This document shows, piece by piece, positions 1-64,000 of a DNA stretch of 64,000 nucleotides. The translations under genes and the position numbers were made by a program. The notes under the pieces are model-generated. The model worked only from the letters and a program-made list of their open reading frames with translations. It did no database searches and was not told the DNA's origin. Where the stretch lies: the NCBI RefSeq assembly GCF_014131695.1, contig NZ_CP036346.1, forward strand, positions 2,976,001 through 3,040,000, read 5' to 3'. How positions within the stretch are numbered: position 1 is the first letter of the stretch; the number at the start of each line of letters is the position of its first letter. The DNA comes from Thomasclavelia ramosa DSM 1402. Its GTDB lineage: Bacteria > Bacillota_I > Bacilli_A > Erysipelotrichales > Coprobacillaceae.

Positions 1-1
1 T

Positions 2-868
2 GGTTATAGTTTTAATGCTCCTGAGGAAATTGGTAATCAAGTTATCGCTATGGGTGTCGATGCTGTTAATCTTGCTAATAATCATGCTAACGACGCGGGT
101 CCTCAAGGACGTATCAATACATTAAGCTTCTTTAAAAAACACCAGATTCTAACAACCGGAATCTATGAATCAAAAGAAGTCCGAACACAAATCCCTACAA
201 AAACCATAAATGATATAACCTTCAGTTTTCTTGGCTACACTTATAAAACTAATAAGCCTGATAATCAAAACAGAGAACTGATTGGTTATTATCGCAACCT
301 TGACACTATGAAACTCGATAATGCTCATAAAGAAATCATAAAACAAGAAGTTGCACAAGCAAAACAGCTTAGTGATATAGTTATCGTTAGTGTTCATTGG
401 GGCAATGAGTTTACATATGCTGTCAATAGTGAACAAAAAGAATTAGCTAATTATCTAAACGAATTAGGGGTTGATGTCATTATCGGTCATCATTCACATT
501 GTATTCAGCCAATTGAATGGTTAGAAACTACCAACCATAAAACACTTGTTGTATATTCATTAGGATCATTTATTTCAGCTGATAATCAGGTAACTAGAGC
601 AACACCAGAATTTGCCAATGCATATAATGTTTCAATGATCCTGCAAATAACTTTTGAAAAGAATAATAATTCTACCATAATTAAAAATATTAATTCTCTC
701 CCAGTCATCAACTATTATGATCAAAAATTTGAAAATTTTAAATTGGTGCCTATAGATAAATATAATGAAAAATTAGAAAAAAGTCATAATCGTTATTCAA
801 AAGGATTAACTAAAGACTTCATTACCAATAGTTTTAACAATGTGATTGATCAACAGTTTAAACAATAA
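2..868 (+). CDS. CapA-family (PGA_cap) metallophosphatase-like protein, 3' part
   Basis: The reading frame is open from the first bases of the window, so the true start lies upstream and the amino-terminal part is missing. The visible 288 residues carry the hallmarks of CapA/PGA_cap proteins, which have a calcineurin-like fold: LANNHAND near the left edge, VHWGNEF in the middle, then GHHSHCIQPIEW. CapA is known from poly-gamma-glutamate capsule synthesis, but most family members are of unproven function and are usually surface- or membrane-attached. No capB/capC neighbours are visible, so a capsule role is not supported here. A bidirectional hairpin follows the stop codon. Family assignment is firm; the substrate is unknown. 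Confidence 0.85.
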   Translation, partial: GYSFNAPEEIGNQVIAMGVDAVNLANNHANDAGPQGRINTLSFFKKHQILTTGIYESKEVRTQIPTKTINDITFSFLGYTYKTNKPDNQNRELIGYYRNLDTMKLDNAHKEIIKQEVAQAKQLSDIVIVSVHWGNEFTYAVNSEQKELANYLNELGVDVIIGHHSHCIQPIEWLETTNHKTLVVYSLGSFISADNQVTRATPEFANAYNVSMILQITFEKNNNSTIIKNINSLPVINYYDQKFENFKLVPIDKYNEKLEKSHNRYSKGLTKDFITNSFNNVIDQQFKQ

Positions 869-906
869 AAAGCACTAAATCAGCTTGTACTAATTTAGGC
901 TTTTTT
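868..906. terminator. Bidirectional terminator between CapA-like gene and ABC permease
   Basis: An imperfect stem (AGCACTAAATCAG against CTAATTTAGGCT) is flanked by A-rich and T-rich runs on the two sides. It sits between two convergent genes and could stop both transcripts. Confidence 0.7.
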
Positions 907-1624
907 AATCTTCTTTTCTTATCTGCTTGATCTTGAAACTTGCTACAATTAGCATTATCATAAAAATTATTAACTGAACAGCCACATTAAGCCACAAAAA
1001 ATCATTTGTACACATTAATTCAAATCCCCATGTGGCCGGTAAAATTCTGCCTATCACCTGTAATACGTTAGGGAGCATTGCTACAGGGAACATTATTCCT
1101 GATAACATGATCGACGGTAAAAAAACTAGTTGCGTTGCCATTCCCATTTTCGCTGCACTTTTGAAAAATACACCAAAAACCATTCCAATACTCAAACTAA
1201 CTATGATAAATAAAATCACCCCCAATAAATATATAAAAATATTTTCAGGTATTTGTGCTTTAAAAATAATCGGGGCACTTATTAAAATTATCAAACTCAT
1301 CACAAATAAATGCATAATCCCAGAAATAAAATTACTTGCGGCAATCGTCCATAAAGGAATCTTTCCTACCTGATAAGCCTTTTTTATGTCACTATGATAA
1401 AATTCCACTAACGGATATGGAGAACCTAAGACTCCACCCATGGTAATAGCAAAAACACTCATTACTTGAATTATCGTTTTATCAGCATCGGGCAAAATCG
1501 ATATAAAACCCCCCCCAATAAACAAATAAAAGACTAAGGGAACCACATAATAATGAACTAATAATTCTTTACTGCGAAGATTTAATTTCCAGTTTAATCC
1601 AATTTGATAGATGAAAGCCCTCAT
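905..1624 (-). CDS. ABC-2 type transporter permease
   Basis: This 239-residue protein is almost entirely hydrophobic, with about six membrane segments, and has the layout of an ABC-2 permease. Motifs such as LPSIMLSGIMFP and LPATWGFELM in the carboxy-terminal half are typical of ABC-2 exporters. It lies just downstream of the ATPase, whose stop overlaps its start by four bases, so the two are translationally coupled subunits of one exporter. The MerR-type regulator at the head of the operon, whose relatives sense drugs, suggests a drug or peptide substrate. That is inference; no substrate can be read from the sequence. Confidence 0.88.
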   Translation of the reverse strand: MRAFIYQIGLNWKLNLRSKELLVHYYVVPLVFYLFIGGGFISILPDADKTIIQVMSVFAITMGGVLGSPYPLVEFYHSDIKKAYQVGKIPLWTIAASNFISGIMHLFVMSLIILISAPIIFKAQIPENIFIYLLGVILFIIVSLSIGMVFGVFFKSAAKMGMATQLVFLPSIMLSGIMFPVAMLPNVLQVIGRILPATWGFELMCTNDFLWLNVAVQLIIFMIMLIVASFKIKQIRKED

Positions 1625-2472
1625 GATTGCACCTCTTTTAAAAATCTTTCTTCCAGCTTTGGCTGAACAGTATTTATTTCCATAATTTTAATACTTTGTT
1701 CCTCGGTTAATTGAATAATTGCTTTTAATGTTATCTCTAAGTTTGTAGTCTCAAAGATATAATACTCCTGTTCCTGAGAAACTATTTCAAACTGCTCATT
1801 TAATCGGGGCACCTTTGAAAAACGAACCTTTAATTTAAATTTACTTTGCATTGTTTGATGCAATTGATCAGGAGCCCCAATAAAAACAATTTTCCCATGA
1901 TTTAATACTCCGATTCGATCACACAACTCTTCAACCTCGGTCATATCATGACTCGCTAATAAAATTGTTTTACCTTGGGTTTTTAGTCGTTTAATTTCTT
2001 GGTGGATACTGTTACGTCCCTCAACATCAAGTCCTGCAGTTGGCTCATCAAGTACAATAATATCGGGGTGTCCTAATAGCGCAATTGCAAGATGTAAACG
2101 ACGCTTTTGTCCTGTCGATAACTGGTGATATTGCTTTTTTAGAAAAGCTTTAATTCCTAAATAAATAAAATAATCGTCAGTCACCTCAAGATCTTGCCAT
2201 TTTGCAAATAACATGATTGCTTCTTTAGCGGTAATATCCGCTGGTAATGATGATGATTGCAGTTGAACCCCCAGCTTACCATTTATTAAAATTTTACCTG
2301 TATCGTATCGTCGAATCCCCTCTAAACATTCTAATGTCGTTGTTTTCCCCGCACCGTTTGTGCCAAGTAAAGCAAATATTTCCCCTTTAACAACAGTAAA
2401 ACTAATATTTTCTAAAACCTGATGTTTACCATAAACCTTACCAAGATTATTAATCTGCAATGCAATATCCAT
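1621..2472 (-). CDS. ABC transporter ATP-binding protein
   Basis: This 283-residue nucleotide-binding subunit pairs with the ABC-2 permease downstream. Visible motifs in order are Walker A LLGTNGAGKTTT (about residues 34-45), the signature LSTGQKRRL (about 117), Walker B IIVLDEPTAGLD (about 138) and the switch histidine in LASHDMTEVEEL. About 85 carboxy-terminal residues follow the core domain, as in multidrug and lantibiotic-type exporters. It sits directly behind the MerR gene (one-base gap), so regulator, ATPase and permease form one operon. It probably powers export of a toxic compound; the substrate is unknown. Confidence 0.92.
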   Translation of the reverse strand: MDIALQINNLGKVYGKHQVLENISFTVVKGEIFALLGTNGAGKTTTLECLEGIRRYDTGKILINGKLGVQLQSSSLPADITAKEAIMLFAKWQDLEVTDDYFIYLGIKAFLKKQYHQLSTGQKRRLHLAIALLGHPDIIVLDEPTAGLDVEGRNSIHQEIKRLKTQGKTILLASHDMTEVEELCDRIGVLNHGKIVFIGAPDQLHQTMQSKFKLKVRFSKVPRLNEQFEIVSQEQEYYIFETTNLEITLKAIIQLTEEQSIKIMEINTVQPKLEERFLKEVQS

Positions 2473-2473
2473 A

Positions 2474-3250
2474 TTACTCTTGCTCCTTTTGGATCCTCTT
2501 AAAATAATATTCTAGAGCCGCAGTTAGATAATTATCTATTTCTTTTTGTTTAACTGCCAGATCATTATTCCAATCATTCTTTTTATCATTAAATTTTTGT
2601 AACTCTGGCAACAGTTCTAAATTACCTCCAGTAAATTCTAAAATCATTTCCCACCACTGTTTGGCAATCATAAAGCATTCTGGACTATCAGGACTTACCC
2701 CCTGTTTCTTTAACACATACAGCTTATCTAAGACTTCTTGATAAGTGCTAAATATTCTTAACCCGGCCTCTGGATCATCACCAAATCGTTCTTTAATATG
2801 ATCAGTAATTGTATTATCAAAATGTTTCCACACCCAATATTCTTTATTTCCCAAACGAAGTAACTCTATTATTTCAGCATATTTTTTTAAATCTACCGTA
2901 TTCATTTCTTGAACTTCTCTAGATAAGGCAATCGTTGCTTCTAAAGCTTCTGATAAGTTAGCAATTTGTTCTTGAATCACACTTTTTTGTTGATTTAAAA
3001 TCGCTGCAACTTCCTGTGGTGTGTCGAGATTAAATAATTTAGTTTTAATTTCTACAAGTGAAAAACCAAGATATTTAAATGATAAAATTTGATGCAATTT
3101 AACAATATCTTTAGTTGAATAGAGCCGTCTTCCCCCTTTGCTAATTGCTGCTGGCTTCAACAACCCCTCACGATCATAATATTGTAGTGTACGAACTGTT
3201 ACATCCATCTTTTGTGCTAATTCTCCAATTGTTAAGTAGTCCTCATTCAT
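2474..3250 (-). CDS. MerR-family regulator with TipAS-like C-terminal domain
   Basis: The protein is 258 residues from the ATG at 3250. That start is preferred over an in-frame ATG ten codons upstream because AGAGGTG lies five bases ahead of it. The amino terminus is a MerR winged helix (YLTIGELAQKMDVTVRTLQYYDREGLLKP read in two parts: LTIGELAQKM and TVRTLQYYDREGLL), followed by a coiled-coil linker. The carboxy-terminal half (acidic, with a WW-containing helical stretch) resembles the TipAS drug-binding fold. It is the first gene of an operon with the ABC exporter and has a MerR-type promoter with a 19-bp spacer. It is likely an autogenous activator of the exporter. Confidence 0.88.
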   Translation of the reverse strand: MNEDYLTIGELAQKMDVTVRTLQYYDREGLLKPAAISKGGRRLYSTKDIVKLHQILSFKYLGFSLVEIKTKLFNLDTPQEVAAILNQQKSVIQEQIANLSEALEATIALSREVQEMNTVDLKKYAEIIELLRLGNKEYWVWKHFDNTITDHIKERFGDDPEAGLRIFSTYQEVLDKLYVLKKQGVSPDSPECFMIAKQWWEMILEFTGGNLELLPELQKFNDKKNDWNNDLAVKQKEIDNYLTAALEYYFKRIQKEQE

Positions 3251-3268
3251 ATCATCACCTCTATAAAC

Positions 3269-3299
3269 ATTATAGTTCATGACCTTACGTCACGAGCAA
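3269..3299 (-). promoter_or_regulatory. MerR-type promoter with 19-bp spacer and central dyad
   Basis: Read on the minus strand, TTGCTC (3294-3299) and TATAAT (3269-3274) are separated by 19 bases rather than the usual 17. The dyad TGACCTTACGTCA (3280-3292) sits inside the spacer. Long spacers with an internal dyad are the classic layout of MerR-activated promoters. The site lies directly upstream of the MerR gene. Confidence 0.8.
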
Positions 3300-3335
3300 C
3301 AATTATTGAAATTATTTATAAAAAAGAACTAAATA

Positions 3336-4140
3336 AAAACCACGCCTAAAAGACGTGGTTTTCTCTGAGGCTATAAGCCTATATTGCTTGCTCGCGTCTC
3401 AAGGCGCTGCTTTCTCTTCGTTCAAGCTATCGCTTTTGACTCTCGCCATCCCTCAAAGGGATTTATTTCCTCCTTTCTCCTTTTGTTATCTTCTTCTCTC
3501 TTTTTTGTTTTCTTTCTTCATTTCTTTATCTTCAAATGGATTTTGATATTCTTTTACACTCAATTTATCCATTGCTATATCATGTCCCTCTTGTTCCCTT
3601 ATATATTTTGCGACTGTTTGATCATTTAGTCCTACTGTACTCACATAATATCCTTCTGACCAAAAATGTCTATTTCCATATTTATATTTCAAATTTGCAT
3701 GTCGATCAAATATCATTAATGCTGACTTACCTTTCAAATACCCCATAAATGATGATACACTTAACTTTGGTGGTATCATTACCAACATGTGTACATGATC
3801 TGACATCAAATGCCCCTCTATAATTTCCACCCCTTTATATTGACATAATCTTATTATTATTTCTCTTATATCATTTCTAAGTTGATTATATATCACTTTT
3901 CGTCTATACTTTGGTGTGAAGACGATGTGATATTTACACATCCACTTCGTATGTGCCAATGAATTTGTTTTTTGTGCCATACTTAATCACCTTTCCTTTC
4001 TTATAATGACAGCTTGAACAACTCCATTATATCGGAAAGGTGATATCTTTGTATAACTTCTTTATTGCTCCACCCGCATAGCAGGTGGTTTTTTATTTCG
4101 CATACTTCGTATGCTCAACTGACTTAAGTCTATATGTTCA
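3336..4140 (-). mobile_element. IS200-type insertion sequence (IS200/IS605 family, tnpA only)
   Basis: A complete Y1 transposase gene is bracketed by stem-loops of the kind that IS200/IS605 transposases recognise as single-stranded DNA. On the 3' side of tnpA are a 9-bp stem (3336-3344 with 3354-3362) and AGGCT/AGCCT (3368-3380). On its 5' side are CCACC/GGTGG (about 4070-4089) and GCATAC/GTATGC (4100-4114). The family lacks terminal inverted repeats and target duplications, so the exact ends cannot be fixed by eye and the given limits are approximate. No tnpB is present. The element sits between the MerR operon and ddl. Confidence 0.8.
3486..3980 (-). CDS. tnpA: IS200-family Y1 transposase TnpA
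   Basis: This full-length 164-residue HUH/Y1 transposase moves single-stranded DNA. The metal-binding HUH motif is visible in HLMSDHVHMLV (about residue 58), and the catalytic tyrosine lies in EGYYVSTVG (about residue 110). KYHIVFTPKYRRK near the amino terminus is typical of the family. The carboxy tail is a lysine/arginine-rich stretch, slightly longer than usual. An AAAGGTGA ribosome site precedes the ATG. No frameshift or stop is seen, so the element may still be active. Confidence 0.95.
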   Translation of the reverse strand: MAQKTNSLAHTKWMCKYHIVFTPKYRRKVIYNQLRNDIREIIIRLCQYKGVEIIEGHLMSDHVHMLVMIPPKLSVSSFMGYLKGKSALMIFDRHANLKYKYGNRHFWSEGYYVSTVGLNDQTVAKYIREQEGHDIAMDKLSVKEYQNPFEDKEMKKENKKERRR

Positions 4141-4162
4141 AATTTTCAATTTGAACAGGTAA

Positions 4163-4201
4163 TTAAAAGGATTGTCACCTGTGAATTACAGGTGACAATC
4201 C
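4163..4201 (-). terminator. Terminator of the murF-ddl operon
   Basis: A perfect 14-bp stem (GGATTGTCACCTGT with its complement, GAATT loop) is followed, on the minus strand, by a T-rich run. It lies about 60 bases past the ddl stop codon. Confidence 0.88.
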
Positions 4202-4260
4202 TCTAATTAGAAACTATTTATAAACTGTCCTACTTGGGAAGTTCAGTTCAAAACAAGTTC

Positions 4261-5301
4261 TTATTTTTGTAAGGCCAAGACAATCAAGCGATCCAATAAT
4301 TCCGGATAAGTGATCCCGAAATCATTCATTAATTGTGGATACATTGAAATCTTAGTAAATCCTGGCATTGTATTAATTTCATTCAAATAAATTTTATTAG
4401 TTTTTTTATCTAAGAAAAAATCAACTCGGCTTAAGCCATGACCATCAACAGCTTTAAAAACTTTAATTGCATATTGACGAATTTGTTCTTGGATTTGCTC
4501 ATCTACCAGAGCCGGAATACACGTTTTACTTTCTTCATCTTCATATTTCGATTCAAACGTATAAAACTCACCATGAGGCATGATTTGACCGACTCGTGAA
4601 ACAATTACATCATCATTACCTAATACAGCTGTTTCTAACTCAATACAGTCTATGCACTCCTCAACTACGACATGACGATCATATTTAGCTGCCTCACTTA
4701 ATTTCCCAATCAATTCAGTCTGATTATCACAACGATAACATCCAACACTTGAACCTGAACGACTAGCCTTAATAAAGCAAGGCATTCCTAATTCTCTAAC
4801 AATATAGTCTTCAATTTCTTCAATCTCATCAAAAGTATTTGTTACTACAACTAATTTTTCGTCATAACGTTTTTTCACATATACTGATTTAACTTGCGGA
4901 ACACCTACTGTATCTAAAATCTTTTTTGTATAGATTTTATCCATTGCTACACTAGAGCCCATCACCCGACAGCCAACATAAGGTAATTTTGCTAATTCAA
5001 ATAAACCTTGAATTGTTCCGTCTTCACCATACATTCCATGTAATACTGGAAATGCTACATCTTGATTTTTTAATAATCCATAAACATCTTCAACCATGCT
5101 ACTGTTATCTAACCAAGTATTTTTAGCTAAATCTGTCTGCTTCGCATCAAGATAATGCCAACCACCATCTAAATCAATCCCAACTAAGGTGATTTCGTAT
5201 TTATTCGCATCCAAATTGTTTAATACCGATGTACAAGACATTCTTGAAACAATATGCTCACTTGATTGTCCCCCACATAAAACCAATAATTTTTGTTTCA
5301 T
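4261..5301 (-). CDS. ddl: D-alanine--D-alanine ligase
   Basis: The enzyme makes the D-Ala-D-Ala dipeptide for peptidoglycan in the cytoplasm. Its 346 residues match the family: amino-terminal LCGGQSSEH, PVLHGMYGEDGTIQG, the ATP-grasp stretch FIKASRSGSSVG, and carboxy-terminal VDFFLD with LNEINTMPGFT. The omega-loop motif FYTFESKY retains the Lys-Tyr pair found in D-Ala-D-Ala ligases rather than the replacement seen in D-lactate ligases. A normal dipeptide, not a vancomycin-resistance depsipeptide, is therefore expected. Its start overlaps the murF stop by four bases, so ligase and MurF, which uses its product, are coupled. Confidence 0.95.
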   Translation of the reverse strand: MKQKLLVLCGGQSSEHIVSRMSCTSVLNNLDANKYEITLVGIDLDGGWHYLDAKQTDLAKNTWLDNSSMVEDVYGLLKNQDVAFPVLHGMYGEDGTIQGLFELAKLPYVGCRVMGSSVAMDKIYTKKILDTVGVPQVKSVYVKKRYDEKLVVVTNTFDEIEEIEDYIVRELGMPCFIKASRSGSSVGCYRCDNQTELIGKLSEAAKYDRHVVVEECIDCIELETAVLGNDDVIVSRVGQIMPHGEFYTFESKYEDEESKTCIPALVDEQIQEQIRQYAIKVFKAVDGHGLSRVDFFLDKKTNKIYLNEINTMPGFTKISMYPQLMNDFGITYPELLDRLIVLALQK

Positions 5302-6650
5302 GAAAATTTCTCCTCTATTTTGGTGACAACGTCTTTTAATTTCATTCCATTTGAGCCCTTCAATAAGACAACGTCATCATTTTGTAAATTATTCTTTAAA
5401 TAATTTACCACTTCTTGATTATTATTACAATAATAAATCTCTGCCATCCCTGACAAAGCAGCACTATCGCTCATAAACTTAGCTTCTCGGCCAACCGCAA
5501 CTAACACATCAATTTGTTTTTCCGCTACATATTTACCAACACTTCGATGCAATTGCTCGCTGAATTCGCCCAATTCTAACATATCCGCTAATACAGCTAT
5601 TTTTCTACGCGAATACGTAGCCAATACGTCAATACTTGATTTCATTGAATCTTCACTAGCATTATATGTGCCATCAATCAAGGTAATGTTGTTTTTTAAT
5701 TCAATTACATCCATCCGTTTTTTAGTTAATTCAAATTGACTAATTCCTTGAATACATTTTTCCATTGGAATTTCTAGATTTATTCCAATCGCAATCGCAA
5801 CAAGAGCATTTAAAACAAAATGATTCCCCGGTACTGGGACAACAACTTGATAGACCTTCCCATTATAATTGATTGTAAATTCACTATGATCATCCATTAA
5901 AATAACTTTTTCAGCTTTAAAAACAGCAGCGCAATCAACACCGACTTTAACAACCTTGAAATTATCAAATCGAACCGTTGACAGCATATCATTATCACCA
6001 TTAATTACTAATGTACTGCCGTCACTCATTCCCGCAACAATTTCTAATTTTGCTTTTAGAATATTTTCACGACTTCCTAATTCTCCAATATGTGCTGTTC
6101 CAACATTAGTAATCGCGCTAATATCCGGACAAGCAATTCGTGATAACTCTTCCATTTCATTAAGATGATTCATACCCATTTCTAAAATCATCACTTCCTC
6201 ATCTTTTAATCTCAAGATTGTCAATGGCAAGCCAATATTATTATTATAATTACCTTCTGTTTTCAATGTCTTATACTGCTGTTTAACAACACTATAAACC
6301 ATATCACGTGTGCTTGTTTTACCCACGCTCCCAGTAATTCCAACAACTTTGACCTTGCGATGTTTCCGTAAATAATGAGCCATCTTTTGCAAAGCTTTTA
6401 ACGTATTATCTACTAAGATAACAACATGCTTATCATCTTCAATCAACCGATCAGTAATTATAGCGCTGGCACCATTTGTAAATGCACTTTCAATAAAATC
6501 ATGGCCATCATAGCGTTCACCAATAATTGGAATATACATCATCCCGACCTCAGCTTGACGACTATCTTGGCTAAAACCTGTTATTTCCATTGTTTCATCA
6601 CCACTAATAAGTTTCCCACCGGTAGCAATTACTATCTCACTTACTTTCAT
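5298..6650 (-). CDS. murF: UDP-MurNAc-tripeptide--D-alanyl-D-alanine ligase
   Basis: MurF adds D-Ala-D-Ala to the UDP-MurNAc tripeptide, the last cytoplasmic step of peptidoglycan precursor synthesis. The 450-residue protein shows the Mur-ligase order: an amino-terminal UDP-binding domain (FSQDSRQAEVGMMYIP), the ATP loop GITGSVGKTSTRD (about residue 104), EGNYNNNIGLPLT, LEMGMNHLNEME, and the carboxy-terminal domain with IDGTYNASEDSMK and LADMLELGEFSEQLH. Its stop overlaps the ddl start by four bases. It begins nine bases after the upstream zinc-ribbon gene and may be cotranscribed with it. Confidence 0.96.
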   Translation of the reverse strand: MKVSEIVIATGGKLISGDETMEITGFSQDSRQAEVGMMYIPIIGERYDGHDFIESAFTNGASAIITDRLIEDDKHVVILVDNTLKALQKMAHYLRKHRKVKVVGITGSVGKTSTRDMVYSVVKQQYKTLKTEGNYNNNIGLPLTILRLKDEEVMILEMGMNHLNEMEELSRIACPDISAITNVGTAHIGELGSRENILKAKLEIVAGMSDGSTLVINGDNDMLSTVRFDNFKVVKVGVDCAAVFKAEKVILMDDHSEFTINYNGKVYQVVVPVPGNHFVLNALVAIAIGINLEIPMEKCIQGISQFELTKKRMDVIELKNNITLIDGTYNASEDSMKSSIDVLATYSRRKIAVLADMLELGEFSEQLHRSVGKYVAEKQIDVLVAVGREAKFMSDSAALSGMAEIYYCNNNQEVVNYLKNNLQNDDVVLLKGSNGMKLKDVVTKIEEKFS

Positions 6651-6659
6651 TTCATCCCC

Positions 6660-7895
6660 CTAGAACTCATTACCTTTAATCGTTGGTTGATTTTCATCAT
6701 CTAAAATATGGCGCTTCCCATCAAGACCAACAATTTCATATCCAATCACACTATCTGAGTTTCCTTTAGTTAACACCAGCAGCTTATCACCTACAACCTC
6801 AAATGTCAGACTGCCTCCAATATCCATCGTATATAACTTCTTTTTATCTTTTCCATCAAGATCCATCGTATAAATAATATTCTTATCTTGAATAACTAAT
6901 TTCTTCTCAACCAGGTTCACTAATGATAAATTATTACTTTCATAAATAACTTTACTTTGTCCTTCTAAATCACTTTTAACTAGCCCATCATTATTTATAT
7001 AATATAAATATTCACCATCATAAGTATAAACATTAGTATTATTGGCAAGATTCTTCTTGTCGCTGCCATCCAATGCAATCGAAACTAATTCATTATTTTT
7101 ATTAATATAAAAAATTCTACCTTTTTCCTCATCAACAACAATACTATAAGAAACCTCATCACTAATCTTATGATCCTGATTTGTCTCTAATTCAAGACAA
7201 TGAATTGTTTCACCATCACTATCATTTTGATAATAGACTTTATCACCAAGATTATGTACATAATATACATTCTTTAATAAAATATCTTCTGCTTTTGTCT
7301 TTTTATCCATTCGAATATAATCATTATTTTCATCAAGATAATAATACCACTGCTCATCTTCACTAAAAACAGTAACTGCTTGTTCCAAAACAAGTTCGCG
7401 ATTATTAAAACTACGATCATATTTCAATAATTCAGAATTCATCATTAAATAAACAGCATTATCATTAACATAACTAATCCCTAAATAATTAATATTTGTC
7501 GCTTGACTATATTTACCTGTATTTTTATTGATTGATATTTTACTATCACTATAATCATTAGTGATTGTGTTTGAATTATCATTCTCTGCCAGCTTAATCG
7601 GATTATTAATAACATATTGACGCATTACTGTCGTCACTACAATTAAAACAATAAAAACAGCCCAAATTTTCTTACTACGCCAATAATTTTGCGCTGATTC
7701 ATTAGACTTAAGCAATGTTTGTTCAGTCTTATCAGCTGCAATAAACTCATCGACTTTTTCAGGTTCAATAATCTGTTCTTCCTTTATAATATCTACTTCT
7801 TTATCTAACCCTACCGGCGTTCCGCAAACAGGACATCTTTTTTCATGTTCTAATAATCGCGCTCCACATTTTCTACATCTTTTAATCTTTTCCAT
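6660..7895 (-). CDS. Zinc-ribbon, single-pass membrane protein with large propeller-like outer domain
   Basis: This 411-residue protein has three parts. A zinc ribbon (Cys7, Cys10, Cys21, Cys24) and an acidic linker are followed by one membrane helix at about 77-95 and then about 310 residues. The outer part contains repeats of the form YLYYINNDGLVKSDLEGQ, IFYINKNNELVSIALDGSD and IIYTMDLDGKDKK, as in DUF5050-like beta-propellers. With the zinc ribbon inside the cell, the repeat domain would lie outside. It resembles the next gene upstream in architecture. It ends nine bases before murF, which hints at a link to wall synthesis. A sensor or scaffold role is a guess; no enzyme motif is visible. 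Confidence 0.75.
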   Translation of the reverse strand: MEKIKRCRKCGARLLEHEKRCPVCGTPVGLDKEVDIIKEEQIIEPEKVDEFIAADKTEQTLLKSNESAQNYWRSKKIWAVFIVLIVVTTVMRQYVINNPIKLAENDNSNTITNDYSDSKISINKNTGKYSQATNINYLGISYVNDNAVYLMMNSELLKYDRSFNNRELVLEQAVTVFSEDEQWYYYLDENNDYIRMDKKTKAEDILLKNVYYVHNLGDKVYYQNDSDGETIHCLELETNQDHKISDEVSYSIVVDEEKGRIFYINKNNELVSIALDGSDKKNLANNTNVYTYDGEYLYYINNDGLVKSDLEGQSKVIYESNNLSLVNLVEKKLVIQDKNIIYTMDLDGKDKKKLYTMDIGGSLTFEVVGDKLLVLTKGNSDSVIGYEIVGLDGKRHILDDENQPTIKGNEF

Positions 7896-7965
7896 TTAGT
7901 CACCTACTTTAATGCCTACATTTTACCATATCACCAAAGTAAAAAAAAGCGTGTTATTAGCGTAA

Positions 7966-7997
7966 AAGAAAAGACTTCGCTTCAATAAGCTTAGTCT
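7966..7997 (-). terminator. Terminator after the 448-residue zinc-ribbon gene
   Basis: On the minus strand AGACTAAGCTT pairs with the AAGC..AGTCT side and is followed by TTTTCTTTT. The stem starts in the stop codon of the upstream gene. Confidence 0.65.
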
Positions 7998-9342
7998 ATT
8001 CTTCTTCATTATTATTCAATTTAGCGATAGCCGTATCATAAAAATCATTTATATACCACTGCTTTAAATACTCATCACCATTTCCTGTACTATACACAAT
8101 ATAATTGCCTATTACATTAAATACAGTTACATCATAATCAATCGATACAATATGCCCATCACTAGTCATTAAATCATCATCATAGTTAGTATATACAATT
8201 GTATTATTTGTAACGATATAATTATTAACCTCACCTTCAACAAGCAGTTCATCATTTTCATCAGCAATACTATAACAATGTACGCCTTGATAATCTTGAT
8301 AATAAAGCAAATCTCCACTCACATAAATTTTCCCAGTACTAGATAAATTAAATTGTGATAATTTATTTCCGGCCAAATCAATAGCCTGAATATAATCATG
8401 TTCAATTGTTGTATAAAAAACTAAACTATCTTGCATGTCATAACTATAATCTGAAATTTCATCGCTTATGATTTTTATTGATGTTGCACTTACCTCATCA
8501 TATATAAACAGTCCCTCTTCATCATACTTAGTATATAGGAACTTATTTTTATCTATTGGTAATACATTATCCATTTCAAAAAGGGCTGTCAATTCACCAC
8601 TTTTCATATCATAACGTGCATATCTTCCATACTGTTCATAGTAAAGATAGTCATCAGTACTATAAATATACCTTTCTCCGTCATCTACAAGCGATTTAAA
8701 GTTACTAAAATTCCGTTCTGTTTGATATATTTGATAATCCATCCCAAAATAAATATTTGAATCCGTTAAAAAAGCATAACCACCATTTTTTAAATTTCCC
8801 TCTTGCGTTATACTGCTATTACTATCAAATAATTGTAATGTTGATAATTCTTGATAATCCCGTTGATCATTCGAATTTTTAAAAATTTGCCCGAAAATAG
8901 TTACTCCTGCAATCAATATCACTACAATTCCAACTATAATATTTCTTAGTTTTTCTTCATTATTAGCAGCCTTCTTTTTTATGATTGGAAAGCCCATGCT
9001 GTTAATTCGCTGTCTAGCTTCTTCTAAACGTTGTTTGATTTCATTATTGCTTGATTTGTAATCATACATCTCTTGTTGGTGGTAAACATGGCTTTTTTCA
9101 CTATGTTTATCGCAGTCTTTATTATTTGTTGAATTATTTATGTTAAAACTACTGGCGTACTTCTTAGTGACATCAGTCTTCTTTTCATACTTTGTTGGAT
9201 TCCCACAATTAGGGCATCGTGGTTGACCAAAATGTATTGCCGCTCCACAAACTGAGCAATGACTTATCTTCCCCTGACGATGACCACATAACGGACATTT
9301 TAAACTATTTTTATACTCATTTCCGCAATTATCACATCTCAT
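7996..9342 (-). CDS. Double zinc-ribbon, single-pass membrane protein with propeller-like outer domain
   Basis: This 448-residue protein carries two zinc ribbons (Cys3/6/16/19 and Cys29/32/43/46). A charged, probably helical stretch, one membrane helix at about 131-153 and a roughly 295-residue outer domain follow. The outer domain has repeated Tyr/Asp-rich strands such as YIYSTDDYLYYEQYGRY, GDLLYYQDYQGVHCYS and DGHIVSIDYD. It looks like a divergent relative of the following gene, so the pair probably arose by duplication. A terminator separates them, so they may be transcribed apart. Function is unknown; a surface sensor or binding protein with a cytoplasmic zinc head is the simplest reading. 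Confidence 0.72.
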   Translation of the reverse strand: MRCDNCGNEYKNSLKCPLCGHRQGKISHCSVCGAAIHFGQPRCPNCGNPTKYEKKTDVTKKYASSFNINNSTNNKDCDKHSEKSHVYHQQEMYDYKSSNNEIKQRLEEARQRINSMGFPIIKKKAANNEEKLRNIIVGIVVILIAGVTIFGQIFKNSNDQRDYQELSTLQLFDSNSSITQEGNLKNGGYAFLTDSNIYFGMDYQIYQTERNFSNFKSLVDDGERYIYSTDDYLYYEQYGRYARYDMKSGELTALFEMDNVLPIDKNKFLYTKYDEEGLFIYDEVSATSIKIISDEISDYSYDMQDSLVFYTTIEHDYIQAIDLAGNKLSQFNLSSTGKIYVSGDLLYYQDYQGVHCYSIADENDELLVEGEVNNYIVTNNTIVYTNYDDDLMTSDGHIVSIDYDVTVFNVIGNYIVYSTGNGDEYLKQWYINDFYDTAIAKLNNNEEE

Positions 9343-9424
9343 TGTACCTCACCCCCTATTAATTATATTGTACCATGCCCCTATTTAGAGTCAATCAGCC
9401 AAATAATATAAATAATTTTTATCA

Positions 9425-9450
9425 AAAATAAAAAGATACTGTCGTATCTT
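9425..9450 (-). terminator. Terminator of the Gfo/Idh/MocA gene
   Basis: The minus-strand stem AAGATAC, loop GACA, GTATCTT is followed by TTTATTTTT, just past the stop codon. Confidence 0.75.
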
Positions 9451-9451
9451 C

Positions 9452-10468
9452 TTACTTACACATTTTAACTCCGGTTTCTAATATTTCCATTTGCAATAAA
9501 GTTTGTTCATCTTTGACCCGAGGTTCCTTACCCTCAATAATACTTTCATATAAGCCATCAAAAACATTTCCATAATCCCCTACTTCAGAGATGACTTTTT
9601 CTTCATGAAAAACACCTGCATCATCATAATACGATAACGTTCCATAATCTTCAGGACGATCAATTCCAAAATTTGGTGACCCCGGCATATAAAATAACTT
9701 GAGGTGTTCTTCTTGACGATCTTTTGTCGCTTTAACAAAGCATCCTTTATCACCATAAACAACAAAACTAGGACGTTCTTTTACTCTAAAATAACTTGAC
9801 TTTACTGAAACTTTAAGTGTTCCATAATATAGATCCAAATCAAAATAATCATTCATTCGTCCTGATCCTAATAATTGTCTTACATCATAATGAATCTTTT
9901 CAGGTTTACCAAAATAAGAAATTACTTGATCTAAAGTATGACATCCATGACCATATAAATATCCATTGTACCCAACATATTCATGAACATTTAGTGGTAT
10001 TTCCGGACGATAATAGTCATAATGCATTTCTACTTCTAATAAATTACCTAATTTTCCACTTTCGATCACTTTTTGAACTGTTAAAAAATCAGAATCATAA
10101 CGACGGTTTTGATAGCATTGCACTAATAACCCTTTTTCTTTAGCTAATGCAAATATTTCTTTAGCTTCAGCACTATTTTTCATAAAAGGCTTTTCAACCA
10201 AACAATTTTTACCATGTTCTAAAACCATTCTAGCATACTCATAATGACTATCATGACGAGTGCAAACACTAATCAGCTGAATCTCTGGATCGTTTAATAG
10301 ACTATCTAAATCATCAGTATAATTTATTCCTGCAACACGTGACCAATCATGTTTATTTAAATTTCGAGCATAAATAGTTTTTACTTTAATATTTTTTCTT
10401 GTCAGTACAAATGGCAATTGATAACGATTAGTACTTTTACCATTGCCAATAAATCCCATTGTTAACAT
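9452..10468 (-). CDS. Gfo/Idh/MocA-family NAD(P)-dependent oxidoreductase
   Basis: This 338-residue dehydrogenase has an amino-terminal Rossmann fold (MGFIGNGKSTNRY), the family catalytic motif LVEKPF (about residue 93) and a carboxy-terminal substrate domain with HYDYYRPE and GHGCHTLDQVISYFG. Such enzymes oxidise or reduce sugars, inositols and related polyols. It closely resembles the oxidoreductase at 16110-17126 (shared NRRYD, HYDY and KGCF/KGSF stretches), so the two are paralogues. AAGGAG lies six bases before the chosen ATG. It stands alone between terminators; the substrate is unknown. Confidence 0.9.
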   Translation of the reverse strand: MLTMGFIGNGKSTNRYQLPFVLTRKNIKVKTIYARNLNKHDWSRVAGINYTDDLDSLLNDPEIQLISVCTRHDSHYEYARMVLEHGKNCLVEKPFMKNSAEAKEIFALAKEKGLLVQCYQNRRYDSDFLTVQKVIESGKLGNLLEVEMHYDYYRPEIPLNVHEYVGYNGYLYGHGCHTLDQVISYFGKPEKIHYDVRQLLGSGRMNDYFDLDLYYGTLKVSVKSSYFRVKERPSFVVYGDKGCFVKATKDRQEEHLKLFYMPGSPNFGIDRPEDYGTLSYYDDAGVFHEEKVISEVGDYGNVFDGLYESIIEGKEPRVKDEQTLLQMEILETGVKMCK

Positions 10469-10553
10469 AATCTTCTCCTTCTACTTTGATATATCATATT
10501 GTACTATATTCTAATCATTAATTATATTTTTTACGATAATTGAAAAGATGATT

Positions 10554-11474
10554 TTAAACAACCATATTAATAACCAAACATAATAACGGAATTGTAAGTA
10601 ATGATAGCGCTGTTGATAAAAAGACAATTTCTACTGCCAAATTTGAATCTCCATCATACTTCTCAGCCAAAATTGCTGTCGTACTTCCTGCTGGCATTCC
10701 CGCCAAAACTGTTGCTACTGCAGTTACTAATGGTGGTAGATTAACTATTGCACAACTAAATAAGACCAATAAAGGAATTAAAATCAAACGGATAAAACTA
10801 TAGTAGAGGGTCAATCTATTTATAACATCTCTAATTTTGATTTCTGCCAAGATTCCACCTATTACAATCATTGATAAAGCCATCGTACAATTACTAAGTG
10901 ACTGGATTGATACTTTTAAAAAACTTGGTAATTGAATTTGGCCAATCATAATAAACAGGCCAATAAATACTGCGATAATGCAAGGATGTGTAATTACTTT
11001 CTTAATAACATCTTTACCTTTAGCATTAGTAAAACATGCAACCCCACCAGACCACATTACAATTCTTTGGGGAATTAAATAAATGGAAGCAAATAATAAT
11101 CCATCTAATCCATAAAGGCCTTGAATCAAGGGTGAGCCCATAAATCCAGCATTGGAGCAGATCGTTCCGTATTGTAAAACACTTTGTTGTCGTTTTGTTG
11201 CCTTAATAAAGAAATACTTTCCAAATACTTGGCAAGCAAACTGAATAATAATCGAAACAATCAAAATTGTTAGACCACTCTTGATGATTTGAGTATCCAT
11301 TTTAATCATAAAAGAGTAAATAATATTAGCCGGCAGTACAATATATATTACTAAATCCGTCAAGCTCTTTCGATGCTCTTTAGAAATAATATTTGTCTTT
11401 CTTAAAATATATCCAATTATCATTAAAATAAATATTTCAAATTGTAAATCCATTAAATTATTAAAATCAACCAC
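10554..11474 (-). CDS. AEC-family (auxin efflux carrier-like) transporter
   Basis: The 306-residue membrane protein has about ten hydrophobic segments arranged as two five-helix halves. NIISKEHRKSLTDLVIYIVLPANI near the amino terminus (read as KSLTDLVIYIVLPANI) is the usual AEC signature, and the carboxy half has AGMPAGSTTAILAEKY. Bacterial members move organic acids such as malate; the substrate cannot be deduced here. The start is GTG, five bases after AGAGGTG. It is a single gene, divergent from the GIY-YIG gene. Confidence 0.88.
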   Translation of the reverse strand: MVDFNNLMDLQFEIFILMIIGYILRKTNIISKEHRKSLTDLVIYIVLPANIIYSFMIKMDTQIIKSGLTILIVSIIIQFACQVFGKYFFIKATKRQQSVLQYGTICSNAGFMGSPLIQGLYGLDGLLFASIYLIPQRIVMWSGGVACFTNAKGKDVIKKVITHPCIIAVFIGLFIMIGQIQLPSFLKVSIQSLSNCTMALSMIVIGGILAEIKIRDVINRLTLYYSFIRLILIPLLVLFSCAIVNLPPLVTAVATVLAGMPAGSTTAILAEKYDGDSNLAVEIVFLSTALSLLTIPLLCLVINMVV

Positions 11475-11586
11475 AATAACACCTCTTTGAAGATATCTTA
11501 AACTAATTTTCTTGACACGTCATCTAAAACTTACCATTATTCCTATAATTAGTTATAATATAAACAATAAAAGTAAGGGTGAAATA

Positions 11587-11832
11587 ATGAAAACAAACTA
11601 CGTCTATATCGTCAAATGTCAGGATAATACTTTCTATACAGGCTGGACAACTGATCTAGTAAAGCGAATCAATGCTCATAATCATGGCAAAGGTGCAAAA
11701 TATACCAAAGCTCGTCGCCCCGTTGAACTGGTTTACTTTGAGGAGTATACTGAAAAAAGCCTTGCGTTGAAACGGGAATACGCTATTAAGCAAATGACAC
11801 GTAAAGAAAAAGAATTATTAATCAACAGTTAG
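11587..11832 (+). CDS. GIY-YIG nuclease-superfamily protein (UPF0213/YhbQ type)
   Basis: The small 81-residue protein is essentially one GIY-YIG domain: YVYIVKCQDNTFYTGWT, then RINAHNHGKGAKYTKARRP and a final LALKREYAIKQMTRKEKE. The start at 11587 is chosen because GGGTGA lies just upstream; an earlier in-frame ATG at 11512 would add 25 residues outside the fold. Single-domain proteins like this are widespread in Bacillota, and nuclease activity is not well established. The variant YIV/YTG in place of GIY/YIG is usual for this subgroup. Confidence 0.92.
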   Translation: MKTNYVYIVKCQDNTFYTGWTTDLVKRINAHNHGKGAKYTKARRPVELVYFEEYTEKSLALKREYAIKQMTRKEKELLINS

Positions 11833-11906
11833 CATAGGCTAAGTAATTTCTTTGGAAATTAAAGAATAACGTGTTATACTAGATTCATATAGAAAGAAGG
11901 CAAAAT

Positions 11907-12779
11907 ATGAAATTAAACCGAAATGATTTATGCTGGTGCGGCAGTCAAAAAAAATACAAAAAATGCCATCTAGCATTTGATGAAAAATTAGAGCAATTAA
12001 AGCAGCAAGGAAAAAAAATTCCAACCCATAAAATGATAAAGACGCCTGAGCAAATTGAGGGAATTAAAAAAGCCGCAGTAATAAACTCAGGTTTATTAGA
12101 CTATATTGAAGCAAATATCAAAGTTGGAATGACAACTGAAGAAATTGATGTTATGGCAAAGGAATATACTGCCAAATATGGAGCAGTTTGTGCTGATTAT
12201 CAATATATGGGTTATCCAAAACATATTTGTGTCTCGATCAACGATGTTGTTTGTCATGGTATTCCTAATGAGCAAACTATTTTACAAGAAGGTGATATTG
12301 TAAATGTTGATGCTACAACCATGCTGAATGGTTATTATGCCGACGCTTCTAGAATGTTTATGATTGGTAAAGTTTCTAATGAAGCTAAAAAACTAGTCAG
12401 CGATACAAAAAAGGCTTTAGAACTCGGTATGGCTAGTGTTATCCCCTATCAAAGTTGTGTTGGCGACATTGGTAAAGCAATCGAAACATTTGCTAAAGCT
12501 ATGGGTTATAGTGTTGTTAGAGAATTTTGTGGTCATGGTGTTGGTTTAGCGATTCATGAAGATCCTTATGTTTTCCATTTTGAGCCAAATGTGCCTACTG
12601 TTACCCTTGTCCCAGGAATGGTCTTTACAATTGAACCAATGTTAAATCTTGGTGGTCGTGAAGTATATGTTGATGAGTCAGATGAATGGACTGTTTATAC
12701 TGATGATGAATCACTTTCAGCACAATGGGAGCATACGTTGTTAGTGACTGAAGATGGTATTGAAATTATTTCAAAATAA
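11907..12779 (+). CDS. map: Methionine aminopeptidase type I with SEC-C zinc motif
   Basis: This enzyme removes the initiator methionine from nascent proteins in the cytoplasm. The 290-residue protein begins with a SEC-C type zinc motif (Cys9, Cys11, Cys20, His21), a common extension of gut Bacillota enzymes. The catalytic core then shows all five metal ligands: Asp residues in VNVDATTMLNGYYADASRMF (each side of the central loop), His in GHGVGLAIHEDP, Glu in FTIEPML and Glu in WEHTLLV. AGAAGG precedes the start. It is probably a second or main housekeeping copy; no ribosomal-protein context is present. Confidence 0.95.
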   Translation: MKLNRNDLCWCGSQKKYKKCHLAFDEKLEQLKQQGKKIPTHKMIKTPEQIEGIKKAAVINSGLLDYIEANIKVGMTTEEIDVMAKEYTAKYGAVCADYQYMGYPKHICVSINDVVCHGIPNEQTILQEGDIVNVDATTMLNGYYADASRMFMIGKVSNEAKKLVSDTKKALELGMASVIPYQSCVGDIGKAIETFAKAMGYSVVREFCGHGVGLAIHEDPYVFHFEPNVPTVTLVPGMVFTIEPMLNLGGREVYVDESDEWTVYTDDESLSAQWEHTLLVTEDGIEIISK

Positions 12780-12780
12780 T

Positions 12781-12862
12781 AAAACCTCCGATTTGAAGTG
12801 AACCACCATTATTTAGATTAGACACCTAAATAATGGGATTCATTTCAGTTTGGAGGTCTTTT
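12781..12862. terminator. Long imperfect hairpin between convergent map and metallophosphoesterase genes
   Basis: ACCTCC (12784-12789) pairs with GGAGGT (12852-12857), a middle arm pairs loosely, and CCATTATTTAG (12806-12816) pairs perfectly with 12126-style complement at 12826-12836. A-rich and T-rich flanks make it a plausible bidirectional terminator. At about 80 bases it is unusually long, so a MITE-like repeat is an alternative. Confidence 0.55.
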
Positions 12863-13943
12863 ATTTTATATTTATAATTACATACTCACTAGGAGCACCT
12901 GTTTTGATTGGATAACGCCATCCCGCTATTCCTGTCGTCGTAATTGCTGTAAAATCACCAATATCCCTTTGTCCACGAATCAACGTATCACTTGTCAATG
13001 ACTGAACAATTCCCATAGGGAACAATTGTCCACCATGAGTATGCCCAGATAATTGTAAATCAATTCCTAGAGCTGCATTTTCATCAAGGTTTAAAGGCTG
13101 ATGATCGAGCATGATCGTGTAGTTACCACGTTTATTTTCAGGAATCATCTCTAATAATTGACTAGTTGACAAACGAGGATTTGTACCCCAAAAACTTGCA
13201 TCTTTTCGACCAATAATATTTATATTGTCTAAGCTAACTACTGCATCTTCCAATACAACGATTCCATTTTTCTCCAACGTAGCACGAACATCTTCAGGAC
13301 CAAATTCACTATCGCTAAAAGCATGAGAGCCATTGTCATGATTACCATAAACATAGTAGATTCCTTGTTGATTATTGATCGATGCTAGCGCCTTACTAGC
13401 ATTAACCATATCATCTAATGGGGTATTTTCATCAAAGATATCCCCTGTTAAAACTACTAAATCAGCATTCAGCTGGCTCATTTCATCACAATATTTTTGT
13501 AGCTCCGTAACACTTAATGATGTTGACATATGTAAGTCAGCAATTTCAAGAATTTTAAGATCCTCAACTTTATCACTTTTTAGATCATATGTTGTAGCTA
13601 CAACATGTTTAATATTATAGTAGCCATAACCTAAAAATAACGCCGTAACTACTATTCCCAAAATACCAGTAGTAAATGAAATCCGATAAATCGGGAATCT
13701 TTTTAAGCCTAGATTTAATAGCTCAAACAACAACATGACAACTAATAAATGATAATAAATAACCCCATATAACTCCAACGTGTTCATTGCTGGAATTGAT
13801 AGCACCATTATCACTAATCCAATTATAATAATGAGGAACCAATTAGTATGAATATTTAAAATCGTTCGTAATAAACGGTTAATAAAAAAAGTAAAATAAA
13901 TAATACCGGGTATAACCGCAAGCAAACCCATATATAAGTACAT
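12861..13943 (-). CDS. Membrane-anchored metallophosphoesterase
   Basis: This 360-residue protein starts with about four membrane helices (residues 1-115). A calcineurin-like phosphoesterase domain follows with its metal-site motifs in order: IADLHMS, VVLTGDIFDE, YYVYGNHDNG, LDHQP and LSGHTHGGQLFP. The YkuE/YaeI-type enzymes it resembles act at the membrane, and some cleave lipid-linked diphosphates. The domain is probably on the outer face. It stands alone, convergent with map. Family is clear; substrate is not. Confidence 0.9.
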   Translation of the reverse strand: MYLYMGLLAVIPGIIYFTFFINRLLRTILNIHTNWFLIIIIGLVIMVLSIPAMNTLELYGVIYYHLLVVMLLFELLNLGLKRFPIYRISFTTGILGIVVTALFLGYGYYNIKHVVATTYDLKSDKVEDLKILEIADLHMSTSLSVTELQKYCDEMSQLNADLVVLTGDIFDENTPLDDMVNASKALASINNQQGIYYVYGNHDNGSHAFSDSEFGPEDVRATLEKNGIVVLEDAVVSLDNINIIGRKDASFWGTNPRLSTSQLLEMIPENKRGNYTIMLDHQPLNLDENAALGIDLQLSGHTHGGQLFPMGIVQSLTSDTLIRGQRDIGDFTAITTTGIAGWRYPIKTGAPSEYVIINIK

Positions 13944-14299
13944 AAAATCCCTCCTTTTAATTTAGAATACACGCTGAAGTATGCTTCAGGTCAAGTAATT
14001 TTTATAAAACACATATCTTCACATATTTATATTCTAACAAAATAAAAAGAGCATATAACAACATAATTTACTAAACAAACAACAAAAATATTCCAAACAG
14101 TCTTAAACATTACCAGCTTTATCCTACTCTCTATTTTTACCGTACTCTCTTTTTATTACCCAACATATTACTAAAAATAATTAATAAATCATATTTCCTT
14201 AACAAGAAAATTTTAGTTTGAATAACTTATCAAATTATCGTAAAAACTATAATGATAGCAAAGCTATCAACACATTTATCAACTAGAAAGAGATGAAAT
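13944..14299. other. Intergenic region between divergent genes
   Basis: This 356-bp stretch is very AT-rich and has no credible open frame. It must carry the promoters of the divergent metallophosphoesterase and RsiV-like genes. TATAAT at 14248-14253 is directly followed by the 17-base palindrome TGATAGCAAAGCTATCA (14253-14269), which may be an operator or 5' leader hairpin for the plus-strand gene. Confidence 0.55.
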
Positions 14300-14953
14300 A
14301 TGAAGAAACGTTTCCTGATTTTTTTACTAATTATTGCACCATTATGTATCAATGCTGTTCATGCCAGTGAAGATAATGCTAAACTTCAATTATTAAAAGA
14401 GAAACATTATGAAACTGAAGGTACAATCGTTACTGTCAAGATTCCCCATGTTGTTAATGTTAAAGATGACAAAGTAAAAAAAGTTATTAATAAGCTGATT
14501 ACCCAGGCAATTGATGACTTTACTAACGAATTTAAAGAATTTGACAAAGAACCAAACACAGAACATAAATTAATTGCAGATATTACTTTCCAAAACTACT
14601 ATAGTGACGATAAAATAATATCATTTTCAATTAATGCCACCCAAATCATGGCAGACAGCTATTTACAAAAGAAATTTTATACAGTAGATCTTAAAACTGG
14701 CGAAGTCTACAATATTGAACATTTCTTAGGTTCAGATTATCAAAATATCGTTAAAAAATCTGTACAACAACAGATTGCGGAGAATAAAGAAAAATATCCT
14801 AACCTAATGTATTTTGATGAAGCGGTTAATAATTTAAAGATTACTAATGAACAACCATTTTATATCAACAAAGATAATCAGGTAGTTGTTGTTTTCAATC
14901 AATTTGAAATAGCTCCTGGTTATATGTCATTACCGGAATTTATTATTAAATAG
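14300..14953 (+). CDS. Secreted DUF3298/RsiV-like protein
   Basis: The 217-residue protein has a signal peptide (RFLIFLLIIAPLCINAVHAS, cleavage near residue 23). A domain of the DUF4163/DUF3298 kind, found in the anti-sigma factor RsiV and in PdaC-type deacetylases, follows. Key stretches are YTVDLKTGEVYNIEHFL and the carboxy-terminal VVVFNQFEIAPGYMSLPEF. It has no cytoplasmic or membrane anchor of its own beyond the signal sequence, so it is not itself an anti-sigma factor. It is likely an exported protein of unknown role. A terminator follows. Confidence 0.78.
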   Translation: MKKRFLIFLLIIAPLCINAVHASEDNAKLQLLKEKHYETEGTIVTVKIPHVVNVKDDKVKKVINKLITQAIDDFTNEFKEFDKEPNTEHKLIADITFQNYYSDDKIISFSINATQIMADSYLQKKFYTVDLKTGEVYNIEHFLGSDYQNIVKKSVQQQIAENKEKYPNLMYFDEAVNNLKITNEQPFYINKDNQVVVVFNQFEIAPGYMSLPEFIIK

Positions 14954-14963
14954 TTGATAAATC

Positions 14964-14994
14964 TAGAGGTTAAATAATATTTTAACCTCTTTTA
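14964..14994 (+). terminator. Terminator of the RsiV-like gene
   Basis: AGAGGTTAAA and TTTAACCTCT form a perfect 10-bp stem, followed by TTTATATTT. Confidence 0.82.
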
Positions 14995-15012
14995 TATTTG
15001 TAAATCATTTAT

Positions 15013-15052
15013 TTAAAAAATATCCACGACATGTCTAACATCATGGATATTT
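15013..15052 (-). terminator. Terminator of the Gfo/Idh/MocA pair
   Basis: On the minus strand AAATATCCA pairs with TGGATATTT, with CATGATG/CATG bases extending the hairpin, followed by a T run. It lies about 50 bases past the stop. Confidence 0.7.
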
Positions 15053-15102
15053 ATAATTAGCAAGTGGTATATTATTTATAAACTATATTGTTAACAATTT
15101 TA

Positions 15103-16110
15103 TTATTTATCTGCAGCAAATTCTATTCCCGCACTTTGACGAGCTTTAGTCGCAATCTCAATAGTAATCAAACTAATTTCCTGCATTTTTTTAGCACGAG
15201 TAAAATCTTTTTCATCAATCATTTTAACAAATTCTACAAATTCATGATACATCCGATGTTTATCATTATTGTAAGAAACCTCATCACCTTCATTATTCAT
15301 TTGTTTAGCACTACCCTTATTCATTAATACTTTAAAACCATTTAAGCTATTAGCAGGTGTAGAAATTGTAATACATCCTGCATCACCTTGAATATTTGTT
15401 GCAACGGGAGCTTTACAATCTTTAGCTCCAATACATACACATTTAAAACTATCATAGTCTAATGTTAAAATTCCTGAAGTATCAATTCCTCTTTGAATAT
15501 TTGCCTCATAATTGACATTTAATGGTTTACCAAATAAAGCTACTACTAAATTTATATTATAAATATTTAGATCCATTAATGCCCCTCCCGACATGGCTGG
15601 ATTAAATGCTGGCAAGACTTCTCCTGCTTTAAAAGCATCATAACGTGATGAATATTGTGAATAATTAGCACTAACGATCTTAATTTGTCCTAGTGTTGGT
15701 AATAACTCTTTAATTTTTAAAGTATTTGGTAAATATTGGGTACTAACTGCCTCAACCATAATAACTTTATTAGTGTCTGCTAAAGCAACCAATTCTTCTA
15801 ATTCTTTAAGATTAGAAGTAAATGGTTTTTCACAGATTACATGTTTACCGGCTAAAATTGCCTTTTTGCACATTTCATAATGTAAATGATTAGGCACCGC
15901 TACATAAACTACTTCAACCTCACTATCTTCCAGCATTACATCAATATTTGTATAATGCGCTTTAATATTGTTAGCTTGGCACATCTCAACAATTTTTTCT
16001 TTTTCAGCCGGTGTGGCACATAAAGCAACTAACTCCATACCAGTAACTTCATGAGCAAAAGTTAAAAAATCATGAACGATCATACCGGCCCCAACGATTC
16101 CGACCTTCAT
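15103..16110 (-). CDS. Gfo/Idh/MocA-family oxidoreductase (second of a pair)
   Basis: This 335-residue dehydrogenase has the Rossmann start VGIVGAGMIVHDF, the catalytic VICEKPF (about residue 95) and a carboxy domain with SGGALMDLNIYNINLVV. It differs clearly from its upstream neighbour, so the two are not recent duplicates and may act on successive or related substrates. Its ATG shares one base with the stop codon of the upstream gene (TAATG), so the pair is translationally coupled. The operon has two RpiR-type operators in front, so control by the RpiR protein at 20495 is likely. The substrate is unknown. Confidence 0.9.
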   Translation of the reverse strand: MKVGIVGAGMIVHDFLTFAHEVTGMELVALCATPAEKEKIVEMCQANNIKAHYTNIDVMLEDSEVEVVYVAVPNHLHYEMCKKAILAGKHVICEKPFTSNLKELEELVALADTNKVIMVEAVSTQYLPNTLKIKELLPTLGQIKIVSANYSQYSSRYDAFKAGEVLPAFNPAMSGGALMDLNIYNINLVVALFGKPLNVNYEANIQRGIDTSGILTLDYDSFKCVCIGAKDCKAPVATNIQGDAGCITISTPANSLNGFKVLMNKGSAKQMNNEGDEVSYNNDKHRMYHEFVEFVKMIDEKDFTRAKKMQEISLITIEIATKARQSAGIEFAADK

Positions 16111-17126
16111 TATTTAGCCTCCTTTGCTACTTTAGTTGCTTCTTCGATAATTTTTAAAACTTCTATTACTTCCTCATCGGCAACTAATTTATGAGCCCCA
16201 TTTACAATAACATCATTTAAATTGTCATAAATAATTCCATAATCCCCAATTTCTGTAGGTACTTTTTTTGTAATATCATTGCCATTATCATCAATGTAAG
16301 ACAATGTTCCCCATTTATCTTCTGGTAATGGATCAAATGATACATGGATCGCTCCTGGTTTAGGTTTTTCTGATGAATTATGACCAAGTGCCGGCATTAA
16401 GAAACTTCCTTTTTTGCCATGAACGATAAAGCGTGGATAATCAAGTTTTACATAATAACTAGTTTTAACAATTGCTTTAAATCCATCATAAAAGAAATCA
16501 AAATCATAATAATCATCACTGACTCCAGGATTATCAACACTACGACAGTCATATACAACTCGATTAGGTTTACCGAATTCACCAATGATTTGATCAATTG
16601 GATGAACTGCTAACCCATATAAAATTCCCATACCTTTATTATTTGCTATTGATGGTCTAAAATAATCATAATGTGACTCAATTTCCACAATGTCTCCAAG
16701 TACACCTGATTCAATAACTTTACGAACTGTGCGCATATCAGCATCATAACGACGATTTTGGTTAGCCATTGCTACTAGACCTTTTTCTTTAGCATAATCG
16801 AATACATCTTTAGCTTCTTTAGCGGTCATTGCAAATGGTTTTTCACATAAAACATGTTTACCATGATCCAATGCCTGCATTGTATACTCCACATGATAAC
16901 GATCTGGGGTATTAACAACTACCAAGTTAACATCAGGATCATCCATAATCTCATTAATTGAACTAGTAAACTTAATCCCCGGATACCAGCTCTCTTTTTC
17001 TTCATTAATTTCTGTTTCTAAACGATAAATATACTTTACATCAATGAAGTCTTTTCTTTTTTCAACATATGGTAAATGATAACGACAAACGCTGTTACCA
17101 AACCCAATATAAGCAACTTTTAACAT
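16110..17126 (-). CDS. Gfo/Idh/MocA-family oxidoreductase (first of a pair)
   Basis: The 338-residue protein has VAYIGFGNSVCRYH, VLCEKPFAM (about residue 94), NRRYDADM and HYDYFRP, the standard arrangement of this dehydrogenase family. It is close to the solitary oxidoreductase at 9452-10468 and unlike the next gene in its own operon. A good AGGAGG-type ribosome site precedes the ATG. It leads a two-gene operon whose upstream region has two TGNAATTNAATTTCA operators. Together with the nearby GH1 operon under the same operator, this suggests conversion of the sugar released from an imported glycoside. That link is inference. Confidence 0.9.
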   Translation of the reverse strand: MLKVAYIGFGNSVCRYHLPYVEKRKDFIDVKYIYRLETEINEEKESWYPGIKFTSSINEIMDDPDVNLVVVNTPDRYHVEYTMQALDHGKHVLCEKPFAMTAKEAKDVFDYAKEKGLVAMANQNRRYDADMRTVRKVIESGVLGDIVEIESHYDYFRPSIANNKGMGILYGLAVHPIDQIIGEFGKPNRVVYDCRSVDNPGVSDDYYDFDFFYDGFKAIVKTSYYVKLDYPRFIVHGKKGSFLMPALGHNSSEKPKPGAIHVSFDPLPEDKWGTLSYIDDNGNDITKKVPTEIGDYGIIYDNLNDVIVNGAHKLVADEEVIEVLKIIEEATKVAKEAK

Positions 17127-17198
17127 CTTTCTTTCCTCCTATTTTATAGGTTTATTTTATGATGAAAAAAACCTATAAAACAGTGATTTTCCAGCTCT

Positions 17199-17213
17199 TG
17201 CAATTGAATTTCA
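17199..17213. promoter_or_regulatory. Predicted RpiR-family operator 1
   Basis: TGCAATTGAATTTCA matches the pattern TGNAATTNAATTTCA, which is also present twice in front of the RpiR/TIM-barrel divergent pair. It lies 73 bases upstream of the oxidoreductase start. Confidence 0.65.
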
Positions 17214-17231
17214 TACATTTATTTACAGTAC

Positions 17232-17246
17232 TGTAATTTAATTTCA
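17232..17246. promoter_or_regulatory. Predicted RpiR-family operator 2
   Basis: TGTAATTTAATTTCA is a second copy of the same pattern, 33 bases from the first (start to start, about three helical turns), in the promoter region of the oxidoreductase pair. Confidence 0.65.
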
Positions 17247-17261
17247 TACTACTAAATTAAA

Positions 17262-17820
17262 TTAATCAAGTAGCGGAAAATTTTAAATATTTTCCCTCTC
17301 TTACACCACTGTCCATACGGTTCCATATACGGCAGTTTAATTAAATTTCAATTTATATCTCAATAAATAATAATCTAAACAACTAACTAGTCCATTGTGT
17401 GCTAGCCTTTCTTTTGCTACAGCACGCACAACACATGTTCTAGTTATCACGAATTGATAGCATATGATATTTGTCTTGCTCTACCATAATTTACCCCAAG
17501 TTTTCTAACACCATGACTAGGCTTTGGAATTTCAATACTTTTAACAGGTTGTGGTTTGTAAGACCTTGTTTCAATTTGTCTTTTATTTCATCATTGGCTA
17601 CATTATCCACACTACTTGTGCTTTTATAGACAAGTATCATATTTTTCTTAGATAAGACTTCCTCTAATAATTTGTGTGATCTTCTCCTTTTCGCTTTCTA
17701 ATGCCTAGATCCAAGTGTATATGCCCTTCGGCTCAAATACATTTCCGATGCACTATGTGATTCGTCGACAACTACATTCACAAAGGACTTTCACCCTAGA
17801 TGTATGACAAGTCGTCATAC
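17262..17820 (-). pseudogene. Decayed group II intron with remnants of its reverse transcriptase
   Basis: Reading the minus strand, the 5' part has GGTGAAAGTCC (17785-17795), a domain I motif of bacterial group II introns. Next comes LLEEVLSKKNMILVYKS (from 17694), the usual start of the intron-encoded reverse transcriptase. After a one-base frameshift comes YKPQPVKSIEIPKP with HGVRKLGV (17457-17560). The whole palm, thumb and most of the maturase are deleted. In a third frame the tail resumes as VRAVAKERLAHNGLVS and, past a stop, TAVYGTVWTVV, the standard carboxy end. A domain V/VI-like stretch ending near CTACTTGATT (about 17262) closes the element. It cannot encode an active protein. Confidence 0.88.
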
Positions 17821-17847
17821 TTAAAAAAGATGTCTCTAACAGACATC

Positions 17848-17850
<3 letters not shown>
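17821..17850 (-). terminator. Terminator of the TIM-barrel/GH1 operon
   Basis: AAGATGTCT and AGACATCTT form a perfect 9-bp stem overlapping the GH1 stop codon. A T run follows on the minus strand. Confidence 0.88.
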
Positions 17851-20276
<2,426 letters not shown>

Positions 20277-20356
20277 CTTTTTTCTCCTTATATCTATTTT
20301 CTTACAACTAAATCTTAATTTAAAAAGTAGTCTAAAAAAATCATATATAGATATTT

Positions 20357-20371
20357 TGTAATTAAATTTCA
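20357..20371. promoter_or_regulatory. Predicted RpiR-family operator 3
   Basis: TGTAATTAAATTTCA fits the TGNAATTNAATTTCA pattern and lies between the divergent TIM-barrel/GH1 operon and the RpiR gene. Confidence 0.65.
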
Positions 20372-20387
20372 AAGATATAAATAATTA

Positions 20388-20402
20388 TGAAATTTAATTT
20401 CA
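20388..20402. promoter_or_regulatory. Predicted RpiR-family operator 4 (perfect palindrome)
   Basis: TGAAATTTAATTTCA is a perfect dyad about the central T and the best copy of the motif in the window. It starts 31 bases from operator 3, much the same spacing as operators 1 and 2. Confidence 0.72.
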
Positions 20403-20419
20403 AAAATATCATTAGTAGT

Positions 20420-20435
20420 GAGAAAACGTTTTCTC
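20420..20435. promoter_or_regulatory. Candidate catabolite-responsive element (cre)
   Basis: GAGAAAACGTTTTCTC is a perfect palindrome with the AAACGTTT core bound by CcpA/LacI-family proteins. It lies in the divergent promoter region of the RpiR gene and the GH1 operon, which is where carbon catabolite control would be expected. Confidence 0.55.
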
Positions 20436-20494
20436 TATGTCTATTAATATGTTAAAATATAAGTATAAATAATCCCTAAAAAGGAGTGCATAAA

Positions 20495-21271
20495 ATGATT
20501 CGTGAATTAATCGATAGCATTAAACTGACAAAAAAAGAACAAGTTATTTCCGAATATTTAGAACAAGAGCCTGATTGCGTGCTTCAATATAACGCTAAAG
20601 AATTAGCTGCTTTAATCAAAGTTAGTGCCCCCACCCTTATTCGCTTTGTTCAAAAATTAGGATTTAAAGGCTATAGTGATTTTCAAGTGACTTACACCCA
20701 AGAAAAAACAATGTATGATCAAATGAAAAATATACGGATTGATTCAAAAAGTTCTATTCGTGATGTAATTGAAACCCTACCTGCAATATATGACCATGTT
20801 TTTAAAGAAACTCGAAAACTAACTCGTTTTGAATCGTTTGTTCGAACGATAAATTATATGCTGCAAGCTAAACAAATTGATTTTTATGCCAATGACAATA
20901 ATTATTCAGAAGTTCAATCTGCCTGTTTAAAACTAAATACCATTGGTATCAAAGCACAATGCTTTAACACTTTGAATACTGCCTATATTGATAACATCGA
21001 TCCTCGAGACATCTTAGCTTTCGTAGTTAGTCACTCGGGAAAAAATCAAACAATGGTCGATGCCGCATATGAACTCCGAAAAAAACGAATCCGTGTCATC
21101 GCAATTACAGGAAAAATCGACCCAACTTTAGAACTTGTATGCAATGAAGCCTTGTATATTGATTCATCCTCACATCATCTGCCTCATCATATTATGCTAT
21201 ATGGATTATCGATACATTATATTTTAGATATTCTCGTTACCTCACTTTATTACAAAAAATACAAAGAATAA
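20495..21271 (+). CDS. RpiR/MurR-family transcriptional regulator
   Basis: The ATG at 20495 is chosen because AAGGAG ends eight bases upstream; a GTG at 20486 overlaps that site and is unlikely. The 258-residue protein has an amino-terminal RpiR helix-turn-helix (TKKEQVISEYLEQ, KVSAPTLIRFVQKLGFKGYSD in two helices). A carboxy-terminal SIS sugar-phosphate-binding domain follows (IDFYANDNNYSEV, DILAFVVSHSGKNQ, RVIAITGK). It is divergent from the TIM-barrel/GH1 operon. Four operator copies place the Gfo/Idh pair in the same predicted regulon. The inducer is probably a sugar phosphate. Confidence 0.9.
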   Translation: MIRELIDSIKLTKKEQVISEYLEQEPDCVLQYNAKELAALIKVSAPTLIRFVQKLGFKGYSDFQVTYTQEKTMYDQMKNIRIDSKSSIRDVIETLPAIYDHVFKETRKLTRFESFVRTINYMLQAKQIDFYANDNNYSEVQSACLKLNTIGIKAQCFNTLNTAYIDNIDPRDILAFVVSHSGKNQTMVDAAYELRKKRIRVIAITGKIDPTLELVCNEALYIDSSSHHLPHHIMLYGLSIHYILDILVTSLYYKKYKE

Positions 21272-21276
21272 TAAAC

Positions 21277-21305
21277 AAGACCTTACGCTCCCGTAGGGTC
21301 TTATT
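21277..21305. terminator. Bidirectional terminator between RpiR and VOC genes
   Basis: AAGACCTTACG and CGTAGGGTCTT form an 11-bp stem with one wobble pair and a CTCC loop, flanked by A-rich and T-rich sides. Confidence 0.85.
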
Positions 21306-21784
21306 TAACCGACATTTCCTTGATGCTGCAAAGATAAATCAGTATACTGCATAATTTCAAATTTATTTCCATCCGGATCATGAATCCACATTTGCCAAGT
21401 TTCTGATTGACCTTTATTAGGCTCAATATCAATTTCGATACCAGCTTCAATCAGCTCTTTTCGTGCTTCAAAAATATCATCAACCATTAAAGCAAAGTGT
21501 GAATACCCTAGTCTAACATCTGGCTTTTCATGTTCTAGCTGGTTATCTGCTTTATTAAATAATTCCAAATATTGTCCCGGGGCTAACTCAATAAAAATAT
21601 AAGCAATCCCATCTGGATCAGTAATTGCTTTTTTAGCCCAAGCTCCACGGCTTTTTTGTCCAAGATAAGCCCCATAACGCATAATTATTTTAGCTTTTAA
21701 TCCTAATTTATTTTCATAAAAATCTCTCATTTTATCCATCTGATCAGTATAAAATGAAAGATGCATCACTTCATTAAATTTCAT
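21305..21784 (-). CDS. VOC/glyoxalase-family protein
   Basis: The 159-residue protein from the ATG at 21784 (AGGT upstream) is a single vicinal-oxygen-chelate domain. MHLSFYTDQMDKMRDFYENK is the first half and LGYSHFALMVDDIFEA with WMWIHDPDGNKFEIMQY the second. The carboxy motif DPDGNKFE(I) is the glyoxalase I signature. Metal ligands in this fold would be His8, the Glu in YIFIELAPGQYLE, His in YSHFAL and Glu in FEIMQ. Detoxification of methylglyoxal is possible in a sugar-phosphate-rich cell, but many VOC proteins do other chemistry. An earlier in-frame start would add 15 residues. Confidence 0.85.
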   Translation of the reverse strand: MKFNEVMHLSFYTDQMDKMRDFYENKLGLKAKIIMRYGAYLGQKSRGAWAKKAITDPDGIAYIFIELAPGQYLELFNKADNQLEHEKPDVRLGYSHFALMVDDIFEARKELIEAGIEIDIEPNKGQSETWQMWIHDPDGNKFEIMQYTDLSLQHQGNVG

Positions 21785-21804
21785 TTTTAACCTCGCATTT
21801 TTAT

Positions 21805-21881
21805 AAAAAGGTCTGTTTAAATAAAACAATCAAAGCTATTTAAACGGAAAAATAGATTTCATGACTATCTAAACAAACCAT
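21805..21881 (-). terminator. Long-stem hairpin after the broken PTS IIB gene
   Basis: On the minus strand GGTTTGTTTAGAT (21869-21881) can pair with ATTTAAACAGACC (21810-21822), followed by TTTTTAT. It would end the PTS/GH1/manA transcript. Confidence 0.6.
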
Positions 21882-21890
21882 TTTTATTAT

Positions 21891-22207
21891 TTATTTTCCA
21901 CCTAATTTTAAAGCTGTATCCAAGACCTTAGCACCATTCATTGTCCCATAATCCTGCATATTAATTATTTCAGCCGGTTTATCAAGAAACATTTTTTTAA
22001 CATTCTTTAATTCATTTTAACATTCTTTAATTCATAACGTACTTGTGGTCCTAATAAAATATCATCAGCTGCTTCACCATATTTTTCAATTTGTCCAACG
22101 GGATGGGCTTCGATTTGAAATTCAATTTCTTTTGTTTCGGCAGTCTCTTTCATTCTATTAACTAATAGACTTGTTGACATTCCCGTTGCACACACTAACA
22201 AAAACAT
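21891..22207 (-). pseudogene. PTS lactose/cellobiose-class IIB broken by a 20-bp tandem duplication
   Basis: The gene begins as a normal IIB with the phospho-acceptor Cys in LLVCATGMSTSLLVNRM and DDILLGPQVRYELKNVK. The 20-base unit GAATTAAAGAATGTTAAAAT/A is then present twice in tandem, which shifts the frame and gives a stop at 22007-22009 after 66 residues. Removing one copy restores a frame that continues to 21891 with IINMQDYGTMNGAKVLDTAL, matching the intact IIB at 31163-31462 throughout. The break removes the last third of the domain. It is the last gene of the IIC / zinc-ribbon / manA / GH1 operon. Confidence 0.9.
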
Positions 22208-22229
22208 TCATCATTATTCCCCCTCTAGC

Positions 22230-23648
22230 CTAATATTCAATATTATTCTCTAAATCATCACCATTGGTAGCAATACATTTTTTATACCAGTAAAACGATT
22301 TTTTAGGATAACGTTTTAAATCTTTTAAGTCTTCAAAATCACGATCAACATAAACAAATCCATAACGTTTTCTAATTTCTTTATGACTACTTAAAAAATC
22401 AATTGGACTCCAAGCTAAATAACCAATTAAATCAACACCATCATGTTCAACAGCCTGTTTAATTGCTTTGATATGCTGTTGATAATAATCAATACGTTGA
22501 TCATCATATACTTTTTGATCAATTAACTGTTCATCAATTCCAATACCATTTTCTACGATAAACAATGGTTTATGATATCGATGATAAAAATCAATTAACG
22601 AATATCGTAATCCCTGTGAATCAATTTGCCAGCCCCACTCATTTGCTTGATAATAAGGATTTTTAAGATTGCGCTGATCAAATAAAATAGCATCCTCTAA
22701 AGTAATCACATCATCAATTTCATCAAATGAAGCCTGAACACTACTGCGATAATATGAAAATGCTAGATAATCCAGTTTGGTCGATGCTGATTTAATTACC
22801 TCTTCATCAGCTTTATTTAGACTGATTGTTATATTTCTATTTAGTGCATACTGCTTAAAATAATCTGGTAGTTCTCCTTGACACATCGTATCAAAAGCAA
22901 AATAGTTGTGTAACTTATTTTTAAAATCTGCAGCAATAATATCACTACTTTTACAAGTGAGTGGATAGAATGGTGCATGCCCAATCATACCACCTACTTT
23001 GGCTTGTGGATCAACACGTTTAATTACCTCTACAGCACGAGCATGTGCAATTTGTACATTAATATTTAATTGTACGAACATCTCTGCTTTAGACATTCCA
23101 TCTGGTAAATAAGCTCCTGCCACCAGATCACTTTGACAATAAGCTAAATTAATTTCATTATATGTCAGCCAGTATTTAACTTTTCCTTTCAGTCTAGAAA
23201 CTACCGCTTCAACATGGCGAGCATAAAAGTTAATTACTTCTTTGTTCATAAACCCATTATAGTTTTTTAACAGATAATCCGGCATATCAAAATGAACTAA
23301 AGATACTACTGGTTCAATTCCTTTTGATAAAAGATAGTCGACCATCTTTTCATAATAAGCTAACCCTGCTTCATTAGGACTTTCTTCATTACCAAGCGGG
23401 TGAATCCTTGACCATACTACTGAAAAGCGATATGCTTTATATCCCATTTGAGCCATGTAATCAATATCTTCTTGATAATGATGATAATGATCAGTAGCTA
23501 CTTTTGTATCACAAAACATCGGTTCAATCCCGGGTTCTGGAGTAACTATTAGAGTGTCATAAACATTTAACCCTTTACCATCTTCTAAATATGCGCCTTC
23601 AGCTTGAACGTTGCTTAAAGCACCGCCCCATAAAAATTCTTCTTTCAT
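22230..23648 (-). CDS. GH1 6-phospho-beta-glucosidase
   Basis: The 472-residue GH1 enzyme has FLWGGALSNVQAEGAY at its start, acid/base Glu in LTYNEINLA and nucleophile Glu in LFIVENGIGID. The end has KRYGFVYVDRDFED with KKSFYWYKK, including the lysine/tyrosine pair of phospho-glycosidases. It begins 11 bases after manA ends and precedes the broken IIB. It would hydrolyse a phosphorylated beta-disaccharide delivered by the IIC at 25586. It is one of six GH1 genes here and is distinct from the 17848/29660 pair at its amino terminus. Confidence 0.92.
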   Translation of the reverse strand: MKEEFLWGGALSNVQAEGAYLEDGKGLNVYDTLIVTPEPGIEPMFCDTKVATDHYHHYQEDIDYMAQMGYKAYRFSVVWSRIHPLGNEESPNEAGLAYYEKMVDYLLSKGIEPVVSLVHFDMPDYLLKNYNGFMNKEVINFYARHVEAVVSRLKGKVKYWLTYNEINLAYCQSDLVAGAYLPDGMSKAEMFVQLNINVQIAHARAVEVIKRVDPQAKVGGMIGHAPFYPLTCKSSDIIAADFKNKLHNYFAFDTMCQGELPDYFKQYALNRNITISLNKADEEVIKSASTKLDYLAFSYYRSSVQASFDEIDDVITLEDAILFDQRNLKNPYYQANEWGWQIDSQGLRYSLIDFYHRYHKPLFIVENGIGIDEQLIDQKVYDDQRIDYYQQHIKAIKQAVEHDGVDLIGYLAWSPIDFLSSHKEIRKRYGFVYVDRDFEDLKDLKRYPKKSFYWYKKCIATNGDDLENNIEY

Positions 23649-23659
23649 GATCTTCTCCT

Positions 23660-24586
23660 TTATCTCGTTGTCATCATAATAGTCATATGACCATCAAAAA
23701 CAATTTTGTTTCCTTGCGGAATCAAGAAATTATCACCGACTTTAATAGGCACTCCATCAACAGTCCCAGAGCCCCTCACAACCGTCGCCAACTGATAATT
23801 ATCATGATAATAGTGATTCTCCCCTGTAAGTTCTAGTTTTGTTACAGTAAATGAGTCATTATCAATAAAAACAGTTTGTTCACCATTTTCTAATGATGTC
23901 ATTACAGTCGTAAGCTTATTTTCCATCTCCTTTTGATCATAAGACAAACATTCAATTGCTTCTTTTAAATGCAATTCACGTTCATTGCCATTTGCATCTT
24001 TACGATGATAATCATAAAAACGGAAAGTAACATCTGTAGCCTGTTGGATTTCATAAACAACACTCCCCTTTTTTAATGCATGTAATAATCCAGCCGGAAG
24101 ATATACAAAATCATCAGGATGGACTTCTAAATGACGAATCAGTTTATCCCACTGTTCTTCCTTGATATAGTGAGTCAAATCAGCTTCATCTTTGGCATTG
24201 TGTCCATAAACAATCTTGGCTCCTGGCTCAGCTTCAATAAAATACCAAGCTTCATTTTTGCCTGCTTGATAACCTAACTTTAAAGCCGCTTTTACATCAG
24301 GATGAACTTGGATACTTAAATCATCTTCTGGTCCTACTAACGAAATAATAACCGGAAACTGTTCATTAGGATGACCAAATAATTCTTGATGCTCCTGCCA
24401 TAATTCTAATAAAGTTTTTCCTTGATATGGTGCAGTCTCACAAATATTTGAAGCCCCTTTTTGGCAGCTAAATGACCAAGCCTGTCCAACTCCATCCGGA
24501 AAATCATGATAGCCAAAATAATCTTTAACTAACGTATGTCCCCATATAGCCAAGCGCGGGATCGGTTTAAAAAATAATACACCCAT
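23660..24586 (-). CDS. manA: Class I mannose-6-phosphate isomerase
   Basis: This zinc enzyme interconverts mannose-6-phosphate and fructose-6-phosphate. The 308-residue length and motifs match short Gram-positive ManA: LSIQVHPD with KNEAWYF and VIYGHNA-type spacing (IVYGHNAKDEADL). The metal-site and active-site stretches LPAGLLHALKKGSVVYEIQQ and FRFYDYHR follow. It is placed between a terminator hairpin and a phospho-beta-glucosidase. A mannose-containing beta-glycoside could feed both enzymes (inference). The zinc-ribbon genes and PTS IIC lie upstream in the same direction. Confidence 0.92.
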   Translation of the reverse strand: MGVLFFKPIPRLAIWGHTLVKDYFGYHDFPDGVGQAWSFSCQKGASNICETAPYQGKTLLELWQEHQELFGHPNEQFPVIISLVGPEDDLSIQVHPDVKAALKLGYQAGKNEAWYFIEAEPGAKIVYGHNAKDEADLTHYIKEEQWDKLIRHLEVHPDDFVYLPAGLLHALKKGSVVYEIQQATDVTFRFYDYHRKDANGNERELHLKEAIECLSYDQKEMENKLTTVMTSLENGEQTVFIDNDSFTVTKLELTGENHYYHDNYQLATVVRGSGTVDGVPIKVGDNFLIPQGNKIVFDGHMTIMMTTR

Positions 24587-24601
24587 AATTTTTCTCCTTA
24601 T

Positions 24602-24625
24602 AAAAAATAGGCATTAATATGCCTA
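24602..24625 (-). terminator. Terminator inside the IIC-manA-GH1 gene string
   Basis: TAGGCAT, ATTA loop, ATGCCTA followed by TTTTTT on the minus strand, overlapping the stop of the 154-residue zinc-ribbon gene. manA and GH1 would be reached only by read-through or by their own promoter. Confidence 0.8.
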
Positions 24626-25087
24626 TAGTGTAAACAAAGCAAATAAACCAATTACGGTTACAAAGATTGATAAGCAATTAGCTAATGAGACAATATTAGC
24701 TTTGATTCTAAAACCATATTTACTATAAATTAAATTATTTACTTGTTTTGCCTTAGTGACATGATAATCACCTAACAAAGCAAAAACAACGATTACGATT
24801 CGCATTGGTAAACTTGTTCCAATTCCATCACCAAAATAATTCCATGGTACGATAGCTAAAATAAGTGCTAAAACTGAAGCAAATAAAGCTGCACCAATAT
24901 ATGGATTTTTTTCATCTCGATGCTTTTCCATTCGTTCAATATCTTTTTTAGACATCTTTTGTTTTATTTTATTATCATTATATTTTTGAGCATAACTACG
25001 TTGTTCAACTTTAATTACTTCACTACCACAGCTATCACAAAATTTTGCAGAATCTTTAAGTACAGCACCACATTTTCGACAATACAT
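24623..25087 (-). CDS. Zinc-ribbon membrane protein
   Basis: The 154-residue protein begins with a zinc ribbon (Cys3, Cys6, Cys17, Cys20 from the ATG at 25087, with AGGTGG upstream). A basic linker (KIKQKMSKKDIERMEKH) and two to three membrane helices (about 64-84, 93-110 and 130-152) follow. It has no recognised catalytic motif. It lies 16 bases from a similar zinc-ribbon membrane gene. Both are held inside a PTS-linked gene string, an unusual setting for this protein type. Function unknown; a membrane-bound regulator or assembly factor is possible. Confidence 0.7.
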   Translation of the reverse strand: MYCRKCGAVLKDSAKFCDSCGSEVIKVEQRSYAQKYNDNKIKQKMSKKDIERMEKHRDEKNPYIGAALFASVLALILAIVPWNYFGDGIGTSLPMRIVIVVFALLGDYHVTKAKQVNNLIYSKYGFRIKANIVSLANCLSIFVTVIGLFALFTL

Positions 25088-25103
25088 AATATCCACCTGC
25101 TCT

Positions 25104-25523
25104 CTATTTCAAAATAACTTGTGAAAAATTAACTAAACTAACAAAACCACTAATAACGATCGATACCCAAGCATAATTTTTATTACCATTTGGTTCGAAT
25201 CCTTTTTTTCGATCCTGTTTATCTACCCGCAATGACAATACACCACAAACGATTGCCCCAAGATAAGCAAACGAACTAAGAATATATGGAATCTTTACAT
25301 TTCCACCAACTGCACTAAATATTGTTCCTGCGATAAAATCCAATCCAATTAAACCGATAAAAAATAGGAGGATCCCTAATTTAGCCCAGCTATTTTCACG
25401 GGGATTCTTTTTTAACTTTGATTTGTTTTTTTGTTTAAGTGCATCTGCACTAATTTCTTTACCGCAATGATAACAGAAAGCTGAATCTTGTGGTATTTCC
25501 TTGTGACAATATGGACATTCCAT
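25104..25523 (-). CDS. Zinc-ribbon membrane protein
   Basis: This 139-residue protein has a zinc ribbon (Cys3, Cys6, Cys17, Cys20), a lysine-rich linker (about 28-46) and three hydrophobic helices (about 49-69, 78-98 and 117-137). It is similar in plan, though not in detail, to the following 154-residue protein. An AGGAGG site precedes the ATG. A strong hairpin separates it from the PTS IIC gene upstream. Homologues of this sort are common in Bacillota genomes, usually without assigned function. Confidence 0.7.
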   Translation of the reverse strand: MECPYCHKEIPQDSAFCYHCGKEISADALKQKNKSKLKKNPRENSWAKLGILLFFIGLIGLDFIAGTIFSAVGGNVKIPYILSSFAYLGAIVCGVLSLRVDKQDRKKGFEPNGNKNYAWVSIVISGFVSLVNFSQVILK

Positions 25524-25543
25524 AATTAGTTCCTCCTTATTTT

Positions 25544-25579
25544 TTAATTAAGAGAACTTGTTAAAGTTTTCTTAATTAA
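25544..25579 (-). other. Intercistronic hairpin downstream of PTS IIC
   Basis: A 16-bp stem (TTAATTAAGAGAACTT with its near-complement, one mismatch, GTTA loop) lies between IIC and the zinc-ribbon genes without a following T run on the minus strand. It looks more like an mRNA-stabilising or processing hairpin than a terminator. Confidence 0.55.
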
Positions 25580-25585
25580 TTAATT

Positions 25586-26917
25586 CTATGCCTCTGCAGT
25601 ATTCATTTTAGCAACTTCAGCTTTTTCATAAGCTTTCCAGAATGGATAGAAGATAACTAATCCGATTGCTAGATTGATAAATACAATAATGATACCACCA
25701 ACTGAACCACCAGCAGATAAATAACCTAAGATTGGTGAAGGTGTTGCCCAAGGCAATGACATATACATTTTTCCTACAAAACCAATACTAGTTAACCAAT
25801 AAGTTAAAGCCCCTGTTAATGTATGAGTTAAAATAAATGGAATTAATAGGAAACCATTCATTACTACTGGTAACCCAAACATAATTGGTTCAATAATACA
25901 GAAAATTGCAGGTGGTAAACAGATTGTTGCTAATGGTTTCAAATGAGGTAATTTCTTACTAGACATAAACATGTAAATTAAAATTGGCCAGAAAGATGAT
26001 ACCCATTGAGATAGACGACATAAGTTTGGTGTCCAAACATATGGTAAATCTTTAACTAATGTTCCAGCAGTAAAAGCAGTGTTGTTATCAGCAAGCCATT
26101 GATTTGTAAAGACATTAGTAACTGCACCAGTAATATTGTCACCATGTAGACCACACATCCATAGCAATGCTGATAAGAATTGCTGCAAGCTATAAACAAA
26201 GACATTGTCTGCCGCTCCTAAGACTGGTAATAACATTTCTCCAACCAATACTGGAATATTGATTCCGGCTAAAGTTCTAATTCCCCAACATACAATCGTA
26301 ATAAAGAAATAAGGAATAATTGCTGAGAAACTATCTGAGATAGCAGGTGGTACTGAATCAGGCAATTTGATTACAATATTCTTTTTTAAACATATATTAA
26401 TAATATTAATTGCAATTGCTCCAGCGATCATTGCTGTAATCAAACCTGAACCACCCCAATAAGTACTTTCGAAAGCACTGCCTCCAGCACTTAAAGTTCC
26501 ATCTTTAGCAGTGATTACTAAATTACCAACAGAATCATAGTTTAATAACATAAAAGCAAAGAATGCTCCGACTGCCCCTGTAGTCTTATTAAATCCTTTA
26601 ATTTCTGCATATTCTCCCCCGAAAGCGATAATAATGTAGATAGCCATAATTCCCATTGATAAACTATTGACTAATGCAAGATCATCAGCCCAAGGCTTTA
26701 AAAATGGAATTAATGCTTTAGTTGTCAATCCACCATCTGAACAGAATAAGTATACTACTAAGAAGATTGACCCAACCATTGTTACTGGTAATGCTGCGAC
26801 CATCCCATTTACGATTGCTCGTACAAATGGGATCTGTCCAAATCTTGTCATTGGTCCAGCGATTACATCAACTTTTTCCAATACTTTGTCCATGAAGGAC
26901 TTTTTTTCAGTAGACAT
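25586..26917 (-). CDS. PTS cellobiose/lactose-class IIC permease
   Basis: The ATG at 26917 has GGGAGG ahead of it; the earlier in-frame start adds eight residues and overlaps that site. The 443-residue permease has the eight-plus-helix layout of the family. Conserved stretches include KLPDSVPPAISDSFSAIIPYF (read as PDSVPPAISDSF), LLWMCGLHGDNI with its His, LPHLKPLATICLPPAIF, and EPIMFGLPVVMNGFLLIP with the active-site Glu. It would import and phosphorylate a beta-disaccharide together with IIA and IIB partners. Its own IIB (21891-22207) is broken, so the 31163 IIB may serve. Confidence 0.92.
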   Translation of the reverse strand: MSTEKKSFMDKVLEKVDVIAGPMTRFGQIPFVRAIVNGMVAALPVTMVGSIFLVVYLFCSDGGLTTKALIPFLKPWADDLALVNSLSMGIMAIYIIIAFGGEYAEIKGFNKTTGAVGAFFAFMLLNYDSVGNLVITAKDGTLSAGGSAFESTYWGGSGLITAMIAGAIAINIINICLKKNIVIKLPDSVPPAISDSFSAIIPYFFITIVCWGIRTLAGINIPVLVGEMLLPVLGAADNVFVYSLQQFLSALLWMCGLHGDNITGAVTNVFTNQWLADNNTAFTAGTLVKDLPYVWTPNLCRLSQWVSSFWPILIYMFMSSKKLPHLKPLATICLPPAIFCIIEPIMFGLPVVMNGFLLIPFILTHTLTGALTYWLTSIGFVGKMYMSLPWATPSPILGYLSAGGSVGGIIIVFINLAIGLVIFYPFWKAYEKAEVAKMNTAEA

Positions 26918-26953
26918 ATTTTTTCCTCCCTTAATTTTCAAAAACGCTTTAAA

Positions 26954-26967
26954 TGTAAACGTTTTCT
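26954..26967. promoter_or_regulatory. Candidate cre in the PTS IIC promoter region
   Basis: TGTAAACGTTTTCT fits the CcpA-type consensus TGWAARCGYTWWCW and lies 37 bases upstream of the IIC start. Confidence 0.6.
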
Positions 26968-27111
26968 CTTTGTCTATCTATATAGTATACCCATTCACTT
27001 ATTTTTTCGATATATTATCCTGTCGTAAATTATGCCATTTTTATTTACAAATACCTCAAACCCATTGGTATTATTAATGTTTTTAGAAAATAGAAGTCTT
27101 AAAAAACAATG

Positions 27112-27148
27112 AGTAAACGTTTACTTTTTTTACTAATTTTGATATAGT
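27112..27148 (+). promoter_or_regulatory. Promoter of the PRD regulator with overlapping LacI-type operator
   Basis: TTTACT (27120-27125) and TATAGT (27143-27148) are spaced by 17 bases. The palindrome AGTAAACGTTTACT (27112-27125) covers the -35 element and is the same word as the operators in front of the LacI gene at 32332. Repression by that LacI protein is predicted. Confidence 0.7.
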
Positions 27149-27167
27149 TTTACTAGGGAGTGACCAT

Positions 27168-29072
27168 ATGAAACTAAAAAAAAACGAATTAAAAATTATT
27201 CAATTATTATTAGCTTCACCAGACTACATTTCAACCTACGATATCGCTACCTCGACAGGAATTCCTCGTCGTTTAGTGCGTGATGAAATTAGTAACGTTA
27301 GAGTTATTTTGTCATCATTAAACCTTAATTTATTATCCAAGCCTTCAAAAGGTTATTTTATCGAAGGAAAGTCTTCTAAAGATTTAAGCCGATTGCAAAA
27401 CATTATTAATGATAATGAGCGTGATGAAAATAATGTTTTTCCAACTTTACCAAAAGATCGTAGAAATTATATTGCAAAAAGATTAATTGAAGAGGCCAGC
27501 TACATTAAATTAGAAACTTTCGCTAATGAATTATTAGTAAGTCGACCAACTGTTGCTAATGATGTCCTTCTTTTAAAAAAAGATATTCATAAATATGGTT
27601 TAACTTTAATTCAAAAACCAAATTACGGTATTAGTATTCAAGGAAGTGAAATTTCAAAAAGAAAAGTCTTAGCTGACTGGGTTTTTGAAAACTTAACACA
27701 ATCAGATATGTTTGGTGATTTCTTGGATGCCTATTTTAATTCTCCAGATTATCAAATCATTGAGATCATTAATCAGCATCAAATCATTATGAGCGATATT
27801 AGTTTGATTGACTTTTTAATTTGTTTCTCTATCGCTATTGCAAGGAATACGATCAATCATACGATTGATAGCCCAATCGCTAATTTCGAGCAATTCAAGG
27901 ATCGTTTTGAATATGCTACTGCTAAAGAATTAGGAAAATATGTTCAAGAACGTTTTAAAATTGATTTCAATGAATATGAGATTCAAAATATTACTATTTT
28001 ATTAATCTGTAAAAGGTCATCACGCGGCTTATCTGCTTCTCATGATGATAACGTAATTACCATTGCTAATGAAATTCTAGCGAGAATCAAAGCAGAAACA
28101 TTAATTACTTTTGATACTGATAAATTATTTAGAATCCTATCGCTATATATTGAAAATACTTTGATCAGACAAGCATATGTTGAAAAAATCCGTACCCCGG
28201 TATATGAAAATATTCAATATGAATATCCTCTACCATATCATTTAGCATCTATTGCATCAGCAACGATTCAACAACACTCCAAGATAAAGTTATCACGTAG
28301 TGAATTATCGGCATTTACAATACTCTTTAATAATGCTATTAACAATCAAAACAAGAAAAAGAAAAAAGTTTTATTGATCAATTGTATGAGTGGTTCTATG
28401 TTTACACTACATCGTTATCGGATTGAAACTGAATTAGCAGCACAATTAGTTATTACTAAATATACTCAATATTATCGAATCAATGAGGAGGACTTAAGTA
28501 ATTATGACTTAATTATTTCTTCAGTACCGATTCGTAAACAATTATCGATTCCTGTAATTAATACCAGTTATATGATTACTAATGATGATATCATTAGAAT
28601 CAAAAGCTATTTATCTTATTTATTCAATGATGAAGACCTTGTTTATTATTTTCATCCATATCTATATTCATCCAATGTTAAAGTCAAAAGCAAAAAGGGC
28701 GTCGCCTCAACTTTCTATCATTTATTAACATGTCTTTATCCAAATCTAAAAGATACTTTCAAATACGAGTTAAATAAACAGCATCGTTATACTTTGAACA
28801 CTTTCAATAATGTGATTGGGCTAATAAAACTAAATAAACCAATCAATGCCAATAACAATATCGTCGCAATTACTTTAAATGAACCAATCCTGTTTGATCA
28901 GCAGCAAATGCAGGTCATTATCCTCTTTTCATGTTTAGACAATAATAATATTATGTATAATACTTTATTTAATACGCTGAAAAATGTTGCTAATAATGAA
29001 CTTGATGTAAAAAAATTATTATCTCACTTATCGTATCCAGAGTTTCTCAGCGTAATCAAAAACAACAAATAG
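27168..29072 (+). CDS. PRD-domain transcriptional activator (LicR/MtlR type) with degenerate EIIA
   Basis: The 634-residue regulator has, in order, two amino-terminal helix-turn-helix domains (about 5-60 and 80-150), two PTS-regulation domains (about 175-400), an EIIB-like domain (LLINCMSGSMFTLHRYR, about 403) and an EIIA-like domain (about 500-634). LicR/MtlR proteins activate sugar operons according to phosphorylation by HPr and EII. Here the EIIA part lacks the usual histidine: the segment that should hold it reads NVIGLIKLNKPI. The EIIB cysteine is kept. It is divergent from the PTS IIC operon and probably activates it. Confidence 0.88.
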   Translation: MKLKKNELKIIQLLLASPDYISTYDIATSTGIPRRLVRDEISNVRVILSSLNLNLLSKPSKGYFIEGKSSKDLSRLQNIINDNERDENNVFPTLPKDRRNYIAKRLIEEASYIKLETFANELLVSRPTVANDVLLLKKDIHKYGLTLIQKPNYGISIQGSEISKRKVLADWVFENLTQSDMFGDFLDAYFNSPDYQIIEIINQHQIIMSDISLIDFLICFSIAIARNTINHTIDSPIANFEQFKDRFEYATAKELGKYVQERFKIDFNEYEIQNITILLICKRSSRGLSASHDDNVITIANEILARIKAETLITFDTDKLFRILSLYIENTLIRQAYVEKIRTPVYENIQYEYPLPYHLASIASATIQQHSKIKLSRSELSAFTILFNNAINNQNKKKKKVLLINCMSGSMFTLHRYRIETELAAQLVITKYTQYYRINEEDLSNYDLIISSVPIRKQLSIPVINTSYMITNDDIIRIKSYLSYLFNDEDLVYYFHPYLYSSNVKVKSKKGVASTFYHLLTCLYPNLKDTFKYELNKQHRYTLNTFNNVIGLIKLNKPINANNNIVAITLNEPILFDQQQMQVIILFSCLDNNNIMYNTLFNTLKNVANNELDVKKLLSHLSYPEFLSVIKNNK

Positions 29073-29097
29073 CTTTAAAAGCATTTGTTGTTTTTTC
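29061..29097 (+). terminator. Terminator of the PRD regulator
   Basis: AACAACAAAT and ATTTGTTGTT pair around a GCTTTAAAAGC core and are followed by TTTTTT. The stop codon lies within the stem. Confidence 0.88.
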
Positions 29098-29142
29098 ATT
29101 ACACTTTATTTTAGCTAAGAATTATATTATCAATGGCAGAGA

Positions 29143-29167
29143 TTATTAGTACAGGGAGGCACTAATA
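29143..29167. other. Small inverted repeat between convergent genes
   Basis: TATTAGT and ACTAATA, seven bases each and perfect, flank a ten-base GC-richer loop. There is no adjacent T run, so its role (weak terminator or RNA stem) is open. Confidence 0.35.
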
Positions 29168-29188
29168 GACAATACAATTCACTAACAG

Positions 29189-29644
29189 TTATTTACTTTT
29201 TTGTCTTTCTTCAATTTCTTTCAACATATCGATTCTAACTTGATGACGCCCACCTTCATACTCACCAGTTAACCAGGCATCAACAATCATTTTTGCAAGT
29301 TCAATTCCTACTACTCGTGCGCCAAAAGCCAGCATATTAGTATTATTATGCTCTCTTGATAATTTGGCTGAATATGGCTCACTACATGTCACACAGCGAA
29401 TTCCATTTACTTTGTTGGCAGCCAAAGAAATTCCTACGCCTGTTCCGCAGATTACGATACCTTTATCAACCTCACCATTTACAACTGCATTAGCGACCGC
29501 TTCACCAGAAACTGGATAATTAAATCTTTCACTGCTATCAGTACCATAATTGATTACTTCATAGCCATATTTTGCTTCAATATACTCTCTGATCACATTT
29601 TTATATTCAACCGCAACATGATCATTTCCAATTCCAATTTTCAT
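29189..29644 (-). CDS. rpiB: RpiB/LacAB-family sugar-phosphate isomerase
   Basis: The 151-residue isomerase has the RpiB signatures: IGNDHVAVEYKN at the start, the active-site Cys in VICGTGVGISLAANK, CSEPYSAKLSREHNNTN and the carboxy GGRHQVRIDML. The family includes ribose-5-phosphate isomerase B, allose-6-phosphate isomerase and the LacAB galactose-6-phosphate isomerase. It is the last gene of an operon with an AlsE-like epimerase. This favours action on allose-6-phosphate or a similar hexose phosphate over the ribose pathway (inference). It follows the GH1 gene by 15 bases. Confidence 0.88.
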   Translation of the reverse strand: MKIGIGNDHVAVEYKNVIREYIEAKYGYEVINYGTDSSERFNYPVSGEAVANAVVNGEVDKGIVICGTGVGISLAANKVNGIRCVTCSEPYSAKLSREHNNTNMLAFGARVVGIELAKMIVDAWLTGEYEGGRHQVRIDMLKEIEERQKSK

Positions 29645-29659
29645 AACTTTCTCCTGACT

Positions 29660-31126
29660 CTAATCTAGATCTTCACCATTGCTGGCAATTACCTTCTTAT
29701 ACCAATAGAATGAATCTTTTCTTGAGCGATGTAGATCACCATTTCCTTGATCATCCATATCAACATAGATAAATCCATATTTTTTATCCATTTGCCCGGT
29801 ACCCGCACTTACTAAGTCGATACATCCCCAAGTTGTATAACCAAATAGGTTTACACCTTCTTCGACTGCTTCTTTCATGCATTGAATATGTCGACGATGA
29901 TAATCAATTCTTGCCGAATCATGACAAATACCATCTTCACCCTCAGTTTCAATCAGTCCAATACCATTTTCAACATCAAATAACGGTACTTGATAACGAT
30001 CATTTAAAATGTGCAAGAAATGTTTAAATCCTAACGGATCAATTTGCCAACCCCAAGCATTTGCTTCAAGATACGGATTTTTAACACTTCCTAAAATGTT
30101 TCCTCCAGTAATATCCAATTGTTCTTCATTATGAGTAGTAATTACCCCCGAAGCATAATAAGAAAATCCTAAAAAGTCTGCTTTTCCTTCTTTTAAATCC
30201 TTTTTATCTTGTTCTGTAATTTCTGGAGTAAAATTCCACTCTTCCCAAATTCTTTTAGCATAAGGTGGATATTCTCCCCTTATTTGAGTATCTGCACTAT
30301 ATCCAAAGAAATCTTGGAAACGTTTATATTGTGCAAATGCATCTTTTGGATCAGGAGTAAGTGGATAATTCATATTTCCACAAATCATTGCACCAACTTT
30401 AAGATCTTTATCAATTTCATGAGCAACAATAGTTGCCCTAGCAGCCGCAACCAATTGATTGTGCAAATAAGCTAGATCTCTTTTAGCTTTATCTTTAGGA
30501 GTATCATTTAATGGCATAATGATATTAATTTCATTAAATGTCATCCATTTATTTACCAAATCTTTATATTCAGTAAAACAAACTCGTGCAAATTCAACAA
30601 ATTCGTCAATCATTGCCCGATTGCGCCAACCACCGTGTTGTTCAAGAAGAGAAACCGGTTCATCATATTTATACAGTGTAATAACTGGATCCATACCATA
30701 CTTTCTACATTCTTCAAAAACACTACGATAGAATTCAACGCCTTCTTGATTAACACCCCCCTTAATACCATGAGGATAAATACGAGCCCATGATATAGAT
30801 GTATTAAATGTTGTATATCCCATTTCTGCTAACAAGGCAATATCTTCTTTATAACGATGATAAAAATCACTAGCCACATGGTTAGTATAATGTAAATCAT
30901 CAAATAACTGAAACTTACACCCTTCTGGTAATTCATCAACTGCTTCCCAGTCTTTATGCACTTTTTTACCCTCTTGGTCTAAATACCAAATTTGACGACG
31001 TTCTTTAGCTGAACCAGCTGTGCAATAATCTACTAATACTGGTGATTTTCCACCTTCATTCCAACCACCTTCAATTTGAGCAGCACTAATTGAACCACCC
31101 CATAAAAAACCTTTTGGAAAACTCAT
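29660..31126 (-). CDS. GH1 6-phospho-beta-glucosidase
   Basis: The 488-residue enzyme starts [19 protein letters not shown], with acid/base Glu in MTFNEINII, nucleophile Glu in LFDVENGIGL, and the phospho-binding end [16 protein letters not shown] with KDSFYWYKK. It is close to the GH1 at 17848-19299, sharing long stretches. In the operon it sits between a PTS IIB and an RpiB-type isomerase, with an AlsE-like epimerase at the head. The aglycone or second sugar is therefore probably a rare hexose phosphate rather than only glucose. Confidence 0.93.
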   Translation of the reverse strand: MSFPKGFLWGGSISAAQIEGGWNEGGKSPVLVDYCTAGSAKERRQIWYLDQEGKKVHKDWEAVDELPEGCKFQLFDDLHYTNHVASDFYHRYKEDIALLAEMGYTTFNTSISWARIYPHGIKGGVNQEGVEFYRSVFEECRKYGMDPVITLYKYDEPVSLLEQHGGWRNRAMIDEFVEFARVCFTEYKDLVNKWMTFNEINIIMPLNDTPKDKAKRDLAYLHNQLVAAARATIVAHEIDKDLKVGAMICGNMNYPLTPDPKDAFAQYKRFQDFFGYSADTQIRGEYPPYAKRIWEEWNFTPEITEQDKKDLKEGKADFLGFSYYASGVITTHNEEQLDITGGNILGSVKNPYLEANAWGWQIDPLGFKHFLHILNDRYQVPLFDVENGIGLIETEGEDGICHDSARIDYHRRHIQCMKEAVEEGVNLFGYTTWGCIDLVSAGTGQMDKKYGFIYVDMDDQGNGDLHRSRKDSFYWYKKVIASNGEDLD

Positions 31127-31162
31127 AATAAACCTCCTAAAATTTATTTTAATTTAATCTTA

Positions 31163-31462
31163 TTACCCTTCAATCAATTTTAAAGCAGTATCCAAAACCT
31201 TATTACCATTCATCATTCCATAATCTTGCATATTAATAACTTCAACCGGCTTATTTGGATATTTAGCCTTAACATTCTTTAATTCATAACGCACCTGTGG
31301 GCCTAATAAAATCACATCTGCAGCATCTCCAAATTGATCGATACTCCCAACTGGATGTGCTTCAATATTAATCCCGATTCCTTTTGCTGCAGCCGCTTCG
31401 TTCATTCGATTTACAAGTAGACTTGTTGACATTCCAGCTGCACATACTAACAAAATATTCAT
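31163..31462 (-). CDS. PTS lactose/cellobiose-class IIB subunit
   Basis: This intact 99-residue IIB has the phospho-Cys in LLVCAAGMSTSLLVNRM (Cys7) and the family stretch ADVILLGPQVRYELKN, then VINMQDYGMMNGNKVLDTAL. It passes phosphate from IIA to the sugar at IIC. No IIC or IIA lies in this operon, while the IIC operon at 25586 has only a broken IIB. The most economical reading is that this subunit serves that IIC. Confidence 0.93.
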   Translation of the reverse strand: MNILLVCAAGMSTSLLVNRMNEAAAAKGIGINIEAHPVGSIDQFGDAADVILLGPQVRYELKNVKAKYPNKPVEVINMQDYGMMNGNKVLDTALKLIEG

Positions 31463-31477
31463 TTTATCCTTCCTCCT

Positions 31478-32131
31478 TTATAACTTTCTTAATTCTGTAA
31501 TAATCTCTTTATAACTTTTTTCTTTGCCAAACAACGCACTAGTTCCTAAAATAAATCCTTTAACGCCTACCTTTGATAACATCGCGATTTTTTCTGGTGA
31601 ACAAGCACCATCGATCATTACCTGATAGCCGCCATAGTTAGAGGCAGCATCAACAAACTGCCGGAATTTTGGAGTGACAAAATCTAAATATTTTTGTCCT
31701 GCAAAACCTGGGTTAACACTCATTAGCATGACATAATCACATAAATACAAAAGTTCTTTAACTGTTTCAAAAGATGTTCCCGGATTCAAAGCAATTCCTG
31801 CTTTTGCTCCAGCATCTTTAATCTTTTGTAATGTTCGGCAAGCATGCTTATCAGTCTCTGGATGAATATAAATAATCTTTACGCCTAAAGCTGCGAATTT
31901 CTCAATATAATCACTTGGGTTGACGACCATTAGATGCACATCACATGGTTTCGTTGCTTGTTTACATATATACTCAATATCTTGCAGACCCATCCCAAAA
32001 TTTGGAACATAGCTACCATCCATAACATCTAGATGAAAAAAATCAATCCCACCTTCTTCTAACTCTTTTATTTCCTTTTCAAGATTGCCAAAATTAGCAC
32101 ACATCATTGATGGACATAATAGTTTCTCCAT
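31478..32131 (-). CDS. alsE: AlsE-like D-allulose-6-phosphate 3-epimerase (ribulose-phosphate epimerase family)
   Basis: The 217-residue TIM-barrel epimerase has metal ligands in FFHLDVMDG, DVHLMV and VMIDGACS, and the catalytic region MSVNPGFAGQKY. The stretch IYIHPET replaces the HVE seen in ribulose-5-phosphate epimerases and matches AlsE, which turns D-allulose-6-phosphate into fructose-6-phosphate. It is first in the operon alsE-IIB-GH1-rpiB, behind two to three LacI operators. The AlsE assignment is likely but rests on this motif and on the neighbours. Confidence 0.8.
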   Translation of the reverse strand: MEKLLCPSMMCANFGNLEKEIKELEEGGIDFFHLDVMDGSYVPNFGMGLQDIEYICKQATKPCDVHLMVVNPSDYIEKFAALGVKIIYIHPETDKHACRTLQKIKDAGAKAGIALNPGTSFETVKELLYLCDYVMLMSVNPGFAGQKYLDFVTPKFRQFVDAASNYGGYQVMIDGACSPEKIAMLSKVGVKGFILGTSALFGKEKSYKEIITELRKL

Positions 32132-32150
32132 ACAATCCTCCTATATTTTG

Positions 32151-32163
32151 AGTAAACGTTTAC
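32151..32163. promoter_or_regulatory. LacI-type operator A
   Basis: AGTAAACGTTTAC lies 20 bases upstream of the alsE start, downstream of the predicted minus-strand -10 box (TATAAT at 32181-32186). Confidence 0.7.
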
Positions 32164-32195
32164 CTTTCGTTCATACTCCTATTATATATATCTTG

Positions 32196-32208
32196 AGTAA
32201 ACGTTTCC
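32196..32208. promoter_or_regulatory. LacI-type operator B
   Basis: AGTAAACGTTTCC overlaps the -35 region of the alsE operon promoter and starts 45 bases from operator A. Confidence 0.65.
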
Positions 32209-32263
32209 ACATATATCCATGGCACAATATGTGCCGTTGTATTTATTCACCTTTTTCTTTGTG

Positions 32264-32276
32264 AGTAAGCGATTAC
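32264..32276. promoter_or_regulatory. LacI-type operator C (weaker)
   Basis: AGTAAGCGATTAC resembles the operators A and B with two changes in the core. It lies 56 bases ahead of the LacI gene and could serve autoregulation. Confidence 0.5.
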
Positions 32277-32331
32277 ATTTTATTGAAAATATCTATTTTT
32301 TAATCTATAATGAAAATGGAGGGGAACAAAA

Positions 32332-33351
32332 ATGGTAAAGAAAAAAAATATTTCAATTAAGGAAATAGCTAAGTTAGCTGATGTCTCTGTCGCCACTGTT
32401 TCTAGAGTTATCAACAATAATGGCCGCTTTTCTGATAAAACTAAAGAGAAGGTCGAAACAATTATTAAAGAATATGGTTATACTGCTAATATTGCCGCCA
32501 AAAGCTTACGGACATCAAAATCAAAAACAATCGGATTAATTGTTCCAAACATCGATAATGAATGGTTTTCACAGTTAGCATTAGATATCGAAAACTATTT
32601 TTTTAAACACAATTATTCAGTATTTATTTGTAATACCTCACAAAATGAAGAAAAAGAAGTTGCTTATTTCAAATCACTAGATTCTAAATTAGTGGACGGA
32701 ATCATCTGCATTTCAGGAATTGAAACAATCCCATCAGATTCATTAACTCGTGACATCCCAATTGTTTGTATTGATCGAAAACCCAAAGATCATAGTAATG
32801 CCTACTATGTTGAATCTAATCACTATTTAGGGGGATATTTAGCAACTGAAGAACTAATTCAACAAGGGTGTAAAAATATTGCAATCGTATCACGAAATAA
32901 GTCATTATCCGTCAACAAGCAGCGTTTAATGGGCTATCGTCAAGCTTTAAAAGATTATCAATTACAAGAAAACAAACAGCTAGAATTATTATTGGATATT
33001 GAACAAGCTAATTACGAAGGGGCTAAAGAAGCAATTAATCAATTAATTAAAAACAATATTCCTTTTGATGGTGTCTTTGCAACTAATGATTGGCGTGCTT
33101 ATGGGGTACTTGTAGGACTTTTAGAAAACAATGTTAAAGTCCCTGATGAAGTTAAGATCATTGGTTTTGATGATATTTTCATTTCTGCATCCAGCCACCC
33201 ATCACTTTCAACAATCAAGCAGAACATTCCTGCTTTAACTAAAACAGCTTGTAGTTTACTTTTAGATTTAATGAATGATATTGCTATCAATGATGAAAAA
33301 AAGCAATTTATTTTGCCAGTCGAAGTTATTCGACGAGATTCAACTAGTTGA
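32332..33351 (+). CDS. LacI-family transcriptional repressor
   Basis: The 339-residue repressor has the LacI helix-turn-helix ISIKEIAKLADVSVATVSRV (about residues 6-25, read in two helices), the hinge helix region AAKSLRTSKSKTIGLIVPN and a ribose-binding-like effector domain ending ILPVEVIRRDST. GGAGGG lies ahead of the ATG. It is divergent from alsE-IIB-GH1-rpiB and has three operators in the shared region. The same operator word also covers the promoter of the PRD regulator 5 kb away, so both operons probably form one regulon. Confidence 0.93.
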   Translation: MVKKKNISIKEIAKLADVSVATVSRVINNNGRFSDKTKEKVETIIKEYGYTANIAAKSLRTSKSKTIGLIVPNIDNEWFSQLALDIENYFFKHNYSVFICNTSQNEEKEVAYFKSLDSKLVDGIICISGIETIPSDSLTRDIPIVCIDRKPKDHSNAYYVESNHYLGGYLATEELIQQGCKNIAIVSRNKSLSVNKQRLMGYRQALKDYQLQENKQLELLLDIEQANYEGAKEAINQLIKNNIPFDGVFATNDWRAYGVLVGLLENNVKVPDEVKIIGFDDIFISASSHPSLSTIKQNIPALTKTACSLLLDLMNDIAINDEKKQFILPVEVIRRDSTS

Positions 33352-33381
33352 TTATAATACTCTTTTAAACTTATACGTGAT

Positions 33382-33435
33382 ATGCTCCCTTTTAAAGAAC
33401 AAATAATCTTGTTGTTTAGAAGAGAGCATTTTATT
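33382..33435 (+). terminator. Terminator of the lacI-type gene
   Basis: ATGCTC with CTTTTAAA pairs with TTTAGAAG and GAGCAT; TTTTATTT follows. Confidence 0.6.
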
Positions 33436-33484
33436 TAATTAAAAAGCTAGAGATATTTCTCTAATTTTTAATGGTTTATTTAAA

Positions 33485-33750
33485 TCACACAAACGAATTT
33501 TCAATTAAATCACCAACCTTAGGATCTAAAATATTATAATTTTCTTTCCATAAATCTATTTTACACTGACAAAACTCATAGAAATCTTTTCTAGTATTAA
33601 AGTCTTTGATTATTAAATGATTATCATTAAATTCCGCAATAACAGACGGTGCATAGTTAGAGATATACTTAAAATCACTTTGCTCATTACATCGCATAAA
33701 TGAATGAAAAATATTTCTTTTCGCTAACTGAAAAAATCTGCACTATTCAT
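33485..33750 (-). pseudogene. Small hypothetical gene with a one-base frameshift in a T tract
   Basis: A well-placed start (ATG at 33750, with AAAGGGGAA upstream) opens a frame reading MNSADFF, which meets a stop after a run of six Ts. One additional T would join it to an open frame continuing as QLAKRNIFHSFMRCNE and on to 33485, giving about 88 residues. The downstream part has DFKYISNYAPSVIAEFNDN and ILDPKVGDLIENSF. I do not recognise the protein. It may be a true pseudogene, a phase-variable T tract or a sequencing error; translation could also begin at the internal ATG at 33697. Confidence 0.55.
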
Positions 33751-33896
33751 AATCCATTCCCCTTTGGTCTCAAATAACATTCTATTTTAGTATATTAAAC
33801 TAATTAAATTCTTCTCTTTAAGATTATCTCACTACTATACATTATCTGCGAATTAAAATTATGTCTCATATTATGCCAATACTTTTAAATCAAGTA

Positions 33897-33928
33897 ATTA
33901 AAAAGAGCCCTTCACAGACCCTTTTAAA
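33897..33928 (-). terminator. Terminator of the uxuA/GH1 operon
   Basis: On the minus strand AAAAGGGTC pairs with GGCTCTTTT (two wobble pairs) and runs into TTTTT, just after the GH1 stop. Confidence 0.65.
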
Positions 33929-33933
33929 TATAT

Positions 33934-36851
<2,918 letters not shown>

Positions 36852-37018
36852 ATTTTTCTCCATTTCCCCACGCTACGCGCATGGACACAAATATTTCTTG
36901 AAAACATTCTAGTTCTTTCTACTCTTCCTATCCCCCTGCTATAATGAAAGAGAGGTGGTATACTACAGAGCACGATAAGGAGAGCAGGTAACTCTACTCG
37001 TTAGAATATCCTGTGTAA
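36852..37018. other. Intergenic stretch between uxuA and the divergent GH1
   Basis: No gene is visible. A CGCGTAGCG-like GC-rich patch near 36873-36883 and a GGTGGTATAC/GTATACCACC-type dyad near 36956 stand out from the AT-rich background. They do not form a clear terminator, so a separate promoter for the GH1 genes is possible. Confidence 0.35.
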
Positions 37019-38062
37019 TTATAAGTCGCCGTCATCTTTCAAAGCATCAATAATCCCCCCAAGATACATAGCCCCCAAACCTCTATCGTATAAACCATAT
37101 CCCGGTTTACCAGTTTCTCCCCATATCATTCGACCATGATCCGGTCTTATATATCCTTCAAAACCTACTTCAATATATGCACGCATAATTTCCACCATAT
37201 CTAAAGACCCACATCTTGAATAGTGGGCACTTTCTTCAAAAGAACCATCATCTAATATTTTTACATTTCTAATATGTGCAAAATGAATTCTTCTCATTTT
37301 TCCATATTTTCTAATTAACAACGGAATATCATTAAAAGAAGCACACCCTAATGATCCACTGCACAACGTTAAGCCATGATGGCTATCATCATATAACGAT
37401 AAAAATCTATCTAAATTTTTTTCATTTGTAATAATACGTGGAATCTCAAAAATAGACCAAGGCGGATCATCGGGATGAATGGCCATGTTAACATCACACT
37501 CAACAGCAACTGGTAAGATCTCTTTTATAAAATATTTAAGATTTTCCCATAATCCTTCCTCACCCAACTCTTTGTATGCTGTAATTAATTCACTCACTTC
37601 CATTACTGAATAAGAAGTATCCCAACCCGGTAAAGATAGTTTCGTTGGGTCTAATTGAGCAACTTCATTTTTGTAATAGACTAATGCTTTCGAACCATCA
37701 TTTAATTGATGATCAACAGAAGATCTAGTCCAATCAAAAACAGGCATAAAATTATAACAAATGCATTTAATTCCGCATTTAGCAAGATTTCTAATTGTTT
37801 GTTTATAATTATCTATATACCTTTGATAATCATTTCTCTTTAATTTAATATCCTCATGCACCGGAACACTTTCAATAACTTCCAGCTCTAAGCCAACTAA
37901 ATTTACTTCGGCTTTTAGCTTTTCAATCTTTTCAATCGGCCATACTTCTCCGACCGGTATATCATATACTGCACTCACAATTCCTGTGATATTAGGAATT
38001 TGTTTAATATATTCTAAACTTACAGGATCATCCGTTCCATACCAGCGAAATGTCATTTTCAT
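37019..38062 (-). CDS. uxuA: Mannonate dehydratase
   Basis: UxuA converts D-mannonate to 2-keto-3-deoxygluconate in the glucuronate pathway. The 347-residue length fits Gram-positive enzymes, and the sequence has MTFRWYGTDDPVSLEYIKQ, FDWTRS, metal-site stretches AIHPDDPPW, CSGSLG and RIHFAHIRNVK, and RPDHGRMIWGE near the end. The start at 38062 follows AAGGAG by nine bases. It lies 17 bases after an IclR gene and precedes two GH1 genes. No uxaC, uxuB, kdgK or kdgA is in the window. Confidence 0.96.
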   Translation of the reverse strand: MKMTFRWYGTDDPVSLEYIKQIPNITGIVSAVYDIPVGEVWPIEKIEKLKAEVNLVGLELEVIESVPVHEDIKLKRNDYQRYIDNYKQTIRNLAKCGIKCICYNFMPVFDWTRSSVDHQLNDGSKALVYYKNEVAQLDPTKLSLPGWDTSYSVMEVSELITAYKELGEEGLWENLKYFIKEILPVAVECDVNMAIHPDDPPWSIFEIPRIITNEKNLDRFLSLYDDSHHGLTLCSGSLGCASFNDIPLLIRKYGKMRRIHFAHIRNVKILDDGSFEESAHYSRCGSLDMVEIMRAYIEVGFEGYIRPDHGRMIWGETGKPGYGLYDRGLGAMYLGGIIDALKDDGDL

Positions 38063-38079
38063 AATTACCAACTCCTTCC

Positions 38080-38841
38080 TTACTGAGGATTATAGCCTAA
38101 TTTATAGGAAATCTGTTTACCCACATCTTTAATAAGTAATCCTAAATCATCTAAATCGATACTACTTTCATAAAAACCAACACAACTGATGGCAGCAACA
38201 ACATGTCCTTCATGATCAAAAAGTGGTGCAGCCACAGCTATTTGTTGCAGAGTGTTTTCTCGATCATCTTTTGCATAGCCCCGTTGCCTTACCTCTGCTA
38301 ATTCTTCAATAAGTTTCTCTTTAGTTTTGATTGTAAAATACGTATATGAAATAAAATCAATCTTATCAATGATTTTATTAATTTCCTCTTCGCTTTTATA
38401 AGCTAACATAGCTTTTCCTAATGCTGCACAATGAAGTGATTTTCTTGTACCAACATTAGCTGTTGTAATAATACTGTTTTCTGACTCATATTTATAAATA
38501 TAAGTCACCATATTCTCATCTAAAACAGCCATAAAAGTTGTTGCATTCATCTTGTTTGCGAAATCAATTAAATTACTTTTAGCTATATTTACAATATCTA
38601 TATTATTTAAATAACTACTTCCAATAAGAAACGATGCTAACCCAATCTTATATTTTGTAATACCGGTTTGATTATCTTCAACAACCATATTTTTATATAC
38701 TAATGTTTTGATGATATCAAAAACACTTGACTTTGGATAATCAAATATTAATGATAGCTCCGTTAAAGTATACCCTTCTTTACTTCTTGAAAGTAATTCT
38801 AATATTTCTATTGCTCTTAATAATGTACGATTTAGCTTCAT
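38080..38841 (-). CDS. IclR-family transcriptional regulator
   Basis: From the ATG at 38841, which has GGAGG upstream and aligns with the paralogue's MKLNRT start, the protein has 253 residues. It has an amino-terminal winged helix (ILELLSRSKEGYTLTELSL, YPKSSVFDIIKTLV) and an IclR effector domain with KSLHCAALGKAMLAY, GYAKDDREN and VAAISCVGF. IclR proteins of this type (KdgR-like) respond to uronic-acid catabolites. It leads the uxuA-GH1-GH1 string and has a perfect palindrome just past its promoter. It is about half identical by eye to the IclR at 39294. Confidence 0.92.
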   Translation of the reverse strand: MKLNRTLLRAIEILELLSRSKEGYTLTELSLIFDYPKSSVFDIIKTLVYKNMVVEDNQTGITKYKIGLASFLIGSSYLNNIDIVNIAKSNLIDFANKMNATTFMAVLDENMVTYIYKYESENSIITTANVGTRKSLHCAALGKAMLAYKSEEEINKIIDKIDFISYTYFTIKTKEKLIEELAEVRQRGYAKDDRENTLQQIAVAAPLFDHEGHVVAAISCVGFYESSIDLDDLGLLIKDVGKQISYKLGYNPQ

Positions 38842-38905
38842 TTTTTCCTCCATCTCCATTGCCATCAATTTAGTATATACCAATTAATTTTTAGCAAATT
38901 TATAA

Positions 38906-38967
38906 TTACGAATTTGATTCGTAATATCGTCTATTTATACTATAATTTCTTTTGTAGTGGAGGTCAA
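38906..38967 (-). promoter_or_regulatory. Promoter of the IclR-uxuA string with perfect palindromic operator
   Basis: TTGACC (38962-38967) and TATAGT (38939-38944) are spaced by 17 bases on the minus strand. The palindrome TTACGAAT-TTG-ATTCGTAA (38906-38924) starts about eight bases past the likely transcription start, a good position for repression by an IclR protein. Confidence 0.75.
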
Positions 38968-39007
38968 CATTCTTTACTTGATTTTATAAATTGATAACGA
39001 TTTCCCA

Positions 39008-39304
39008 TTAAATAATTTTATATCTTTCTAACTGCAATAAAACAAACATACATAAAATTGTCACTGCAACAACTGATTGGGCATAGCGTTCTATTTTTGT
39101 GAATTCCGATTTCTTACACCAGATTCTATATAATGCATATGGCGGAAATAAAACATTAAAAACATAAGTTATAATTTTATATAGTGTAAAAGCCTTAACT
39201 TGATGGGGATCAGGTTTGTTTAATTCATTCCGCAATTTTATAATATGTTTTTGTTGTTCTGTTAAACCTTGCAAATTTTGTTTCTTTTTTACTTTACTTG
39301 CCAT
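39008..39304 (-). CDS. Small membrane protein, function unknown
   Basis: The 98-residue protein starts at the ATG at 39304, behind AGGAGGAATATTC. Its first 11 bases overlap the end of the IclR gene, so it is translationally coupled to it. A lysine-rich start (ASKVKKKQN) is followed by two hydrophobic helices (about 47-66 and 77-92). It has no similarity I recognise. Its place directly after a regulator and PTS IIC suggests a role in the same pathway, for instance as an accessory of the permease, but this is speculative. Confidence 0.65.
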   Translation of the reverse strand: MASKVKKKQNLQGLTEQQKHIIKLRNELNKPDPHQVKAFTLYKIITYVFNVLFPPYALYRIWCKKSEFTKIERYAQSVVAVTILCMFVLLQLERYKII

Positions 39305-40085
39305 GAATATTCCTCCTGCCTGTATCATCTATATAACCTAACTTTTTAGAAATAGTCAGTGCTATCCTTTTCATTTCTTCACCAATCTCTTTAATTCTTA
39401 AATTAGTATCATATAAAAAAGTGCAGCTTATTGCAGCAACGACATTTTTATTGTGATTAAAAATAGGTGCTGCTATACAAATTTGATAAATAGAATCTTC
39501 CTGAAAATCAACCGCATATCCTATATTTTTAACCCTTTTTAATTCTTTAAGATACTTTTGAGGGCTAGTAATCGTATATTCTGTTAACGGTTTAAAATCA
39601 ATTTCTTTTAAAATATCTTTAATAACTTCTGGTTTTCTTTGAAAAGCTAACAAACATTTTCCTAGTGCCGTACTATAGATTGGTTTTCTCGTACCAATAT
39701 TAGCATTAGTGACTATACGATGTGGCGCTTCATACTTATATAAATATGTAACCATTTTGTTATCTAAGATAGCAAGAAATGCCGTTGCATTAAAATGATT
39801 AGCAGTTTCTATCAATTGATTTTTGGCTGCTTCTACAAGATCTAAGCGCTCAATATTCCCGCTTCCAATAATAAAAGCATTTATTCCCATTTTATATTTT
39901 AATTTCCCATGATTTTGATCCTCGACAATCATTTTTTTATACAGTAATGTCTTAACAATATCAAAAGCACTTGATTTAGGTATATCTAAAGCTTCTGTTA
40001 TTTCTAACAAAGTACATCCATCTTTTTGATTAGCTATATATTCAAGAATTTTAATTGTTCTTAAGGCTGTACGATTAAGTTTCAT
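39294..40085 (-). CDS. IclR-family transcriptional regulator
   Basis: This 263-residue paralogue of the 38080 regulator starts MKLNRTALRTIKILEY, with HTH helices LLEITEALDIPKSSAFDIVKTL (in two parts) and an effector domain with KPIYSTALGKCLLAF, GYAVDFQED and VVAAISCTF. It lies downstream of the PTS IIC, from which a GC-rich hairpin separates it. It is followed by an overlapping small membrane protein. The 29-bp palindrome in front of the IIC gene is its likely operator. Two IclR paralogues facing the same way in neighbouring transcription units suggest related inducers. Confidence 0.92.
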   Translation of the reverse strand: MKLNRTALRTIKILEYIANQKDGCTLLEITEALDIPKSSAFDIVKTLLYKKMIVEDQNHGKLKYKMGINAFIIGSGNIERLDLVEAAKNQLIETANHFNATAFLAILDNKMVTYLYKYEAPHRIVTNANIGTRKPIYSTALGKCLLAFQRKPEVIKDILKEIDFKPLTEYTITSPQKYLKELKRVKNIGYAVDFQEDSIYQICIAAPIFNHNKNVVAAISCTFLYDTNLRIKEIGEEMKRIALTISKKLGYIDDTGRRNIHGK

Positions 40086-40112
40086 TTAATTTTCCTTCTC
40101 TAATGTATGTAC

Positions 40113-40136
40113 GAAAAGCCGCTAATGCGGCTTCAG
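40113..40136 (-). terminator. Hairpin between PTS IIC and IclR genes
   Basis: AAGCCGC, ATTA loop, GCGGCTT followed by TTC on the minus strand. The T run is short, so it may reduce rather than stop read-through into the regulator gene. Confidence 0.6.
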
Positions 40137-40140
40137 CCTT

Positions 40141-41460
40141 CTATTGTGAAACAATATCCTTTTGTTTATTAGCGATAATAACAAATGGAGTATAAATAGC
40201 AATGGAAATAACAATACATAGTGCTTGGGTAATTACTGTTCCAATACTGCCACCTGAAGCTATCCAGGCATTAATAAATGGCGGGGTTGTCCAAGGGAAA
40301 GCATATACTAATATATCTGAGAATCCAATAATCGTCATGAAATATCCAAATGCCATTGTTGCTAATGGGGTAATAATAAAAGGAATCATCAATAATGGAT
40401 TAAGCATAATTGGTAAACCAAAATGCAAAGTTTCAGAAATATTGAAAATATTTGGAGCAATAGACAACTTAGCTACTTGTTTATAATCTTCACGTTTTGA
40501 GAAGACTAAACATGCAATCAACAAACCAACAACACAACCTGAACCACCAATATTACCATAAGTATCCCAAAACGACATAGAAATAATATTAAGATCAGCC
40601 GGATTATAGTTCGGATTTGCAACAATATCCGTATTAGCTAAAATTGCTGCATTCAATAACGGGTCCCTTACTGGTTTAATAATTTGATTACCATGAATAC
40701 CTACACACCAGAAAATTTGTGCTACTAACATTAACAATAAGACTCCTGGTAACCCTTGTACTACTGCCTGCAATGGTTTTTGAATAAAAGTATAGATGAT
40801 ATCATATAAACTTAGTCCCGCTAATTGAACCACTGTATAGTTAATCGCTGCAAAAATAATAATTGTCAATGCAAATGGAAATAAGTTATTAAAACTGCTT
40901 GTTACATTTGAAGGTACTGAATCTGGCATATTAATCTTCAAATATTTACTTTTACATAATTTTGTAAATAGTTCTACCGAAAGCAGTGCAATAATCATTC
41001 CCAAAAACAATCCTTTAGAAGCCGTATAATCTTTGGCAATTCCAGCAACCGTAATTGACTCTTCTCCTACTGTAGCTACAATATTTGTACTTAAGCATGC
41101 AACAAAACTACAAACCGCTACTATTCCCGTCATAAACCCTTTTATTCCATTTTTAACTCCCAGCTCTAATCCAATTAAAACGACAGCTGCAATTGTAAAG
41201 AAATTTAAAGTAGCATAATTTGCTGCATTAAATAGATCAGTGAACATTTCCAACCAAGAAAACCCTTGCACCTTTGCTAAACTAATCCCTGTTGTTTCCG
41301 TCGAACAAACTACATTAACAATCAACGTACAAAAAGCTCCAGTAATAATTACCGGCATCAGTGTTGTAAAAGCTGTTTTAATTGCATACATATGTTTTTG
41401 ATTACTAATCTTGCTTGCTACAACTAATAATTTTTCAGTTAACGAATCTGAAATTTTCAT
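40141..41460 (-). CDS. PTS cellobiose/lactose-class IIC permease
   Basis: The 439-residue permease has the family signatures INMPDSVPSNVTSSFNNLFPF (as PDSVPSNVTSSF), the substrate-loop His in FWCVGIHGNQII, SKREDYKQVAKLSIAPNIFNISE (as AKLSIAPNIFNI) and LHFGLPIMLNPLLMIPF. About ten membrane segments are visible. No IIA or IIB lies nearby, so shared subunits are needed. The start codon follows AGGAGAAGG. The 29-bp palindrome immediately upstream is a likely IclR operator. It is more distant from the 25586 IIC than the usual subfamily spread, so a different sugar is likely. Confidence 0.92.
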   Translation of the reverse strand: MKISDSLTEKLLVVASKISNQKHMYAIKTAFTTLMPVIITGAFCTLIVNVVCSTETTGISLAKVQGFSWLEMFTDLFNAANYATLNFFTIAAVVLIGLELGVKNGIKGFMTGIVAVCSFVACLSTNIVATVGEESITVAGIAKDYTASKGLFLGMIIALLSVELFTKLCKSKYLKINMPDSVPSNVTSSFNNLFPFALTIIIFAAINYTVVQLAGLSLYDIIYTFIQKPLQAVVQGLPGVLLLMLVAQIFWCVGIHGNQIIKPVRDPLLNAAILANTDIVANPNYNPADLNIISMSFWDTYGNIGGSGCVVGLLIACLVFSKREDYKQVAKLSIAPNIFNISETLHFGLPIMLNPLLMIPFIITPLATMAFGYFMTIIGFSDILVYAFPWTTPPFINAWIASGGSIGTVITQALCIVISIAIYTPFVIIANKQKDIVSQ

Positions 41461-41474
41461 TTTCCTTCTCCTTT

Positions 41475-41503
41475 CATATATACGAACTTAGTTCTTATAT
41501 ATG
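41475..41503. promoter_or_regulatory. 29-bp near-perfect palindrome before PTS IIC (predicted IclR operator)
   Basis: The left arm CATATATACGAAC and the right arm GTTCTTATATATG match at 12 of 13 paired positions around TTA. The site is 15 bases ahead of the IIC start, partly overlapping its leader. Confidence 0.7.
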
Positions 41504-41581
41504 TATTTTAGAAAATAAAGTTATCAATGTCAACGAATCAAGTGTATTTGTGTACAATATCCGTATATACGTAAAATAGTA

Positions 41582-41612
41582 CAAAAAAAAACCAGATTAC
41601 TCTGGTTTTTTA
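41582..41612 (-). terminator. Terminator of the activase gene
   Basis: AAACCAGA, a short loop and TCTGGTTT form the stem, followed by a long T run on the minus strand. The stop codon lies in the loop. Confidence 0.85.
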
Positions 41613-44600
41613 TTCATGTTCTTAAATGCAGTTGAAAGCATTAATTTAATACGATTTAATTGATTAACCTCACTTGCACCAGGATCATAGTCTATTGCCA
41701 CGATATTACTTTCAGGATAAGCTTTGCGTAAAGCTTTAATTGCCCCTTTACCCGTAACATGGTTTGGCAAACATCCGAATGGCTGCATACAAACAATATT
41801 AGGAGCTCCTGATTCAATTAGTTCAATCATCTCACCCGTTAAGAACCATCCTTCTCCCGTCTGATTTCCAATCGAAACAATCGAACTAGCTTTTTTAGCT
41901 AAATGTTGGATTGATGCAGGAGGATCAAAACGATTAGATTTCTTTAAAGCTTTGATCATATCATGACGAAGTAAATCAACAAACTTAATTGCTAAATTAC
42001 AAATTCGTGCAGAATTTTTAGAAGCATGAAAATGTTCATTTTCAAAATCAGTATTATAGAAACAATATTGGAAGAAATCTATTAAATCAGGCATTACTGC
42101 TTCGCCACCTTCACGTTCAATTATTTCTACAATTTCATTATTTGCAGTTGGATGAAATTTTACTAAGATTTCACCAACTAAACCAACCCGTGGTTTTTTT
42201 ATATCTAATAGTGGTAATTCATCAAATTCTTTAACAATTTGATAAACATTTTTTCTAAATTGTTTAATACTTCCATTTTTTACATTTTCTTGACATCGTT
42301 CAACCCATGATTGATATAAATCATTTGCACTTCCTGGAATTACTTCATAAGGTCGAACTCGATATAATACTCGCATGAAAATATCACCGTACATTGCCCC
42401 AATTACTACCTTTTTAATTAGTGGCAAAGTTAATTTAAATCCAGGATTATTTTCCAAACCTTGAAGATTGGCAGAAATAACAGGTACTTGAGGCATTCCT
42501 GCATCTTGCAATGCTTTACGGATAAAGGCGATATAATTAGTAGCACGGCATCCTCCGCCAGTTTGCGATATAATTACAGCAGTCTTTTCTAAATCATACT
42601 TACCACTCAATAAAGCTTCCATAATTTGACCCGTAACTAAAATACTTGGATAACAAGCATCATTATTAACATATTTTAAACCAGCATCAACTGCCCCTTT
42701 ATCAACTGATGGTAAAACCACTAAATTATAACCAGACTCCTGCATTGCTGTCTCTACAAATTGGAAATGTAAAGGTGACATCTGCGGGCATAAAATAGTA
42801 TAACCTTGATCACGCATCTCTTTAGTAAAAGGTACTTTTAAGGGCTGATATTTTGGATAGAGCTGTTTTTTGTTTTTAGCTTGTTTTTCAATCGTTGCTT
42901 TTAATGAACGAATTCGGATTCTAATTGCCCCAAGATTGCTCCCCTCATCAATTTTAATCAAAGTATAGATTTTATGACGAGCTTTTAAAATATCAGCAAC
43001 TTGATCACTAGTCACAGCATCTAGCCCACAACCAAATGAAGTCAATTGAATCAACTCTAAATTAGGCTGAGTTGCTACAAATGAAGCAGCCCGATACAAT
43101 CTTGAGTGATATGTCCATTGATCGACTACTCGCAATTGATCTAAATCCTTATCTAAGTGGCAAACACTATCTTCACTAAGAACTGCCATGCCCTCAGCTG
43201 TAATCAAATCAGCTAATCCATGGTTGATTTCCGGATCAACATGATATGGACGTCCAGATAAAACAATTCCTGTCATCTTATTATCTTTAAGATATTGTAA
43301 AACCATTTCTCCTTGATCTTGAATATCTTGCCGACATTTAGCTAATTCATCATAAGCATCATTAATTGCACTCAATAATTCTTTGTCGTTAACATTAAAT
43401 GCCCGCAATTCATCCTTTAAGTTATTGAATAAAGTTTTTCGATTGCTTAGGTCCATAAATGGATTTCGATAGATAATACTGCGATTCTCCAGATTATCAA
43501 CATTATTACGAATTACTTCTGGATATGAAGTAACGACCGGACAATTATAATGATTATTAGCATTATCAAATTCTTTACGTTCATAAGCTAGACTTGGATA
43601 GAAAATATATTTTATACCTTTCTCAATCAAAGCTTCAATATGCCCATGTGCTAATTTAGCTGGGTAACAAACACTTTCTGATGGAATTGATTCAATGCCC
43701 TTTTCATAAATTGCTTTAGATGAGCGAGGAGAAAGAATTACTCTAAATCCTAATTTAGTAAAGAAAGTATGCCAAAACGGATAATTTTCATACATATTCA
43801 ATACTCGAGGAATTCCCACAGTCCCACGCACAGCCTGATCTTCAGTTAGTGAACGATAGTTAAAGACACGACGATATTTGTAATCAAATAAATTTGGTAA
43901 TTTCTTTGATGAAACTGGTATATTGGCTCCACGTTCACAACGGTTACCACTAATATACTCACTATTATCATTAAATGTAGATACGGTCAACATACAGTGG
44001 TTAGTACATTTTTCACAATATCTAATTTCACTTTGACAAGTGAAATTTTCTAATTCATCCTTAGTTAATAAGGTTGTCGGTTCTCCTTGGTAACTTTCTC
44101 GGGCTAAACGGGCAATCCCAAAAGCTCCCATCAATCCTGCAATATCTGGACGAATGGCATTAACACCAGCTTCTTTTTCGAACGCTCTTAATACTGCCTC
44201 ATTATAAAAAGTTCCCCCCTGGACTAAAATACTGTCCCCTAGTTCTTCTTTACTTCTTAATTTAATTACTTTATATAGAGCATTTTTGATTACTGAATAT
44301 GATAAACCAGCACTAATATCTTCAACTTTTGCCCCTTCTTTTTGGGCTTGTTTTACTTTTGAGTTCATAAATACAGTACAACGACTTCCTAAGTCGATTG
44401 GCGCTTTTGACTCTAATGCCAGCTTTGCAAAATCACTCACCTCGTATCCTAAGGATTTAGCAAAAGTCTCAATAAATGAACCACATCCACTTGAACAAGC
44501 CTCATTTAATAAAATATCTTGAATAATTCCATCCTTGATCTTGATTGCTTTCATATCTTGACCACCAATATCTAAAATGAAACTTACATCTTCTTTAAAA

Positions 44601-45832
44601 TAAGTAGCAGCCTTATAATGAGCCATCGTTTCCACTTCACTCATATCAACTTTAAGAGCCGCCTTGATTAATGCTTCACCATAACCAGTGACTCCACTAC
44701 GAACTAATTTAACATTAGGAGGAATAAAATCATAAATATCTTTGACTATTTTTACTACCACATCTAGCGGATTACCTTCATTTGAATCATAGAAAGAGTA
44801 TAATAAAGAATCATTATCATCGATCAATACCGCTTTAGTTGTTGTAGAACCAACATCTAAACCTAAATACACATTCCCGACATACCCCTTAATATCATTT
44901 TTTCGAACTTTATTAATATAATGACGATGTCTAAACCCATTTCGATCATTTTCATCAGCAAATAGTGGGTCTAGTGTATCTTCGCTAGCAAGCATTGTTT
45001 CATCAATATTATCTAATTTCTCAATCAACGCTTCAATCGTTGTTGGCTTTTCTTCTTCTTTCGCTAATAGAGTAGCTCCCATGGCAACAAACAGTTGAGA
45101 ATTATCAGGAAAAATAATTTCGTCATCTTGTAAATTTAAGGTTTCAATAAAACGTTGTCTTAATTGATCTAAAAAATATAACGGCCCCCCTAAAAAAGCT
45201 ACTTTACCACGGATTGGTTTACCACAGGCAAGACCACTGATCGTCTGATTGACTACTGCTTGAAAAATTGAAATCGCAATATCCTCTTTGTTTGCCCCTT
45301 CGTTAATTAGAGGCTGTACATCAGTTTTCGCAAATACTCCACAACGTGAAGCAATTGGATAAATCATTTGATAATTTTTCGCTAATTCATTCAATCCTCC
45401 AGCATCAGTTTGAAGTAATGATGCCATCTGGTCAATAAAAGCTCCAGTTCCCCCTGCACAAGTTCCATTCATTCTTTGTTCCAGTGAACCTTGAAAATAA
45501 GTTATTTTAGCATCCTCTCCACCAAGTTCAATTGCAACATCACATTCAGGAATATAAGTTTCAATTGTTTTTGTGCAGGCAATTACTTCTTGAACAAATT
45601 TAACATCTAGACATGAAGAAAGTGATAACCCCCCTGAACCTGTCATCACAGCCGTTACTTCTAAATTACCAAATTGTTCTTTAACATCATTGATTAATGT
45701 TTTAATTGTTGCTTGGATATCAGAATAATGTCGCTCATATTTTGAATAGATACAATTATCATCCTGATCCGTAATATAAATTTTTATCGTAGTTGACCCA
45801 ACGTCAATTCCCATGTAATACTTCTTTTCCAT
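41597..45832 (-). CDS. Large acyl-CoA dehydratase activase (BadF/HgdC type, duplicated domain)
   Basis: The 1411-residue protein belongs to the family that uses ATP and a [4Fe-4S] cluster to activate 2-hydroxyacyl-CoA dehydratases. It has two ASKHA ATPase domains: GIDVGSTTIKIYI (residue 8) with GTCAGGTGAFID and SRCGVFAKTDVQ, and GLDVGSTTTKAVLI (about 322) with EACSSGCGSFIE and SRCTVFMNSKVKQ. A Cys motif YCEKCTNHC (about 600) and a DUF2229/dehydratase-like region with GRPYHVDPEIN and NNDACYPSILVTGQ follow. Known activators are about 260 residues, so this is the long fused form. No dehydratase is in the window. A MarR gene precedes it by nine bases. Confidence 0.9.
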   Translation of the reverse strand: MEKKYYMGIDVGSTTIKIYITDQDDNCIYSKYERHYSDIQATIKTLINDVKEQFGNLEVTAVMTGSGGLSLSSCLDVKFVQEVIACTKTIETYIPECDVAIELGGEDAKITYFQGSLEQRMNGTCAGGTGAFIDQMASLLQTDAGGLNELAKNYQMIYPIASRCGVFAKTDVQPLINEGANKEDIAISIFQAVVNQTISGLACGKPIRGKVAFLGGPLYFLDQLRQRFIETLNLQDDEIIFPDNSQLFVAMGATLLAKEEEKPTTIEALIEKLDNIDETMLASEDTLDPLFADENDRNGFRHRHYINKVRKNDIKGYVGNVYLGLDVGSTTTKAVLIDDNDSLLYSFYDSNEGNPLDVVVKIVKDIYDFIPPNVKLVRSGVTGYGEALIKAALKVDMSEVETMAHYKAATYFKEDVSFILDIGGQDMKAIKIKDGIIQDILLNEACSSGCGSFIETFAKSLGYEVSDFAKLALESKAPIDLGSRCTVFMNSKVKQAQKEGAKVEDISAGLSYSVIKNALYKVIKLRSKEELGDSILVQGGTFYNEAVLRAFEKEAGVNAIRPDIAGLMGAFGIARLARESYQGEPTTLLTKDELENFTCQSEIRYCEKCTNHCMLTVSTFNDNSEYISGNRCERGANIPVSSKKLPNLFDYKYRRVFNYRSLTEDQAVRGTVGIPRVLNMYENYPFWHTFFTKLGFRVILSPRSSKAIYEKGIESIPSESVCYPAKLAHGHIEALIEKGIKYIFYPSLAYERKEFDNANNHYNCPVVTSYPEVIRNNVDNLENRSIIYRNPFMDLSNRKTLFNNLKDELRAFNVNDKELLSAINDAYDELAKCRQDIQDQGEMVLQYLKDNKMTGIVLSGRPYHVDPEINHGLADLITAEGMAVLSEDSVCHLDKDLDQLRVVDQWTYHSRLYRAASFVATQPNLELIQLTSFGCGLDAVTSDQVADILKARHKIYTLIKIDEGSNLGAIRIRIRSLKATIEKQAKNKKQLYPKYQPLKVPFTKEMRDQGYTILCPQMSPLHFQFVETAMQESGYNLVVLPSVDKGAVDAGLKYVNNDACYPSILVTGQIMEALLSGKYDLEKTAVIISQTGGGCRATNYIAFIRKALQDAGMPQVPVISANLQGLENNPGFKLTLPLIKKVVIGAMYGDIFMRVLYRVRPYEVIPGSANDLYQSWVERCQENVKNGSIKQFRKNVYQIVKEFDELPLLDIKKPRVGLVGEILVKFHPTANNEIVEIIEREGGEAVMPDLIDFFQYCFYNTDFENEHFHASKNSARICNLAIKFVDLLRHDMIKALKKSNRFDPPASIQHLAKKASSIVSIGNQTGEGWFLTGEMIELIESGAPNIVCMQPFGCLPNHVTGKGAIKALRKAYPESNIVAIDYDPGASEVNQLNRIKLMLSTAFKNMNKKPE

Positions 45833-45841
45833 TTTGTTCTC

Positions 45842-46273
45842 CTACTCTAAATTTTTCTTAATCTTACCAATTATTCTGATTAAGTCATCGACCTCTTGCG
45901 GTTCTAAATCTTTAACCAAAATTTCTTCCATTTTTTGAATATGTGATTCTAATAACTCTTTGAACTCATGTGCTTTGGTCGTGAGAACGATCTTTTTTAA
46001 TCGTGCGTCATAATCAACACTTACCCGTTTTACAAAACCATTACCTTCTAAGCATTGTAATAAACCCGTTGCTGTTGAACGGCGAATATTGAAAGTTGCT
46101 TCGATATCTTTTTGAAAAATATCTTTATCTTGATGATCATACAAATACCCTAAAACTAACCCTTGAGGTCCAGTTAAACCATTGTGCTCTTCATTAAAAC
46201 CCAATTCATTTAAACACCGGCAAATCAAGTTCGCAAGAATCCTAATTTCTATTCCGATCCGCTTTTCTTTCAC
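45842..46273 (-). CDS. MarR-family transcriptional regulator
   Basis: The start is taken as GTG at 46273, behind AGGAGGGG with a five-base gap; an upstream frame lies within the promoter. The 143-residue protein is a MarR winged helix (QKDIEATFNIRRSTATGLLQ, read as two helices, then FVKRVSVDYDARLKKIVLT). The wing DYDARLKKI is typical. It leads the operon with the large activase, so it probably controls acyl-CoA dehydratase activation in response to a metabolite, and represses itself at the inverted repeat over its promoter. Confidence 0.9.
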   Translation of the reverse strand: MKEKRIGIEIRILANLICRCLNELGFNEEHNGLTGPQGLVLGYLYDHQDKDIFQKDIEATFNIRRSTATGLLQCLEGNGFVKRVSVDYDARLKKIVLTTKAHEFKELLESHIQKMEEILVKDLEPQEVDDLIRIIGKIKKNLE

Positions 46274-46289
46274 TATTTCCCCTCCTATT

Positions 46290-46331
46290 GTTAGGTTGCT
46301 AACATTATATACCAATGTCGAAAGATGTCAA
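46290..46331 (-). promoter_or_regulatory. Promoter of the marR-activase operon with overlapping operator
   Basis: TTGACA (46326-46331) and TATAAT (46304-46309) are spaced by 16 bases on the minus strand. The inverted repeat GTTAG-GTTG-CTAAC (46290-46303) abuts the -10 box, as expected of a MarR autorepression site. Confidence 0.78.
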
Positions 46332-46405
46332 CGTTTATGCTTTTATTTTTAAACAATTTTTATTTTTACCCCTTATAATCTACAATATTATCAATTAAAT
46401 AATTC

Positions 46406-46442
46406 AAAAGAAAAAGAACATCGGCCTGCCAGTACAATGTTC
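46406..46442 (-). terminator. Terminator after the AraC pseudogene
   Basis: GAACAT and ATGTTC pair around a GC-rich loop and are followed by TTTTTCTTTT on the minus strand. Confidence 0.55.
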
Positions 46443-46443
46443 A

Positions 46444-46815
46444 TCAGTTAAATAATTGGAACCCAACTGACCTAAGTTCTAATTTTAGTTGCACCAGCAA
46501 TAACTTTTGTTGCTTTCGATAACTGCTAGGACTCATTTTAAACAATGCTTTAAAACTTTTAGAAAATGAACGTTGAGTATCATAACCACTAATCAATGCA
46601 ATATCCTCATAAACAAGCATCCGCGCTGCCTCATTAAAACGACGTCGTTGAAGCTATTGATAAATTGTAATTCCTGCAATCATAGTAAACATTCGATACA
46701 AATGATATTTTAAGTAGCCAATTTCCTGTGCAATCGTAGTAAGTGTTAAATTTTCATCCTGTAGATGTTCTTCAATATAATCTATTACTTTATTAATTTG
46801 CTCTTCATTGTTCAT
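46444..46815 (-). pseudogene. AraC-family regulator, inactivated
   Basis: From the ATG at 46815 (GGGGAAG upstream) the frame reads as an AraC helix-turn-helix: QINKVIDYIEEHLQDEN, LTTIAQEIGYLKYHLYRMF and AGITIYQ. A TAG then occurs at 46654-46656. After the stop the same frame continues as LQRRRFNEAARMLVY, ISGYDTQRSFSKSF and MSPSSYRKQQ, which is the second helix-turn-helix. A few residues expected between MLVY and ALISGY are missing. The effector domain usually found after it is absent. The nearest intact genes are a MarR and an O-antigen ligase-like gene, so its former target is unclear. Confidence 0.85.
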
Positions 46816-46885
46816 TCTTATTTACTTCCCCTGCTCTAAGCATAGCACATTAGTTAATTTCATCTTGCACCATTCTTGCGCAATT

Positions 46886-46912
46886 AAAAAAGGCTACCAA
46901 AATAGCCTTTAA
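46886..46912 (-). terminator. Terminator of the O-antigen ligase-like gene
   Basis: AAGGCTA, loop, TAGCCTT followed by TTTTT on the minus strand, overlapping the stop codon. Confidence 0.82.
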
Positions 46913-48276
46913 ATCTTATCAATATTACTTATTTCTGTAATATTTTGATATGTGTATAAATACCCTAAAAAGCACCATGCTAATGTAGCTGATAAAGAAT
47001 AAATATAGAATACCCCATAATCAGATAAACTACCAATAAATTCACTTAAAACGATCATAGCGAACATTTGAACAATAAAGTATATTTCTTTGCCGTGACT
47101 TTTTTTCAAAACATTAAAAATCATTAAAAGTGTCTTAAAGAAAAATACAACAAATAATATAAACCCAATTACCCCAGTAGTTACTAACGCCTCTAAAAAA
47201 ACATTATGACTATGAACAACTTGAACTGCCCAATACTCCAATGCATCTGTTTCCTGACTGCCTATTTTTTTAAAATTATTTGCTCCAATTCCAATAACTG
47301 GTTCCGTATGCCAAATTTCTAAAGCAGCTTTAGTTAATGATACCCGTCCATTAGAAACCTCATCGATAATTGTCAATCCTTGATTAAAATCTTGCCAATT
47401 CCCAGCAATTAATAAATGTCCCGCCTTAACAACTTTATCCATTTGAAAACGACTTGTCTCCTTAGAAGCAATTCCCTGCATCTGTGGAACAATCTCAACT
47501 ACCCGCTGACCTACTAGACTTGCACCAGCAATAACTACAATTAGACTAATTACCAGCCCTAATCTCTTAAAATTACTATACGGCTTACGACGTATTAAAA
47601 AATAATATCCAACCATGACGATAATGATTGCTAAAATAATTAATGCCGCACGACATCTTGTTAAAAGAATATATACCAGCTGAATCCCAATATTCGCAAG
47701 ATACCAGTATTTTCCCTTAAACTTCTGCCTTACTGCGACTAACGCTAAAACAATCGTAATACACGCTAAAAAAGCAGCTGGATTACTATTAAAATAAATT
47801 CCAAACAAACGATTCCCGACCATTCCTAAAGTCCAGCCGTTAGCTAAACTAGAAAAATGCACTAAATACATTCCAATAGAGATAAGTGAAGCTCCACCAA
47901 CTAATACATTTACTAGTGGAATAATCATTCGTACTTCATCTTCAATATCATCTTTGCTCATTGAAACAGGATTATTAAAAATCAATAAATAAATAACTAA
48001 TTGCATTACTGCAATAACATAGGAATTTAAATCACTATAGTCATTCCTCGCTGTAGCAAGCAATAAAATCAGTCCTTGAACGATCATTAGCAAACTGTAA
48101 TTCTTTTTTAATTTAAACTTTTTTTTATAAATATCATGCACAATTATTACTAATGCCCAAATCAATAATGGCACAAACAGGTAGTTCGTCTCAATACCTA
48201 AATAGCCCAATGCTAAAGTATTGATAAACATATATATAATAAAACATAATTTATAATACTTTCGATTAAAAACCAT
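46909..48276 (-). CDS. O-antigen ligase/Wzy-like polysaccharide membrane protein
   Basis: The 455-residue protein has about eleven membrane helices and one large outer loop with GIGANNFKKIGSQ, VVHSHNVFLEALVTTGVIGF and conserved histidines. This is the Wzy_C/O-antigen ligase pattern. Such enzymes join or polymerise lipid-linked glycans on the outside of the membrane. In a Gram-positive cell it would work on wall or capsular polysaccharide. It is adjacent to an LCP protein, which attaches such polymers to peptidoglycan, so the two may act in one pathway. No other glycan synthesis genes are close. Confidence 0.85.
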   Translation of the reverse strand: MVFNRKYYKLCFIIYMFINTLALGYLGIETNYLFVPLLIWALVIIVHDIYKKKFKLKKNYSLLMIVQGLILLLATARNDYSDLNSYVIAVMQLVIYLLIFNNPVSMSKDDIEDEVRMIIPLVNVLVGGASLISIGMYLVHFSSLANGWTLGMVGNRLFGIYFNSNPAAFLACITIVLALVAVRQKFKGKYWYLANIGIQLVYILLTRCRAALIILAIIIVMVGYYFLIRRKPYSNFKRLGLVISLIVVIAGASLVGQRVVEIVPQMQGIASKETSRFQMDKVVKAGHLLIAGNWQDFNQGLTIIDEVSNGRVSLTKAALEIWHTEPVIGIGANNFKKIGSQETDALEYWAVQVVHSHNVFLEALVTTGVIGFILFVVFFFKTLLMIFNVLKKSHGKEIYFIVQMFAMIVLSEFIGSLSDYGVFYIYSLSATLAWCFLGYLYTYQNITEISNIDKI

Positions 48277-48324
48277 TTTCTTCTATCTCCAATTTAATAC
48301 TCTTATTATACCATTATTATAAAA

Positions 48325-48360
48325 AAATAAAACAACAAAGGAGCTCGAAAGAGCTCCTCT
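48325..48360 (-). terminator. Terminator of the LCP gene
   Basis: A perfect 8-bp GC-containing stem (AGGAGCTC/GAGCTCCT) with a TTTC loop on the minus strand is followed by a T-rich run. Confidence 0.88.
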
Positions 48361-48363
48361 TAT

Positions 48364-49860
48364 TTAATGAGTTAATCCTTTTAATTCACTATCTTTAATT
48401 TCTTTACCTTCTTCGACTTTATTGATCAATTCTCGTACTCTTTCAATATGTGATTCAAAAGGAATCATAACATCACTATTAGTCCCTTTCATTGAAAAAG
48501 TATCATCCATTAATTGATACTCACCTTCAATTTGAACATTGATGATCTTCCAATCCGCCATATCATTTAATTGCATATTTATCAATGACTTAATCTCTTT
48601 ATCTGACATATCTGTTTCAAAGCAGCCTTCAACTGCACTTAAAATATTATTAAAATTAGTAATAATCTTAGGTGACATAGCTTTATCAAGCATTGCCTTT
48701 AAAACCTTTTGCTGATTTTCACCACGAGCAAAATCACCACGTTTTAATCTTTTTCTTTCTCGAACGAAACACAATGCTTTATCACCATCCATCTCATTCA
48801 AACCTTCACTGATTTGATAATTACCATGCAAAGTTTCAAAAGCCTCACTTGAATTAACTGTAATTCCGCCTAAAGCATCAACAATATTAGTCATACCACT
48901 AAAATTAGTACGTGCAAAATAATTAATTTTCATTTCCAATAAATCTTGAATTGTATTAATTGTTTCACTTGTTCCATATATACCAGTATGTGTTAATTTA
49001 TCCATTTTTCCATTTTTATGCAAGTTAATTTGACAATCACGAGGTATACTTGTCATCAAAATTTGTTTTGTTTTGGGATTTACCGTAACAATTAAATTTA
49101 CATCACTACGTGATACTGTTTTTAAACTTCCATAAACATCAATTCCTGTAACATAAATTGAAAAAGCATTTTCAGTAACATCTGTTTGTTTAGTCGTTAC
49201 TTCCATTTTCGCATCATAAGCATATGATTTTAAAACCTTAGTAACATCATTAAATTCTTCATGATTTGTCTGCAGCATCGTTCGATATTGTTCACCAACA
49301 ACAATTGCATCTACTTTTCCCTCATAAAGAGCATCTGCAAGTGAAGCATAATTATCATACTTAGTATATTCATGATCACCAATCTCGGTATCAAGATCTT
49401 TTAAGGCTTCAGCAATCGTAACAGTATCCTTTTCATAAGATACTCCAATTTTTTTGGAACTATCAAGATCTTTTAATTTAGTAATTTTACCATTCTTTAA
49501 TGAAATCACTGAAACAACATATTCTTGTCCAGTGGCATTAGAAACATTTTCAATAAAATTATTCCCTCTTGAAATATAAGTACAGCCAGCAATCAAAATG
49601 ATACTTGTCAATAAACTAATAATTTTAGTAACTATTCCTCGTTTACTCGATAATCCTTTTTTGATTTTTTGTTCACTACTATAAATAATTCCAAAGAATC
49701 CTGCTAATAACAACGCTAATACCACAATTCCAGCAATTAAATACTTAGTCGGCACTAAATCCAGTTTGAATGTAAAGTAGACTACTGCAATCGTAGCTAA
49801 TAATTGAATTCCTAAGACAAAAAACTTCGATGTAATAAATTTGAGTATTTTTTCTTTCAT
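48364..49860 (-). CDS. LytR-CpsA-Psr (LCP) family protein with solute-binding-like insert
   Basis: The start at 49860 is set by GGGAG seven bases ahead. The 498-residue protein has three membrane helices (about 10-115). The region at about 125-240 reads GKITKLKDLDSSKKIGVS and LADALYEGKVDAIVVGEQYR, like a bacterial extracellular solute-binding domain. The LCP catalytic domain follows: IYVTGIDVYG, the Arg in TSIPRDCQ, DALGGITVNSSEAF and RERKRLKRGDFARGENQQ. LCP enzymes transfer glycan polymers to peptidoglycan. The insert is not in minimal LCP proteins and may sense a ligand. Confidence 0.88.
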   Translation of the reverse strand: MKEKILKFITSKFFVLGIQLLATIAVVYFTFKLDLVPTKYLIAGIVVLALLLAGFFGIIYSSEQKIKKGLSSKRGIVTKIISLLTSIILIAGCTYISRGNNFIENVSNATGQEYVVSVISLKNGKITKLKDLDSSKKIGVSYEKDTVTIAEALKDLDTEIGDHEYTKYDNYASLADALYEGKVDAIVVGEQYRTMLQTNHEEFNDVTKVLKSYAYDAKMEVTTKQTDVTENAFSIYVTGIDVYGSLKTVSRSDVNLIVTVNPKTKQILMTSIPRDCQINLHKNGKMDKLTHTGIYGTSETINTIQDLLEMKINYFARTNFSGMTNIVDALGGITVNSSEAFETLHGNYQISEGLNEMDGDKALCFVRERKRLKRGDFARGENQQKVLKAMLDKAMSPKIITNFNNILSAVEGCFETDMSDKEIKSLINMQLNDMADWKIINVQIEGEYQLMDDTFSMKGTNSDVMIPFESHIERVRELINKVEEGKEIKDSELKGLTH

Positions 49861-50075
49861 ATTCTTGCTCCCAACTATAACAGTTTTACCTATCATACAT
49901 AAAATAACTTTATTCGTCAAATTAATCCCTTTTTTTCTTTGATTCGGACGTATATAGATATTATAATCTATAAATCTATGTAATAAAAAAGAAAAATATG
50001 TTAATTATCTACTTCTTATCAAGTGCCATTCATAACTAATTTACTATAAAAGTTTATATTGCAAAAATTATATAT

Positions 50076-50103
50076 AAAAAGACTTGTGATTTTCCACAAG
50101 TCT
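50076..50103 (-). terminator. Terminator of the ychF-sortase operon
   Basis: GACTTGT, loop, ACAAGTC followed by TTTTTATAT on the minus strand. Confidence 0.8.
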
Positions 50104-50106
50104 AAA

Positions 50107-50910
50107 TTAATCCATTGTTTCCGTTTTAGGATCAATTCCTGCTCTATCCAAGACTGCATGAACAACATTACGTTTTCCGCTTTCACTACCAGCTGAAGTA
50201 CATGTTGATAAAGTAATTACCGGATTACCTGCAGCTTGTTCAAAATCAACCTTAATATCACTAGTTTTTAACATCTCTTGATAAAAAGCTTGAATATCAG
50301 TAATTCCAGTATTATATAATAAACTCTCTTCTGGAATAATATGTGCTGCTACTACTTTATAACGACTTACTGTCCCATCTGGTAAATAAATATAAACATA
50401 CGGGTGTTTATCTGCAAAATCTTGTTCTGTATATGATTTAATGTTATTAAACATTGAACCATTTTTCATATTATGACCATAAATAACAGTATTTAAATCA
50501 GTAAAAGGGTTTTTATTTTCACTTGCAATAAAAATTGAACCGGCTCTAAATTCCTTTTTGTCAATATCACTATGAATATATGTATCATTAGTTTCTCCTT
50601 GAACAATTGGATAACTAACTTTAGTATCAGGAATATCGATCCATCCCTTAACATCTGAATTTCTTGCTAATAAGGCTTCAAAATCAATTGTCTTATATGA
50701 ATTTTTTTGTTCTGTATTTTCAGTAACATATGTTTCTTCTACTTCTTTATTACTATCATCCATGCTCTTATATTCAAGAAAAATTGAGGCTAGATTATAC
50801 GCACTATAACAAAATACACAAATACAAACTAATAAAATAATTTTTCTAATTAAATCTTTAGCTCCAGTCGGTTTTATTCTCTCAATAAAACTCTTTTTTG
50901 TTTTTGCCAT
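50107..50910 (-). CDS. srtB: Class B sortase
   Basis: The 267-residue protein has a membrane anchor at about 22-45 and a sortase fold with the catalytic His in VIYGHNMKNGSMF, Cys in TLSTCTS and Arg in GKRNVVHAVL. The spacing and the TLSTC box are those of class B enzymes, which join secreted proteins to the wall or pilus. Its start overlaps the ychF stop by one base, an unusual partnership. A protein with a sorting-like tail is encoded at 54267-56153, so it could be a substrate. The usual srtB neighbours (iron-uptake proteins) are absent. Confidence 0.92.
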   Translation of the reverse strand: MAKTKKSFIERIKPTGAKDLIRKIILLVCICVFCYSAYNLASIFLEYKSMDDSNKEVEETYVTENTEQKNSYKTIDFEALLARNSDVKGWIDIPDTKVSYPIVQGETNDTYIHSDIDKKEFRAGSIFIASENKNPFTDLNTVIYGHNMKNGSMFNNIKSYTEQDFADKHPYVYIYLPDGTVSRYKVVAAHIIPEESLLYNTGITDIQAFYQEMLKTSDIKVDFEQAAGNPVITLSTCTSAGSESGKRNVVHAVLDRAGIDPKTETMD

Positions 50911-52010
50911 TAGACATTAAATTTAAACAACATGATGTCACCATCTTGACCAACATATTGTTTTCCTTCCTGACGAATCTTACCAGCTTCTTTTAAAGCA
51001 TGTTCACTGCCATATTCGACTAAATCATCAAAACTATATGTTTCTGCTTTAATAAAACCTCTCTGGAAATCACTATGAATAATTCCCGCCATTTCTGGGG
51101 CTGTCATACCTTCTTTAAAAGTCCAAGCTCGTACTTCTTGTACCCCGGCAGTAAAGTATGTACGAAGTCCTAATAGTTTATAGGCTTCTTTGATCAATTT
51201 ATCAAGACCGCTTTCTTCAATTCCTAAATCTTGTAAAAATAAATCTTTTTCTTCTTTATCCATTCCAACTAATTCACTTTCAATTTTTGCACAAATAGGG
51301 ACAACATCAGCCCCTTCACCAGCTGCAAATTCAACGACTTTATTATAATGTGGATTAGTAGTTGGATCTTCTAAGTCTTCTTCACCTAGATTTGCCACAT
51401 AAATGATTGGTTTCATTGTTAATAAAGTATATTGTTTAACAACATCCATTTCTTCTTTACTAAACTCGATCACTCGAGCTGGTTTATTGGCTTCTAGCGT
51501 ACTTTTTAATTTTTCTAAAATAGCGACTTCTAACTTCGCTTCTTTGTCTCCTGATTGTGCTTTTTTACCAATTCGTCCAATTCTTTTTTCTACAGTATCT
51601 AAATCAGCAAAAATCAACTCTAAATTAATTGTTTCAATATCTCTAATAGGATCGACATCGCCATCAACATGAGTTACATCCTTATCTCTAAAACAGCGAA
51701 CAACTTCACAAATTGCATCAGTTTCACGAATATTCCCTAAAAATTTATTTCCTAAACCCTCACCACGACTCGCCCCTTTAACAAGACCAGCAATATCAGT
51801 AAAACCGAAAGTAGTTGGAACAGTTTTTTTAGGTTCAACTAATTCTGTTAACTTATCTAAACGATAATCAGGTACTTCTACAACCCCAACATTAGGGTCG
51901 ATTGTTGCAAACGGATAGTTTGCTGCCTCAACTTGGGCATTTGTTATTGCATTAAACAATGTTGACTTCCCAACATTTGGCAATCCTACAATTCCGGCTG
52001 TCAGTGCCAT
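50910..52010 (-). CDS. ychF: Ribosome-associated ATPase/GTPase YchF (Obg-like)
   Basis: The 366-residue protein matches the universal YchF family in length and motifs: GLPNVGKSTLFNAITNA (P loop), NYPFATIDPNVG, FTDIAGLVKGASRGEGLGN, the adenine-specificity region with MKPIIYVANLGEE, and a carboxy TGS domain with LRTYFTAGVQEVRAWT and GKQYVGQDGDIMLFKFNV. It binds ribosomes and prefers ATP. It shares one base with the sortase gene downstream. Housekeeping gene; identification firm. Confidence 0.97.
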   Translation of the reverse strand: MALTAGIVGLPNVGKSTLFNAITNAQVEAANYPFATIDPNVGVVEVPDYRLDKLTELVEPKKTVPTTFGFTDIAGLVKGASRGEGLGNKFLGNIRETDAICEVVRCFRDKDVTHVDGDVDPIRDIETINLELIFADLDTVEKRIGRIGKKAQSGDKEAKLEVAILEKLKSTLEANKPARVIEFSKEEMDVVKQYTLLTMKPIIYVANLGEEDLEDPTTNPHYNKVVEFAAGEGADVVPICAKIESELVGMDKEEKDLFLQDLGIEESGLDKLIKEAYKLLGLRTYFTAGVQEVRAWTFKEGMTAPEMAGIIHSDFQRGFIKAETYSFDDLVEYGSEHALKEAGKIRQEGKQYVGQDGDIMLFKFNV

Positions 52011-52127
52011 TTATATCACTCCATTCATATGCTCTTATATTCTACTTAATATCCAGGTAAATTGCAAGTTTGTTTAATTTTAAAGTATCTAGTATAATTA
52101 ACTAAACTTTAATTTAAGGAGACTATT

Positions 52128-52352
52128 ATGTTTAATCAAATCGATATTCACGGCTGTACTACGATTGAAGCTAAAATCCGGCTGGATAACTATCTAAATT
52201 CATTATCCCCCAATACGAAAGAAATTACTGTAGTTCACGGCTATTCAAGTAAAATACTACAACAATTTATTCGGAAGCAATATAAACATAAACGTGCTGG
52301 TCGGCGCATCTTAACAATGAATGCAGGCGAAACGATCATTCAATTAAAATAA
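52128..52352 (+). CDS. Smr-domain protein
   Basis: The 74-residue protein is a stand-alone small MutS-related (Smr) domain with IDIHGCTTIEAKIRLDNYL and VVHGYSSKILQQFIRKQY. The conserved HG stretches and carboxy AGETIIQLK are typical. Smr domains are often nucleases, but single-domain proteins such as this have no settled function. It lies ten bases ahead of a PAP2 gene and is probably cotranscribed. Confidence 0.88.
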   Translation: MFNQIDIHGCTTIEAKIRLDNYLNSLSPNTKEITVVHGYSSKILQQFIRKQYKHKRAGRRILTMNAGETIIQLK

Positions 52353-52361
52353 GGAGTTTTT

Positions 52362-52835
52362 ATGGAAAAATTTTATCAAACAATGTTATCTAATATTCGT
52401 AAACATCCCTTGCTGCAAAAAATCATTATGGGCTTTACCCGCTATATCCCTATTATTACTTTTATTGTTTATTCAATTTTGCTCGTTTATTTACTTTATA
52501 CTCAAAATACATTATTAGCTAAAACACTTTATAAGCCACTTGCTTCATTTTTAATTGTAACACTTTTGCGCAAAGTAATTAATCGTAAACGCCCTTATGA
52601 AGCTATGGCTATTGATCCTTTAATAGAACATAAGCAAGGTGAATCTTTCCCTTCACGACATACGGTCAGTGCTTTTGCAATTGCATTAGCTTGTCTTCAG
52701 GTAAATTCACTGCTTGGGACGATCATGTTAATTCTAGCATTTGTCGTTAGCTGTTCACGAATCTTAAGTGGTGTTCATTATATCAGTGATGTTCTAAGTG
52801 CCGTAATCATTGCTTTAATCATCAGTTTCCTCTAA
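52362..52835 (+). CDS. PAP2-family membrane phosphatase
   Basis: The 157-residue protein has about five membrane helices and all three phosphatase motifs: KVINRKRPYEAM (motif 1), SFPSRHTVSAF (motif 2, with the His) and SRILSGVHYISDVLS (motif 3, with the nucleophile His). PAP2 enzymes of this size dephosphorylate undecaprenyl diphosphate or phosphatidic acid. AAGGAG precedes the ATG. With the Smr gene it forms a two-gene operon. Recycling of the carrier lipid is the likely task, given the wall-related genes nearby, but it is not proven. Confidence 0.92.
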   Translation: MEKFYQTMLSNIRKHPLLQKIIMGFTRYIPIITFIVYSILLVYLLYTQNTLLAKTLYKPLASFLIVTLLRKVINRKRPYEAMAIDPLIEHKQGESFPSRHTVSAFAIALACLQVNSLLGTIMLILAFVVSCSRILSGVHYISDVLSAVIIALIISFL

Positions 52836-53338
52836 GCGTATATGCATATATATAAAAGATGGTGCCTATGCTATTTCAATTACCTGTTGATACTAATTTA
52901 GATAATCCGTTAAATCAATCTATTTTAACCAAACAAGTTCTCGTTTATATAAATAATAAATCATGGATAAAAGAAATTGATTAAAAACGTCATTTATTTT
53001 AATTGTTTAAAAATGAATTGAACTATAAATATCTGTTCTATATGATTTATGATAGCTCAAATGATGCTCTTATCAAACAATTATATCAAAAGCTCTCTAA
53101 ATACATTAATCTAACTATAAGCTCCTCGTCGAACGTGATGATGGGCTTCCATCAACACTTGAAATAATTTTAACAGACCATTAAAAACTCTTCTTTTGAA
53201 ATTACTATCTCTTGTGAACTGGTAATAATCAAGTTGATTCAAAATAATTATTGACCCAAAATATTACCTAGTTAATAATGTTTATTCAAAAACAATTAAA
53301 TATTTCATTTTTATGCTATACTTTTATTGGTGATAAAA
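52836..53338 (+). other. Gene-poor stretch with possible coding relic
   Basis: About 500 bases hold no convincing gene. A 38-codon frame begins at 52869 (LFQLPVDTNLDNPLNQ) and stops at 52984. Further along, another frame reads YLFYMIYDSSNDALIKQLYQ and then stops. Together they look like the debris of one gene, which I do not recognise. TGCTATACT (53314-53322) is an extended -10 for the RpiR gene that follows. Confidence 0.35.
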
Positions 53339-54133
53339 ATGAAAAGAGAAGGTATTCATGGTTTAATTCAATATCTTAATAAAACTACTAATAATGCAAC
53401 TAATACTCAGGTTGCTAAAGCAATCTTTACTAATCGTGATAAAATCAATGAAATCAGTCTTGAAAAACTAGCCGGTGACAATTACTTGTCTCAAGCTTCG
53501 GTTAGCCGGTTTATAAAAAATCAGGGTTATAAAAATATCAATGAGTATCGTTGGGATTTCATTGCTGGACAACAAATGCTGCGACTTAATGCTTTTAATA
53601 ATAAAAAAGTGATTATTAGTAAAAATAACGAAGAAATTAAAAATGATGTAAAACAATCATTACAAAATGCTTTTAATGATATTGATAAGCTTGATATGAC
53701 AGCACTTGAAAGATTAGTTAAAATAATCAATAATTATAAACAGGTTCTTTTTATTGGTTCTGAATTTTCATTGGCTAATATTTATCTAGTTCAATTAGAA
53801 ATGGTTCAATATGGTATCAATGCTTATAGTTATAACGATCCCATTATTATGGCAGAAAATCTTAGGTCTTTGAAAGAAGATACCCTAATTATTTGTATCA
53901 GTACCAGTGGTCAATGGTACAATGCTCCTTCAACTAAGGAAATTAGAGATATCTTATTCAGTCTTAATAACCCTAAAATTCTTCTTACCTGCATTACACA
54001 GCATACTGATGAAGCAAAGTTTGATTATATCTATAAATTTGGCAATCAGCGTAATGATGAAATTAGCGGTTATATCCAGCTTACTTATTTTATTCCAATC
54101 TTTAGAAATATGTATATTCGTTACATCGACTAG
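53339..54133 (+). CDS. RpiR/MurR-family transcriptional regulator
   Basis: The ATG at 53339 follows GGTGAT; an alternative GTG start 12 bases earlier overlaps that site. The 264-residue protein has an RpiR-type helix-turn-helix (ISLEKLAGDNYLSQASVSRFI, read in two helices, then GYKNINEYRWDFI) and a SIS domain (VLFIGSEFSLANIYLVQ, TLIICISTSGQWYN). It is divergent in sequence from the RpiR at 20495. No sugar operon is adjacent; the next gene downstream is a secreted esterase beyond a terminator. Its target is unknown. Confidence 0.87.
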   Translation: MKREGIHGLIQYLNKTTNNATNTQVAKAIFTNRDKINEISLEKLAGDNYLSQASVSRFIKNQGYKNINEYRWDFIAGQQMLRLNAFNNKKVIISKNNEEIKNDVKQSLQNAFNDIDKLDMTALERLVKIINNYKQVLFIGSEFSLANIYLVQLEMVQYGINAYSYNDPIIMAENLRSLKEDTLIICISTSGQWYNAPSTKEIRDILFSLNNPKILLTCITQHTDEAKFDYIYKFGNQRNDEISGYIQLTYFIPIFRNMYIRYID

Positions 54134-54167
54134 TTCATTCAGTTTTTGAATAAACTAGTTTTATTTT
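54129..54167 (+). terminator. Terminator of the RpiR-family gene
   Basis: ACTAGTTCATTCA pairs with TGAATAAACTAGT (one mismatch) and TTTTATTTT follows. The stop codon is in the stem. Confidence 0.85.
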
Positions 54168-54266
54168 GAATTGATCGTTCAAAGATAATTATGTTTTATT
54201 ATTATAAGCGCTTGTATAATTTTAATGTAACTTAAAAGTTATAAATATAAAATCAGGGGTGGAACA

Positions 54267-56153
54267 ATGAAAAAAATAACAAAAGCATTATTAGCACTAA
54301 CATTGTCACTATTAATGTTAGCAGCTCCAATTTCAGTTAATCAATTATATGCAAATGAAAACATTTTAACTGAAGTAACTAGTGACACAATCAATAATTA
54401 TACTTACTACGAATATGATAGTGAAGCAGATGGCTACACCTCAGAACGTAGTAATATCTTAACACCTATTTATTACATTTTTGCGGGAAAACAAGATCTT
54501 ACTAGCGCTGATAAATTAATTGAAGAAATTGGTCTTCTCGATAATGTTCATGAATGGGCAGGGAAAGTATATATTATTAATCCTATATCAACGCAATATA
54601 ACAATGATGATGTCACAGCCTTCAAAAAATTAGCCGGCACTGGTGTCAGCAACATTAAAGTGATCGGAATTGATGAGGGTGCCACTTTCGTCAATAATTA
54701 TATTAGTCAAAATTGTTACTTTATTGCTGGAATGATGGTATATGGCGGTACAATGAATAGCGATTTAACTTATAACGTTCCTATACCAGCATATTTAAGT
54801 TCAACAGCAACATCAGCTGTTAGTTATTACAAACAAGCTAATCAAACTGACCAATCTCAATCATTTAACAACTACACGATCTATCAAAATTCTACAAATC
54901 CATTACAAATCGTGGTAAATTCAAAAACAGATGAAACATTAAAAAATGCATTCGATAATGCCTGGGAAACAGTTTTTTCTAAAAACTATCGTCAGCATAA
55001 TGAAACAACCGAGTTCTATAATATGCCTGTTACTGATACAAATTTAGCTAATGCTGAGCAACCGTATAAACTAATTGAAACGCCAATTTTTGATCGCCTT
55101 GGAATCATTCATAATCAAGAGATTAATCAAACTGTCTCAAATATGCCTGGAAAATACACTTGGTTTGAATATTTACCTAATCAAGTAATTGATACTAAGA
55201 AAGATTCAGTTCCTTTAGTTCTTACGCTTCATGGAAACGGTAATGATCCTCGGGTTCAAGCCGATTCTTCTGGTTGGATTGAATTAGCTACAAAAGAGAA
55301 CTTTATCGTTGTATCCCCAGAATGGCAGGATGCTAGTGTCAATTTTTCAAAATGCGATGGTTTAGGGGATGAAGGAATTATTAACTTAATTGATGATTTG
55401 AAAATTAAATATCCACAAATCGACAGATCACGAGTATATGTTACCGGCTTATCAGCAGGCGGTGCCGAGTCATTATTATTAGGGGTCAAGAATAGTGAAA
55501 CTTTTGCAGGGGTTGGGGCTGTTTCTGGTGTCAATCTTTATAGTGAAGCAATCACTGAATTAACCAATGATTATAAAGGACATGAAACACCTTTATTATA
55601 TATTTGTGGTGATCATGATTTCTTTCAAATGATTCCTGTTGATGGTTCAAGTCAATACGGTACTTCACAATTATATGGTTTTAGTATTTGGGCTGAAGAC
55701 AGTAATACACATATATATAGTGCCCTACAAGCATATCAAAAAATCAATGACTTAACCGTGACGGATATGAATATGGATTTAAACCCTTATTATGGCATTA
55801 AATTAGATAATCAGCAATGGACAAAACTTGGTGAAAAAGACATGTATACAGGAACTTTGTCTAACAATAACGGTGTAGTAATGGAACTTGCTGCAATTAA
55901 AGATCATGCTCACTGGAACTATAAACCAGAAGCTCAATATATTTGGAATTTCTTTAAAAACTACCAACGTGATCTACTAACTGGTGAACTGATTTTTGTC
56001 AACAATGGTAGCAATACTACAACAGTTATTGATAAAAAAGATGATTTGACAACTTCTGTAAAAACAGGAGATGAAGTTGAATTTGAATATCTAGGTATTC
56101 TATCTGTTATTACGATAACTACTTTTATCTATTTTAAAAAGAAAATAGCATAA
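54267..56153 (+). CDS. Secreted alpha/beta-hydrolase (esterase/PHB-depolymerase-like) with sorting-like tail
   Basis: The 628-residue protein has a signal peptide (TKALLALTLSLLMLAAP, cleavage near residue 30) and an amino-terminal domain of unknown type (about 35-290). An alpha/beta-hydrolase domain (about 300-575) follows, with the oxyanion stretch LTLHGNGND, nucleophile elbow GLSAGG, acid ICGDHDFF and the His in DHAHWNY. It ends with SVKTGDEVEFEYL, a hydrophobic helix and KKKIA, resembling a non-LPXTG sorting signal. It is probably exported, anchored or left in the membrane, and acts on esters of plant or host glycans; the substrate is unproven. Confidence 0.85.
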   Translation: MKKITKALLALTLSLLMLAAPISVNQLYANENILTEVTSDTINNYTYYEYDSEADGYTSERSNILTPIYYIFAGKQDLTSADKLIEEIGLLDNVHEWAGKVYIINPISTQYNNDDVTAFKKLAGTGVSNIKVIGIDEGATFVNNYISQNCYFIAGMMVYGGTMNSDLTYNVPIPAYLSSTATSAVSYYKQANQTDQSQSFNNYTIYQNSTNPLQIVVNSKTDETLKNAFDNAWETVFSKNYRQHNETTEFYNMPVTDTNLANAEQPYKLIETPIFDRLGIIHNQEINQTVSNMPGKYTWFEYLPNQVIDTKKDSVPLVLTLHGNGNDPRVQADSSGWIELATKENFIVVSPEWQDASVNFSKCDGLGDEGIINLIDDLKIKYPQIDRSRVYVTGLSAGGAESLLLGVKNSETFAGVGAVSGVNLYSEAITELTNDYKGHETPLLYICGDHDFFQMIPVDGSSQYGTSQLYGFSIWAEDSNTHIYSALQAYQKINDLTVTDMNMDLNPYYGIKLDNQQWTKLGEKDMYTGTLSNNNGVVMELAAIKDHAHWNYKPEAQYIWNFFKNYQRDLLTGELIFVNNGSNTTTVIDKKDDLTTSVKTGDEVEFEYLGILSVITITTFIYFKKKIA

Positions 56154-56154
56154 T

Positions 56155-56192
56155 AAAAACATTGAGTAATTAAATTACTCAATGTTTTTTAC
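56155..56192. terminator. Bidirectional terminator between esterase and cstA
   Basis: AACATTGAGTAATT and AATTACTCAATGTT form a 14-bp stem with a tight loop, flanked by A- and T-runs. Confidence 0.88.
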
Positions 56193-57898
56193 ACTTTTTT
56201 TGTCTTAAATAATTTTCTAAAATCAAAGAAAGCAACTAATACTCCCAAAGCAATTAATAAAATTGCAAAAATCAATTGTAGTCCTGATGTCAAGAAATCA
56301 AAAGTTCCTGTTGTCATCCATGCATTTACGATGTTATATACAGAAAGACCAAGTGAACTTAAAGTTACTACCAGCATTGTACACATTGGAATGTATAACA
56401 TAAATCCTTTTCGACCAGTCACCTTTAGGAAAACAGATAATGAAATCAATACCATAGCTGCTAACAATTGATTTGCTGAACCGAATAACGGCCAGATATT
56501 ATTGTAACCACCTAATGATAATAAATAACCAAAGAACAAGGTAATTAATGTTGCAAAATACTTATTTGTAAGAATTTTATTCAACCCTGAAGCTTCTTGA
56601 GAATTTTCTACTTCAAATAATTCTTGGAATGATAAACGTCCAATTCTTGCAACAGCATCCAATGATGTAAGAGCTAATGCTGAAACGAACATTGTCATAA
56701 TGCAAATTCCCCATTCTTGAGGTAATCCTAGTTTAGAAACAAAAGCCGTTACCCCTACTGAGAATTTAGTAAATGGAGTAGCTCCTTCAGCAGTAACTAA
56801 TGAAGCTAGCTGATCAGTTAAAACACCGTCACTAACTAATTGAGTTAAAGAACCAACTACGACAACAACTAAGATTGCTAATAGTGATTCCAATAACATT
56901 GAACCATAACCAACTTGTAACATATCTTTTTCATTTTTGATTTGTTTACTACTTGTTTCTGATGAAACCAGTGAATGAAAACCAGAAACAGCTCCACAAG
57001 CAATCGTGATAAACAAAGTTGGGAACATGTAGCTGCCTGTCTCACTTGTAAAACCAGTAAATGCTGGTAGTGAAATAGTTGGGTTATAGAATAGTACGCC
57101 GACTACTGCAGCCACGATCATTCCAACAAATAAAAACGTAGTTAAATAATCACGAGGTTGTTTCAATAACCACATTGGTGTAACAGAAGCAAAGAAAATA
57201 TAGACAAAGACGACATATAGCCAAGTTGTTTTACTGAAATAAATTGGAAAAGCAATCCCTCCAATTAACATCAAAACAATTAAGCCAATTCCTAGCATTG
57301 CTTGCACTTTGCCACTTACATGCCGTTTCTTTAAAAAGAAACCAAAAGCAATCGCTACAACGATATACAACATTGAAATTGATGCAGCTGCAGCATTTGG
57401 CTGTAATTTAGAACCATCAACAGCTGAAAAACCATTAAATGTTCCTGCTACCATATCAGCAAAAGCAGCAATTACCAAAAGTGTAAATAACCAGCAAAAC
57501 AAGAAAAATAATTTCTTCCCAGTTTTACCAATATATTCTTCAATGATACCACCCATTGATTTACCGTTTGATTTTACTGATGCATAAAGTGCTCCAAAAT
57601 CTTGGACAGCACCAAAGAAAATTCCCCCAACAATAATCCATAAAACTGTAGGTACCCAACCAAACATCAATGCCATAACCGGTCCCGTTACAGGTCCTGC
57701 TCCAGCGATTGATGAAAACTGATGTGCAAATACTTCCCATTTGCTACTAGGAACAAAATCAACCCCATCTTCATTAGCAACCGCTGGTGTCTTAGCCTTA
57801 GGGTCGATTCCCCAAGTTTTCTCCAAATAGCGACCATAAATTACATAAGCTGCTGCCAATGCAACCATCGAAAGCGCCAGTAATAATAATCCATTCAT
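56189..57898 (-). CDS. cstA: Carbon starvation protein A (peptide/pyruvate transporter)
   Basis: The 569-residue membrane protein has about fifteen helices and the CstA motifs: VDFVPSSKWEVFAHQFSSIAGAGPVTGP near the start (read as HQFSSIAGAGPVTGP), GWVPTVLWIIVGGIFFGAVQDF, ACGAVSGFHSLVSSETSSKQ and LFGSANQLLAAM. CstA proteins import peptides or pyruvate on starvation; short Gram-positive forms like this are about 480-600 residues. It is a single gene between terminator and lac operon; the ribosome site is a GGGGG-containing stretch. No regulatory site was recognised. Confidence 0.95.
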   Translation of the reverse strand: MNGLLLLALSMVALAAAYVIYGRYLEKTWGIDPKAKTPAVANEDGVDFVPSSKWEVFAHQFSSIAGAGPVTGPVMALMFGWVPTVLWIIVGGIFFGAVQDFGALYASVKSNGKSMGGIIEEYIGKTGKKLFFLFCWLFTLLVIAAFADMVAGTFNGFSAVDGSKLQPNAAAASISMLYIVVAIAFGFFLKKRHVSGKVQAMLGIGLIVLMLIGGIAFPIYFSKTTWLYVVFVYIFFASVTPMWLLKQPRDYLTTFLFVGMIVAAVVGVLFYNPTISLPAFTGFTSETGSYMFPTLFITIACGAVSGFHSLVSSETSSKQIKNEKDMLQVGYGSMLLESLLAILVVVVVGSLTQLVSDGVLTDQLASLVTAEGATPFTKFSVGVTAFVSKLGLPQEWGICIMTMFVSALALTSLDAVARIGRLSFQELFEVENSQEASGLNKILTNKYFATLITLFFGYLLSLGGYNNIWPLFGSANQLLAAMVLISLSVFLKVTGRKGFMLYIPMCTMLVVTLSSLGLSVYNIVNAWMTTGTFDFLTSGLQLIFAILLIALGVLVAFFDFRKLFKTKKV

Positions 57899-58040
57899 TT
57901 TTTATTTCCCCCTTTAATGTATATACCTATACAATGTTTTATATAGAATACTCTTATGATTATTGTTTGTCAAGATAATAATTTTTTTATTTTAATTATT
58001 TTTAGGATTTTAGATAATAAATATACATATAATTGTTTAA

Positions 58041-58072
58041 AAAACAAAAAGATTGACTTTTATAGCCAATCC
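58041..58072 (-). terminator. Terminator of the lac-type operon
   Basis: On the minus strand GATTGGCT pairs with AGTCAATC (one mismatch) and is followed by TTTTTGTTTTTT, at the HAD stop codon. Confidence 0.78.
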
Positions 58073-58734
58073 TAGATTAATTTATTAAAATCACTGAAGT
58101 CTTGTATCGTCATGATAACGCCAGGTAAATCCCGATACTCACTTTCTTTTTCCTGAGGACAGATTACTACGATTTTTTCAATTCCCGCTTTATATGCATT
58201 CGCAATTCCTGAAAAAGAATCTTCAAACACTAAAATATCTTTAACATTATGTTTTAATTTTTGTGCTGCATCTTTAAACATATTAACTTTATTTGAATAG
58301 GAACCATCATCATAGATAATCATTTCAGGGTCAATCCACTTATCTAGATTAAATGATTCAACAAAAAAATCAATATTTTCTTTAATTGAAGCACTAGCAA
58401 TCGTAAAAGGAATTCCCAGTTCTTTTAATTTATCAAAAAAAGCTACTGCTCCATCTACCAAATGAAAAGATGCTTTATCTTGCTTACAAAATTCACGATA
58501 ATATTCTTCTTTTAATAATGAATATTTTTTAAGCTCTTCACTCGTTGCTTGATTATTCATCATATACTGAATATTTTTAGCATTCGGTGTTCCATTAAAC
58601 TGCTCATGCAACTCCTCGTCACTGATCCCCCTACCGCGAATCAGCTTGGAGATTTTTCCCCAAGCTAAAACATGTTTATCATTGTCAAAGAATAATGTTC
58701 CATTAAAATCAAAGATAATTGCTTTATAATTCAA
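58072..58734 (-). CDS. HAD-superfamily phosphatase/phosphoglucomutase-like
   Basis: The 220-residue HAD protein has motif 1 IFDFNGTLF (nucleophile Asp9, with Asn in place of the usual second Asp), a helical cap domain (about 18-80), motif 2 FTIASAS, Lys in YSNKVNMF and motif 4 VFEDSFSGIANAYKAG. The fold is that of beta-phosphoglucomutase-like enzymes, but the Asn at the acid/base position makes a mutase unlikely and a phosphatase-type role uncertain. Its first 11 bases overlap the end of lacG, so it is translationally coupled. It probably removes or recycles a sugar phosphate from this pathway. Confidence 0.85.
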   Translation of the reverse strand: MNYKAIIFDFNGTLFFDNDKHVLAWGKISKLIRGRGISDEELHEQFNGTPNAKNIQYMMNNQATSEELKKYSLLKEEYYREFCKQDKASFHLVDGAVAFFDKLKELGIPFTIASASIKENIDFFVESFNLDKWIDPEMIIYDDGSYSNKVNMFKDAAQKLKHNVKDILVFEDSFSGIANAYKAGIEKIVVICPQEKESEYRDLPGVIMTIQDFSDFNKLI

Positions 58735-60136
58735 TCTTATCTAACTCCTTTGTTTCACTAATTTGCTTGAACCAGCTAGCTGATTTTTTTGGATATCTAA
58801 CTTGACTGTCATAATCAACATAGAATAGTCCATAACGCTTATTATAACCATTAGACCAAGAAAATACATCCATTAACGACCAAACAAAATATCCTTTAAC
58901 ATCCGCACCATCATCAATTGCTTTTAAAATCCATGATAAGTGCTTTCTAATATAATCAATCCTTGGAGTATCATCGATCTTACCTCCAACAAATTCATCC
59001 TTATATCCCATTCCATTTTCTGTGATATAAATTGCTTTATAGTTAGGATATTGATTTTTAATTCGCATGATCATATCATAAAGTCCTTGAGGATAAATCA
59101 ACCAGTCCCAGTCAGTTCTTTCGATTCCTTCCTTAAACATCCGTTCACCAACACCCTTCAGTCTAAAACGTGAAGTACCTTTATCCCCCGTTCCATTATG
59201 GAAGATATCATTCTCACCATCGTAAGCTTGAATAAAGTGGCTTTGATAATAATTAATTCCTAGATAATCATTTAACTTAGCAGCTTTTTTCATGATTTCC
59301 AAATCTTCTAGATCAACTCTAAAAGTTCCATTATTTAAAGCGACTAATCGTTTAATTATCGTAAGAGTTTCATCAGTGTATTCACCTAAGAAAGTTGCAT
59401 CTAAAACAAACTGGTTAGCTAATACATCTTCATTTTTTGTTGCCTGATAATCAGCTTCATTATCATTATAAGGATATTTTGTTTCTAAAGAGTGAATAAT
59501 TCCAATTTGGCCTGGATATTTTCCCTCTTTAAATGCCAATACTGCTTTCGCATGGGCAACCATCATATGATGCATTGAATAAACTGCTTTAGGAATATCA
59601 TATTTAATTGCTGGTGGAAAACTTCCTACAATGTATTGATTTACTGCAATTGGCCATACTTCATTAAAGGTGAACCAATATTTTACTTCATCATGATATT
59701 CTTGAAAACAAAATTTTGCATAATTAGTATATTGATCGATGATTTCATGATTTAAAAAATCACCAATTTTATGCAAAGCATCAGGAGTATCAAAATGATG
59801 TAATGTAACATATGGTTCAACACCCTGCTTTTTACATTCTTGAAAAACACGATGATAAAAATCTACCCCTTCTTGATTAATTTGACCAACACCATTAGGA
59901 AAAATTCTTGACCAGGCAATCGAGATTCTAATCCCTTTGATTCCATAATCACGGCATAATTTTAAATCTATCGGATATTGATGATAAAAATCACTCGCCG
60001 GATCACCAGAAAAACGTCCTTCTTTTTTTAAATAATCATCCCAGGCAACTTTACCTTTTCCATATTTCAAAGTACTTCCTTCACATTGGTAAGCAGCTGT
60101 AGCACCACCAAATACAAAATTATCAGGAAATTTCAT
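58724..60136 (-). CDS. lacG: 6-phospho-beta-galactosidase (GH1, LacG type)
   Basis: The 470-residue GH1 enzyme has the features of LacG: FVFGGATAAYQCEG, ASDFYHQYPIDL, acid/base Glu in FTFNEVWPIAV, IKYDIPKAVYSMHHMMVAH (read as KYDIPKAV and HHMMVAHA), nucleophile Glu in IYITENGMGYKDEF and the end LMDVFSWSNGYNKRYGLFYVD. LacG cleaves lactose-6-phosphate. It lies directly after the lactose-type PTS IIBC gene and before a coupled HAD phosphatase. Of the six GH1 genes it is the only one with clear galactosidase features. A tagatose-6-phosphate pathway is not in the window. Confidence 0.93.
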   Translation of the reverse strand: MKFPDNFVFGGATAAYQCEGSTLKYGKGKVAWDDYLKKEGRFSGDPASDFYHQYPIDLKLCRDYGIKGIRISIAWSRIFPNGVGQINQEGVDFYHRVFQECKKQGVEPYVTLHHFDTPDALHKIGDFLNHEIIDQYTNYAKFCFQEYHDEVKYWFTFNEVWPIAVNQYIVGSFPPAIKYDIPKAVYSMHHMMVAHAKAVLAFKEGKYPGQIGIIHSLETKYPYNDNEADYQATKNEDVLANQFVLDATFLGEYTDETLTIIKRLVALNNGTFRVDLEDLEIMKKAAKLNDYLGINYYQSHFIQAYDGENDIFHNGTGDKGTSRFRLKGVGERMFKEGIERTDWDWLIYPQGLYDMIMRIKNQYPNYKAIYITENGMGYKDEFVGGKIDDTPRIDYIRKHLSWILKAIDDGADVKGYFVWSLMDVFSWSNGYNKRYGLFYVDYDSQVRYPKKSASWFKQISETKELDKIEL

Positions 60137-60138
60137 TT

Positions 60139-61785
60139 TTATTCTCCCTCCATAATTTTAAACACAAATTTCAAGGCCCCATCAGGATCTCTTGTTAGAT
60201 TGATATATTGTTTACCTTCACAAGCAACACATTTAATTCCTAAACGATCTGTATCTTTTTTCAAATCTTCATAATAATTAGCTACTTGTGGTGCCAATAC
60301 AACTAAATCATAATCTTTCATAATATCCATATGTGCTCCATAAGAACCGGCAGCTGTAATCAATGGAATATTTTGTTCTTTAGCGCCTTTAGCTAGAGCA
60401 TTTGCTAATAAACCACTTGTTCCACCACCAGCACATAAAACCAAGATTCGTTTTGATTTTAAAGTATTTCCATCTACTTCAATCATTTCTTCTTCTTTTT
60501 CAACTGCATCTAAGTTCTTATTCTTTTCTTCTTCACACTTTTCATTATCATAAACTTTAAAAAATGGATAATAAATAGCAAAATCAACTAGTAGAATAAC
60601 TGCAGCAAAAAGAATTGTTAATAAACCTAAACCGCATCCTAAAACAATCCCAATTGGTCCTGGTGTTGTCCAAGGTAATACATACATAAAACTATTCATG
60701 CCTAAGAAATCTACAAAAGCTTTAAATAACCAAACATTTAAAATCGGAGCGAAAATAAATGGAATAAAGAAAATTGGATTTAAGATAAGCGGTGCCCCAA
60801 ATAAAATTGGTTCATTAACCCCAAAGATTACCGGAATCGAACTAGCACGGCCAATTGCTTTTAATTCTTTTGATTTTGACATAAATGCAAACATCAATGT
60901 AATTACAAGAGTTGCACCAGTCCCACCAATTGTTGCAACAAATTGTTGAACTCCTGGTGTTAATATATTATTAGCATGTTGTCCCGCTTGGAATAAATCT
61001 AAATTGTTTGCTATATTTACATAATAGATTGCCGAAACTGCCGGTTCCACGATTGATGGACCTTGAATTCCCACAAACCAGAATAATGACATTGCCCCAT
61101 AAATAATAGCCAACCCGATATACCCATCTGCTGCAGTAAATAGTGGTTGAAAAAATTCAATTACACCTTGAGCAAAACATATTCCAGTTACATTCCTAAA
61201 AATAATATCAAAAATAGTAAAGATGATTGCTGAAACCGCAAACGGTATAACATCAGCAAAGGTTTGAGAAATATTTGGTGGTACTGCATCTGGCATTTTA
61301 ATAGTTACATTTCGTTTTACACAAAAACGATAAACATTACAAACGACAAAGGCAACTAAAAAGGCTGTTAATAACCCTTTTGACCCCATATAGCCATTTG
61401 CAAACCCGCCTTCGATCGAATCGACCCCAACAATCAAGAAACCAACAATTGCTGCCATTAACGCAGAAATATTATTGATTTGACGATTAACCGGCATATC
61501 ACGATTAAAATTATCTGCTAAATTCTTAGCCGTAGTACCTGCAACAACAAGAGCTAAAATCCCCATTGAGTAATTATATGGTTTTAAGATCATTGCTTCT
61601 ATTTCTTTAGACCAGTAAAAACCAAAGATATTTGGTACATATGCAAGTAACATAAAAATACTTGAAAATAATACAATCGGCATGGCCGAAATGAAACCAT
61701 CACGAATCGCTCGTAAATAGCGGTTACGTGAAACTTTTTCAAAGAAAGGTTTTAATTTCTCTATATTTGAAACTAATTTATTCAT
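60139..61785 (-). CDS. lacE: PTS lactose-class IICB permease
   Basis: The 548-residue protein has an IIC domain (about 1-425) with [35 protein letters not shown] and [27 protein letters not shown] domain follows, with the phospho-Cys in [17 protein letters not shown] (about residue 448) and [16 protein letters not shown]. This is the LacE arrangement (IIC before IIB on one chain), slightly shorter than usual. With the IIA next to it, it makes a full lactose-class enzyme II. The lacG stop/start gap is two bases. Confidence 0.94.
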
Positions 61786-61806
61786 ATACGATCCCCCGTT
61801 AAATTT

Positions 61807-62115
61807 TTATTTTTTATATACATCCATTAAAGTCCCAACAATATCCTTTAATAATAATGTTGTCATCAGATGATCTTGACCATGAACCATGATAAAACCA
61901 ACCTCAACATTATCCCCTCGAGCTTCTTGTTGCAATAAATCTGTTTGAGCTTTATGAGCATCTACTAAACATTCATTAGCTTCTGCTACTAATCTATCAG
62001 CAGTCACTAAGTCACCTGCTTTAGCTTTCTCTACAGCCATTAATAATTTTGAACGAGCATCCCCTGAGTAAGCTACGATTTCAAAGGCAACCATTGTTGC
62101 TTCTTCTTTAGTCAT
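61807..62115 (-). CDS. lacF: PTS lactose/cellobiose-class IIA subunit
   Basis: The 102-residue IIA protein has the four-helix pattern of the family, with the AYSGDARSKLLMAVEKAKAGD helix, ADRLVAEANECLVDAHKAQT and the phospho-His in IMVHGQDHLMTTL. It carries phosphate from HPr to the IIB domain of LacE, which follows 21 bases downstream. It is the only PTS IIA visible in the window, so the orphan IIC/IIB genes elsewhere may share it or an unseen one. Confidence 0.95.
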   Translation of the reverse strand: MTKEEATMVAFEIVAYSGDARSKLLMAVEKAKAGDLVTADRLVAEANECLVDAHKAQTDLLQQEARGDNVEVGFIMVHGQDHLMTTLLLKDIVGTLMDVYKK

Positions 62116-62134
62116 ATTTAATCCTTCTTTCTAT

Positions 62135-64000
62135 TTATCTCTTTTTAACGATTGAAATAATCGTTGCAATTTCAGCGTCACTGATTGATATATTTAAAGC
62201 CATCTCTAAAGGAACTAAAAGTTCCTTGACCTTACTAACTAACATTCCATGATTTAAAATTATGTTTGATGCAATAAAATTAACAATCGGTGCTTGATGT
62301 CTACTGATTCGATCAATCAAACAAACCAAGTGTACTATTAAACCGATTTGCTGATCCTCATCTAAAGTTGCATCTAGTGTAACTTCTAAACTCTTAGTAA
62401 AATCCAATAGATAATCTTTTATTCCATCAACATCTACCTCATTGAACTGATCCTTTAAATATTCAAATATTTCATTAATATCATCACGTGCTTCATCTTC
62501 CTCAATGAATATCTCTTCTAAAGTTTTAGCATTCTTTTGTTCTAGCCATCTCACTTCAGCAAAAGGATATTGAGCTAAATTTGGTCTATTATTACCAATA
62601 ATTCCGATAATTTTTCCTTCATTAGCAATAATATTGATTTCATTGTATAGATGATTAGCTTCACTATTTTCAATTACATGAACAGTAACATTACTTAAAT
62701 CAAAATGTTCATTTAAATAACTCTTTAACCTTGTAACTTCTGACTGCTCTTTTGAAATTATTACTAAGATCTTCTTATCACTTTGTTTTCTAAAATATTT
62801 TATATCTTTAAACTTTGTTTGAAGATATTCATAAATTTCATCGACTGAATCATTATTACTGGCTTTATTACTGCTAGTGACACCAATTAAAGTAACTGGC
62901 ATTTCTAAATATTTAATTTCTATTTTTGTTTCAAAAGCAATTGATTCAGCCATAGTTCGAATTGAACCCATGTCATAAATAAGAATAATCCCTTTACCCT
63001 GATCAACCTTTATAATTTGCTCTTTCAAATCTTCATAGGCATCATCCATGCTTTTATCTAAAGGCAAATCATAGGCATAAGTATTGTTATGCATTGCTAA
63101 AGCGTTAACAACGTTAACAATCGAACTAGCCGAACTGTCACCATGCATCGCAATCAAAGTAACAACATGTTTATTAGTTACAGGCTTACTCTCATTTAAA
63201 ATAAACAGCATTGTAAAGATTATTTCATCAATATTCATCTTTACCCTAAATTCTTCTTCAATTTCATGAACGAATTCTTTAGCAAGATGATAATGTTTAG
63301 GATAAAGATCAATCATCCGCTTAATTTCTTCATTTGCAAGACGCTGTTTACTGCTTACTTTAATTAGTGAAGCATTAATATGCAGACATAACCCATAAAG
63401 AATATTTTCTTGATAATTTATTGCTAGTTCACTGCTTACACGAGTAATGAAACGTTCAACTAAACTAATTAATTTCATTGAAACAATTTTACTTAATTGC
63501 TCTTTATCACTTACACGATTACTCAATTCATTTAAATATTCTTGAAAATCTTGATGAAGCTGTAATGAAACTAATGTATTAATTTGTTCCTCACTAACAC
63601 TTTGTTTTTTTAACTCTTTTTTACGAACATCAATCGTTCGATAAATATTAGCATTATTTTCCTTTGCTCTATTTTTTAATACCTCATTTTTAGTAAATGC
63701 AAATTTACAATCTCCAGGAATAATCTCATCAATTTCTTCTTTAAATGTTTTATAGTAAATCATTCCTTTGCGAACATAATTAGGAAAATCTGATAACAAT
63801 AACTCAATATGGTGATGATGAACATCATGTTCTCTTACATAACAATTAGCTACTCCTGTATGAATATCATTTTTTAAACCACGGATATTGTCCTTCACTT
63901 CATATAATAATAAGGAGTGTAATATATTAGTGCTTACTTCTAGAACCCGATCAAGTTTTCTGGCTTCTTGTTTTAAAAACAATTCTAAAAGAGCAAATCG
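62135..64000 (-). CDS. LevR-like PRD/EIIA transcriptional activator, 3' part
   Basis: The frame is open to the window end, so the amino terminus (which in LevR proteins holds the helix-turn-helix and sigma-54 AAA+ domain) is not seen. The visible 621 residues show two PRDs, the first with LCLHINASLIK and the second near VHLVCLIDRISRH. Between them lie a mannose-class EIIA domain (VTLIAMHGDSSASSIVNVVN, with the His) and an EIIB-like region (KILVIISKEQSEV). LevR activates PTS operons with sigma-54. It precedes lacF by 19 bases, so it is in the same direction as the lac operon. If AAA+ is present, a sigma-54 promoter is to be expected outside the window. Confidence 0.85.
   Translation of the reverse strand, partial: RFALLELFLKQEARKLDRVLEVSTNILHSLLLYEVKDNIRGLKNDIHTGVANCYVREHDVHHHHIELLLSDFPNYVRKGMIYYKTFKEEIDEIIPGDCKFAFTKNEVLKNRAKENNANIYRTIDVRKKELKKQSVSEEQINTLVSLQLHQDFQEYLNELSNRVSDKEQLSKIVSMKLISLVERFITRVSSELAINYQENILYGLCLHINASLIKVSSKQRLANEEIKRMIDLYPKHYHLAKEFVHEIEEEFRVKMNIDEIIFTMLFILNESKPVTNKHVVTLIAMHGDSSASSIVNVVNALAMHNNTYAYDLPLDKSMDDAYEDLKEQIIKVDQGKGIILIYDMGSIRTMAESIAFETKIEIKYLEMPVTLIGVTSSNKASNNDSVDEIYEYLQTKFKDIKYFRKQSDKKILVIISKEQSEVTRLKSYLNEHFDLSNVTVHVIENSEANHLYNEINIIANEGKIIGIIGNNRPNLAQYPFAEVRWLEQKNAKTLEEIFIEEDEARDDINEIFEYLKDQFNEVDVDGIKDYLLDFTKSLEVTLDATLDEDQQIGLIVHLVCLIDRISRHQAPIVNFIASNIILNHGMLVSKVKELLVPLEMALNISISDAEIATIISIVKKR

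Follow-up and report, generated by a model that had tools for sequence, protein, structure and literature searches.

An operon on the minus strand of a 64,000-nucleotide stretch of the Thomasclavelia ramosa DSM 1402 genome (hereafter the window) closes with a PTS IIB gene that contains the same 20 bp twice in a row and cannot be read through in a single frame. Is this a gene held in a reversible off state, a gene that has been lost, or a gene that only appears to be broken? The broken copy sits 22 bases downstream of the GH1 gene, and the operon and its regulator comprise the following features.

27168 to 29072, plus strand: divergent PRD-containing regulator adjoining the IIC operon (Pfam PF00874, PF08279, PF05043)
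25586 to 26941, minus strand: PTS IIC of the lactose/cellobiose family, intact (Pfam PF02378; TIGR00410 above cut-off)
23660 to 24586, minus strand: type I mannose-6-phosphate isomerase (manA-like), intact (Pfam PF20511, PF21621)
22230 to 23648, minus strand: glycosyl hydrolase family 1 (GH1), intact, the operon's last intact gene (Pfam PF00232)
21891 to 22214, minus strand: PTS IIB pseudogene of the lactose/cellobiose family, whole (tblastn in two frames; conserved start position in relatives)

Between IIC and manA, at 24623–25523, lie two small zinc-ribbon-like membrane protein genes that are kept family-wide. The span given for the pseudogene begins at the first of three candidate ATGs and ends with the second frame's stop codon, and it contains the following parts.

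22007 to 22207, minus strand: 66-aa open frame, the N-terminal two thirds of IIB (Pfam PF02302; ORF list)
21995 to 22035, unit TTTTAACATTCTTTAATTCA on the plus strand: exact tandem duplication, two 20-bp copies plus one base (TRF; self-match scan)
21891 to 22001, minus strand: remaining C-terminal portion of IIB, read in the second frame, KMFLDKPAEIINMQDYGTMNGAKVLDTALKLGGK (tblastn; translation)

TRF reported one array at 21995–22035, with a period of 20, 2.0 copies and 100% matches. When an intact IIB of the same window (31163–31462) was used as tblastn query, its residues 3–65 aligned in one frame and residues 60–96 in another, at 75–76% identity (76% for residues 60–96), and the second frame stopped at 21891, the same endpoint as in the intact protein. 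Because the intact IIB aligns to both parts in two frames, the first-pass annotation was correct in describing the IIB that closes the IIC/manA/GH1 operon as broken by an exact 20-bp duplication. The family assignment follows from the PF02302 match together with the N-terminal phosphorylatable Cys motif. The 66-codon frame, opened by the ATG at 22207 and ended by a stop inside the second repeat unit, matched PF02302 at profile positions 3–63 of 90 (E 6.8e-14) and in translation keeps the active-site Cys motif CATGMSTS, whereas the last third of the domain is absent from it. Both the catalytic Cys motif and the C-terminal motifs are present in the locus, which is otherwise well preserved apart from two indels. 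A complete ORF of about 100 aa is nevertheless absent, since it would need two frames and, in addition, has to cope with an extra base at the start.

This extra base, which had been missed at first, is a second lesion that can be read directly from the DNA, as can the duplication. It lies within the following features.

22219 to 22225, minus strand: putative ribosome binding site GAGGGGG (sequence and positions; role inferred)
22200 to 22211, minus strand: second lesion, a single additional base after the conserved start ATG (22211) and ahead of the LLVC motif (relatives' start regions compared with the window; ATG positions)

Close relatives share a common start layout, typically ATG AAT ATT TTA TTA GTA TGT; the corresponding sequence in the window, ATGAATGTTTTTGTTAGTGTGT, has one more base, which none of the intact relatives compared carries. 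GAGGGGG is 4 nt from the ATG at 22214, 7 nt from that at 22211 and 11 nt from that at 22207, so that the first two are best placed behind it. In translation, these two lead into MNVFVSVCNGNVNKSIS and meet a stop within 20 codons, and the IIB frame is opened only by the ATG at 22207, at the cost of one residue. A change in the 20-bp array alone would therefore yield no gene with the usual start. The extra base may be harmless if translation begins at 22207. It had been claimed that removal of one copy gives a complete protein matching the intact IIB to its end; the match downstream of the array stands, but a normal gene would result only if the later ATG is used.

A full-length product might also be made from the present sequence if slippage over the duplicated segment, by the ribosome or during transcription, joined the two frames, giving a IIB with seven extra residues. 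Adding a single A within the AAAA stretch of the first repeat unit would achieve this. This run of four A is the only usable one, however, as the A7 run is reached only after the stop and is of no help, and an insert of this kind occurs in none of the relatives compared. We regard such recoding as scarcely credible.

We also considered whether the strain's true sequence carries a single unit and lacks the additional base, the lesions being errors of assembly or sequencing. Such errors do occur, and a related single-contig genome (G009) shows damage to many genes of this cluster: at its locus L103, the GH1, manA, zinc-ribbon, PRD and BglA genes are each split in two frames. That so many cluster genes are split in this one assembly suggests sequencing indels there. 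In the window, by contrast, neighbouring genes of the cluster are intact, which argues against an assembly error, and an error would have had to produce two independent lesions, both in the one redundant gene. A 20-bp duplicate is, moreover, atypical as a read error. An error of either kind is thus very unlikely.

How unusual the duplication is was assessed against simulated and real DNA. Exact tandems with a period of 16–24 were found in none of 200 simulated 64-kb windows (first-order Markov, same dinucleotide composition). The genomic background covered about 549 kb: besides the window itself, five other stretches totalling 85 kb and a further sample of 400 kb. Among exact tandems with a unit of 12–200 bp, one was present in the window, none in the 85 kb, and one in the further 400 kb, the last being an in-frame 18-bp repeat; the array at 21995–22035 was the only frame-shifting case in the entire sample. 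The 20-bp duplication is a rare one-off event and not a habit of this genome, and its two copies point to one mutation event, with no repeat tract.

Whether the loss of this IIB would matter depends on the second copy, which lies 9 kb away.

31163 to 31462, minus strand: IIB gene, intact, in the conserved operon of rpe-IIB-rpiB type (Pfam PF02302, 83.8 bits)

This copy is directly observed to be intact and matches the solved IIBs 4mge, 2l2q and 1iib over almost its full length. It has a 90% identical ortholog in another genus (G022), with its linkage conserved in several genera. An intact paralog of the same family is thus present in the same gene cluster as the broken gene.

Gene order was then compared in relatives of the same family. 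Within the family, 11 other genomes carry a GH1 ortholog at 68–80% identity, and one more carries one at 60%; the ten genera represented include Longibaculum, Candidatus Stoquefichus, Massilimicrobiota and Sharpea. Where enough contig was available, the operon reads as a PRD regulator divergent from IIC, followed by the two small zinc-ribbon-like genes, manA and GH1, after which usually comes a LacI gene on the opposite strand. At none of these loci in the ten genera does an IIB stand directly behind GH1, an absence seen directly in the gene order. In most relatives, a close IIB is instead part of the adjacent rpe-IIB-rpiB operon, the counterpart of 31163–31462. Two genomes, G034 (L109) and G039 (L111, Sharpea), keep the IIC operon (IIC 84–87% identical), with no IIB found in the neighbourhood, suggesting that the IIC may accept an IIB coded elsewhere. 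As appears to be the case in related genera, the intact IIB at 31163–31462 is probably the partner and phospho-donor of the IIC, and the broken IIB is, by gene order, a supernumerary copy absent from its positional relatives.

The origin of this additional copy was approached through sequence searches and gene order. The 66-aa fragment found no match when searched against genome contigs, the same-genus genomes contained distant IIBs only, and an order-wide search of 316 genomes returned no relative closer than about 75%. One of the same-genus IIBs (L067, G002:C31) carries a TAG codon in frame close to its C-terminus; the homolog in G005 reads through at this point. The broken IIB does not group with the copy at 31163; its origin by a recent duplication of that copy had a p-AU of 0.086 and was not firmly rejected. 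Behind the broken IIB (17848–22207), the order glyoxalase, RpiR, U32-like and BglA is like that found after the IIB/rpiB operon in some relatives. Because of this resemblance to the IIB/rpiB flank, the broken IIB may be what a rearrangement left in place of an earlier copy of the cluster. The same genome also holds a diverged second PRD/GH1/manA/zinc-ribbon/IIC cluster (L112, G000:C1:2655000-2672000, positions 5789–12700), adjoining a decayed rpe fragment with in-frame stops.

We further examined how the broken copy has evolved. Its branch is the longest in its IIB group (0.38, compared with 0.03–0.24 for the other members), and it departs at 5 columns that are invariant in ten other sequences, each of which departs at 0–2; one of the five departures stems from the start indel. 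This faster protein evolution is a direct observation, and the locus consequently carries more than one inactivating or relaxed-constraint change, namely the second indel, the five departures and the long branch. Pairwise dN/dS was 0.12–0.22, with dS near saturation, and an excess of third-position changes is present. The third-position excess and the low dN/dS indicate a gene that was translated during most of its existence and was damaged only recently, and its codon usage remains typical of protein-coding genes. Being well preserved apart from the two indels, it may have worked until a very short time ago.

These observations bear on the suggestion in the first-pass annotation that the gene may act as an on/off switch. 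Under this reading, the two-copy state is OFF, and slippage to one copy at a useful rate would turn the IIB, and thus one sugar uptake route, ON in a subpopulation. The unit is indeed exact, its length is not divisible by three, and the remainder of the gene is well kept. There is also precedent, as spontaneous tandem duplications in the pneumococcal capsule genes cap8E, tts and the type 3 locus are described as causing phase variation (Waite 2001, 2003, as cited in PMC4022640). Like the broken IIB, these are exact frame-shifting tandems inside coding genes; in the capsule system as summarized there, however, phase variation was observed and the capsule changes, whereas the present locus has a second lesion and an intact paralog. 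For a nine-base insertion, the same source quotes a frequency of reversion no higher than about 1e-5. In Xenorhabdus lrp, tandem duplications of 26–116 bp were among the mutations recovered, and none of the phenotypic reversions tested was genetic (PMC6786866). The mutability of simple repeats, in turn, rises with repeat number (PMC4235727), and here there are just two units.

Taken with the second frame-changing base at the start, the redundancy with the IIB at 31163, the accelerated protein change and the absence of other frame-shifting arrays from the sampled genome, this makes a switch unlikely, although the array might revert at a low rate, and the suggestion was weakly borne out. The more specific version, in which the two-copy array collapses and re-forms often enough to serve as a contingency switch for one sugar, with translation from the unusual downstream ATG at 22207, is very unlikely.

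The broken IIB is, in our judgement, quite likely a recently inactivated, redundant second IIB at the 3′ end of the IIC-manA-GH1 operon, disabled by the 20-bp duplication and the one-base insertion. We infer the mutational mechanism and the course of events as follows. A single chance event, by replication slippage or template switching, would have copied a 20-bp segment midway along the gene and put it out of frame, and a separate insertion of one base just after the conserved start codon would have changed the frame there. The loss would have been tolerated with the intact IIB at 31163–31462 covering, since that protein is probably the phospho-donor to the IIC. Most likely the broken IIB does nothing now; the 66-aa piece is unlikely to work, as the last third of the domain is absent.

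Set beside the lactose/cellobiose PTS IIB proteins (PF02302, TIGR00853; structures as above), the broken copy belongs to the same family, with recognizable Cys and C-terminal motifs, but differs in its two indels and in having only 66 aa continuous. Compared with ordinary duplicate pseudogenes of carbohydrate uptake genes, it shows the same redundancy, recent frame-breaking indels and faster amino-acid change, with no notable difference. The case looks like an ordinary dying duplicate. Its main use is as a warning that so tidy an exact duplication is easily taken for a switch before the start of the gene, the gene order of relatives and the intact twin have been examined. If reversion should nonetheless prove true, duplication-type phase variation would extend from capsules to sugar uptake, and to gut commensals.
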